IMG/VR virus record: IMGVR_UViG_3300042486_001634
Span: 1 to 35,664 of that record
Strand: one strand, 5' to 3'
Length of the DNA stretch: 35,664 bases
From: a virus
Each line of letters begins with the position of its first letter. Within the stretch, counting starts at the first letter, position 1. The notes beneath the pieces were generated by a model. It had not been told where the DNA came from. It searched no databases and worked only from the letters and a program-made list of their open reading frames with translations. This document shows positions 1-35,664 of the stretch, piece after piece. The position numbers and the translations under genes were made by a program.

Positions 1-1
1 T

Positions 2-64
2 GATGTACCTGATATCCAAAAGAAGAACCCAACTTTACTTTATTTACCTGACTCATTAAACTAA
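2..64 (+). CDS. C-terminal end of an upstream gene (partial)
   Basis: An open frame runs from the window edge to a TAA at 62-64, encoding 20 residues that end in LPDSLN. The next start codon follows 7 nt later, the tight spacing used throughout this genome, which supports a real gene end. The fragment is too short for any family assignment. The partial call rests only on an open frame and operon spacing. Confidence 0.45.
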   Translation, partial: DVPDIQKKNPTLLYLPDSLN

Positions 65-71
65 TACAACA

Positions 72-341
72 ATGGAAGTATCAATGGACGGATTGAGGAA
101 ACAGTTGTTAAGGAACTACAACTCCCTCGCAGAAAAATTAAATAAGAATATCAAGGACAAATCTTGGGAACCTCATATTACAATTGACGTAGATTCAATC
201 CAAAGAGAAATGGATGGTTTAAGAAGTTGTATTGTAACATTGGCATTCACTTACCAAGATGGTGAAGGTGGATGGAAAGAAATGGATGAAAATACCCATT
301 TTGAGTTATTTAATCTTGATGAAGATGAAGATGAAGATTAA
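72..341 (+). CDS. Small acidic-tailed hypothetical protein
   Basis: This 89-residue protein is of unknown function. It has a basic, helical N-terminal half (GLRKQLLRNYNSLAEKLNK), a middle section with beta character, and a strikingly acidic tail ending in DEDEDED. I see no signal peptide, membrane segment or catalytic motif. The ATG at 72 sits 7 nt after the preceding stop, so it probably belongs to the same transcript as the partial gene before it. Acidic tails on small phage proteins can mimic DNA or bind basic partners, but nothing here shows that. Confidence 0.75.
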   Translation: MEVSMDGLRKQLLRNYNSLAEKLNKNIKDKSWEPHITIDVDSIQREMDGLRSCIVTLAFTYQDGEGGWKEMDENTHFELFNLDEDEDED

Positions 342-345
342 TTTT

Positions 346-377
346 TTTGGATAAATTTAGAAAAATAATTACCTTTG
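346..377 (+). promoter_or_regulatory. Bacteroidetes-type promoter, TTTG-N20-TACCTTTG
   Basis: TTTG at 346-349 and TACCTTTG at 370-377 are separated by exactly 20 nt, matching the known Bacteroidetes -33/-7 consensus (TTTG and TAnnTTTG). The ATG at 397 follows 19 nt later. It presumably drives the genes from 397 to 1889, which end at the terminator at 1871-1903. Confidence 0.75.
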
Positions 378-396
378 TGTCCTAAATAATAAAAAT

Positions 397-897
397 ATGA
401 CAACATTATTAATTATCGTAGGTATTTTATTCGGAGCACTTTTAATTGGATTTCTATATCACACCATACAATTGAATTCACGAAAATCCGAATTTAAAGA
501 TTGGATTGTTGGTGATAAACTAATTCTAAAGACAAGTAGCGTTGAATACACCGAAATACAAAAGTTAAACCAAACTTTGGGAAATGTCGTTGGTTGGAAT
601 GTAGACAACATTTATCTTAAAATTGGTGATACAACACATAAATGTGAGTGGTCTTGTTTTGATTCAAATAAATCAGCGTTATGGAGACGTAACTATGATG
701 AGTGTAAAAAATATATGGGAGTAGACCCAGGATTCAATGCGGAACTTGGTGAATCAAATTCAAAGGCAAAAATCCATGGAAAAACTATTGAACTATTAAG
801 TGAAGTTGAGTGTGAAGTATATCTTAAGATAGCGATTAATGAGGAAGATTATGACACCGCAGAATTAATTAAAAGAAGAATGGAGAAATTCAGATAA
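397..897 (+). CDS. Membrane-anchored protein with UVR-like C-terminal helical hairpin
   Basis: This 166-residue protein begins with one clear transmembrane segment (about residues 4-22, rich in L, I, V and G) followed by positive charges, so the bulk is probably cytoplasmic. Its last 25 residues (LKIAINEEDYDTAELIKRR) match the spacing of the UVR motif, the short helical hairpin of UvrB/UvrC that mediates protein contacts. The middle (WRRNYDECKKYMGVDPGFN) is unrecognised. It is first behind the promoter at 346-377. Function unknown; a membrane-tethered adaptor is an inference. Confidence 0.8.
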   Translation: MTTLLIIVGILFGALLIGFLYHTIQLNSRKSEFKDWIVGDKLILKTSSVEYTEIQKLNQTLGNVVGWNVDNIYLKIGDTTHKCEWSCFDSNKSALWRRNYDECKKYMGVDPGFNAELGESNSKAKIHGKTIELLSEVECEVYLKIAINEEDYDTAELIKRRMEKFR

Positions 898-927
898 TTT
901 TGATATATTATAAATATAAAAAAAACT

Positions 928-1230
928 ATGACAACAGAAGAATTTAACGAAAAGTACAAAGATTATCTTGAAGATGGTCATTACGGTTTGGATATTAGTT
1001 ATCCATCTGTTATTGAATATTTGGATAAAATATTTCAGGACTTAATCAAAGTTCCTGGTTTTAAATACTCTCAAATAAAATTGAAGTTTAACTCTTCAAG
1101 ATTCTACACTAACCTGTACACAATTGCACCAACATTTGGTGGATTATTAGATAGAAAGATTGAAAAAGAAATTGATTTCTTGGTTAGGGTTGAAGATGAA
1201 GTTTACAAACGCTTAAATACAAACAAATAA
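928..1230 (+). CDS. Hypothetical protein, 100 aa
   Basis: This soluble-looking protein of 100 residues has mixed charge and no recognisable motif. It starts with MTTEEFNEKYKDYLEDG and has several aromatic residues in a likely alpha/beta fold. The ATG at 928 lies 30 nt after the previous stop, with an AT-rich leader carrying TATAAATA about 12 nt upstream. The next gene starts 3 nt after its stop, so the two are cotranscribed. Function unknown. Confidence 0.75.
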   Translation: MTTEEFNEKYKDYLEDGHYGLDISYPSVIEYLDKIFQDLIKVPGFKYSQIKLKFNSSRFYTNLYTIAPTFGGLLDRKIEKEIDFLVRVEDEVYKRLNTNK

Positions 1231-1233
1231 ATT

Positions 1234-1617
1234 ATGACATCACTATTATTAATTATTTTAGCGGCAATAATAAATGCCGCAATGGACACATTAAATGCAC
1301 GTTACCACAGAAGTGTATTTTACAACGGCAAATGGCCTAAGTTTAACAAGTTCACAAATCCAGCATCATCATGGCAAAACAAGTGGAAAGACGGTGATAG
1401 AGATAAAGGAGAATTATTCTTTGGTTCAAGTACATTCTTAGTTTGGACAACAGATGCTTGGCACCTATTTAAAACATTAATGTTATTGTGTTTTTCCGTG
1501 GCAGTGGTAACATATAACCCAATGATACACCCAATAATTGACGCAATAACATATTGGATAGTATTTGGAATTGTATTTGAATTGTTTTGGAGTAAAATCT
1601 TTTTAAAATCAAAATGA
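1234..1617 (+). CDS. Multi-pass phage membrane protein
   Basis: This 127-residue integral membrane protein has an N-terminal hydrophobic helix (residues 3-18), a polar W/K/F-rich loop (NPASSWQNKWKDGD region, residues 35-60), a helix near 80-95 and a last helix near 103-120. The order 'AAMDTLNARYHRS... SSWQNKWK... TTDAWHLFKTL' resembles a family I associate with phages and prophages of Bacteroidetes, with no assigned function. Its last codons overlap the next ATG (ATGA at 1614-1617), so the pair is translationally coupled. A role at the host inner membrane is likely; a holin cannot be excluded. Confidence 0.8.
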   Translation: MTSLLLIILAAIINAAMDTLNARYHRSVFYNGKWPKFNKFTNPASSWQNKWKDGDRDKGELFFGSSTFLVWTTDAWHLFKTLMLLCFSVAVVTYNPMIHPIIDAITYWIVFGIVFELFWSKIFLKSK

Positions 1618-1889
1618 AAAAGTTATTATTAATATTAATGTTTATAGTTACAGGTATAGTATCTTGTGACTCTAATTTGAATGTGAAGATAATTGAGGTA
1701 CCAGCTCAATTCACAATTGATTCAGTTCAATACCATGGTGTTGGTAGTGATAATACATTACAAGTTAGTCCATATTGGAAACTACACTTAACTGAACCTG
1801 ATATGTGGATTCGTTCAAATTCTAAATATGAAAAAGGAGATACGATTACAATACGTGTTCGTACGGCAATAAAAAACCCCACTCTTTAG
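1614..1889 (+). CDS. Small predicted lipoprotein
   Basis: This 91-residue protein starts with a classic lipoprotein signal: KK, an LLLILMFIVTG hydrophobic core, and a lipobox ending at Cys18 (IVSC), so it should be lipidated and exported. The mature part has beta-strand character (VQYHGVGSDNTLQVSPYWKL). It is coupled to the preceding membrane protein by an ATGA overlap. The last codons and the stop lie inside the terminator at 1871-1903. Phage lipoproteins often act in superinfection exclusion or as spanins, but no sequence here decides between them. Confidence 0.8.
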   Translation: MKKLLLILMFIVTGIVSCDSNLNVKIIEVPAQFTIDSVQYHGVGSDNTLQVSPYWKLHLTEPDMWIRSNSKYEKGDTITIRVRTAIKNPTL

Positions 1890-1903
1890 GAATGGGGTTT
1901 TTT
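1871..1903. terminator. Bidirectional intrinsic terminator
   Basis: A-tract, ACCCCA stem arm, 11-nt loop, TGGGGT arm and T-tract form a terminator usable on both strands, between convergent genes. The TAG stop of the lipoprotein gene lies in the loop, so the terminator is partly coding. Confidence 0.9.
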
Positions 1904-1904
1904 A

Positions 1905-2960
1905 TTATTTAAATGCTCTTTGACTATTATACAAATTATATAAAGATGTAATTTCTCCGACTGAAAGTGCGGTATTATAAATATTAACAACGTTAATTCT
2001 ACCGTTAAAAGTATTACTACCACTTTGTGAACTTCCATCAGCAGTACCACCAATTATTGTTCTAAAACCGTTGCTCACTAAAGAACCTGAAGGGCCAGCA
2101 GTAGGTGACCCTATCTGAGTGCCATCAACAAAACCATACAAATCATTCGCCCCATCAAAAGTTATTGTAAACATATACCAACTACCCGACGCTATAGCTC
2201 CAAAGTTAATCGAGTAATCTGTCCCACCAAGATTAATTCTTCCTTGAAACCCATTTGAACCATTACCAATAATTGCAAAATTAGAATTGCCCACTCCTTT
2301 TGTACGTTGTCCAACAATAGTATTCTCAACTGAGTATACACTTTCTTCTTGAATGTAAGCCCAAACATTAACAGTAAATTCTTGTAATGCAGAACCAAAT
2401 GCTGGACAATCAGCAAACTGTCCTCCTCCACCCGCTCTTTCCATATTAAGGAAACTATCCGAATAGTTATTACTTGAGTTTCCAGAAAACCACGCAGTTC
2501 CACCAGATAAATTACCCTGTGTTACAGTTCCACCAGCAACACTATACCAATTTGTACCCATCCAAGGATAAGATGCTGTGTAACCAGCGTCTAAATTTAA
2601 TAAAAGATTGTCAATTTGAGGTAATTCAGGGTAATCAATATTAACTAAAGCAATTGTGTTTAAGGTAGAACATGCCTCAATAACCTCCGCAGGTGTGTCG
2701 TTAGTTGAACCAATATTTAAATTTAATCCAAAATCAACAAGAGCATCCACAGTTGGAATCTCATATATTGACGGTCCTTGAGATGCTTTATTTTGATAAC
2801 TAACAAATCCTCCAACAGGGATATCATATCCTGCCCAAAATCCTGAACCAGCTGTTGGTCCGTATTGATAATTTTCAACTACACCAATGTCGTAGTTTCC
2901 TTTTCTGATACAGCATCCTGTTGTTTTAGAACCTGTATTATATTTAATTGGTTGTGCCAT
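1905..2960 (-). CDS. Tail protein with LamG/concanavalin A-like domain
   Basis: This 351-residue structural protein has a Gly/Tyr-rich N-terminal region (about 1-110) likely to contact the virion, then 'NLLLNLDAGYTASYP', a typical opening of LamG-like jelly-roll modules. The domain runs to the end, with strands such as QEFTVNVWAYIQ, WYMFTITFDGANDLYGFVDG and NGRINVVNIYNTALSVGEI, all characteristic of the laminin-G/concanavalin A superfamily. Such domains bind carbohydrate or other receptors, so a host-recognition role is likely. The ATG is preceded by a TATTTATA element, like one of the collagen fibre genes, which hints at late expression. Confidence 0.85.
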   Translation of the reverse strand: MAQPIKYNTGSKTTGCCIRKGNYDIGVVENYQYGPTAGSGFWAGYDIPVGGFVSYQNKASQGPSIYEIPTVDALVDFGLNLNIGSTNDTPAEVIEACSTLNTIALVNIDYPELPQIDNLLLNLDAGYTASYPWMGTNWYSVAGGTVTQGNLSGGTAWFSGNSSNNYSDSFLNMERAGGGGQFADCPAFGSALQEFTVNVWAYIQEESVYSVENTIVGQRTKGVGNSNFAIIGNGSNGFQGRINLGGTDYSINFGAIASGSWYMFTITFDGANDLYGFVDGTQIGSPTAGPSGSLVSNGFRTIIGGTADGSSQSGSNTFNGRINVVNIYNTALSVGEITSLYNLYNSQRAFK

Positions 2961-2974
2961 AATTCTTTTTTATA

Positions 2975-2982
2975 TATAAATA
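2975..2982 (-). promoter_or_regulatory. TATTTATA element upstream of the LamG tail gene
   Basis: Reading with the gene, TATTTATA ends 14 nt before the ATG at 2960. The same octamer recurs ahead of several other genes here. No TAnnTTTG promoter is visible at this gene, so this may be a phage-specific (late?) signal. Confidence 0.35.
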
Positions 2983-3011
2983 CAACAATCTTTCAGTATT
3001 TTCAAAATAGT

Positions 3012-3479
3012 TTAAATTGAATTTAAATCTCCAATAATAACTTTAGGATTTACACCCATTGCAGCTGCAGTGCATAATCTTGTATTACCTGCAACCAAGT
3101 GATATTGGTTCCCAAATTTTAAAATTAATGGTGGTCTATATTCACCACTTAATATCGCTTTTTTTAATTTTGACGGAGAACTTTTGTTGTATTTTTTGGC
3201 AAGTCCAACAACCTTATCCATTTCACCTTTTTTTATTTGGTTAGATTCGGTGTTCTGTAATTTTTTCCAAACTTTATCATCAAGTTTGGTTTCTTTAGAA
3301 TTTTTGAATGCCTTTACGATGTCTTTAACTGATGTTTCAAACTTACCATCACGGCTTAAGTCCTGAGCAGTCCTTTCAATCTCATCCATTTCATCTTTTA
3401 AGTATTCTGTTTTTTTTTCACCTTGTAGTGATTCAAACATAACTTCCTTAATTCTATTAATTTCTTCTGTTAGTTTCAT
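3012..3479 (-). CDS. ParB/Srx-like protein with N-terminal packaging-tag-like segment
   Basis: I start at the ATG at 3479 (155 residues) because the longer frame needs a TTG start. The C-terminal part (about 114-153) reads RPPLILKFGNQYHLVAGNTR followed by LCTAAAMGV; the 'LVAGNTRL' box corresponds to the phosphate-binding G-x-R-R/TRL region of ParB/sulfiredoxin-like domains, found in phage nucleases and partition proteins. Residues 20-110 are helical and charged. The start MKLTEEINRIKEVMFESLQG resembles the short N-terminal tags of other proteins in this window and may direct capsid packaging. It is not coupled to its neighbours. Confidence 0.75.
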   Translation of the reverse strand: MKLTEEINRIKEVMFESLQGEKKTEYLKDEMDEIERTAQDLSRDGKFETSVKDIVKAFKNSKETKLDDKVWKKLQNTESNQIKKGEMDKVVGLAKKYNKSSPSKLKKAILSGEYRPPLILKFGNQYHLVAGNTRLCTAAAMGVNPKVIIGDLNSI

Positions 3480-3577
3480 TTCTTTAACGATTAAAAAGTG
3501 ACTCCCCGATTGTATTAGATAAAACAATTGTACATAATAGTAAAAATCCAACTATTATTATTACGTTCACAACATTT

Positions 3578-4009
3578 TTAATTATTTTTTTTATCTTCTC
3601 CATATAAAAATTTTGAATATTTTGGAAATTCTTTGTCGAATTTTTTTATAAAAATACCTGATAAAATATTACACATATTCTCTTCAGGTCCTCCGATGTT
3701 TTGAATCTTAGCATTGTCCTTTAATCCCATTTTTTGATGTTGGAATTCGTGAACCCATTCATGACTTAACGTTCTAAGAACATCAATCAATAACCTATTG
3801 CCACTTAAAACAAATATTTCACCTTTAGGGCGTCTAACACCTGTGGTCATTTTTACACTCCTATTAGGTAAAAAATTAATATAAACATCCCTCTTCAATG
3901 GTAAATAAGTTTGAACAAACTTAACAAACTCTTTAATAACATTGATTTGTTTTGATGTTATTGAATTATCAATATTTTTGAAACATACCTTCATTGTAAA
4001 TAAATACAT
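3578..4009 (-). CDS. HExxH zinc metallopeptidase-like protein
   Basis: This 143-residue protein carries HEWVH at residues 83-87 (a zincin HExxH active site) in the context TLSHEWVHEFQHQ, and a downstream glutamate pair at 109-110 (GGPEEN) that could supply the third zinc ligand as in gluzincins. It is smaller than secreted proteases and lacks a signal peptide, so it is probably intracellular. The ATG at 4009 overlaps the glf stop as TAATG. A second ATG at 3994 (MKVCFKNID) is preceded by TGTATTTATTTACA and may be the real start. Substrate unknown. Confidence 0.8.
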   Translation of the reverse strand: MYLFTMKVCFKNIDNSITSKQINVIKEFVKFVQTYLPLKRDVYINFLPNRSVKMTTGVRRPKGEIFVLSGNRLLIDVLRTLSHEWVHEFQHQKMGLKDNAKIQNIGGPEENMCNILSGIFIKKFDKEFPKYSKFLYGEDKKNN

Positions 4010-5112
4010 TAAAGTTCAGATATCTTCACCAATGCTTGAGCAATAACTTGGTGCATATCATAATAGACATAGCTTCCCAACCTACCACCAAAAATATACT
4101 TATCAAGACCTTTAGTTAGTTCTTGGTATTTGTTATATATTTCGGTGTTTTTAGTATCTCTAATCGGATAATACGGCTCGTTGGTACCATCATAGTCATT
4201 TGGGTATTCACGACTTATAATCGTTCCTTTTTGATTCTGATGGTCAAACCATTTATGTTCTAATATTCTTGTGTAAAGTGTTTCTGAATCTGTATAATTC
4301 ATAACAGGAACTCCTTGGAAGTTATCCTGTTCAAGTTGTTCTGTCTCCCATGTTAAACTTTTATACTCTAGTTTACCATACTGATAGTCAAAGAATTTAT
4401 CAATTGGGCCAGTGTAAATTACTTTATTCGCAATTGAATCATAATAATCTTTATGATTGAAGTAATCTGAATTTAAAAGAACGTCTATCCCTTCTAACAT
4501 TTTCTCAAATATTTGAGTGTACCCACCGATTGGTATTCCTGTGTACTTGTCATTGAAGTAATTACTACCCCAATCAAATCTAACAGGTAATCTTTTAATA
4601 ATGGCAGGTGGTAATGAAGTACATGGTCTATTCCATTGTTTTTCAGTGTAACCCTTGATTAGTTTTTCGTAGATATCTTTACCAACCATTGAAATCGCTT
4701 GTTCTTCAAGGTTTGTTATCTCACCTGTGAATTTCTGAGATTCAATCTTTTCTTTTGCTTGTTCAGGTGTATTCACCCCCCACATTTGATTAAACGTCCA
4801 CATACTGAAAGGTAGTGTAAACATCTCATCCTTATAATTTGCAATAACATTGTGTGTGTATTGTTTAAACTCTGCAAATTGGTTCACATAATCCCACAAC
4901 TTTTTATCATTTGTATGGAATATATGTGCACCATATTTGTGAACGTGAATATTATTAATGTTTTCTGTATAACAGTTTCCACCAATGTGGTTTCTTGAAT
5001 CAATAACTAAACATCGTTTACCTTGTTTGGTTAACTCATGGGCACATACACTCCCAAAAATTCCCGCACCTACAATTAGGTAATCATATTTGTTATTATC
5101 CACTAATATCAT
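4009..5112 (-). CDS. glf: UDP-galactopyranose mutase
   Basis: This 367-residue flavoenzyme is expected to interconvert UDP-galactopyranose and UDP-galactofuranose. The N-terminal FAD-binding Rossmann motif is clear (YLIVGAGIFGS, about 10-21), followed by the acidic end of beta-2 (VIDSRNHIGGNCYTE). Family signatures GYTEKQWNRP, YYPIRDTKN and the C-terminal GGRLGSYVYYDMHQVI are all present. Length is normal for bacterial UGM. It overlaps the upstream GT2 gene by ATGA and the downstream peptidase by TAATG. With the neighbouring glycosyltransferases it suggests a galactofuranose-containing glycan made during infection, on the host surface or the virion. Confidence 0.95.
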   Translation of the reverse strand: MILVDNNKYDYLIVGAGIFGSVCAHELTKQGKRCLVIDSRNHIGGNCYTENINNIHVHKYGAHIFHTNDKKLWDYVNQFAEFKQYTHNVIANYKDEMFTLPFSMWTFNQMWGVNTPEQAKEKIESQKFTGEITNLEEQAISMVGKDIYEKLIKGYTEKQWNRPCTSLPPAIIKRLPVRFDWGSNYFNDKYTGIPIGGYTQIFEKMLEGIDVLLNSDYFNHKDYYDSIANKVIYTGPIDKFFDYQYGKLEYKSLTWETEQLEQDNFQGVPVMNYTDSETLYTRILEHKWFDHQNQKGTIISREYPNDYDGTNEPYYPIRDTKNTEIYNKYQELTKGLDKYIFGGRLGSYVYYDMHQVIAQALVKISEL

Positions 5113-6266
5113 TTAAAATCAAAAGTTATACTGGTCATGTCAACCATTGGTTCGTTTATTTTTTTTGAGAACTTATCCTTTAACTCAGTTAACATTGTTC
5201 CTGTGTTGTGATAAGCCCTACCTTCAATTAAGAAAGATAATCTTGGGAACGGATTAGTTCTCTCAGGTTGTAACATTTTATTAACAACCGACAACGCCGC
5301 CTCATATTGTCCCAATTTTTCAAAATAAAAACATAAATGTACTAAGTGTTCGTTTCTATCAGGTGAGAATTGTTCTGCTAATCGATAGTGTTCGATTGCA
5401 TTATCTATATTACCAATAAAACTATGAGCATCTCCCATTAAGATTAATGCAAAATACGCCATTTCGTTTTGTGATTTTGCAGTCTTACTGTTATCCCAAT
5501 CCTGAGTTAAATTCAAGAACCTTTCATAATACCAAATTGACCTTCGAGCATATTCATCAGAATGCATTTTACCAAAAGCAAATTGACTTGGGTCTCCGTA
5601 TGAATCCGAATAACTTTTAGCTAAATACCAAAGGTGATACGAATCTTCTAATACTGTATCACCAACAACTTTATCAATTTCCAATTCAAGAGCGTCTCTT
5701 AAAAATTTTCTTGGTACCGCCCATGTGAATCCATCTTGAGAAACCAAGTGTCTAAATCCGTATGGCATTGTTCTTCTTTCAAAGTTTTCACCAACTTCAG
5801 GTAAATGTATTGTCTCATGTCTTTTATCATGTTGAAAGAACCATGGTAATCTTGCGTTCCAAAACCAAGTTCTGAAATATTTCAAATCCCCATTCTCGGC
5901 AACAAGGTTATAACTTTGAGCTGATGTATCGTCAAGTATTGACCAATCAAAATCTTCATCAACTTGTAATCTTTCGTCAGCATCCATTCTTAATATCCAA
6001 TCACACCCATGGTCTGTGTTGATGCAAGTTTGAAGTGTATGGTCTCGGTTGAAACCTGGATAGTTCCATTCAGTCTCATATGTAAACCCTGGAATACCTT
6101 CCTCTTTAAAAAAGTTATCAATAATCTCTTTTGTATTATCTTCTTTACCATTGCATTGAATAACATAATAGTCAATGTACGGTGCGGTTGATTCTAACAT
6201 TCTTAATATAGTTGGAGCCTCACTACCAACCATGGCGTTTAATACTATTTTTGTTCTCTTATTCAT
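5109..6266 (-). CDS. Family 2-like glycosyltransferase with TPR-like tail
   Basis: This 385-residue protein has an N-terminal GT-A fold: KIVLNAMVGSEAPTILRMLE, then YYVIQCNGKEDNTKEIIDNF, and the metal/nucleotide-sugar motif DWILRMDADERL (DxD near residue 95). The C-terminal third contains TPR-like helical repeats (AHSFIGNIDNAIEHYRLAEQ and KLGQYEAALSVVNKMLQ). This GT2-plus-TPR layout is common in phage and bacterial glycan loci. It overlaps the upstream fusion gene by 8 nt and glf by 4 nt, so all are coupled. The acceptor is unknown; use of UDP-galactofuranose is an inference from position. Confidence 0.88.
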   Translation of the reverse strand: MNKRTKIVLNAMVGSEAPTILRMLESTAPYIDYYVIQCNGKEDNTKEIIDNFFKEEGIPGFTYETEWNYPGFNRDHTLQTCINTDHGCDWILRMDADERLQVDEDFDWSILDDTSAQSYNLVAENGDLKYFRTWFWNARLPWFFQHDKRHETIHLPEVGENFERRTMPYGFRHLVSQDGFTWAVPRKFLRDALELEIDKVVGDTVLEDSYHLWYLAKSYSDSYGDPSQFAFGKMHSDEYARRSIWYYERFLNLTQDWDNSKTAKSQNEMAYFALILMGDAHSFIGNIDNAIEHYRLAEQFSPDRNEHLVHLCFYFEKLGQYEAALSVVNKMLQPERTNPFPRLSFLIEGRAYHNTGTMLTELKDKFSKKINEPMVDMTSITFDFK

Positions 6267-8094
6267 AAATGTAATTCATTATTTGTTCATCATTATGGAA
6301 CATTCTAATCGGTGCCCTATTTTGGAATTTCTGTGAGTGTCCCAACTCTTCGTCCCAATTCCAATCATTGAATCCCAATTCAATAATCCTGTTGTGAATT
6401 TCTAAATCGTAGTGGTCTCTAATCAATCTAGCCCTTCTGTTTATGTCGGTTGAGTTGTTATCAACCGTACTGTTTTTATTGTTATATTGTAAGTATAATA
6501 CTTTTTTAACATGAATCATCCTTGTATTTAAAAATGTTTTAATAATCATTTCTAAATCATCTGCAACAGGTGTACTTTTATTATGTCCTCCCATTTCAAG
6601 ATATTTCTTTCTTTCCCACATTCTAACATGGTCGGGCATACTGATGTTAAATCTGACCGTTAAAGGATTAATATCAGGGTACCAATGAGCGATTATATCT
6701 TTACCATCTACTTTTACTTTAGTGTGTCCTGCATATCCAAAATCAAAATAGTTGTCATGTCTTCCATACCAATTACCTGATAAATCATGGTCGTATGTTT
6801 TCATTTCACCGTCTTCATACATCTCACAAACATCACTGTATAGGAAACCTGCGTCAGGATGTTTTAAGATTGCATCATTGGATATCTCTAAACATTGTGA
6901 TGTCAATGCATCATCGTGGTCCAACTCCACTAACCAATCACCATCACATAACATTGCAGCCCTGTTCTTTGCAAGTCCGATATTACCACCACTTAACGGA
7001 TATATTCTGTGTGGTTTAACACGGTAATCTTTATCTTTAAGTTCCATTAAAATATCCCAAGTTGTTTCATCAGGTGAATCATCAACGACAATCCATTCCC
7101 AATTACCAAATGTTTGTTTTGCCAAACTTTCATATGTTCTTCTAATTCTTTCACCTGTTTGGTACGTTGGTGTAAATATTGAAAATCTTGGTCTAAAATA
7201 AGTAGTACCTCTAAAAACACTTTGACATACAATAATGTTCGCTAAAACATTGTCAGCAGGGATATAATCATAATCAATGTGAATTCTACTTAATTGAAAA
7301 TCATTAGTTTCAATTTTAGTATCACCCAAAGAGATTATTAGATTTGGTTTATATTTGGTATAATCTTCAAATACGTTATTAGTATAAGGTAAGGAATAAA
7401 CAATAACCTCATCGTATAATGCTTCTTCAAAATAAACATCCGAAATTAGTGTTTCAGTTCCAATCGTGTTCCATCCATAAACAATGGCGCTTGGTTTTTT
7501 TGTTTTCATATTATTTGTAATTTCTTTTTTACTATTGTCACCCTTAATTCCGTAAAAATATAGGTCTGACGCTTCGGCAATATTCGCAGTTCTTAACTCA
7601 AAGTATCCATTTGGAAATGTCTCGTTAAAATTTGGGAGAACCTTGAAATCTAAATGTGTTAGGTTTTTATAATAATCTGACCATTCTTCTGAAACCGCTT
7701 CAAGTAATTTTGCATGCCATGGAGAAGTTCTTCTTGTTCCATGTTCAGGTCTATCAGGCGCAGCACAAGTGAAGACAAATATTCCACCTGTCTTCAACAT
7801 TCTAATTATATTTGCAACCGTCTTATCATATTGGATATCATGTTCAAATACTTCAGTACAAATAATAACATCAAAGTATTCATCAGGCGCATTATACTCA
7901 TGACCTGCAGATACAACATCAACATTAGGACCTTCACCCACATCAATACCGACGTATTCACAATTTTCAAATAAAAAACGATTGTTACCGTTATTGTCCA
8001 ATGAACCTACATCCAAAACTTTTTTGTTTTTGAACATTTCAGGGTATTTTACCCTAACGCTATCACAGAATTCTCTTTGCGCTTTATGTGCCAT
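6259..8094 (-). CDS. Methyltransferase-glycosyltransferase fusion
   Basis: This 611-residue protein joins two enzymes. Residues about 1-190 form a class I SAM-dependent methyltransferase: KKVLDVGSLDNNGNNRFLF (motif I), YVGIDVGEGPNVDVV, and FDVIICTEVFEHD (motif IV-like). After a linker, residues about 300-560 form a GT2 domain: FSIFTPTYQTGERIRRTYES, WEWIVVDDSPDETTWDIL and the DxD-type motif LVELDHDDALTS. The fusion suggests that one acceptor glycan is both extended and methylated. It is coupled downstream to the GT2-TPR gene and lies 2 nt from the oxygenase gene upstream. No sign of frameshift between the halves. Confidence 0.9.
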   Translation of the reverse strand: MAHKAQREFCDSVRVKYPEMFKNKKVLDVGSLDNNGNNRFLFENCEYVGIDVGEGPNVDVVSAGHEYNAPDEYFDVIICTEVFEHDIQYDKTVANIIRMLKTGGIFVFTCAAPDRPEHGTRRTSPWHAKLLEAVSEEWSDYYKNLTHLDFKVLPNFNETFPNGYFELRTANIAEASDLYFYGIKGDNSKKEITNNMKTKKPSAIVYGWNTIGTETLISDVYFEEALYDEVIVYSLPYTNNVFEDYTKYKPNLIISLGDTKIETNDFQLSRIHIDYDYIPADNVLANIIVCQSVFRGTTYFRPRFSIFTPTYQTGERIRRTYESLAKQTFGNWEWIVVDDSPDETTWDILMELKDKDYRVKPHRIYPLSGGNIGLAKNRAAMLCDGDWLVELDHDDALTSQCLEISNDAILKHPDAGFLYSDVCEMYEDGEMKTYDHDLSGNWYGRHDNYFDFGYAGHTKVKVDGKDIIAHWYPDINPLTVRFNISMPDHVRMWERKKYLEMGGHNKSTPVADDLEMIIKTFLNTRMIHVKKVLYLQYNNKNSTVDNNSTDINRRARLIRDHYDLEIHNRIIELGFNDWNWDEELGHSQKFQNRAPIRMFHNDEQIMNYIYE

Positions 8095-8096
8095 TA

Positions 8097-8810
8097 TTAA
8101 AATTTTGGGTCATAAAATATAACCGAATGTTCATTATCTTTTTCAGGATTTTCTTCTGTAAAATAATAAAGAGCGATTGAATTTCTACTTACTCCTTCGG
8201 GAGTGTTTATAGGTATTGGGTGTCCGTGTAATGAATTATCACTGATGGTAAAGATGACCGCTCGGTTGAATATTGGTTCAACATTAACTTCAAGGTTATT
8301 CATGTCTTTATCCCACAATTGAAGGTATCCCTCCCATTCAGTTTTCCATTCTTTATTCAAATAGATTAACAAATTCAATCTACGATAAATCTTTTTAACT
8401 GGATGAACGTTGTAGTCTTTGTGGATTGCAAGTTTTCCTCCTGAGGTTGTTTTATGTAATCCACCTCCCATTAACAACTCGTCACCAATTAAGTTTTTAA
8501 TTCCTGTCAATTCTTCCAAGTATTTTAATACTACAGGTGAATTTAGATAATCAATTAGTGCCGATATGATTGGTAAATCATTTGGCATGTTGTTTGCACT
8601 TTCAATGTCGTGAGGCCAATAGAACTTATTTACTTGGTATTGTTCTGTCCATTTAACTCGGTCGTACCACCAATTTTCATTTCTATTGAATTCATCAACA
8701 ACACTATTGAGTATTGTTTCAGGTAAGAATTTATCAATAACAATGTGAGGAAACGGTTGTGCCTCCTGATATTGAGTTGATAATTGTTTTGATAAATCTA
8801 AATTAATCAT
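8097..8810 (-). CDS. 2-oxoglutarate/Fe(II)-dependent oxygenase
   Basis: This 237-residue protein (ATG at 8810; a GTG at 8816 is possible) shows the prolyl-4-hydroxylase-like layout. The HxD iron-binding pair is in GGKLAIHKDYNVHP, the distal histidine in SDNSLHGHPIP, and the 2-oxoglutarate-binding arginine in SRNSIALYYF. The linking strands (YRRLNLLIYLNKEW, WEGYLQLWD) are typical of the fold. Such enzymes are frequent in phages and hydroxylate sugars, proteins or bases. Sitting first in the glycan operon, hydroxylation of a sugar or a virion protein is a reasonable guess. Confidence 0.88.
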   Translation of the reverse strand: MINLDLSKQLSTQYQEAQPFPHIVIDKFLPETILNSVVDEFNRNENWWYDRVKWTEQYQVNKFYWPHDIESANNMPNDLPIISALIDYLNSPVVLKYLEELTGIKNLIGDELLMGGGLHKTTSGGKLAIHKDYNVHPVKKIYRRLNLLIYLNKEWKTEWEGYLQLWDKDMNNLEVNVEPIFNRAVIFTISDNSLHGHPIPINTPEGVSRNSIALYYFTEENPEKDNEHSVIFYDPKF

Positions 8811-8820
8811 TTTCACATAT

Positions 8821-9147
8821 TTAAAAAGTCGCCCATTCTGTTAGGACAAACTCAAGTTTAATGTCACATATTTGACCATATCTATTCTTCCAAACATGTG
8901 CACACAAACCACCACTTGAAGACATGTATGGTTGGTGGTGAGTCCATTTTTTACTACTCTTTAACCCTTCAATAGCACTTTCAATTCTATCTCTTGCAGA
9001 TTCTTTCAATTGTTGAATACTTGGGACTTGGTTATTAAATCCCCAAGTCCAATTCAATTTGTCCATCACCAACTTGCACTTAGCAAAGTTGAATTGCTCC
9101 AAGATTTCGTCAATAAGTTCTTGTTCTTTTTTATGGATTTGTAACAT
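8821..9147 (-). CDS. Conserved phage hypothetical protein
   Basis: This 108-residue protein (ATG at 9147; GTG at 9156 is an alternative) has a helical N-terminus, then DKLNWTWGFNNQVPSIQQL, KESARDRIESAIEG, a Gly/Ser segment (SSSGGLCAHVWK) and a final strand DIKLEFVLTEW. The pattern W-x-W, PS, helix, sGG, then hydrophobic L-x-F-V strand resembles a small protein I know from many phage genomes without a function. It overlaps the upstream 68-residue gene by 17 nt, which argues for coupling. Confidence 0.75.
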   Translation of the reverse strand: MLQIHKKEQELIDEILEQFNFAKCKLVMDKLNWTWGFNNQVPSIQQLKESARDRIESAIEGLKSSKKWTHHQPYMSSSGGLCAHVWKNRYGQICDIKLEFVLTEWATF

Positions 9148-9337
9148 AGTTTTCACCTATTTTTTTAATTCTATACTTGTGACCCGAATCCGAATTAATT
9201 TCAAAACGGGCTCTCATATCTTCCGCTTCTTCAATTGTATCAAATTCTAATACTTCACCTTCACTATCCAAGATAATTACAGGTAACTCGGCTTGTCTAA
9301 AGGTGTTTTTAACCATTTTTATAATAACGTAACTCAT
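9131..9337 (-). CDS. Conserved small phage protein
   Basis: This 68-residue protein reads LPVIILDSEGEVLEFDTIEE followed by AEDMRARFEINSDSGHKYRIKK, a pattern of strand, helix and strand. It resembles a short conserved protein found in T4-like and jumbo phages, with no known role. The ATG at 9337 follows the terminator at 9352-9382. It heads the operon running to 1905 or at least to the glycan cassette; no clear TAnnTTTG promoter is visible in front of it. Confidence 0.75.
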   Translation of the reverse strand: MSYVIIKMVKNTFRQAELPVIILDSEGEVLEFDTIEEAEDMRARFEINSDSGHKYRIKKIGENYVTNP

Positions 9338-9351
9338 ACTACAATGATAAG

Positions 9352-9382
9352 AAAAATCCCCGACTTTTCAAGGTCAGGGATT
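9352..9382 (-). terminator. Intrinsic terminator after the zinc-ribbon gene
   Basis: On the minus strand, AATCCC and GGGATT arms with an inner GAC/GTC extension (one mismatch) form a hairpin followed by TTTTT. It sits directly after the stop of the gene ending at 9389. The plus strand also has a T-run, so it could work both ways. Confidence 0.8.
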
Positions 9383-9388
9383 ATTTTT

Positions 9389-9973
9389 TTAATTAATAGT
9401 TCTCACAATTGATTCGGTCATTCCTTCCCATTTTCTGATTTGACGTTTTGGAATCCAAAATTCAAATTCACCAATCTCATCTACACGGTTCAAATAATCT
9501 TCACGGAAACGTTCAACCTCAGACCTGTCTTTGATGTATTCCATCTTCATGTGTCTTGCACATGTCTTACCCATTTTGGTTAACATTGAAAACTCATCGG
9601 TCAATTCACGTCCACAACACATACAAAGGTTACCACGTTTAACGGTCATTTTACCTGAGAACTTGATTGCCTTTGGTCCAACCGCCAATAATTTGGTGAT
9701 GTCAATCAATACAGGATTAAATTCCAATCCGTAGGTTTCTTTCAAGTCTTGACCAACATTACGACCGATAATCAAAGTCTCACCTGGAGTTGGCCAATTC
9801 ATCTGAACGGTTCTTTCGTTTTCTTCTCTTTGGAAGATGTTAACAACCGCTTCTTCTTGTCTTGGAGTTAATTTACCATACTTAGTGATGGTATCTTTCA
9901 TTTTCGCAATGAAAGAATTTTTTCCTGTGTAGTTTTGAACTTTTTCGATTGTGGTGGTATTTGTGTTTGTCAT
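9389..9973 (-). CDS. Zinc-ribbon protein (DUF6011-like CCGREL motif)
   Basis: I start at the ATG at 9973 (194 residues) because the longer frame would begin inside the promoter. The protein has a Thr/Asn-rich start, a helical middle, and a treble-clef-like cysteine cluster LCMCCGRELTDEFSMLTKMG followed by KTCARH, similar to DUF6011 zinc ribbons, which often occur in DNA-processing proteins. The upstream KLLAVGPKAIKFSGKMTVKR suggests a beta-rich nucleic-acid surface. It shares promoter, leader and first codons with the gene starting at 11450. Function unknown. Confidence 0.8.
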   Translation of the reverse strand: MTNTNTTTIEKVQNYTGKNSFIAKMKDTITKYGKLTPRQEEAVVNIFQREENERTVQMNWPTPGETLIIGRNVGQDLKETYGLEFNPVLIDITKLLAVGPKAIKFSGKMTVKRGNLCMCCGRELTDEFSMLTKMGKTCARHMKMEYIKDRSEVERFREDYLNRVDEIGEFEFWIPKRQIRKWEGMTESIVRTIN

Positions 9974-9994
9974 ATCTTTATCGTTTTGTGAATA

Positions 9995-10025
9995 CAAAGA
10001 TACAACTTAAATCGGAACAGCCAAA
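9995..10025 (-). promoter_or_regulatory. Bacteroidetes-type promoter, TTTG-N19-TATCTTTG
   Basis: On the minus strand TTTG (10022-10025) and TATCTTTG (9995-10002) are 19 nt apart. The ATG at 9973 lies about 20 nt downstream. This promoter and the leader after it are nearly identical to those at 11472-11502. Confidence 0.8.
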
Positions 10026-10031
10026 CAATTT

Positions 10032-10574
10032 TTAATATTCCACCCAATTTTTTTTATAATCTTTGTTGGTTACACAAAACCTAGCATATTCATTAATCTG
10101 AGGGTATCCAGTATTATAATATCCACATATTAATCCCCAATCATTATATTGTTTACGTAGTTTATGTAACAATTTCATTGATATTTGGACATTCAAGTCA
10201 ATGTTATGTAATAGTTCCTTTTGAGTAATATTCTTACCACTGATGTAATTTGCTGTTTTTGGCATAATCTGCATTGGCCCTTTAGCTCCAGCAAATGATG
10301 TTAACTTCCCATGGTAATCCCAATCAAATGGACCTTGATACCTTGTTTCAAGGAAGGCAATATTGTATGCAATATGTTTTGGGATTTTATATTCCTTAGA
10401 ATATTTCTCAATTGAAGTATAAACCTGAAGACTGTAGGGTGAGTTTGGTTTACCTCCAATTTCTTCAAGTTTATACCCTTCGTTTGGTTTTGTTAACCCC
10501 ACCAAATTAAAAGCGGCGAGGATTACCATAACAGCAAACAACAAATAGAAATATTTTAACCCATTCTTTACCAT
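10032..10574 (-). CDS. Membrane-anchored lytic transglycosylase (SLT domain)
   Basis: This 180-residue protein should cleave peptidoglycan. An N-terminal membrane anchor or uncleaved signal spans residues 7-27. The SLT domain carries the catalytic glutamate in AFLETRYQ (about residue 76), the GPMQIMPKT motif (99-107) and GYYNTGYP (151-158), all in the order of goose-lysozyme-like transglycosylases. The ATG at 10574 overlaps the preceding gene's TGA. It could be an endolysin released from the membrane or a wall enzyme for DNA entry. The coupled membrane protein upstream favours a lysis pair. Confidence 0.88.
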   Translation of the reverse strand: MVKNGLKYFYLLFAVMVILAAFNLVGLTKPNEGYKLEEIGGKPNSPYSLQVYTSIEKYSKEYKIPKHIAYNIAFLETRYQGPFDWDYHGKLTSFAGAKGPMQIMPKTANYISGKNITQKELLHNIDLNVQISMKLLHKLRKQYNDWGLICGYYNTGYPQINEYARFCVTNKDYKKNWVEY

Positions 10575-10897
10575 CAATTAGAAGGTGTTTTAGGTGATGA
10601 TGCTTGACCCCAAATGTTTTTAGCATACAAATTGAAAATCATGTACCCAACAGAATCTTGGTAAACGGTATATGAACCATCTTTCTTTCTGATAACCAAT
10701 AGGTTATTGTTTTCATCAATTGCAAGTTTAACCTCATCTTTTTTAACAGAAACAACTGGTGCTTGTTTCGTGTAGTTTGTTTTAATGTAATCGTAATAGT
10801 ATCCGATTGAAGCCCCTGCAACAAAGCTAAGAGATATTACGGTGTAAAACGATAATTGTTTCAGTGCAGTCTTTAATTTTTCTTTAATATTTTCCAT
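10574..10897 (-). CDS. Single-pass membrane protein coupled to the transglycosylase
   Basis: This 107-residue protein has a basic, amphipathic start (ENIKEKLKTALKQL), one transmembrane helix (about 16-34, FYTVISLSFVAGASIGYYY) and a C-terminal soluble part with beta character (KDGSYTVYQDSVGYMIFNLY) ending in a Ser/Pro tail. Its TGA overlaps the transglycosylase ATG, so the two are made together. It might be a holin-like or spanin-like partner, but a holin with one helix and a large exposed tail would be atypical. Function unproven. Confidence 0.75.
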   Translation of the reverse strand: MENIKEKLKTALKQLSFYTVISLSFVAGASIGYYYDYIKTNYTKQAPVVSVKKDEVKLAIDENNNLLVIRKKDGSYTVYQDSVGYMIFNLYAKNIWGQASSPKTPSN

Positions 10898-10936
10898 ATT
10901 TTAATTCTTATAATGTTTAATTAGGTTAAATATAAG

Positions 10937-10966
10937 AAATCCCCCTTGAATATTCAAGGGGGATTT
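10937..10966 (-). terminator. Perfect palindromic intrinsic terminator
   Basis: A 30-nt perfect palindrome with arms AAATCCCCCTTGAA and its complement lies between the gene ending at 10971 and the gene starting at 10897. On the minus strand the 3' arm ends in ATTT with further T-rich sequence. The stem is unusually long and symmetric. Confidence 0.8.
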
Positions 10967-10970
10967 CATT

Positions 10971-11450
10971 TTAGTTTTGAGTGAAGGCTTTGTCCGCCCA
11001 TGTTTTGGCTCCCATCTTACCCCATAATTTCATGTCACACATGTCAGGGAAGGACTCTCTCATAGTTCCTACGGTCAAAACTTCCAAGAACCCTTTGTCG
11101 ATTGAGTACCATTTGTTTCCTTTAGTAGTGAAAACATTGTGCCAAAGTTCTCTTCCGTTTTCGTAAACACATTTTACTTGGATGTTTACCAATGCGTTTT
11201 TCTTGTACCCTGCGATGATGCTGTGAGCAGTTCCTTTTGTGTCGTGGATGCTGATGAAACCTGCTTGACATTTTCCTGCGATACGGAATTCGTATTCCTT
11301 ATTTATGTCTTTGATGTGGTTAGAAACCATTACAGAGATGGTTTTATCCTTAACTTGAGTGTCAAATGAGCCGTAGAATACGTCTCCTGCCATTACTCCT
11401 TCAGTTACTTTGATGATGTTGTTTGCGGTGTTGGTGTTTGTAGTTGTCAT
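10971..11450 (-). CDS. Hypothetical protein with shared leader cassette
   Basis: I start at the ATG at 11450 (159 residues), because longer frames run through the promoter. After a Thr/Asn-rich start (MTTTNTNTANN) comes a beta-rich domain (GVMAGDVFYGSFDTQVKDKT, EYEFRIAGKCQAGFISIHD) and a Trp/Lys-rich end (LWGKMGAKTWADKAF). I see no catalytic motif. The promoter, leader and first codons match those of the zinc-ribbon gene starting at 9973, so both should be expressed at the same time. Function unknown. Confidence 0.8.
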   Translation of the reverse strand: MTTTNTNTANNIIKVTEGVMAGDVFYGSFDTQVKDKTISVMVSNHIKDINKEYEFRIAGKCQAGFISIHDTKGTAHSIIAGYKKNALVNIQVKCVYENGRELWHNVFTTKGNKWYSIDKGFLEVLTVGTMRESFPDMCDMKLWGKMGAKTWADKAFTQN

Positions 11451-11471
11451 ATCTTTATCGTTTTGTGAATA

Positions 11472-11502
11472 CAAAGATACAATTAATTTCCGAACCACCA
11501 AA
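11472..11502 (-). promoter_or_regulatory. Bacteroidetes-type promoter, TTTG-N19-TATCTTTG
   Basis: On the minus strand TTTG (11499-11502) and TATCTTTG (11472-11479) are 19 nt apart, as at 9995-10025. The leader between promoter and ATG (11450) is the same as in that copy. Confidence 0.8.
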
Positions 11503-11522
11503 CAATTTTTATAAATTAAATC

Positions 11523-11530
11523 TATTTATT
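11523..11530 (+). promoter_or_regulatory. TATTTATT element ahead of the gene at 11536
   Basis: A one-mismatch version of the recurring TATTTATA octamer ends 5 nt before the ATG. No TAnnTTTG promoter is seen on this strand, so it is the only visible candidate signal. Confidence 0.25.
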
Positions 11531-11535
11531 AAAAT

Positions 11536-11952
11536 ATGGCGGAGGATAGAAATAAAATATTAAAAGAAAAAATACAATATCTAATCAGTATGGCTTTAAC
11601 TGAAAGAAACTTTGAAGTTATAAGTATTGATGCGGATATTTCAAGTTATACCCCACAAACAACAGGTTCCGAACCGCCAAAAGATTTAATTGAAGATTAT
11701 TATGTAGTCTTAGTTGTTGATTATAAACGTTCTATTGATAGTTACGACCCATATTCATTTGCTAGTGATATTAAACGAATGTGTGAAGTTATGAGAGATT
11801 GTGTCTCACAATATACTATAACACAAAATGGTAAGATAGTTAAAGGTGATGATGGTATTACCGTATTTGATGCATTTATCATGGATATTGATTTTAAATA
11901 CGAAGAATTACATAAATTCACCGTAAATTTTAAATTTGCATACGACGAATAA
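11536..11952 (+). CDS. Hypothetical protein, 138 aa
   Basis: This 138-residue soluble protein has an N-terminal helix (NKILKEKIQYLISMALTE) followed by alternating strands (YYVVLVVDYKRSID, FDAFIMDIDFKYEEL, FTVNFKFAYDE) suggesting a compact alpha/beta fold. No motif is recognised. It begins the rightward operon 11.5-13.3 kb and ends one base before the next ATG (11954). Function unknown. Confidence 0.75.
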   Translation: MAEDRNKILKEKIQYLISMALTERNFEVISIDADISSYTPQTTGSEPPKDLIEDYYVVLVVDYKRSIDSYDPYSFASDIKRMCEVMRDCVSQYTITQNGKIVKGDDGITVFDAFIMDIDFKYEELHKFTVNFKFAYDE

Positions 11953-11953
11953 T

Positions 11954-12820
11954 ATGGACGAAAAATTAAAAAAACTATCAACCAAAATAGTTGGACTATT
12001 TTCTGAGGACTTTAAAAGTCCTCAAGATTGTTATGACCGTTTTAGAAATGTATATAAACAACAATTTGATTATTTCCAAAACTTTGAACCTTCAAACATA
12101 CTTAAATTAGTTTTATACATATATTCACTTAAAAACACAGGTAACTTTAAATTAGCCGAAAACATGTTAAATAAATCAGGATTTGCATCCTTATTTATTA
12201 TGGAGCCAGATTATTATCAAACAGAATGTGATGATTGTAGTGGTGATGGTACAATTCGTTGTGATAACTGTAATGGAGACGGAAAGATTGATTGCCGAAC
12301 CTGTGATGGAAATGGTACAGTTAGTTGTGACACATGTGATGGAGATGGGAGAATTGAAGTGGATGGTGAGGATAATGAATACGTAGAATGTGATTATTGT
12401 TATGGTAGTGGTGAAGTTAATTGTGATGAATGTGGTGGTGGAGGTAATGAAGAGTGTAATTATTGTGGTGGAGATGGAGGTGAAAACTGTTCTACTTGTG
12501 ATGGTGACGGACAAGTAGAAACAAATGAACATGAATACAAGTATTATGTTATTATTACTTGGAATAGTTTTATTAAGGAAAAATGTGAACTTGAATCGGG
12601 TACAATGACACCAGCATTTTCAGAATACGATTTTGACCGTCTAAGTGATGAATACATTGTATTAGGTTACGATGAAGAACATTCTGAGTTTCGTTCTGAT
12701 GTTACACCTAATGATGTTTATTGTGCAAACTACGAAGATGAGCCAGAATTACATAAAAGTTATTCAAGAGATTATCGTATTTGGATGGATAACGATGGAT
12801 TAGAAAATTACAAACTATAA
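11954..12820 (+). CDS. Protein with doubled DnaJ-type zinc-finger domain (8 CxxCxGxG)
   Basis: I start at the ATG at 11954 (288 residues), just after the previous stop. Residues 92-187 hold eight CxxCxGxG-type motifs in two sets of four. Cysteines begin at 92, 103, 114, 125 and 146, 157, 168, 179, an exact 11-residue period in each set. DnaJ/Hsp40 has a single set of four, so this is two zinc-binding cores in tandem. There is no J domain. The N-terminus is helical, the C-terminus acidic and aromatic. A substrate-binding or redox-chaperone role is possible. Its TAA overlaps the next ATG by one base. Confidence 0.85.
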   Translation: MDEKLKKLSTKIVGLFSEDFKSPQDCYDRFRNVYKQQFDYFQNFEPSNILKLVLYIYSLKNTGNFKLAENMLNKSGFASLFIMEPDYYQTECDDCSGDGTIRCDNCNGDGKIDCRTCDGNGTVSCDTCDGDGRIEVDGEDNEYVECDYCYGSGEVNCDECGGGGNEECNYCGGDGGENCSTCDGDGQVETNEHEYKYYVIITWNSFIKEKCELESGTMTPAFSEYDFDRLSDEYIVLGYDEEHSEFRSDVTPNDVYCANYEDEPELHKSYSRDYRIWMDNDGLENYKL

Positions 12821-13323
12821 TGTCAAATTTAAAAACATTTTTAAAAGTAGCGCAAAAGTTGGGTTATCCTAATCCATCCCCCAATTCATTGGTAATTGCC
12901 AACTCAATTGATTATACCCTTAATAATCTTTTACAAGATTTAATAATGGAAGTAGGAGAAGAAAGAGCAAATGAATTTGTTAACAAGACTTTTTCATCGT
13001 TAGGTACCACTTATTCACCTGGAATTAAAATAGATTTAAGTGATAGGGTTGGTGAGACTGGTTCATATATCTATTTAATCATTAACGGATTTGATTTTGT
13101 TGAAGGTGATGATGAGTTTAAAGAAGTATGGATACATTATACTTGGGGTGATAGTCATTTAATTCATGATGGTGAAGTCAAAACATTAGATGACATATAC
13201 GATGAAGTTGACTTAGGCACTATGGGTGAATATGATGAACTTATGGACGATATTCAATACGCATGTCACAAAGACATCTTTAATAAAACAGGATTTAGAA
13301 TTCATTTTGATTCTCAAATATAA
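12820..13323 (+). CDS. Acidic hypothetical protein, 167 aa
   Basis: This 167-residue acidic protein starts with helices (LKTFLKVAQKLGYPNPSP, YTLNNLLQDLIMEVGEE) and continues with strands and many D/E residues (VEGDDEFKEVWIHYTWGD). The start at 12820 overlaps the previous stop by one base. No motif is recognised. It ends the rightward operon and faces the leftward gene ending at 13406 across three hairpins. Function unknown. Confidence 0.75.
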   Translation: MSNLKTFLKVAQKLGYPNPSPNSLVIANSIDYTLNNLLQDLIMEVGEERANEFVNKTFSSLGTTYSPGIKIDLSDRVGETGSYIYLIINGFDFVEGDDEFKEVWIHYTWGDSHLIHDGEVKTLDDIYDEVDLGTMGEYDELMDDIQYACHKDIFNKTGFRIHFDSQI

Positions 13324-13350
13324 AAAAAGAGAGACCGAAGCCTCTCTTTC
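13323..13350 (-). terminator. UUCG-capped intrinsic terminator
   Basis: On the minus strand AAAGAGAGGC and GTCTCTCTTT arms close a TTCG tetraloop and are followed by a T-run. It would end the leftward transcript from 14.1 kb. The plus strand lacks a T-run here. Confidence 0.8.
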
Positions 13351-13355
13351 AGGGA

Positions 13356-13402
13356 CTGACTGGAATTGTCAGGCATCCACCACCAAGTTTTTCTAAACTT
13401 GG
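13356..13402 (-). other. Two hairpins in the 3' untranslated region
   Basis: Between the stop of the gene ending at 13406 and the terminator lie CTGAC/GTCAG (13356-13372) and CCAAGTTT/AAACTTGG (13383-13402, 8 bp, 4-nt loop). They may protect the mRNA 3' end or add to termination. Nothing else lies in this gap. Confidence 0.5.
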
Positions 13403-13405
13403 AAA

Positions 13406-13729
13406 CTATCTTTCAACACTCAAATCTTCTCTTTTAATTACAGAATTTACTAACTCTTCAACTTTGTTTGCATCCATGTATGGAATTACATCGTCGGTTG
13501 CTTCAGGATAAAAAAATCTTGTAACAAAATTATTTGATTGTCTGTCAAATATTGCAACCTCAAAAGTTTTTTCAAAATCACCATACAACCCTCGGTCTCC
13601 ACCAACAATAGAGAATTCAATTTCTTTGTTTCCAAAACGAGACATTCTACCTTTACCACCACCAGTACTTAAGTACTTTGACATTGGGTGTGGTTTAGAC
13701 CATTTTTTAATATCCTGGATAGTTATCAT
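13406..13729 (-). CDS. Hypothetical protein, 107 aa
   Basis: I start at the ATG at 13729, giving 107 residues; it is preceded by AGGAGAGACG, one of the few convincing Shine-Dalgarno-like sequences in the window. The protein has a short helical start (ITIQDIKKWSKPHPMSKYL), a Gly/Arg loop (STGGGKGRMSRFG) and a beta-rich rest (KTFEVAIFDRQSNNFVTRFF). No family recognised. It overlaps the end of the 36-residue membrane peptide gene, whose coding region contains its ribosome binding site. Confidence 0.75.
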   Translation of the reverse strand: MITIQDIKKWSKPHPMSKYLSTGGGKGRMSRFGNKEIEFSIVGGDRGLYGDFEKTFEVAIFDRQSNNFVTRFFYPEATDDVIPYMDANKVEELVNSVIKREDLSVER

Positions 13730-13817
13730 CGTCTCTCCTTTCTTTTTTATTTTGTAATAATACCCAACCGAGTAATAAAACCAACACAACCACTTTAGTT
13801 ATTACAATATTCATCAT
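13707..13817 (-). CDS. Small membrane peptide, 36 aa
   Basis: This reading frame encodes 36 residues: MMNIVITKVVVLVLLLGWVL, then LQNKKERRDDDNYPGY. It is one hydrophobic helix followed by a strongly basic then acidic tail, which fits an N-out/C-in or reversed single-pass peptide. Its ATG overlaps the stop of the upstream gene as ATGA, and its 3' end overlaps the start of the next gene by 23 nt, so it closes an otherwise empty 84-nt gap. Operon architecture is the main evidence. A small lysis, exclusion or regulatory peptide is possible. Confidence 0.6.
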   Translation of the reverse strand: MMNIVITKVVVLVLLLGWVLLQNKKERRDDDNYPGY

Positions 13818-14095
13818 TTTGTTTCCAACGCCTCCATTTTAGATTTAGTAACCAAATGTTCTGCTAACGTATATATGTCAACGTTTGTTGTGATAATTGA
13901 ACTCACCAAGTATTTGTAAGGGATATGAACAAAAAACTCCACCCCATTGAAAAATGTAAAATCATTTTTCAATTCAATACAACCTTGAACCATTTTCAAA
14001 AACAATTTGAATTGAGTTGGATTTACAAATGTTTCATCTAACAATGTTCCGAATGTCTCGTGTTGAATCTTGATGTTGTGTGATGTTGTGTTCAT
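13814..14095 (-). CDS. Hypothetical protein, 93 aa
   Basis: This 93-residue protein begins MNTTSHNIKIQHETFGTLLD, followed by a helical stretch (NPTQFKLFLKMVQGCIELK) and strands (FTFFNGVEFFVHIPYKYLV). The Thr/Asn-rich start recalls the starts of the proteins at 9973 and 11450. It is the first gene behind the promoter at 14116-14146 and is coupled by ATGA to the membrane peptide gene. No family recognised. Confidence 0.75.
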   Translation of the reverse strand: MNTTSHNIKIQHETFGTLLDETFVNPTQFKLFLKMVQGCIELKNDFTFFNGVEFFVHIPYKYLVSSIITTNVDIYTLAEHLVTKSKMEALETK

Positions 14096-14115
14096 ATCCT
14101 TACTGATTTAGACTA

Positions 14116-14146
14116 CAAATATACAAAATTAACGGTAAACTCCAAA
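14116..14146 (-). promoter_or_regulatory. Bacteroidetes-type promoter, TTTG-N19-TATATTTG
   Basis: On the minus strand TTTG (14143-14146) and TATATTTG (14116-14123) are 19 nt apart. The ATG at 14095 lies 20 nt downstream, the same layout as the promoters at 9995 and 11472. Confidence 0.75.
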
Positions 14147-15025
14147 TTATTTTGAAAATTTTGATAAGTTTTCTTCCATATGAACCAAAAATTTATTGAT
14201 TGTTTCCTGAGCTTCTTTAGTTAGATTACTTTCACCAAAACTATTCAACACTTGAATATGTTTATCAAATTTACATAAATCAATACTTTTCAACGTATTC
14301 ATTAATTTTAATAGCTCTAATTTTGATTGTTTAATATACTCCATCTCAACATGGTAAGTCCTATACTTCAACATTAGTTCCGCGATTTTCATTTCATTCC
14401 AACCATTATTAACAACAGTTTTTTCACTTATAAGTGAATCTGACTGATTATAAATTTCAATTTGACCTGACAACGGAAATCCTGATTGGTTGATAAACGC
14501 TAACTTTGAATAGTTATCACCCTTAGAATTTGTTTTATCTATTAGGTACGTTAAACAACCTCTACTAGTGTAAGACGTAAACGGTGATGGACTGTTTTTA
14601 GACGCAGTACACCATTTAGTGTTTGCACCGTATCTTAAAGAACCCTTGTGTGTTTTTGGTTCAATAAACAAAATCTCATCATCTTCATAAATTACATTAA
14701 CATGTTCATCTTTATTAAAAGTTTTCTCTTCTTTAATCTCCCAATATTTTTTGTTAATAAGTTTTAAATTATTAAAAGTTTTGTAACCTTCTGAATATAT
14801 GTCTTTATTCTCATTATATGGTAATAGCAAATCAAACAAGTTAACTTCTTTAACCAAAGCTTCCGCCGAAGGTATGGTTTGCTTACGCTCAATTTTTAAA
14901 GTCCACATTTTTAACATGTACTCTAAATATTTTTTGGTTGGTGTCTTATCTCCGTTTAATAACTTACGATAAGTCACATCAGTTACTCTTGAATACTTTT
15001 CTTTTAAATCTGCTGCTTTTGACAT
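14147..15025 (-). CDS. TKWCTA-motif protein A
   Basis: This 292-residue protein carries a conserved block at about residues 119-163: LFIEPKTHKGSLRYG, then ANTKWCTA, FTSY, and CLTYLIDKT. The same block occurs in the unrelated-length protein at 22847-24604, so the two share a domain. I associate the pattern with uncharacterised proteins of large phages and cannot name a function. The N-terminus (about 1-100) is helical and resembles an oligomerising or DNA-binding region. A conserved Cys next to Trp and Lys suggests a catalytic or ligand pocket. Confidence 0.8.
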   Translation of the reverse strand: MSKAADLKEKYSRVTDVTYRKLLNGDKTPTKKYLEYMLKMWTLKIERKQTIPSAEALVKEVNLFDLLLPYNENKDIYSEGYKTFNNLKLINKKYWEIKEEKTFNKDEHVNVIYEDDEILFIEPKTHKGSLRYGANTKWCTASKNSPSPFTSYTSRGCLTYLIDKTNSKGDNYSKLAFINQSGFPLSGQIEIYNQSDSLISEKTVVNNGWNEMKIAELMLKYRTYHVEMEYIKQSKLELLKLMNTLKSIDLCKFDKHIQVLNSFGESNLTKEAQETINKFLVHMEENLSKFSK

Positions 15026-15047
15026 GTCGTTTAATTTTTATTGGAAG

Positions 15048-15055
15048 CAAAGATA
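15048..15055 (-). promoter_or_regulatory. -7 element TATCTTTG upstream of TKWCTA protein A
   Basis: TATCTTTG on the minus strand lies 22 nt before the ATG at 15025, the usual distance here. No TTTG is present at the -33 position, so this is a weaker promoter candidate. Confidence 0.45.
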
Positions 15056-15100
15056 GTAAAAATGTTTTATATAAAAAATAAATGATAATTTTTTTTAAAA

Positions 15101-15133
15101 CAAAAAACCCCACCTGAATTAACAGATGAGGTT
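15101..15133 (-). terminator. Intrinsic terminator of the large noncoding RNA
   Basis: On the minus strand an 11-bp stem without mismatches (arms 15123-15133 and 15106-15116, three G-U pairs) with a 6-nt loop is followed by six T residues in a row or more. It lies at the 3' end of the gene-free region, in the direction set by the promoters upstream. Confidence 0.9.
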
Positions 15134-16095
15134 TAGTGGCTAAAAGGTTGAGAATACACCTGTTTTTGAGAATCTTTGGAAGGATTATGTGGTTCCCTTC
15201 GTTTCCACCATCTTTTGAATGGTAACTCTCATCGCCGATTGGTTAGACCAATCACTCCTAAAGGTTTTAACTACTCTTTCATTACTCAACTCTCTTCAAT
15301 CTTGCGAACTGACTCAGGATTCGACTCCTTAGAGGTCTTTGGTAAAAATACACATCAACTTGCGGTCTCAGTGTGCCATGGACAACCCATGACTAGGTAG
15401 GCGACTTTCATCAAAACCTGATGGACACTTATGCTTATTTTTTTCTGAGTATAACTTTTACATTAACATAGTAAATTATAAGTTTGTGTGTCGTGGATGA
15501 TAGAAGTAGTGGTCCACCGTAAGCTCCGTCATCTTTTGAACGACAGAATACTAAACTACTCCTTGAGATGTCCCCACCTCCATATGTCAAGTCAACTTCA
15601 AACAAAGAATCTTGGTAGATTCAAAGTAGGGATAGTAACAGCACCACCTGTACTCTATCATACCTTTCGGTTTTAAGTCCACTTTCGTATTGGAATTCGC
15701 AATGATGAGATTGGAGGTCCCACTTCTTACAATATCCCTACGAGTTATTCTTATTGGTGTTCCCACCTCAACCAAACGACCCACATCGCTTGGTCACCTT
15801 AACTCTTCACCTACAGTGTTACCCTCGATTACTAAAGCCAAGATGATATCTCGCTTGTATACTCGAGCTCCGTTACCGAAGCCGCAATCCTGTTAACACA
15901 ACAGGTTCACTTTATCCCACTTTCGTGGTTTATTTAACGACCATATACGGCCGATTACCTTTATCAAACTATCATCATTCCGAAGAACTACTTTCGAATG
16001 AACGGATAAATATTTTATATTCAAAGAACGAATTTCAATTTTAAAAAAGGAAACCATAGTTTTACAACAACGTCAACCTTTTCGTGATTGGTCTA
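15101..16095 (-). ncRNA. Candidate giant structured noncoding RNA (about 1 kb)
   Basis: This stretch of about 1 kb has no convincing gene but has its own promoter (16096-16127) and terminator (15101-15133). On the minus strand I find many perfect hairpins: arms 15975-15980/15996-16001; CCAC-GAAA-GTGG at 15917-15928; 6 bp at 15889-15905; 9 bp with a 6-nt loop at 15771-15794; GGTG-GGAA-CACC at 15756-15767; ACC-GAAA-GGT at 15662-15671; GAATCT-ACCA-AGATTC at 15607-15622; 5 bp at 15528-15544, 15409-15423, 15377-15391 and 15207-15223. A 9-bp long-range helix joins 15626-15634 with 15733-15741. A 12-bp perfect helix joins the 5' end (16084-16095) to 15244-15255. Size, GNRA loops, phage setting and adjacency to a tRNA recall GOLLD and ROOL RNAs; membership is unproven and it may be a new class. 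The exact 5' end could trim a few bases of the closing helix. Confidence 0.75.
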
Positions 16096-16127
16096 CAAAG
16101 GTAAGATAAACTTTTCAATTTGTCAAA
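16096..16127 (-). promoter_or_regulatory. Promoter of the large noncoding RNA, TTTG-N20-TACCTTTG
   Basis: On the minus strand TTTG (16124-16127) and TACCTTTG (16096-16103) are exactly 20 nt apart. The spacer is almost identical to that of the promoter at 16212-16243. Transcription would begin within the 5' arm of the 12-bp closing helix. Confidence 0.8.
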
Positions 16128-16140
16128 CTTTTTTGTAAAC

Positions 16141-16207
16141 TTTTTTTTTGACAACCTTACTCTATAACTACCGATAGTGAGATTTGGTTTCGGTGATTGT
16201 CAAATGT
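16141..16207 (-). ncRNA. Candidate short structured RNA
   Basis: Between two promoters, about 66 nt of minus-strand sequence can fold with a 7-bp end helix (195-201 with 150-156 in 16xxx numbering, one G-U), an adjoining 5-bp ACCGA/TCGGT helix, or alternatively an ACTA-TCGG-TAGT hairpin. There is no start codon with a meaningful frame. Its 5' part (GACAATCACCGAAA) resembles the start of the large RNA (GACCAATCACGAAA). It has no clear terminator of its own. It could be a small RNA, a relic tRNA or a leader of the larger transcript. Confidence 0.35.
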
Positions 16208-16211
16208 TTCA

Positions 16212-16243
16212 CAAAGGTAAGATAAACTTTTCAATTCGTCAAA
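16212..16243 (-). promoter_or_regulatory. Tandem promoter, TTTG-N20-TACCTTTG
   Basis: TTTG (16240-16243) and TACCTTTG (16212-16219) on the minus strand are 20 nt apart. It lies just downstream of the tRNA gene and would drive the short RNA and read into the large RNA. Confidence 0.8.
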
Positions 16244-16267
16244 CTTTTTGTGAAGTTTTTTTTTTAG

Positions 16268-16340
<73 letters not shown>

Positions 16341-16379
16341 ATATATTTTTTATTCAAAGAACTTTCAAATTAAGTCCCA

Positions 16380-16411
16380 CAAATGTAATCTTATTTTTTC
16401 AAATAATCAAA
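16380..16411 (-). promoter_or_regulatory. Promoter of the tRNA gene, TTTG-N20-TACATTTG
   Basis: On the minus strand TTTG (16408-16411) and TACATTTG (16380-16387) are 20 nt apart. The tRNA 5' end lies about 40 nt downstream, leaving a short leader for RNase P to remove. Confidence 0.8.
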
Positions 16412-16459
16412 CGTCTGTGGGACATTTTTTTTTGCGAGACTCTCATCTCATTTGTTTCA

Positions 16460-16491
16460 CAAAGTTAAAACAAAATTCTCATTTTGTCAAA
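16460..16491 (-). promoter_or_regulatory. Most upstream tandem promoter, TTTG-N20-TAACTTTG
   Basis: On the minus strand TTTG (16488-16491) and TAACTTTG (16460-16467) are 20 nt apart. It precedes the tRNA promoter and may give extra readthrough. The 50 nt between them hold no gene. Confidence 0.75.
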
Positions 16492-16525
16492 TTTTATTTT
16501 GTAAAACTCTATTTGTGGGGATGTT

Positions 16526-16539
16526 TGTCCTTTAGGACA
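16526..16539. other. Short hairpin between Nudix gene and RNA island
   Basis: TGTCC-TTTA-GGACA is a 5-bp hairpin in the gap 16492-16577. No T-run follows on either strand, so it is not a clear terminator. A TATTTATA octamer (minus strand) lies nearby at about 16547-16554. I see nothing else in this gap. Confidence 0.35.
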
Positions 16540-16577
16540 TGAGATTATAAATATAGTCTACAATATCCAAAAGTCAA

Positions 16578-16997
16578 TTATTTTAAAATAAATTCGAACA
16601 ATTTATATAAAAAAGTATTAATTTTCATATTTTTCATGTCGTTTAGGGTAAAATAACCCCAATCTGTATGTTCATGACCATCAATTGCTTCTTCTAAATC
16701 AGGAATTAATTGTTTCTCCACATTAATAATATAAGTGTACATCAATCCCTTCATTTTACTACCATCTCTAGTATATCTTGGTATTATCCCCGCGAACTCT
16801 AATTCAAAGTTGTTTATGTTTATGGCAGTTTCTTCAAAGAATTCTCTTCTTGCCGAAATTTTAATTTCTTCTCCATACTCAATTTTACCTGCAGGTATTG
16901 ACCATTCACCTTGCCCTAATGATTCATCATTCCTTTTACAGATTAAAAATTTGTCACCGCATTTAACGATAACTCCAACGTATCTTTTAGCATTCAT
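16578..16997 (-). CDS. Nudix hydrolase
   Basis: This 139-residue protein should hydrolyse a nucleoside diphosphate linked to another group. The Nudix box is at residues 37-59 (GKIEYGEEIKISARREFFEE followed by TAI), matching Gx5Ex7REUxEExGU with alanine in place of the late glycine. The preceding QGEWSIPAG is typical of the MutT-like fold. Length is normal. It is divergent from the DUF192 gene, and the two starts are 13 nt apart around a TATTTATA/TATAAATA element. Phage Nudix proteins may clean nucleotide pools or remove RNA caps; the substrate cannot be read from sequence. Confidence 0.93.
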   Translation of the reverse strand: MNAKRYVGVIVKCGDKFLICKRNDESLGQGEWSIPAGKIEYGEEIKISARREFFEETAININNFELEFAGIIPRYTRDGSKMKGLMYTYIINVEKQLIPDLEEAIDGHEHTDWGYFTLNDMKNMKINTFLYKLFEFILK

Positions 16998-16999
16998 TG

Positions 17000-17007
17000 T
17001 ATTTATA
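17000..17007 (+). promoter_or_regulatory. TATTTATA element between divergent genes
   Basis: The octamer sits 3 nt before the DUF192 ATG (17011) and 2 nt from the Nudix ATG (16997) on the other strand. If it is a promoter, transcripts would be nearly leaderless. Confidence 0.3.
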
Positions 17008-17010
17008 GTT

Positions 17011-17358
17011 ATGAGAGTTAAAGTTAATCAAAATATTTTTAATATCAAAACCTTAATTGATGAAAAATCAAAATATATCGGCATGATGGGTAAAAAGTTC
17101 GATGAAACTTTTAATGGTCTATTATTTTTAATGGGTGGAGATAAACAATGTTTTTGGATGAAGAATTGTATTATACCATTAGATATAATAATAATCAAAA
17201 ATAATGTAATTGTTAATATCCACCACAATTGTCCTCCATGTGAAGGTGACCTATGTGGTAGTTACTGTGGTAACGGGAATATCGTATTGGAATTAGAAGG
17301 TGGTTCTTGTGAAGACCTTGGTATTGAACCTGGTGACACCGTTGAATACTTATTTTGA
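17011..17358 (+). CDS. DUF192 family protein
   Basis: I start at the ATG at 17011 (115 residues); longer upstream frames would run through the Nudix gene. Family hallmarks are KYIGMMGKKFDETFNGLLFL (residues 21-40), CFWMKNCIIPLDIIIIKNN (47-65) and the closing VLELEGGSCEDLGIEPGD. DUF192 proteins are small beta-rich proteins found widely in bacteria, archaea and phages with no settled function. Four extra cysteines in NCPPCEGDLCGSYC may bind a metal. There is no signal peptide, although cellular homologues are often exported. Its stop overlaps the convergent DHH gene by 9 nt. Confidence 0.88.
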   Translation: MRVKVNQNIFNIKTLIDEKSKYIGMMGKKFDETFNGLLFLMGGDKQCFWMKNCIIPLDIIIIKNNVIVNIHHNCPPCEGDLCGSYCGNGNIVLELEGGSCEDLGIEPGDTVEYLF

Positions 17359-18747
17359 TTCAGCAATCTTTTCTTTTAAAACTCTTTCAAACTCTTGAGC
17401 AATCATTTTTGTAAACTTAACTGAAGGCGAGTCGTCTTTTTCAGAATCGTATCTGTACTGGCCTTGAGGTGGTCTTTTACTTCTACCAAGATAATTTAAT
17501 CCTGATATGTTTGTAATACACTTGTGTCCACCTGAGTTGGCTTGAATTAAATCCCAAGCATTGATTCCAATCTTATCCAACATTTCTCTGTGTTCTTCAG
17601 TTAAATCAGCGAATGGAGTTTCCATCATTTCTTGGATATGATTTAAGATATCTTCCCCACCTTCCATGGTTGTAAACTTATCGCCATATAAAGCTTCAAA
17701 ATCTTTAAATGTAAAACCAACACTCTCAGGAACTGCAGATGTTTCACTAACCCATTTGATTGTAGATAATGGAATTGTTCTTTGTTTTAATTGTTCTTCC
17801 CATTTAGATAATACTTCTTGAGCTATCTCACCCAAGTTAACACCTTTAAGTTCTCTTTCTTTTTTGAAGGGATTACAAGACGCTTGTACCAACCCCATTG
17901 GCCAAGCCATAATTAAAAAGTCGGCTTCAGGATTGTTCCTAAATGGTGTGTACCTATCATAAGACCCTGGCTTAATCATAGAACCTCCACCATATTGAAA
18001 TATAATATTATCCTCAACTTTAGGATAACCTTTCATAGTTTGTTTATATGCCTCGGCATTCTTTTGTAATTCTTCGGGGTTTGCGGCATTAGTTTTTTTC
18101 ATCCAATCTTTAATGTTTGTTAATATAGACAATAAAGATGGTTCTGAATTTTGTACTAAACCTTCTAAGAAACCTTTTTTGTTTTTAAATGCTAATAATA
18201 ACTTGTTAATAACAAGACCCATTAACATTTTATTTTTTTGTAATGACTTATCTTTATCTAACTTAAAAATATAGTTAACAACCTCATCAGGTGATATATT
18301 ATATTTTGCATAATCTGCCGAGTCAACAGTACTGATTAATAATATATCTGAAGATGGGAATAATTCTTTTGGTGAAACCACTTGAGATATTGTTTCAACA
18401 TTTGAACGAGATTGTCTAAATGATGTAGACTTGGTGCCTTCCGCACCTGCTTGTCTGTCGTGGTGGTCAGTATGAATAACGAACATTGGTTTACCGTGAG
18501 CAAAGTCAACCAATACTGGCATAACATCACCACTAGCGTCAAGTTTTTTAACCGCAAATTCTTTATCACCGTATTGGATAACATGTGAATTGATAACGTC
18601 AATACCATTATCTTCAAGGTATTTTTTCATTGCAATCGCAGTGGTTACACCATCTAAATCTTGGTGAAAATATATTTCTGCTTTAGGATATCTTTTTCTT
18701 AAAGCTGAAATATCACGTATTCCTGATTCTGTTATCCTTCTTTTCAT
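17350..18747 (-). CDS. DHH-family phosphoesterase
   Basis: This 465-residue protein carries the DHH-superfamily metal motifs in order: FHQDLDGVTTA (about 27-37), VDFAHG (80-85), IHTDHHD (91-97) and STVDSADY (139-146), and near the C-terminus SGGHKCITNISG, the counterpart of the DHHA1 GGGH motif. The family includes RecJ exonuclease, nanoRNase and cyclic-dinucleotide phosphodiesterases. The length and the middle insertion fit neither RecJ nor NrnA exactly. It might recycle short RNA or destroy cyclic-nucleotide alarm signals. The start MKRRITESGIRD resembles the short tags on neighbouring proteins. A spacing of 3 nt links it to the gene upstream. Confidence 0.88.
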   Translation of the reverse strand: MKRRITESGIRDISALRKRYPKAEIYFHQDLDGVTTAIAMKKYLEDNGIDVINSHVIQYGDKEFAVKKLDASGDVMPVLVDFAHGKPMFVIHTDHHDRQAGAEGTKSTSFRQSRSNVETISQVVSPKELFPSSDILLISTVDSADYAKYNISPDEVVNYIFKLDKDKSLQKNKMLMGLVINKLLLAFKNKKGFLEGLVQNSEPSLLSILTNIKDWMKKTNAANPEELQKNAEAYKQTMKGYPKVEDNIIFQYGGGSMIKPGSYDRYTPFRNNPEADFLIMAWPMGLVQASCNPFKKERELKGVNLGEIAQEVLSKWEEQLKQRTIPLSTIKWVSETSAVPESVGFTFKDFEALYGDKFTTMEGGEDILNHIQEMMETPFADLTEEHREMLDKIGINAWDLIQANSGGHKCITNISGLNYLGRSKRPPQGQYRYDSEKDDSPSVKFTKMIAQEFERVLKEKIAESK

Positions 18748-18750
18748 TAA

Positions 18751-19116
18751 TTAGTCAAGTCCAAATAGGTGTAATCCTTTATCAAATAAATCTCCGTGGT
18801 CAGATATACATTGTTTGTATATCATTTTATCTTTTGGTGGCATTTTAGTATTAGTTTCGTAACCCCATACTCCATCATCATCAACACCAATACTTGATTG
18901 ATATTTTGCAATTGCTTGGGCACTTTTAGAGTTAGGTAAATTACCGATACTACCATCTAATTTTAATGATTGTCCACTGTCATCTTTAACTCCTTTTTTA
19001 TTTAAGAAACATTGGATTGCCATATTAATTTTATAATTATCATCTTGTTCTTTGATAACTCTCTTAACGATATTCATTAAATCGCCTTCAGTTAGTTTTA
19101 TTACTTTCTTTCCCAT
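18751..19116 (-). CDS. Peptidoglycan-binding-like protein with N-terminal tag
   Basis: This 121-residue protein has an N-terminal segment MGKKVIKLTEGDLMNIVKRV followed by IKEQ, which looks like a capsid-packaging tag ending in an IxE site. Residues about 30-92 resemble a PG_binding_1 module: INMAIQCFLNKKG, LDGSIGNLPNSKSAQAIAKY and IGVDDDGVWGYETNTKM. No catalytic domain follows, and the tail is short. If packaged, it could act at the cell wall during entry. It is coupled at 3 nt spacing to the DHH gene. Confidence 0.75.
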   Translation of the reverse strand: MGKKVIKLTEGDLMNIVKRVIKEQDDNYKINMAIQCFLNKKGVKDDSGQSLKLDGSIGNLPNSKSAQAIAKYQSSIGVDDDGVWGYETNTKMPPKDKMIYKQCISDHGDLFDKGLHLFGLD

Positions 19117-19140
19117 ATCATGATTTTAAAGTTGATTAAT

Positions 19141-19148
19141 TATAAATA
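19141..19148 (-). promoter_or_regulatory. TATTTATA element upstream of the peptidoglycan-binding gene
   Basis: Reading with the gene, the octamer lies 24 nt before the ATG at 19116, between the terminator at 19158-19184 and the gene, so the gene needs its own signal here. Confidence 0.35.
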
Positions 19149-19157
19149 TCCGTAAAA

Positions 19158-19184
19158 CAAAAAAAAGGGTCGTTAAACCCTTTT
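19158..19184 (-). terminator. Intrinsic terminator after the DNA methyltransferase
   Basis: On the minus strand AAAAGGGT and ACCCTTTT (8 bp, 6-nt loop) are followed by further T residues. The 5' arm overlaps the methyltransferase stop codon. Confidence 0.85.
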
Positions 19185-20034
19185 ACTTAAATTCTATTTT
19201 AGTTTGTTTATTTAAATCAACAAAATGTTGTACCCTTTCTTGTCCAACTTTTGTATAGTTTTCACTCAATTCGATTCCAATCCATCTGCGTCCACTAATT
19301 TCTGCTGCGACCATTGAAGTCGCAGAACCAGCGAATGGGTCGAGAACGATATCATTCTTGTAAGTAAGAATCTTAATCGCCTTCATTGGAATATCCATTG
19401 AGAATGTGGCTTTGGTTTGTTGCTTTGTGTCCGCAAAATATTCCCACTGACCATAAACCAAAGACATAAATTCTTTCTTGTCTTCTTCTTGATAAACCGC
19501 TTTAGTTTTTACAGTACCATCTTCTTGCTCCATATCAACCATCTCGGCTTTCCATTGTGGCTCACCTTTAATCTTTTTAATACGGTCTTTCTTGTAGGCT
19601 AATATAACACACTCTTTTGGGTTGTATATGTAAGGACTTGAAGGACTCATCCATGAACCCCAAGCTGTGGTCTTACTTCTGTGTGGTGAGTTCTCATCAA
19701 GGTCAACCAATCCATAGAATTGGAACCCAACAGATTTCATTACTGACCAAAACTCAGACATAAATAAAACTCTACCTCCTCTGTCTTGTACATTTACCTC
19801 ATAAGGAATGTTAACAGCGATTCTACCATCAGTTTTTAGAACACGGAAAGATTCGGTCAACCACTGTTTTGTGAAATCCCAATATTCTTCCATTGTCATT
19901 GTATCTTTGTGTGTGTCATATTCAATCCCAACATTGTATGGTGGAGATGTTACAACCAAATCAACAGAGTTTTCAGGAAATTTAGACATTTCATCTATAC
20001 AGTTCCCATTAATAATTTTTCCTGTTTCTATCAT
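19183..20034 (-). CDS. DNA methyltransferase, SPPY type (m4C or m6A)
   Basis: This 283-residue protein is a beta-class amino-methyltransferase: the catalytic motif IV comes first (VDLVVTSPPYNVGIEYD, about 24-40), and the SAM-binding motif I comes late (DIVLDPFAGSATSMVAAEIS, near 235-255), followed by RRWIGIELSENY. TSPPY favours N4-cytosine methylation, though adenine enzymes exist. There is no restriction partner nearby, so it is probably solitary and protects phage DNA or alters expression. It precedes a terminator and follows DUF3310 at 3 nt spacing. Confidence 0.93.
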   Translation of the reverse strand: MIETGKIINGNCIDEMSKFPENSVDLVVTSPPYNVGIEYDTHKDTMTMEEYWDFTKQWLTESFRVLKTDGRIAVNIPYEVNVQDRGGRVLFMSEFWSVMKSVGFQFYGLVDLDENSPHRSKTTAWGSWMSPSSPYIYNPKECVILAYKKDRIKKIKGEPQWKAEMVDMEQEDGTVKTKAVYQEEDKKEFMSLVYGQWEYFADTKQQTKATFSMDIPMKAIKILTYKNDIVLDPFAGSATSMVAAEISGRRWIGIELSENYTKVGQERVQHFVDLNKQTKIEFK

Positions 20035-20037
20035 ATT

Positions 20038-20319
20038 TTATTTTTTTTCTAAATTTTCTATTCTTCTTTCAAGATACCATAAAGCTTTTTTTAGGTCTTG
20101 AAGTTCTTTATCGACCCCTTTTTTTCCCGCCCTTGAAATATACTTCACGGTATTACCGAGGTGAAAATTTAAATCCCAAGCTTCAATAACTTTAATCGCT
20201 TCATATGGATTATTTTCTCCACCGTAATGACTAGGGTGGTTCACTTGTTCCTTTGGAATATTACATTGACAATTACCGTCACCACCATTTAACGGATTAC
20301 ACACACAATCTTTTTTCAT
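20038..20319 (-). CDS. DUF3310 protein
   Basis: This 93-residue protein has the family core VNHPSHYGGENNPYEAIKVI (about 26-45), WDLNFHLGNTVKYISRAGKK and a closing LQDLKKALWYLERRIE helix. DUF3310 is common in phages and is sometimes annotated as a nucleotide-kinase-like protein; its role is not established. The N-terminal 22 residues carry four cysteines (CVCNPLNGGDGNCQC), probably a small metal-binding extension that I do not recall from the core family. It sits 1 nt after glutamine synthetase and 3 nt before the methyltransferase. Confidence 0.88.
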   Translation of the reverse strand: MKKDCVCNPLNGGDGNCQCNIPKEQVNHPSHYGGENNPYEAIKVIEAWDLNFHLGNTVKYISRAGKKGVDKELQDLKKALWYLERRIENLEKK

Positions 20320-20320
20320 A

Positions 20321-21442
20321 TTAATCTTCCCTATATTCTTTTAATAATTCTTCGTTAGATAATGCACTATATTTTTCACTCAATTTACTGGTGTCAATAT
20401 CGTCATACATTACATGTAGTGTATCATCAAGTTCTTTTGCAAGTTCCAATGACTCACAAATAACATTAAGAACACAATATGGATTTGCATTTGATGCTGG
20501 TCTTCTATCTTCAAGATAACCTTTCCAAGTTTCACCTACAGATTTTGGAACTCTGATTGACGCTCCTCTGTCAGATACTCCCCAACTGAACTTATCAATT
20601 GATTGTGTTTCATGTTTACCTGTTAATCTTAGATGATTGTTTGAACCATAGTTTTCAATATGAACTTTTGCTCTTGATTCAAATACTTTGAAGATTGAGT
20701 TGAAGTATTCCTCTCCTCCTGTTTCTCTCATTCTTTTGTTTGAAAAATTCGTATGTAATCCTGAGCCATTCCAATCTCCTGTTGTTATAGGTTTTGGATG
20801 TAGTTCAATTTGATATCCATATTTTTCGGCAATTTTGTAAAGGAAATAACGAGACATCCATAAGTCGTCAGCGGCTTGTACTTTACCTTTGGCAAATACT
20901 TGGTATTCCCATTGTCCTAATGCAACTTCAGCATTTGTTCCTTCAATACCAATTCCATATTTCAAACACATTTCCAAATGTTCTTCAGTCAAACTTCTTC
21001 CAACCATTTGTCCACCAACACCACAATAATATGTTCCTTGAGGGTCAATGATACCACCATTATTGAATCCTATAATTGGTTTGTTATGTCCTGAACGAAT
21101 GAAATATTCTTGTTCAAATCCAACCCAAAAATCCTCATCCTCTTTACCCAACTTTGCTCTGTCATTTGTTTCGTGAACTTTACCTCTACTATCCATTACT
21201 TCACAAAGAACGTATACAGTACTGTATTCCGAAATCAAACTTTTCACATAAACTTTAACAGGTTTCAAATAACAATCAGATGAATAACCTTCTGCTTGTC
21301 TTGTTGATGACCCATCAAACCCCCATTCAGGTATTTCTTCAAGGTCTCTTTTTTCGTTAACGTCAATGACCTTAACTTTACTTCGTAAGTTTGGTTCTGG
21401 TTTATAACCATCAAGCCAAACATATTCTAATTTAATTTTCAT
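20321..21442 (-). CDS. glnII: Glutamine synthetase, GSII type
   Basis: This 373-residue enzyme should make glutamine from glutamate, ammonia and ATP. It has the beta-grasp start with WGFDGSSTRQAEGYSSD (about 40-57), the catalytic core WVGFEQEYFI, the GSII marker NGSGLHTNFSNKRMR, the ATP-site GVSDRGASIRVPKSVG, and EDRRPASNANPY near the end. Its length fits the short eukaryote-like GSII class (about 350-370 aa), not the 470-residue GSI or 700-residue GSIII typical of Bacteroidetes. All key motifs look intact, so it is probably active. It overlaps the small upstream gene by ATGA. An auxiliary metabolic gene for nitrogen supply is the simplest reading. Confidence 0.95.
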   Translation of the reverse strand: MKIKLEYVWLDGYKPEPNLRSKVKVIDVNEKRDLEEIPEWGFDGSSTRQAEGYSSDCYLKPVKVYVKSLISEYSTVYVLCEVMDSRGKVHETNDRAKLGKEDEDFWVGFEQEYFIRSGHNKPIIGFNNGGIIDPQGTYYCGVGGQMVGRSLTEEHLEMCLKYGIGIEGTNAEVALGQWEYQVFAKGKVQAADDLWMSRYFLYKIAEKYGYQIELHPKPITTGDWNGSGLHTNFSNKRMRETGGEEYFNSIFKVFESRAKVHIENYGSNNHLRLTGKHETQSIDKFSWGVSDRGASIRVPKSVGETWKGYLEDRRPASNANPYCVLNVICESLELAKELDDTLHVMYDDIDTSKLSEKYSALSNEELLKEYRED

Positions 21443-21660
21443 GATAATATTGTATAATAGTTTTCTTTGATTTTTAAAGATTTTTTGTGTCCGTTCCTAA
21501 TACTGAACAATGGATTTTTTGTCCAAGCAACCCCAAATTTGAATATTCTAAACCAACCACCTTCTTTATGATATTGCATTGAGATTAAATAACTTTTAAA
21601 TATCTTAATTGAAAAGGCCTTAATATATTCGTTATTAATCTTATATACTTTTAACCACAT
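21439..21660 (-). CDS. Small conserved phage protein
   Basis: I start at the ATG at 21660 (73 residues); the longer frame requires a non-ATG start inside the previous gene. The sequence GGWFRIFKFGVAWTKNPLF and SIRNGHKKSLKI matches a pattern I know from small phage proteins of unknown function (WFRIFGxG..W....LFS.RNG). It overlaps the upstream winged-helix gene by 20 nt and glnII by ATGA, so it is coupled to both. Confidence 0.75.
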   Translation of the reverse strand: MWLKVYKINNEYIKAFSIKIFKSYLISMQYHKEGGWFRIFKFGVAWTKNPLFSIRNGHKKSLKIKENYYTILS

Positions 21661-21829
21661 AGTAATCTTTTGCGTATTTTGATTCTTCAATGATGTTATC
21701 TTCAACTAATTTGTTAATTAGGTTCATTGTGGTTTCCATTGATTCTTTAAGAATGTACTTTGAGATGTAATCAATGTGTATGGGTTGTCTGAGCTTACCC
21801 AATAAATTTTTGATGACTTTTTCTTCCAT
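21641..21829 (-). CDS. Small winged-helix-like protein
   Basis: This 62-residue protein fits a minimal winged helix: helix 1 (KVIKNLLGKLRQP), helix 2 (IDYISKYILKES), recognition helix (METTMNLINKLVEDN) and a short wing (IIEESKYAKDYYVVKSI). Such folds usually bind DNA, here perhaps to regulate phage transcription. It starts 1 nt after the stop of the gene at 21831. The assignment is by pattern only. Confidence 0.65.
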   Translation of the reverse strand: MEEKVIKNLLGKLRQPIHIDYISKYILKESMETTMNLINKLVEDNIIEESKYAKDYYVVKSI

Positions 21830-21830
21830 G

Positions 21831-22016
21831 TTAATGGTCTATTAGTTTTATTATTTCTTCCTCTGTTTTACCATCAATGAAAAGACTATGAACTTTTTCA
21901 CTTATATTATCGTTGAAGATAAAAGCTTCGGCATTTCCATAATATTCCTTCAATTTTTTAGATTGAAGAGCAATTAAGGTATTTTGGTAATTTATATATC
22001 TCTTGTTAAATCCCAT
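21831..22016 (-). CDS. Small hypothetical protein, 61 aa
   Basis: I start at the ATG at 22016 (MGFNKRYINYQN), not the TTG at 22025, because a TATTTATA element ends 10 nt upstream. The protein is helical, with a C-terminal segment GKTEEEIIKLIDH typical of a capping helix-turn-helix. No family recognised. It is likely first in the transcript that includes the winged-helix protein and glutamine synthetase. Confidence 0.7.
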   Translation of the reverse strand: MGFNKRYINYQNTLIALQSKKLKEYYGNAEAFIFNDNISEKVHSLFIDGKTEEEIIKLIDH

Positions 22017-22026
22017 GATACTCAAT

Positions 22027-22034
22027 TATAAATA
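22027..22034 (-). promoter_or_regulatory. TATTTATA element upstream of the 61-aa gene
   Basis: Reading with the gene, the octamer ends 10 nt before the ATG at 22016. It may start the transcript that carries glnII, DUF3310 and the methyltransferase. Confidence 0.35.
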
Positions 22035-22039
22035 TTTTT

Positions 22040-22816
22040 TTATTCAGAGTCAAAGTTTTTTATCTTTGATGAGTTAAGAATTTGAAAAATATATGTCATA
22101 ATTTTCCTTTTCATAATTGGAACTATTGTTTGTTCCATTGGAAAGTCTTGATTACACTGCATTTCAAATACAGGGAATGTCTTATAATTTTTAGATTTAA
22201 CAAATGATGAATTGGTTTCAATTATTGAAGATAGAGTAACATCCTCAGGTGAGTTCTCGTATATCAACCTAATTGTAGGTTTGTTTGTGTTGGGTTGTTT
22301 TCTGTCTCGTTTTATTTGGTATTCCCAAACATAAACCTTATTATCTTTCTTACTATAATAGAAAGAATAACCCATTCCACTTGCCAAATAACTTTTATTT
22401 TTTTTTAGTGAAATATCAACACTATCAAACGCCATGTTCCATATTGACTTGGCAAGATTAAATGTGTCAAATAACTTGACATTTGAATATTGAATCGTTT
22501 TAGTTAATTCTTGTTCTTCTTCTTGGGATAACTCACGAGGTTTTTTAGAATATAAATCCTTCAATAAGATTTCATCGTCGCAGGATTCAAACTTTTTATT
22601 AGTTAATAATAATGTGTGTTCTTTATTTAATGATTGCATGTTTGCCAAGTGTAATGATAACTCAACAAAGTCAGGATATATTTCAAACCTATCAAGGCTT
22701 TTTTCGCATTTCTGTATATAGTCCAACAAGGTATACTTGTTGTATTCAAAATCCAGTGGTTCTTTTAACATCCACTCAGGATTCAATTTAAATGACATTT
22801 TCTTTTTCCTCGCCAT
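22040..22816 (-). CDS. Hypothetical protein, 258 aa
   Basis: This 258-residue protein starts with a basic patch (MARKKKMSFKLNPEWMLKEP), then a helical region (YTLLDYIQKCEKSLDRFE, FVELSLHLANMQSLNKEH), and a beta-rich C-terminal half (KVYVWEYQIKRDRKQ, TIRLIYENSPEDVTL). I see no catalytic motif, signal or membrane segment. It stands 30 nt from the upstream gene. Size and composition would fit a phage structural or replication accessory protein, but I cannot decide. Confidence 0.75.
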   Translation of the reverse strand: MARKKKMSFKLNPEWMLKEPLDFEYNKYTLLDYIQKCEKSLDRFEIYPDFVELSLHLANMQSLNKEHTLLLTNKKFESCDDEILLKDLYSKKPRELSQEEEQELTKTIQYSNVKLFDTFNLAKSIWNMAFDSVDISLKKNKSYLASGMGYSFYYSKKDNKVYVWEYQIKRDRKQPNTNKPTIRLIYENSPEDVTLSSIIETNSSFVKSKNYKTFPVFEMQCNQDFPMEQTIVPIMKRKIMTYIFQILNSSKIKNFDSE

Positions 22817-22846
22817 ACAGAAATAATAATTAAAGTTTTATAGTAA

Positions 22847-24604
22847 TCAATCTAATCTCATGACATAAAACCATTGGTCTTGAACTTTCGTCTCATCAGC
22901 GTTTCCATCATAACCATTCAAAGTATGACCATAACCATCAGCATCAATAACACCTTCAATGAAGTCATCTTTATTAATATAGTCCTCCCAATTTAACCCA
23001 AAATCTTCCATAAATCCAGTAATATCATATTTAACATCACTCATTCTATTTTCAATCGCATCTTCAATCTTGTCTTCAGGGAAATCTCCTTCAGGGTCTT
23101 CTTCAATTTCAGTAATTTCATCGTTCATTTCCTCAATTCTCTCATTCAACTCATCAATTCTTTCTTGTAAATCATCATCATTTTCACCATCCATTTCAGA
23201 TTCAAATCTTTCAATCATGGATTCTACTTGAGATATTTTTATTCTAAATTGTTCTATCTTTTCTTCTTGGTCTCTAGATAAAAGTCTGTCCTCTTCATCA
23301 ATATATGACTCAGGGTTTTGTCTAACATCGTCCTCAAACAAATCTTCCGCGTAACTAATAACTTCTTCTTCATCGATGTAACCTTTCGCAAAATTTTCAC
23401 TGAATCCCCTATAACCAATATCATCAATTAATTGGTCAACATAATCATAAGCGCTTGATTTCATTTCATCTTCAGTACCAACGGCATATCTATTAGTTTC
23501 AACATTTGAACTATCAATTACTTCAAACTCAGTTGTATCATAGAATTCTCCTGTTGGAACAATATTATAAACATCAATTTTTGAGGTAAATCCATCCAAT
23601 TCATCCTCAAGTTCGCTTATCTCATCCAATAAATCTCCTCTTACATTTTCATCATTATCATATTCTGATTGAAGTCGGTCAATCTCATTTTGAATTCTTG
23701 CAATCTCACCTCGGTCTTCATTAGTAATTGCTTCAACATCATTGTTATCCACCAACCAATTAAGTAAAGCGTGTGCCTTCAAACCAACTTCAGGACAATC
23801 AGGACCTAACTCCCATTCTCCATCCAATCTTCTTTCTTGAGCTTCATCTCTTCTATCTTGTAGAACCCTTTGAATTCTTAATCTTTCTATTTTTTCTCTT
23901 TCTTTCTTTGCGGCTTCTTTATCTGTAAAGATTTTGATTTGCTCAGCATATTCGGTATTGAGATAATCATCCACAGATGATAATATTTCTTTTAACTTAT
24001 TAGTATTGTATATCCATCCACTTTTAATGGTATCATCTTTGGAATCATAATAAGTTTTATCCCCATCAAATTTTCTAAGAAGCGCAACTTTATACAATGG
24101 GTCACTAGTCGATAGGGTTCTGTCTAATATATAGAACAACTTACCATCATCATTATATTTTTTAAAGTGTGTGTCTGTTTCGGCAGCGGTACACCATTTA
24201 GTACCCTTACCGTAATAACAAGATGATTCGTGAGTTAATGGATTAACAACAAAGTATCTACCGTCATCATAAACGACATTACCACCTTCAACCTTCTTAA
24301 CATTTCTTCTTTGTCTACCCTCATAATCACTAATGGCTCCCAATAATTGTCCAATACTTTTATATTGAATTAAATCTGTAACAGGTAAATTACTTGAAAT
24401 CTTTTCAAACTTATTCAACGCATTAGAAACCTTACCAAATGTATCATCAAAATTTACAACATCTAAGTTCTTACCAACCCAATCCAAATATTTTTGAGGA
24501 ACCGAGCTAGCAATCTTATTTATATTCTCCCCACCAAATTTTTGGGAATACTTAATTTTGAAATCATCAACTCTACCTTCTTGTATTAATTTTAAAAAAT
24601 CCAT
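22847..24604 (-). CDS. TKWCTA-motif protein B with coiled coils
   Basis: This 585-residue protein shares the TKWCTA block with the gene at 14147-15025: YFVVNPLTHESSCYYG, KGTKWCTA, then FKKY, LFYILDRT at about 117-163. The rest is very acidic and coiled-coil-rich (EIARIQNEIDRLQSEYDN, RIDELNERIEEMNDEITE), ending in a domain with GYGHTLNGYDGNADE. The start MDFLKLIQEG looks like a short packaging tag with an IxE cut site. The promoter is at 24648-24678. The function is unknown; a packaged effector is an inference. Confidence 0.8.
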   Translation of the reverse strand: MDFLKLIQEGRVDDFKIKYSQKFGGENINKIASSVPQKYLDWVGKNLDVVNFDDTFGKVSNALNKFEKISSNLPVTDLIQYKSIGQLLGAISDYEGRQRRNVKKVEGGNVVYDDGRYFVVNPLTHESSCYYGKGTKWCTAAETDTHFKKYNDDGKLFYILDRTLSTSDPLYKVALLRKFDGDKTYYDSKDDTIKSGWIYNTNKLKEILSSVDDYLNTEYAEQIKIFTDKEAAKKEREKIERLRIQRVLQDRRDEAQERRLDGEWELGPDCPEVGLKAHALLNWLVDNNDVEAITNEDRGEIARIQNEIDRLQSEYDNDENVRGDLLDEISELEDELDGFTSKIDVYNIVPTGEFYDTTEFEVIDSSNVETNRYAVGTEDEMKSSAYDYVDQLIDDIGYRGFSENFAKGYIDEEEVISYAEDLFEDDVRQNPESYIDEEDRLLSRDQEEKIEQFRIKISQVESMIERFESEMDGENDDDLQERIDELNERIEEMNDEITEIEEDPEGDFPEDKIEDAIENRMSDVKYDITGFMEDFGLNWEDYINKDDFIEGVIDADGYGHTLNGYDGNADETKVQDQWFYVMRLD

Positions 24605-24647
24605 CTCACTTTTATTTGATAAATATTCTTTTGTGTCTATATTTCAT

Positions 24648-24678
24648 CAAAGATAATATTTATTATTGAAACAACAAA
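24648..24678 (-). promoter_or_regulatory. Bacteroidetes-type promoter, TTTG-N19-TATCTTTG
   Basis: On the minus strand TTTG (24675-24678) and TATCTTTG (24648-24655) are 19 nt apart. The ATG at 24604 is 43 nt downstream, and a TATTTATC element lies between. Confidence 0.7.
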
Positions 24679-24701
24679 TAAACTAATTAAATAATAATAC
24701 C

Positions 24702-24863
24702 ATGGGATGCGGATGCAAAAATAAAGGAAACGAATCACAACAGCCTACTGTTCAACAAGTACAAGCAGCACAAGCTCAAAAGCAACAAACAACTGAGAGT
24801 GTTAAAAGTGCAATCAAAAAGACTATTGAAAAGTACTACAATGTGAACAAGACAAGTAACTAA
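24702..24863 (+). CDS. Small Cys/Gln-rich protein, 53 aa
   Basis: This gene encodes 53 residues: MGCGCKNKGNESQQPTVQQV, then a Gln/Ala-rich linker and a lysine-rich helix (SVKSAIKKTIEKYYNV). The GCGCK start could bind metal or be modified after removal of Met. An A-rich leader precedes the ATG and a strong terminator follows the stop, which together mark a genuine single-gene unit. Function unknown. Confidence 0.75.
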   Translation: MGCGCKNKGNESQQPTVQQVQAAQAQKQQTTESVKSAIKKTIEKYYNVNKTSN

Positions 24864-24888
24864 TTGTCTTACATTTAACAAAATTATT

Positions 24889-24917
24889 AAAGGGGTAAAA
24901 ATTTACCCCTTTTTTTG
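24889..24917 (+). terminator. Intrinsic terminator after the 53-aa gene
   Basis: AAAGGGGTAAA and TTTACCCCTTT form an 11-bp perfect stem with a 2-nt gap in the loop region, followed by a T-run on the plus strand. The minus strand has an A/T-rich flank and may also terminate. Confidence 0.9.
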
Positions 24918-24925
24918 TATTTATA
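24918..24925 (+). promoter_or_regulatory. TATTTATA element ahead of the gene at 24930
   Basis: The octamer lies directly after a terminator and 4 nt before the ATG at 24930. Since the terminator isolates this gene from the one before it, a start signal is needed here. Confidence 0.35.
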
Positions 24926-24929
24926 TATT

Positions 24930-25931
24930 ATGGATATTCATGAATTAATTGAAATGTTTAATGAAGGAGATACTGAGTTTATCAAGTATATCAACGACAT
25001 TGAAACATTCCTTAAGATTGTCAACAAGAGAGGGTTATTAGACGAATTAGACCCTGAAGGAAAATTTGCGGACGAATACCAAAATGAGTTATTATTATTT
25101 TATTACGAAAATAATACAGAAAAGTTTTGGGAATATGTGTTAAAGTATTTAGGTGATGTTGAATTAGTTAATGGTGAGACATATTTGGTTATTGACAATC
25201 AAGGAGACCTTGCCGAATTATTTTGTGATGGAAATAGAAACGACCTATCAAAAGATACTGTTGAGGCACTATTAAGTGGTGAATATGATAGTTTTAGTTA
25301 TGGTTGGGATTCTCATGATTTAACCGACAATGTTTATCGTGATGTAATTGAAGAGCTAACCAAAGAAAACTTATTATACCTAAAAGAATATATTATTAAA
25401 TCGTTAGAGGGTCAACAAGTTAATCCTCATACAGAATTACTTGAAGATTACGCGCAACAACAAGGTCATCCAGAATATGTTATTATTGACCAATCCAATA
25501 TAGACCAAGTGGTTGATAATTCAGAGACCATGAATGAACTATTGGATAACGAACTTTCAGATTTAAAAGGTGAGTTATATAGTATCTATGGTTCGGCATA
25601 TAATAACGCATATGAAGAAGAATTATATGAAGATGTTTGGAGCGAACTTTTAACTTACTTTGGAAAAGGTGAATGGGTAACAAGACCACATATATACAAA
25701 AAAGATACTGAAGTTCAAAAATTTAGAACACCAATACACAACTTTGAAAGTTATATTTTTGATTATTTAAAAGAAAATAAAGGGTATAATCGTGGTACAT
25801 TGGAATATTGGGGTTCTTATTTGGGTATATTAAAAGATGGTATGGATTGTTTATCTGTTTACCCTCCTGATTATCCCGATTCAAGAAAAGTTGATAAAAA
25901 CATCAACATGTACTTCAACGATTATATTTAA
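24930..25931 (+). CDS. Acidic hypothetical protein, 333 aa
   Basis: I start at the ATG at 24930 (333 residues), the alternative being a TTG at 24915. The protein is acidic and helical, with MDIHELIEMFNEGDTEFIKY at the start, an acidic middle (NELLDNELSDLKGELYSIYG) and a C-terminal region rich in Tyr and Pro (CLSVYPPDYPDSRKVD). No catalytic motif is visible. It lies 6 nt before the metallopeptidase gene, so the two are cotranscribed; an inhibitor or partner role is possible but unsupported. Confidence 0.75.
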   Translation: MDIHELIEMFNEGDTEFIKYINDIETFLKIVNKRGLLDELDPEGKFADEYQNELLLFYYENNTEKFWEYVLKYLGDVELVNGETYLVIDNQGDLAELFCDGNRNDLSKDTVEALLSGEYDSFSYGWDSHDLTDNVYRDVIEELTKENLLYLKEYIIKSLEGQQVNPHTELLEDYAQQQGHPEYVIIDQSNIDQVVDNSETMNELLDNELSDLKGELYSIYGSAYNNAYEEELYEDVWSELLTYFGKGEWVTRPHIYKKDTEVQKFRTPIHNFESYIFDYLKENKGYNRGTLEYWGSYLGILKDGMDCLSVYPPDYPDSRKVDKNINMYFNDYI

Positions 25932-25937
25932 CATAGA

Positions 25938-26780
25938 ATGATTAAGTTTATAAACATACTATCAAACGTTATATCTGAACAAAAAAGATATAAATTGTCG
26001 CCCGAAGACTATACCAAACTATTGGAGTTAACCGATAGATTATGGACTTTACGTAGTAAAGAAATACCAAGAAAGATTGAGGTAGACCAAATGGAATTCA
26101 TGACCGCAGATGGTAGTGAAGGTAAAGTTAGAATATTTTTAAATCCAAGATATAAGAATTATGGTCAAATGGATTTGAAACCAAGAACAACAAGGAATCC
26201 ACAAAAGTTTGTAATGCAACTTAACCCAAAACTATTTGGTTCAAAAAAGAATTTATTTTTAACCCTATACCATGAATTAATGCATGCAACCGACCCAAAC
26301 TTTACTACAAGGTCTAATGACACATATTGGAAAGATTATGACCCAACAGTTGATGAAAAATATTGGGGTCATCCTGTTGAATTTAGAGCCGTTACAAATG
26401 AATTTTTAGAAGGTTTAGTTAATGAGTTTAGAAGAAGAAATGATGGTGTAGTTAAAGTTGAAAACAGGCAATTACTTTTAAAGTCATTAAACAATATCCT
26501 TAACTATTTTGCCAAAGGCGAACCCTTATCAAGATTATCTTTAGATGTTATTAATAGAATAAGTGATGAAGGGTTAAAAGATACAAGAATTGCAAACTTA
26601 TTAGCGAATATTTCAACCGAATATCCTGAAACAAGCGAATTCATGAATAATAAAGAGCCATATTATTTAAAACTAATTAACACAATTAAGAAATTTAATT
26701 CCAGTATGTGGCCTAGATTTCTGAAAATGTTATACGATACAGTTGATGAAATAAAAGATATAATAAATAAAGGGACTTAA
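25938..26780 (+). CDS. HExxH metallopeptidase with N-terminal tag
   Basis: This 280-residue protein has a zincin active site YHELMHATD (HELMH at residues 112-116), preceded by a hydrophobic strand-helix (NLFLTLYH). Downstream [14 protein letters not shown] (about 143-156) could supply the third ligand from Glu148. The start [17 protein letters not shown] looks like a packaging tag ending in an IxE site rather than a secretion signal. The C-terminal half is helical. Substrate unknown; a structural-protein or host-protein target is possible. Its end overlaps the convergent fibre gene by 4 nt inside a terminator. Confidence 0.82.
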
Positions 26781-26793
26781 ATTAGTCCCTTTT
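26769..26793. terminator. Bidirectional terminator inside convergent gene ends
   Basis: AAAGGGACT and AGTCCCTTT form a 9-bp perfect stem with the loop TAAATT. The stop codons of both convergent genes lie in and around this loop. T-rich sequence follows on both strands. Confidence 0.85.
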
Positions 26794-29293
26794 CTTTTGC
26801 AATTTGTTCAAGTAAATACAATTTCTTTTCTTTGACATCTAAAAGATTTGATTGTTCTTTAATCGCTTCGATACATAAAGCAACAATATCAGGATATTTT
26901 ACTCTATAATAAATCTTTTCATTACCAAAAACCACCTCAGGTAATACCTCTTTAAGTTCTTGTGCAATAAATCCAATATCATCTCCTTTCTTATCTTTGT
27001 CTGAACTAAATGGAGTATTTTTCCATGTGTATCTAACACCTCTAATTTTAGATATTTTTTTAATTGATTCAGTTATTGGTTCAACATTCTTTTTTAATCT
27101 ATAATCAGATGGACCTGGAGGTCCTGTCGCACCTGTCGCACCTTGTGCCCCTGTTGGTCCTGTTGGTCCTGTAGCACCTTTTGGCCCTGTTGGGCCTGCA
27201 GGGCCAACACTTCCTTGTTGACCTCTTGGTCCTTGGGCACCTGTCGCTCCTTGAGCTCCTGTTGGACCTGGAGCTCCATCAGGAGGTTCCAATGTATTTT
27301 GAGCACCTTTAAAACCTTGAGCACCTTGAGCTCCTAGTGCTCCTTGAGCCCCTGTTGCACCTTGAGAGCCCTGAACACCTTGAGCTCCTTGAGCTCCATT
27401 AACTCCATTAGTACCAATGGCACCTTGAGCACCTGTTGGACCTATTGGGCCTATTGGTCCTGTTGCCCCTTGAGAACCTTGAGGTCCAGTACCAGATTGA
27501 GTTCCTTGTGCCCCTTGAGCTCCTTGACCACCTTGTGAACCTTGAGACCCTGTCGCCCCTTGTGAACCCTGAGCACCTTGAGCCCCTTGTCCTCCTTGAG
27601 ACCCTTGAGCTCCTTGACCACCTTGTGAACCTTGAGCCCCTGTTGCTCCTTGAGCTCCTGTTGCCCCTTGTGCTCCTTGTCCTCCTTGAGAACCTTGAGA
27701 ACCTTGAGAACCTTGGCCACCTTGAGAACCTTGTGCTCCTGTTGTCCCTTGTGAACCTTGAGCTCCTTGGGCACCTTGACCTCCTTGGGAACCCTGAGGA
27801 CCTGTTGCACCTTTAGAACCTTGAGCTCCTTGGGCACCTTGGCCTCCTTGAGAACCCTGAGGTCCTGTATTACCTTGAGACCCTGTATTACCTTGAGCAC
27901 CTTGGCCTCCTTGAGAACCCTGAGGTCCTGTATTACCTTGAGACCCCGTAGCCCCTTGAGCTCCTTGCCCTCCTTGAGACCCCTGAGGTCCTGTATTACC
28001 TTGAGACCCCGTAGCCCCTTGAGCTCCTTGTCCTCCTTGAGACCCCGTAGCCCCTTGAGCTCCTTGCCCTCCTTGAGCCCCGTCAATACCAGGTATTCCT
28101 TGAGCTCCTTGTCCTCCTTGAGCTCCTTGGTTACCTGTATTACCCTGAGCCCCTTGTCCCCCTTGAGCACCTTGAGCACCTGTAGACCCTTGAGCTCCTT
28201 GTCCTCCTTGAGCTCCTTGTCCTCCTTGAGCTCCTTGTGTTCCAATAACTCCTTGACTTCCTGTTGCCCCTTGAGACCCTTGTCCTCCTTGAGCCCCTTG
28301 AGCCCCTGTTGACCCTTGACTTCCTGTTGCCCCTTGAGACCCTTGTCCTCCTTGAGCCCCTTGAGCACCTGTTGACCCTTGAGAACCTGTTGCTCCTTGA
28401 GCTCCTTGTCCTCCTTGGGTTCCTTGTGGCCCTGTATTACCTTGAGAACCTTGGGCTCCCTGAGCTCCTTGTCCTCCTTGAGCACCTTGTCCTCCTTGAG
28501 CACCTTGAGACCCTTGTCCACCTTGGGCTCCTTGTCCACCTTGAGCACCTTGTGGTCCTGTATTTCCTTGAGAACCTTGGGCTCCCTGAGCTCCTTGTCC
28601 TCCTTGAGCACCTTGTGGTCCTGTATTTCCTTGAGAACCTTGGGCTCCCTGAGCTCCTTGACCTCCTTGGGCTCCTTGCGGTCCTGTATTTCCTTGAGAA
28701 CCTTGTCCTCCTTGAGAACCTTGTCCTCCTTGAGTTCCTTGCGAACCTGTATTACCTTGTGAGCCTGTATTACCTTGAGCCCCTTGTCCTCCTTGAGTTC
28801 CTTGCGAACCTGTACTACCTTGTGAACCTTGAGCTCCCTGACCTCCTTTTCCACCTTGTGAACCTTGAGCTCCTTGAGCCCCTTGTGAACCAATATTACC
28901 TTTAGGTCCTTGCGCCCCTTGAGCCCCCTGAGCGCCTTGAACACCTTGAGCCCCTTGAGCTCCCTGAGCTCCAACCGCACCTTGTGAACCAACAGACCCT
29001 TGAGAACCTGTTGGTCCAGTATCTCCTTGAGAACCTGTTGGTCCTGGAGGTTGTGGACTACCAGCCCATCCTGACCCAGTAATTAAATTACCTGAGTTAT
29101 TTATAAAAACACTTACTTTTAAATTGGTACTAACTCTATAATTTGGGTAATTATTATCCATAGATAAATAAGTCGCACCTCCCCTTTTAAATTTAAAAGT
29201 ACTGTTTTCAATAACCCAATCAGTTTGTAGACTGTTTGAATCAAAAAATTGAATTATACCGTCAACAGGTATTATTAGTATATCTTCAGCCAC
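26777..29293 (-). CDS. Collagen-like tail fibre 3 with S74 chaperone domain
   Basis: This 838-residue fibre begins with a GTG at 29293 that overlaps the previous gene's end; the start MAEDILIIP is homologous to fibre 1 (MAKDILIIP), which supports it. Residues 1-85 form an attachment head. About 86-725 are Gly-X-Y triplets dominated by GAQ, GSQ and GGQ, a collagen-like trimeric rod. The end (from [12 protein letters not shown]) is a peptidase S74 intramolecular chaperone, with [16 protein letters not shown] typical of the family; it should trimerise the fibre and cut itself off before the Ser. It is probably a tail or head decorating fibre. Confidence 0.92.
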
Positions 29294-31922
29294 TTATTTT
29301 GTTCTTTAAATTGTTTATTCTTTCATAAATAGAATTAATCCTATGTTGTTGTTCCTGAACACTACCAATACCTAAGCTAACCATTAATCCGTAGTTCACT
29401 GATTTATAACCATCATCATCCGTAAATACTATACTCGGAACAACTTCTTCAACTTGTTGAGCTATTACACCAATAGCCTTACCTTCAAACGCATCTTTAA
29501 CTGCAATACTTTGGTTATCTTTAATTTTTGTGTGTTCGTAATCCCAAACAAACGTAACCCCTTCAATTTTTTTAGTTGTGTCTAAAACATTTTCAAGTTT
29601 TATAATATTATCTTTAAGTCTCTTGTCAGACGGAGGTCCAACATTACCTTGAGCACCTTGAGCACCTTGAGTACCTTGAGGTCCTTGAGACCCTTGAGTA
29701 CCTTGAGCACCTTGACCTCCTGTACTACCTTGAAATCCTTGAGCACCTGTCGCACCTTTTGGTCCTTGAGCTCCTTGACCACCTGGTGAACCAAGAGCGC
29801 CTGGGTCTCCCCCAAACCCTGTAGCCCCTTGAGCTCCTACGGCTCCAGGTATTCCAGTTGGACCAAGAGGTCCAGGATTACCTGTGGCTCCTTGAGCTCC
29901 TGTTGCCCCTTGAGTCACATTTGCGGCTCCTTGAGCTCCTGTCGCCCCTTGAGTACCTTGAGCTCCAGTGCCTCCCTGAGTACCTTGAGCTCCTTGAGCA
30001 CCTGTCGCCCCTTGGGACCCTTGAGCTCCTTGTGCACCTTGAGACGCTCCTTGTGCTCCTTGAGCTCCTTGTCCTCCTTGTGCACCTTGAGCACCAGTCG
30101 CACCTTGAACAGAACCTTGAGCACCTGTTGCCCCCTTTGGCCCTATAGCTCCTTGTGAGCCTTGTGAACCTTGAACTGCACTTTGAGCCCCTTGAGCTCC
30201 TTGTCCTCCTTGAGCACCTTGAGCTCCAGTCGCTCCTTGAACCGAACTTTGAGCACCTGTGGCTCCTTGTGAACCTTGGGCCCCTGTGGCTCCTTGTGCA
30301 CCTGTATTAGCCCCTTGAGCTCCTTGTGAACCTTGTGAACCTTGAGCTCCTTGTGCTCCTTGTGCTCCTGTATTTGCCCCTTGGGCCCCTTGAGAACCTT
30401 GGGCTCCTTGAGCTCCTGTGGCTCCTTGTGCTCCTGTACTTGCGCCTTGAGCTCCTTGTGAACCTTGTCCTCCTTGTGAACCTTGTGAACCTTGAGCACC
30501 TGTTGCTCCACCCTGAGCGCCTTGTGAACCTTGTGCACCTTGTGAACCTTGTCCTCCTTGTGCACCTGTTGCTGCACCTTGAGCCCCTTGTGAACCTTGT
30601 GCACCTTGGGGTCCCTCAGGTGCTTCGTTTTCGTTCGGTACTCCTTGCGCCCCTTGTACTCCTTGAGCTCCAACGGCTCCTGCGGTTCCTTGTGCTCCTG
30701 TAACTCCACCTGTCGCGCCTTTTGGACCTATAGCCCCCTGAGCACCTGTAGCCCCCTGAGCACCTGTACTCCCACCTTGTGCCCCCTGTGAACCTTGAGC
30801 TCCTTGGGCTCCTTTGGCTCCTTGAGCACCTGTATTAGCTCCTTGGGCTCCTTGTGAACCAACAGCTCCTTGAGCCCCTTGAGAACCTTGGGCACCTGTA
30901 TTAGCTCCTTGGGCTCCTTGTGAACCAGCGGTTCCTTGGGCTCCTTGTGAACCTTGGGCTCCTGTGCTTGCACCTTGAGCTCCTTGTGAACCTTGGGCTC
31001 CTTGAGACCCTGTTGCACCTTGGGCTCCTGTATTTGCACCTTGGGCTCCTTGCGAACCTTGGGCCCCAACCGCACCTGCAGTTCCCTGTGCACCTGTATT
31101 TGCTCCTTGAGACCCTTGTGAACCTTGGGCTCCTTGAGACCCTGTCGCACCTTGGGCTCCTGTATTCGCGCCTTGGGCTCCTTGAGAACCCTGACCTCCT
31201 TGTGCACCTGTAAGACCTTGAGCTCCTTGGACTCCACCTTGAGCTCCTTGTGAACCTTGTGCTCCTTGAGCTCCTGTAGCACCCTGAGCCCCTGTATTAG
31301 CTCCTTGAGCCCCTTGTGAACCTTGACCTCCTTGAGCTCCTTGCCCACCTTGAGCTCCAGTATTAGCACCTTGAGCCCCCTGAGAACCTTGTCCACCTTG
31401 AGCTCCTTGAGCTCCTTGGTCACCCTGAACACCACCTTGTGCTCCTTGAGCTCCTTGTGCCCCAACACTATTTTGGAACCCTTGAGCTCCTTGAGGTCCT
31501 TGAGCACCTTGAGGTCCAGTATTACCTTGGGCGCCAGTATTACCTTGAGCTCCTTGTGCTCCTTGGGTACCTTGTCCCCCAACATTACCTTGTGAACCTT
31601 GTGAACCTTGTGAACCTTGTGAACCTTGAGGTCCGATTAACCCTGATGTTGGACCAACCCAAACACCTGATGAATTAACCATGAGAGTTCCTCCTACAAA
31701 TAACCCGCCAGAGTTATCAATAGATGCGCCTGAAGTAACAACACTACCTGCGGAAATAACTAAACCATTCGCAACAGTAGATGAAGATAATGTTAATGTT
31801 GGTACCCCTGATGAAGACACATTAAATTGCAAAGGTACTCCATCCACACCATCCTCAAACACAATATGTGGATTAGGATTTGATGTGGTACCTGTTGGAA
31901 ATATCGTTACATTACTTGCCAT
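29286..31922 (-). CDS. Collagen-like tail fibre 2 with S74 chaperone domain
   Basis: This 878-residue fibre has a head of about 95 residues ([20 protein letters not shown], later [20 protein letters not shown]), then collagen-like Gly-X-Y repeats to about 765, and an S74 end beginning [16 protein letters not shown] with [16 protein letters not shown]. Unlike fibres 1 and 3, its rod has many one-residue interruptions of the form G-A-N-T-G or G-x-S-T-G, at least a dozen, at fairly regular spacing. The ATG at 31922 overlaps the stop of fibre 1 (TAATG), and its own end overlaps the GTG of fibre 3, so all three are coupled. Confidence 0.92.
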
Positions 31923-34774
31923 TATTTTAATTTTGATTCAATATATTCAAGTTCTTTATCTATGTCTTCAATAAATAGTTGTTGTTCTTTTATGGCTTCA
32001 ACCAATACTGAGTTAAGTTTGGTGTAATCTAATCTATAATATCCATTGGAACCTAATTCTACTACCTCAGGATAATATTGTCTAACATTTTGAGCTATAA
32101 GTCCGATTGTGTGTAACTTTTTATTTTTTTCAAAATATTTGTATTCTGTTTCATTTAAATTGGTATTCCAATCATATTCAACAACTTCCAATTTCATTAA
32201 AGTTTCTAAAGAATCTTTTAATGTCTCAATACCTGTTTTTAATCTAATATCAGAACCATAGCATGGGTTATTACTTAAAATTTGTCCGTCTGCTTGAACA
32301 TCTTGATAGAACGCTGCCACTGTGTCACAACTAATAAATTGCCAAGGAGTATTCCCAGCAGCATTCCAATCTGGCGCATCTTGGTCACAAGCGGCTTGTT
32401 TGTGAAAATAATAAAACGATATAGGGTTGCCACAATCAAATGAAGAGTCAACGTAAACATCAATCAGCCCCCCAGCACAATCACAAGCTTCAACATCCGA
32501 ATTTCCAAAACAAACGGAAATCTTCGTACAAGCCGCAGCTGGTGGTCCTGCGGTTCCTTGGGCCCCTGTTGCTCCTTGGGCTCCTTGAGGTCCCGTTGCT
32601 CCTTGGACCCCTGTTGCCCCTGGCGTACTTCCTTGAGGACCAGGAGCACCTTGAACAGAACTTTGGTCTCCTTGAGCACCCTGAGCACCTTGAGAACCCT
32701 GAGCACCTTGAGCACCTTGAGCACCTGCAGGCCCAAGAGGACCCTGAGCACCTTGAGAACCCTGAGCACCCTGAGAACCTTGTGGTGCAATACCTTGTGG
32801 CCCTTTCGCTCCGATACTACCTGGAGGTCCCGCAGTACCAGGATTACCTTGAGCACCTTGAGCTCCTTGTGTTGCACCTTGAGGACCAGTATTGCCTTGA
32901 GCTCCTGTCGACCCTTGAGGACCAGTATCTCCTTTACCTCCTGTCGCACCTTGTGCTCCCGTATTACCTTGAGCACCTGTTGCTCCTCCTCCACCTGTCG
33001 CTCCTCCTCCACCTGTTGGGCCAATAGCTCCTGTACCTCCACCAGCTCCTTGTGAGTTTGTCGCACCTTGAGCCCCTTGTGGTCCTATCGCACCTTGAGC
33101 CCCTTGAGGTCCTGCCGATTCAGGTGTATTACCTGTTGGCCCTTTTGGACCTATAGCTCCTTGAGCCCCCGTTGCACCAGGTCCTCCTTGAGGCCCTGTA
33201 GCCCCTTGAGCTCCTGTGTTACCTTGAGCTCCCGTTGCCCCCGCAAATCCTGCAGCTCCTACGGCACCTTGGGCCCCCGTATTACCTTGAGCTCCTGTGT
33301 TACCTTGAGCTCCTTGAGGTCCTGTCGCGCCTTGAGCACCTCGATGTCCTTGGGCTCCTGTCGCACCTTGAGCACCTGTGTTACCTGTCGCACCTTGAGC
33401 TCCTAGATGTCCTTGGGCTCCTGTCGCACCTTGAGCTCCTTGAGGTCCTTTTGCTCCTTGAGCCCCCGTATTACCTTGAGCTCCTGTCGCCCCTTGAGTA
33501 CCTTGTGGTCCTTGGGCTCCTTGAGGACCAATATTACCTTGAGGTCCTTTCGACCCTTGAGCCCCTTGCGACCCTTGGGCTCCTTGAGGTCCAATATTAC
33601 CTTGAGCCCCTTGTGGCCCCTGAGCCCCTTGTGGTCCCGTTGCCCCCTGAGCACCCGCATGTCCTTGAGCTCCCGTTGCCCCTCCATCGCCTTTAACTCC
33701 AACAGCACCTTGTGCTCCTGTATTACCAACGGCTCCTTGGGCTCCTTGAGCCCCTGTGTTACCTGTTGAACCTTGAGCTCCTGTGTTACCTACTGCTCCT
33801 TGAGCTCCTTGAGCTCCTGTGTTACCTGTTGCACCCTGAGCCCCAGCATGTCCTTGGGCCCCTGTTGCACCTTGTGAACCTTGTGGTCCTGTTGCACCTT
33901 GAGCACCCGTATTACCTTGAGCACCTGTCGAACCTTGTGACCCTTGTGGTCCTGTTGCACCCTGAGCCCCAGCATGTCCTTGGGCTCCTGTTGCACCTTG
34001 TGAACCTTGTGGTCCTGTTGCCCCTTGAGCTCCCGTATTACCTTGAGCGCCTGTCGAACCTTGTGAACCTTTCGGTCCCTGTGCTCCTTGAGGTCCCTCT
34101 GACCCTTGAGCACCTGTATTACCCTGAGCACCTTGTGGACCTACAGCTCCTTGAGCCCCTGTATTACCTTGAGCTCCTTGAGGTCCTTGAGCTCCTGTGT
34201 TACCAGTATTTCCTTGAGCCCCTTTATGTCCTTGAGCTCCCGTATCTCCTTGAGCCCCAACATTACCTGTCAAACCTTGTAACCCAACATGCCCTTGTGC
34301 TCCAATTGGGCCTTGAGCCCCTTGAGCCCCTTGAACTCCTATTGGCCCTACATCCCCTTGCGAACCCGTACTTCCTTGAGCACCGTTTGAACCAGTGACT
34401 CCAGCATCTCCTTTAACTCCTTGTGAACCTGTATTACCTTGAGCACCTGTATTACCTTGAGCTCCTTTAGCTCCCTGAGCGCCTGCGATATTTGTAGTAG
34501 GTCCTACCCAATTTGAAGTTCCATTTACTACTTGAACCCCACCAACAGAAAGATAATTTTTAACGTTGATAGTGTTACCTGAGATAGTATTATTAATAGG
34601 GTCGAAGTATATTGAGATAAATGGTGAAGTATTGGAACTAAAAATAAGTACGTTATTCGGCACTTGAATGCTGAGAACATTAGTGCTGCTAGCACTATTA
34701 CTGAAATTAATATATGGCGTTTTGTTTGGTGCTAAACCATTAAACCCAGGTATTATTAATATATCTTTCGCCAT
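31922..34774 (-). CDS. Collagen-like tail fibre 1 with Cys-rich domain and S74 chaperone
   Basis: This 950-residue fibre has a head (1-95; [40 protein letters not shown]), a long Gly-X-Y rod (about 96-730) with frequent GNT and GAQ triplets, then a roughly 100-residue domain with eight cysteines (start [18 protein letters not shown], end NNPCYGS), and the S74 chaperone ([16 protein letters not shown], then [20 protein letters not shown]). The Cys-rich domain may be the receptor-binding tip exposed after chaperone release. A TATTTATA element lies 20 nt before the ATG. Confidence 0.92.
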
Positions 34775-34794
34775 TTAAAACTTTTATCTTATTC

Positions 34795-34802
34795 TATAAA
34801 TA
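34795..34802 (-). promoter_or_regulatory. TATTTATA element upstream of the fibre operon
   Basis: Reading with the genes, the octamer ends 20 nt before the ATG at 34774. No TAnnTTTG promoter is present in the 120-nt divergent gap, so this may be the late start of the three-fibre transcript. Confidence 0.4.
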
Positions 34803-34894
34803 CCTAATAGATACTTTATCTTAAAAAACTTATTCGTTTTTACAATTAAATTTATTATAATTAGTGAAACAATAAATATTAAAGACTAAAACTA

Positions 34895-35653
34895 ATGATA
34901 TTAAAGTCACCTGTCAGTAGATTATCCCTTGTAAATCTGTTCTCAGATTTTATTTTAAACCAAATACCTAAAGAAGAAGAGAGTATAATTCAAGTTGTTG
35001 ATTGTTTTAACTTCTACGTTATTAAAGGTAAAACAACATATAACGAACCGTTGAACATCGGTAAACTTAAAGATGAATTTATCATAAAATTTGAAGATTT
35101 AATTGGTGACGTAAAACTTACACATACAATAGATTTAATTGAGTATGACGCAAAATTAAAACCATCGGAATCATTAACTTTTGCATATCATAATACTAAC
35201 AATTGTTCTTATCATAACTCGCAAATAAAATCATTTGAAGAAGACTCTACAGTTTCATACGATTACCGACATTTTTTAAAACCTATAACTGAAAATAACA
35301 ATTTAATTTTTTGTTCTGAATTCCCTCATGGATATTCATTAAACCAAGGTAGATTGCTATATTATTATGGTAAACACATATTCTACAATATACCATCATC
35401 ATACCCTGTATCCACATTAGTATTTGAAATGTCAACCAAAAAAGACGAGTTTGGTGACCAATTATTTTTGGTTAAAACTAAATTGAATGATGTTGATACG
35501 GTATTAACTTCAGCAATTCTTGATGTGTTTGACTTCAATATGTCTTGGTTAGAACAGGACATAAAAAAAGTGGATTGGTCTATTGAAATAACCAACCCAC
35601 TTCAGGATTATGATTTTCTTAAAAAAAGAATAAAAGATTTTATAATTTTTTAA
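34895..35653 (+). CDS. Hypothetical protein, 252 aa
   Basis: This 252-residue protein starts MILKSPVSRLSLVNLFSDFI and continues with strands (IIQVVDCFNFYVIKGKTTYN, KLTHTIDLIEYDAKLKPSES) and a more helical C-terminus (VFDFNMSWLEQDIKKVDWSI). The order 'DFIL..., V.D.F.FYV.KG.TTY..PLNI..L..EF' faintly recalls the first domain of S-adenosylmethionine synthetase, but the catalytic motifs are not clear, so I do not assign it. It is divergent from the fibre operon and ends 11 nt before the window edge. Confidence 0.75.
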   Translation: MILKSPVSRLSLVNLFSDFILNQIPKEEESIIQVVDCFNFYVIKGKTTYNEPLNIGKLKDEFIIKFEDLIGDVKLTHTIDLIEYDAKLKPSESLTFAYHNTNNCSYHNSQIKSFEEDSTVSYDYRHFLKPITENNNLIFCSEFPHGYSLNQGRLLYYYGKHIFYNIPSSYPVSTLVFEMSTKKDEFGDQLFLVKTKLNDVDTVLTSAILDVFDFNMSWLEQDIKKVDWSIEITNPLQDYDFLKKRIKDFIIF

Positions 35654-35664
35654 ATTATACCAAC

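What the first reader, a model, noticed from the sequence alone, without database searches (positions are those of the whole stretch)
15101..16095. About 1 kb gene-free, promoter-to-terminator RNA with dense secondary structure
A phage rarely spares 1 kb without a gene. Seen directly: promoter at 16096-16127, terminator at 15101-15133 and, on the transcribed strand, over ten perfect local hairpins (GNRA loops at 15917-15928, 15756-15767, 15662-15671), a 9-bp long-range helix (15626-15634 with 15733-15741) and a 12-bp end-to-end helix. Known: GOLLD and ROOL are giant ornate RNAs of phages and prophages, often beside tRNA genes. Inference: this is such an RNA or a new class of that kind, in a Bacteroidetes phage.
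Basis: partly seen in the sequence, partly recalled or inferred. Interest (0 to 1): 0.92.

Follow-up and report, generated by a model that had tools for sequence, protein, structure and literature searches.

The report
GOLLD cage RNA of Bacteroidetes phages
This stretch of a large virus of Bacteroidetes bacteria makes no protein but a GOLLD RNA, a known type that assembles into hollow cages; in this virus group the RNA follows a ribosomal-RNA-style "boxA" signal and often sits beside a start-codon tRNA gene, which hints at a role in taking over protein synthesis.

Summary
Rfam RF02032 matches 15563-15145 (- strand) over the full model, 322 bits (cut-off 150). That model covers only the 3' domain. 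From 84 full-length viral homologues (37 at <95% identity), the 5' domain (about 15971-15564) is also conserved and covaries (121 of 189 pairs with compensatory changes; 28 pairs at E<=0.05). Length, linker position and a self-complementary L21a loop (37/37) match the cryo-EM GOLLD env-38, a 14-mer cage.
New here, absent from the papers I could search: (1) every homologue with leader has a Bacteroidetes rrn-type boxA before GOLLD (37/37; 35 exactly GTTCTTTGA); (2) the adjacent tRNA is almost always initiator-type tRNA-Met(CAU): 15 of 16 adjacent versus 5 of 66 distant tRNAs (p=2e-11). The host rrn spacer has the same order: tRNA - boxA - 23S rRNA.
I read this as an rRNA-like, antiterminated unit making a GOLLD cage. 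Identity is near-certain, antitermination likely, a translation role plausible but untested.

The parts
16460..16491 (-). Bacteroidetes-type promoter, first of the RNA-gene cluster
   Evidence: TTTG-N-TAnnTTTG match; one of four ~55-nt repeats
16380..16411 (-). Bacteroidetes-type promoter upstream of the tRNA
16353..16362 (-). boxA-like element GTTCTTTGAA in the tRNA leader
   Evidence: repeated with 20-nt context before GOLLD
16267..16340 (-). initiator-type tRNA-Met(CAU): C1.A72 mismatch and GGG/CCC anticodon stem
   Evidence: ARAGORN and Rfam tRNA; determinants checked
16212..16243 (-). Bacteroidetes-type promoter between tRNA and GOLLD
16096..16127 (-). promoter of GOLLD
   Evidence: an equivalent promoter upstream of GOLLD in 35 of 36 representatives
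16020..16029 (-). boxA-like antitermination element GTTCTTTGAA, conserved upstream of GOLLD
   Evidence: same core as the Bacteroidetes rrn spacer boxA
15564..15971 (-). GOLLD 5' domain (cap domain in the env-38 structure)
   Evidence: conserved in 84 homologues, covariation; not covered by Rfam
15145..15563 (-). GOLLD 3' domain (ring domain), Rfam RF02032
   Evidence: 322.2 bits, model 1-416/416
15436..15491 (-). variable AU-rich linker; its place matches env-38 linker 497-538, which lies inside the cage
   Evidence: alignment A1; PMC12286853
15322..15323 (-). L21a loop dinucleotide CG (GOLLD bridge B8, loop kisses its own copy across half-shells)
   Evidence: always self-complementary in 37 homologues: GC 29, CG 7, AT 1
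15304..15305 (-). L21b loop GC (bridge B9), invariant
   Evidence: invariant columns G667 C668
15363..15433 (-). non-nested covarying contact 15433-15363 (C-G in 22, G-C in 15)
   Evidence: E below 0.05 against a tree-based null
15101..15133 (-). intrinsic terminator of the GOLLD transcript
   Evidence: hairpin plus T-run read; no tRNA follows GOLLD in this genome

Best explanation
The region encodes a GOLLD RNA of the env-38 type. A host-type (Bacteroidetes -33/-7) promoter starts a transcript of about 990 nt. A boxA element near its start recruits the host NusB/S10 antitermination complex, as on rRNA operons, so that a long untranslated RNA is not cut short by Rho. Transcription ends at an intrinsic terminator; in relatives a tRNA 2-20 nt downstream would let RNase P make the 3' end instead. 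The RNA folds into a 5' cap domain and a 3' ring domain and self-assembles, by kissing loops and A-minor contacts, into a 14-mer hollow cage. The phage encodes an initiator-type tRNA-Met(CAU) in the same cluster; my best guess for function is a part in translation takeover during infection, such as holding or delivering translation components. Shown here: GOLLD identity, two conserved domains, self-complementary L21a loop, boxA and initiator-tRNA linkage. Inferred from the published env-38 structure: the cage. Inferred: antitermination, RNase P processing. Speculative: the translation role.
For: RF02032 over the full model at 322 bits. 84 full-length homologues of 810-845 nt, env-38 being 833 nt. 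121 of 189 consensus pairs with compensatory change; 28 pairs at E<=0.05 against a tree-based null, in both domains. L21a dinucleotide self-complementary in 37/37 (GC, CG, AT), the pattern cited as evidence for bridge B8 (PMC12286853). boxA core GTTCTTT[GAT]A in 37/37 leaders, 35 exactly GTTCTTTGA, 40-102 nt before the 5' domain; 34 of 50 occurrences of GTTCTTTGAA in 372 kb of loci lie there. The same AAGTTCTTTGA core lies between the spacer tRNAs and 23S in two Bacteroidetes genomes. Adjacent tRNAs Met(CAU) 15/16 versus 5/66 distant, Fisher p=2e-11, with the 1-72 mismatch kept through different bases (C.A, A.A, U.U, G.A). The 634-kb phage LR745206 has initiator-like tRNA - boxA - GOLLD in a row. 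GOLLD is reported to bind ribosomes in pull-downs (PMC12286853).
Against: No transcript or particle data for this phage. 17 of 37 representatives have no recognisable adjacent tRNA, so the link is strong but not obligatory. In Acinetobacter phages GOLLD sits among ordinary elongator tRNAs, and in the 642-kb phage LR756502 beside Glu-like tRNAs without boxA. Some neighbouring CAU tRNAs are aberrant (long variable arm, odd D arm) and may not initiate translation. The boxA assignment rests on sequence, position and conservation only.
Confidence: 0.7

Rival explanations
1. GOLLD is a general phage storage or packaging cage with no link to translation. tRNA neighbours reflect only that phages cluster their RNA genes, and boxA is simply what any long untranslated RNA needs.
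For: GOLLD in Acinetobacter phages lies inside an ordinary tRNA array; 17 of 37 representatives here lack an adjacent tRNA; function is stated as unknown (PMC12286853).
Against: In this clade the neighbour is specifically an initiator-type tRNA, not a random one (p=2e-11), upstream in some genomes and downstream in others.
Confidence: 0.4
2. Counter-defence: the unit (initiator tRNA, GOLLD, in some relatives an RNA ligase and a tmRNA) keeps translation going when host nucleases destroy tRNAs or stall ribosomes; GOLLD shelters or decoys tRNAs.
For: T4-type RNA ligase (PF09511) 2.3-4 kb upstream in 7 representatives; phage tmRNA 1-3 kb downstream in several; phage tRNAs are proposed to evade tRNA-targeting defences (PMC10264068, title and abstract).
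Against: Ligase and tmRNA are absent from this window; such genes are common in large phages anyway; no direct evidence.
Confidence: 0.2
3. The GTTCTTTGA element is not a Nus boxA but a processing site or a site for a phage factor.
For: No binding data; a small hairpin often precedes it.
Against: Core and context equal the Bacteroidetes rrn spacer boxA between tRNA and 23S; GTTCTTTGAAA differs from the gamma-proteobacterial consensus GYTCTTTAANA at one position only (PMC5725501).
Confidence: 0.2
4. A degraded protein-coding region or chance folding.
For: A few short ORFs cross the region.
Against: RF02032 at 322 bits, compensatory changes, folding z=-4.
Confidence: 0.01

Closest known systems
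GOLLD RNA (Rfam RF02032), env-38 member solved as a 14-mer nanocage (Kretsch et al. 2025, PMC12286853)
   Same: Full-length match of the 3' domain; 5' domain of about 400 nt; total core about 830 nt; linker at the same place; GNRA loops; self-complementary L21a; phage origin; Met-tRNA upstream.
   Different: The window group uses CG rather than GC in L21a and a UCGCAAG-type L21b hairpin. Cage formation untested. A boxA leader was not described for GOLLD in the papers I could search, nor the initiator nature of the Met-tRNA.
ROOL RNA
   Same: Large ornate phage RNA near tRNAs that forms an 8-mer cage (PMC12286853).
   Different: No ROOL match at E<=10 in Rfam.
Bacterial rRNA operon (spacer tRNA - boxA - 23S rRNA)
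   Same: Order tRNA - boxA - long structured RNA; identical boxA core.
   Different: Not a homologous RNA. In the window a promoter lies between tRNA and GOLLD, and a boxA precedes each of them.

Membership tests
GOLLD (RF02032) | 3' domain scores above the curated cut-off over the whole model | tested here: met
   322.2 bits versus 150, model 1-416/416
GOLLD (RF02032) | a structured, less conserved 5' region precedes the 3' domain in the same RNA | tested here: met
   15971-15564 conserved with covariation
GOLLD (RF02032) | variable linker within the 3' half (env-38 497-538) | tested here: met
   gapped, variable alignment columns, 15491-15436
GOLLD (RF02032) | bridge B8: L21a internal dinucleotide self-complementary | tested here: met
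   37/37 (GC 29, CG 7, AT 1)
GOLLD (RF02032) | bridge B7: kissing loop L20 with J13/15 | tested here: inconclusive
   a non-nested pair 15433-15363 is significant and 15515-15423 borderline, but env-38 numbering could not be mapped with certainty
GOLLD (RF02032) | phage or prophage location, often by tRNAs | tested here: met
   virus record; tRNA-Met 16340-16267; homologues in 634- and 642-kb phages
GOLLD (RF02032) | assembles as a 14-mer cage | not testable with these tools
   needs cryo-EM or mass photometry
GOLLD (RF02032) | expression rises during phage lysis | not testable with these tools
   needs RNA-seq of infected cells
ROOL | match to the ROOL covariance model | tested here: not met
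   no match at E<=10
rrn-type boxA | boxA core upstream of a long untranslated RNA, conserved where its flanks are not | tested here: met
   37/37 leaders, 35 exact; same core in host rrn spacers
rrn-type boxA | binds NusB/S10 and prevents Rho termination | not testable with these tools
   needs a binding or reporter assay
initiator tRNA | CAU anticodon, 1-72 mismatch, GGG/CCC anticodon stem | tested here: met
   window tRNA: C1.A72, TCGGG/CCCGA

The most novel reading that the evidence does not exclude
Large Bacteroidetes phages carry an rRNA-like unit: boxA-antiterminated transcription of a GOLLD nanocage linked to a dedicated initiator tRNA (in some relatives also a tmRNA nearby and a second, unclassified ~430-nt RNA), which together reprogram translation initiation during infection. 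This would give the long-unexplained GOLLD cage a function.
Probability: 0.3. Interest if true: 0.85.

Novelty: new member of a known kind. Interest (0 to 1): 0.55.

Why it matters
GOLLD forms one of the largest natural RNA-only assemblies known and its function is unknown. A clade of 84 viral homologues shows that the 5' cap domain and an inter-subunit loop are under selection, and gives two concrete clues: selective linkage to an initiator tRNA and an rRNA-type antitermination signal. Both are directly testable.

Tried and rejected
Protein-coding: rejected. ROOL or other Rfam families: none. Presence in bacterial genomes: 51 pattern hits in GTDB species genomes showed no similarity to the query in the blastn screen, so I found no prophage copy with this motif. 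First L21a count by alignment columns was off by a gap and was redone on hairpins. 16S was found in only 2 of 8 MAGs, so the boxA comparison rests on two genomes. No protein neighbour common to the clade was found; the commonest cluster was GOLLD itself read in reverse. L111 was wrongly placed in alignment A3 and left out of A4.

Full report
OBSERVATION. Region 15101-16095 holds no credible gene (longest ORF 74 aa). On the - strand it has a Bacteroidetes-type promoter at 16127-16096 and an intrinsic terminator at 15133-15101. Its folding energy is 4 SD below shuffles.

IDENTITY. Rfam GOLLD (RF02032) matches 15563-15145 over the full model at 322 bits, cut-off 150. ROOL and other large RNAs do not match. 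Rfam models only the conserved 3' domain. The window is a whole virus record of 35,664 bases; gene content (glutamine synthetase, sugar enzymes, collagen-like fibres) and relatives on contigs of up to 642 kb suggest it is part of a larger phage (inference).

HOMOLOGUES. A degenerate GOLLD pattern drew 111 IMG/VR loci. By blastn 93 match the query and 84 are full length; the full-length ones are 69-100% identical. Clustering at 95% leaves 37 representatives of 810-845 nt. The published env-38 RNA is 833 nt. A 634-kb and a 642-kb phage also carry the RNA. Hits of the pattern in bacterial genomes showed no blastn similarity, which suggests phages that do not commonly reside as prophages (inference).

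STRUCTURE. The consensus of the 37 has 189 pairs, 121 with compensatory change. Against a null that redistributes the same substitutions on the same tree, 28 pairs reach E<=0.05, nearly all in helices and in both domains. The 5' domain, invisible to Rfam, is therefore a real structured domain here. The end-to-end helix is a coincidence; of the 9-bp helix only four pairs persist. The variable linker and the L21a loop fall where env-38 has them, and the L21a dinucleotide is self-complementary in every sequence, switching among GC, CG and AT. That is what a loop kissing its own copy across the two half-shells requires; the published analysis used the GC/CG switch as evidence. G15305-C15304 of L21b is invariant.

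TRANSCRIPTION UNIT. Between promoter and 5' domain every leader contains GTTCTTT[GAT]A, 35 of 37 exactly GTTCTTTGA, while the flanks align poorly. Of 50 occurrences of GTTCTTTGAA in 372 kb of representative loci, 34 sit there. In two Bacteroidetes genomes AAGTTCTTTGACATATTG lies between the spacer tRNAs and 23S rRNA, the place of the rrn boxA. The gamma-proteobacterial consensus is GYTCTTTAANA (PMC5725501), and boxA is described as necessary and sufficient for forming the rrn antitermination complex (PMC10250234). I infer that GOLLD is transcribed by Nus-modified polymerase like rRNA. None of the papers listed for GOLLD mentions boxA.

THE tRNA. The window tRNA (16340-16267) is of initiator type: C1.A72 mismatch, CAU, GGG/CCC stem. 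Among representatives, 15 of 16 ARAGORN tRNAs adjacent to GOLLD are Met(CAU), against 5 of 66 further away. A motif scan and one tRNA slightly further off bring the total to 20 of 37 representatives. They lie either upstream or 2-20 nt downstream of GOLLD. The 1-72 mismatch survives base changes (C.A, A.A, U.U, G.A), as expected if initiator function is selected. Some are odd: long variable arm in L105 and L102, unusual D arms in the L071 group. In LR745206 the order is initiator-like tRNA, boxA, GOLLD. In Acinetobacter phages and LR756502 the neighbours are other tRNAs, so the link is a feature of this clade.

FUNCTION. Kretsch et al. mention ribosome binding in pull-downs and suggest cages may hold tRNAs or ribosomes. 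Linkage to initiator tRNA, tmRNA nearby in several relatives and the rRNA-style leader all point to translation. This is an inference; a general storage cage or a counter-defence role remain open.

VERDICT. GOLLD membership is secure, so this is a new member of a known kind. The added value is clade-wide evidence for the 5' domain and two functional clues, boxA and initiator tRNA.

Noticed in passing
L070:7655-8090, L014:5050-5487, L103:1268-1700, L060:2586-3020, L008:11672-12100 and others: In relatives with the tRNA downstream of GOLLD, a further ~430-nt conserved non-coding element follows at once (AGTGACTCC...GAGTWTAAA...hairpin with TCACTMA...terminator); no Rfam match, some covariation. 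Possibly a new structured RNA of the same transcription unit.
   Followed up: partly
L070:9911-10301, L056:482-874, L103:2832-3247, L044, L085 and others: Phage-encoded tmRNA genes 1-3 kb downstream of GOLLD, usually on the opposite strand.
   Followed up: partly
L105, L077, L064, L013, L102 (tRNA upstream of GOLLD): Initiator-type tRNA-Met(CAU) of 88-90 nt with a long, class-II-like variable arm.
   Followed up: no
L164 (about 3770-3880 and 4830-4903), L165:3394-3481, L101: Glu-like tRNAs beside GOLLD, several with an extra hairpin inserted in the D arm (read by eye).
   Followed up: no
L068, L060, L070, L008, L071, L069, L106, 2.3-4 kb upstream of GOLLD: T4 Rnl1-type RNA ligase (PF09511) cluster in seven representatives.
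   Followed up: partly
window 16095-16513: Four ~55-nt repeats, each a Bacteroidetes-type promoter with an A/T-rich tail, drive the tRNA/GOLLD cluster; a short (about 60-nt) unit of unknown nature lies between two of them (16211-16149).
   Followed up: partly
window 26777-34774: Three consecutive GC-rich genes for 838-950-aa collagen-repeat proteins with S74 chaperone domains, probably phage fibres.
   Followed up: no
window 20321-21442 and 4009-5112: Phage-encoded glutamine synthetase and UDP-galactopyranose mutase homologues.
   Followed up: no
window 16578-16997; L022 just downstream of GOLLD: A NUDIX hydrolase gene lies next to the GOLLD cluster in the window; a NUDIX-like reading frame follows GOLLD in L022 (by eye).
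   Followed up: no
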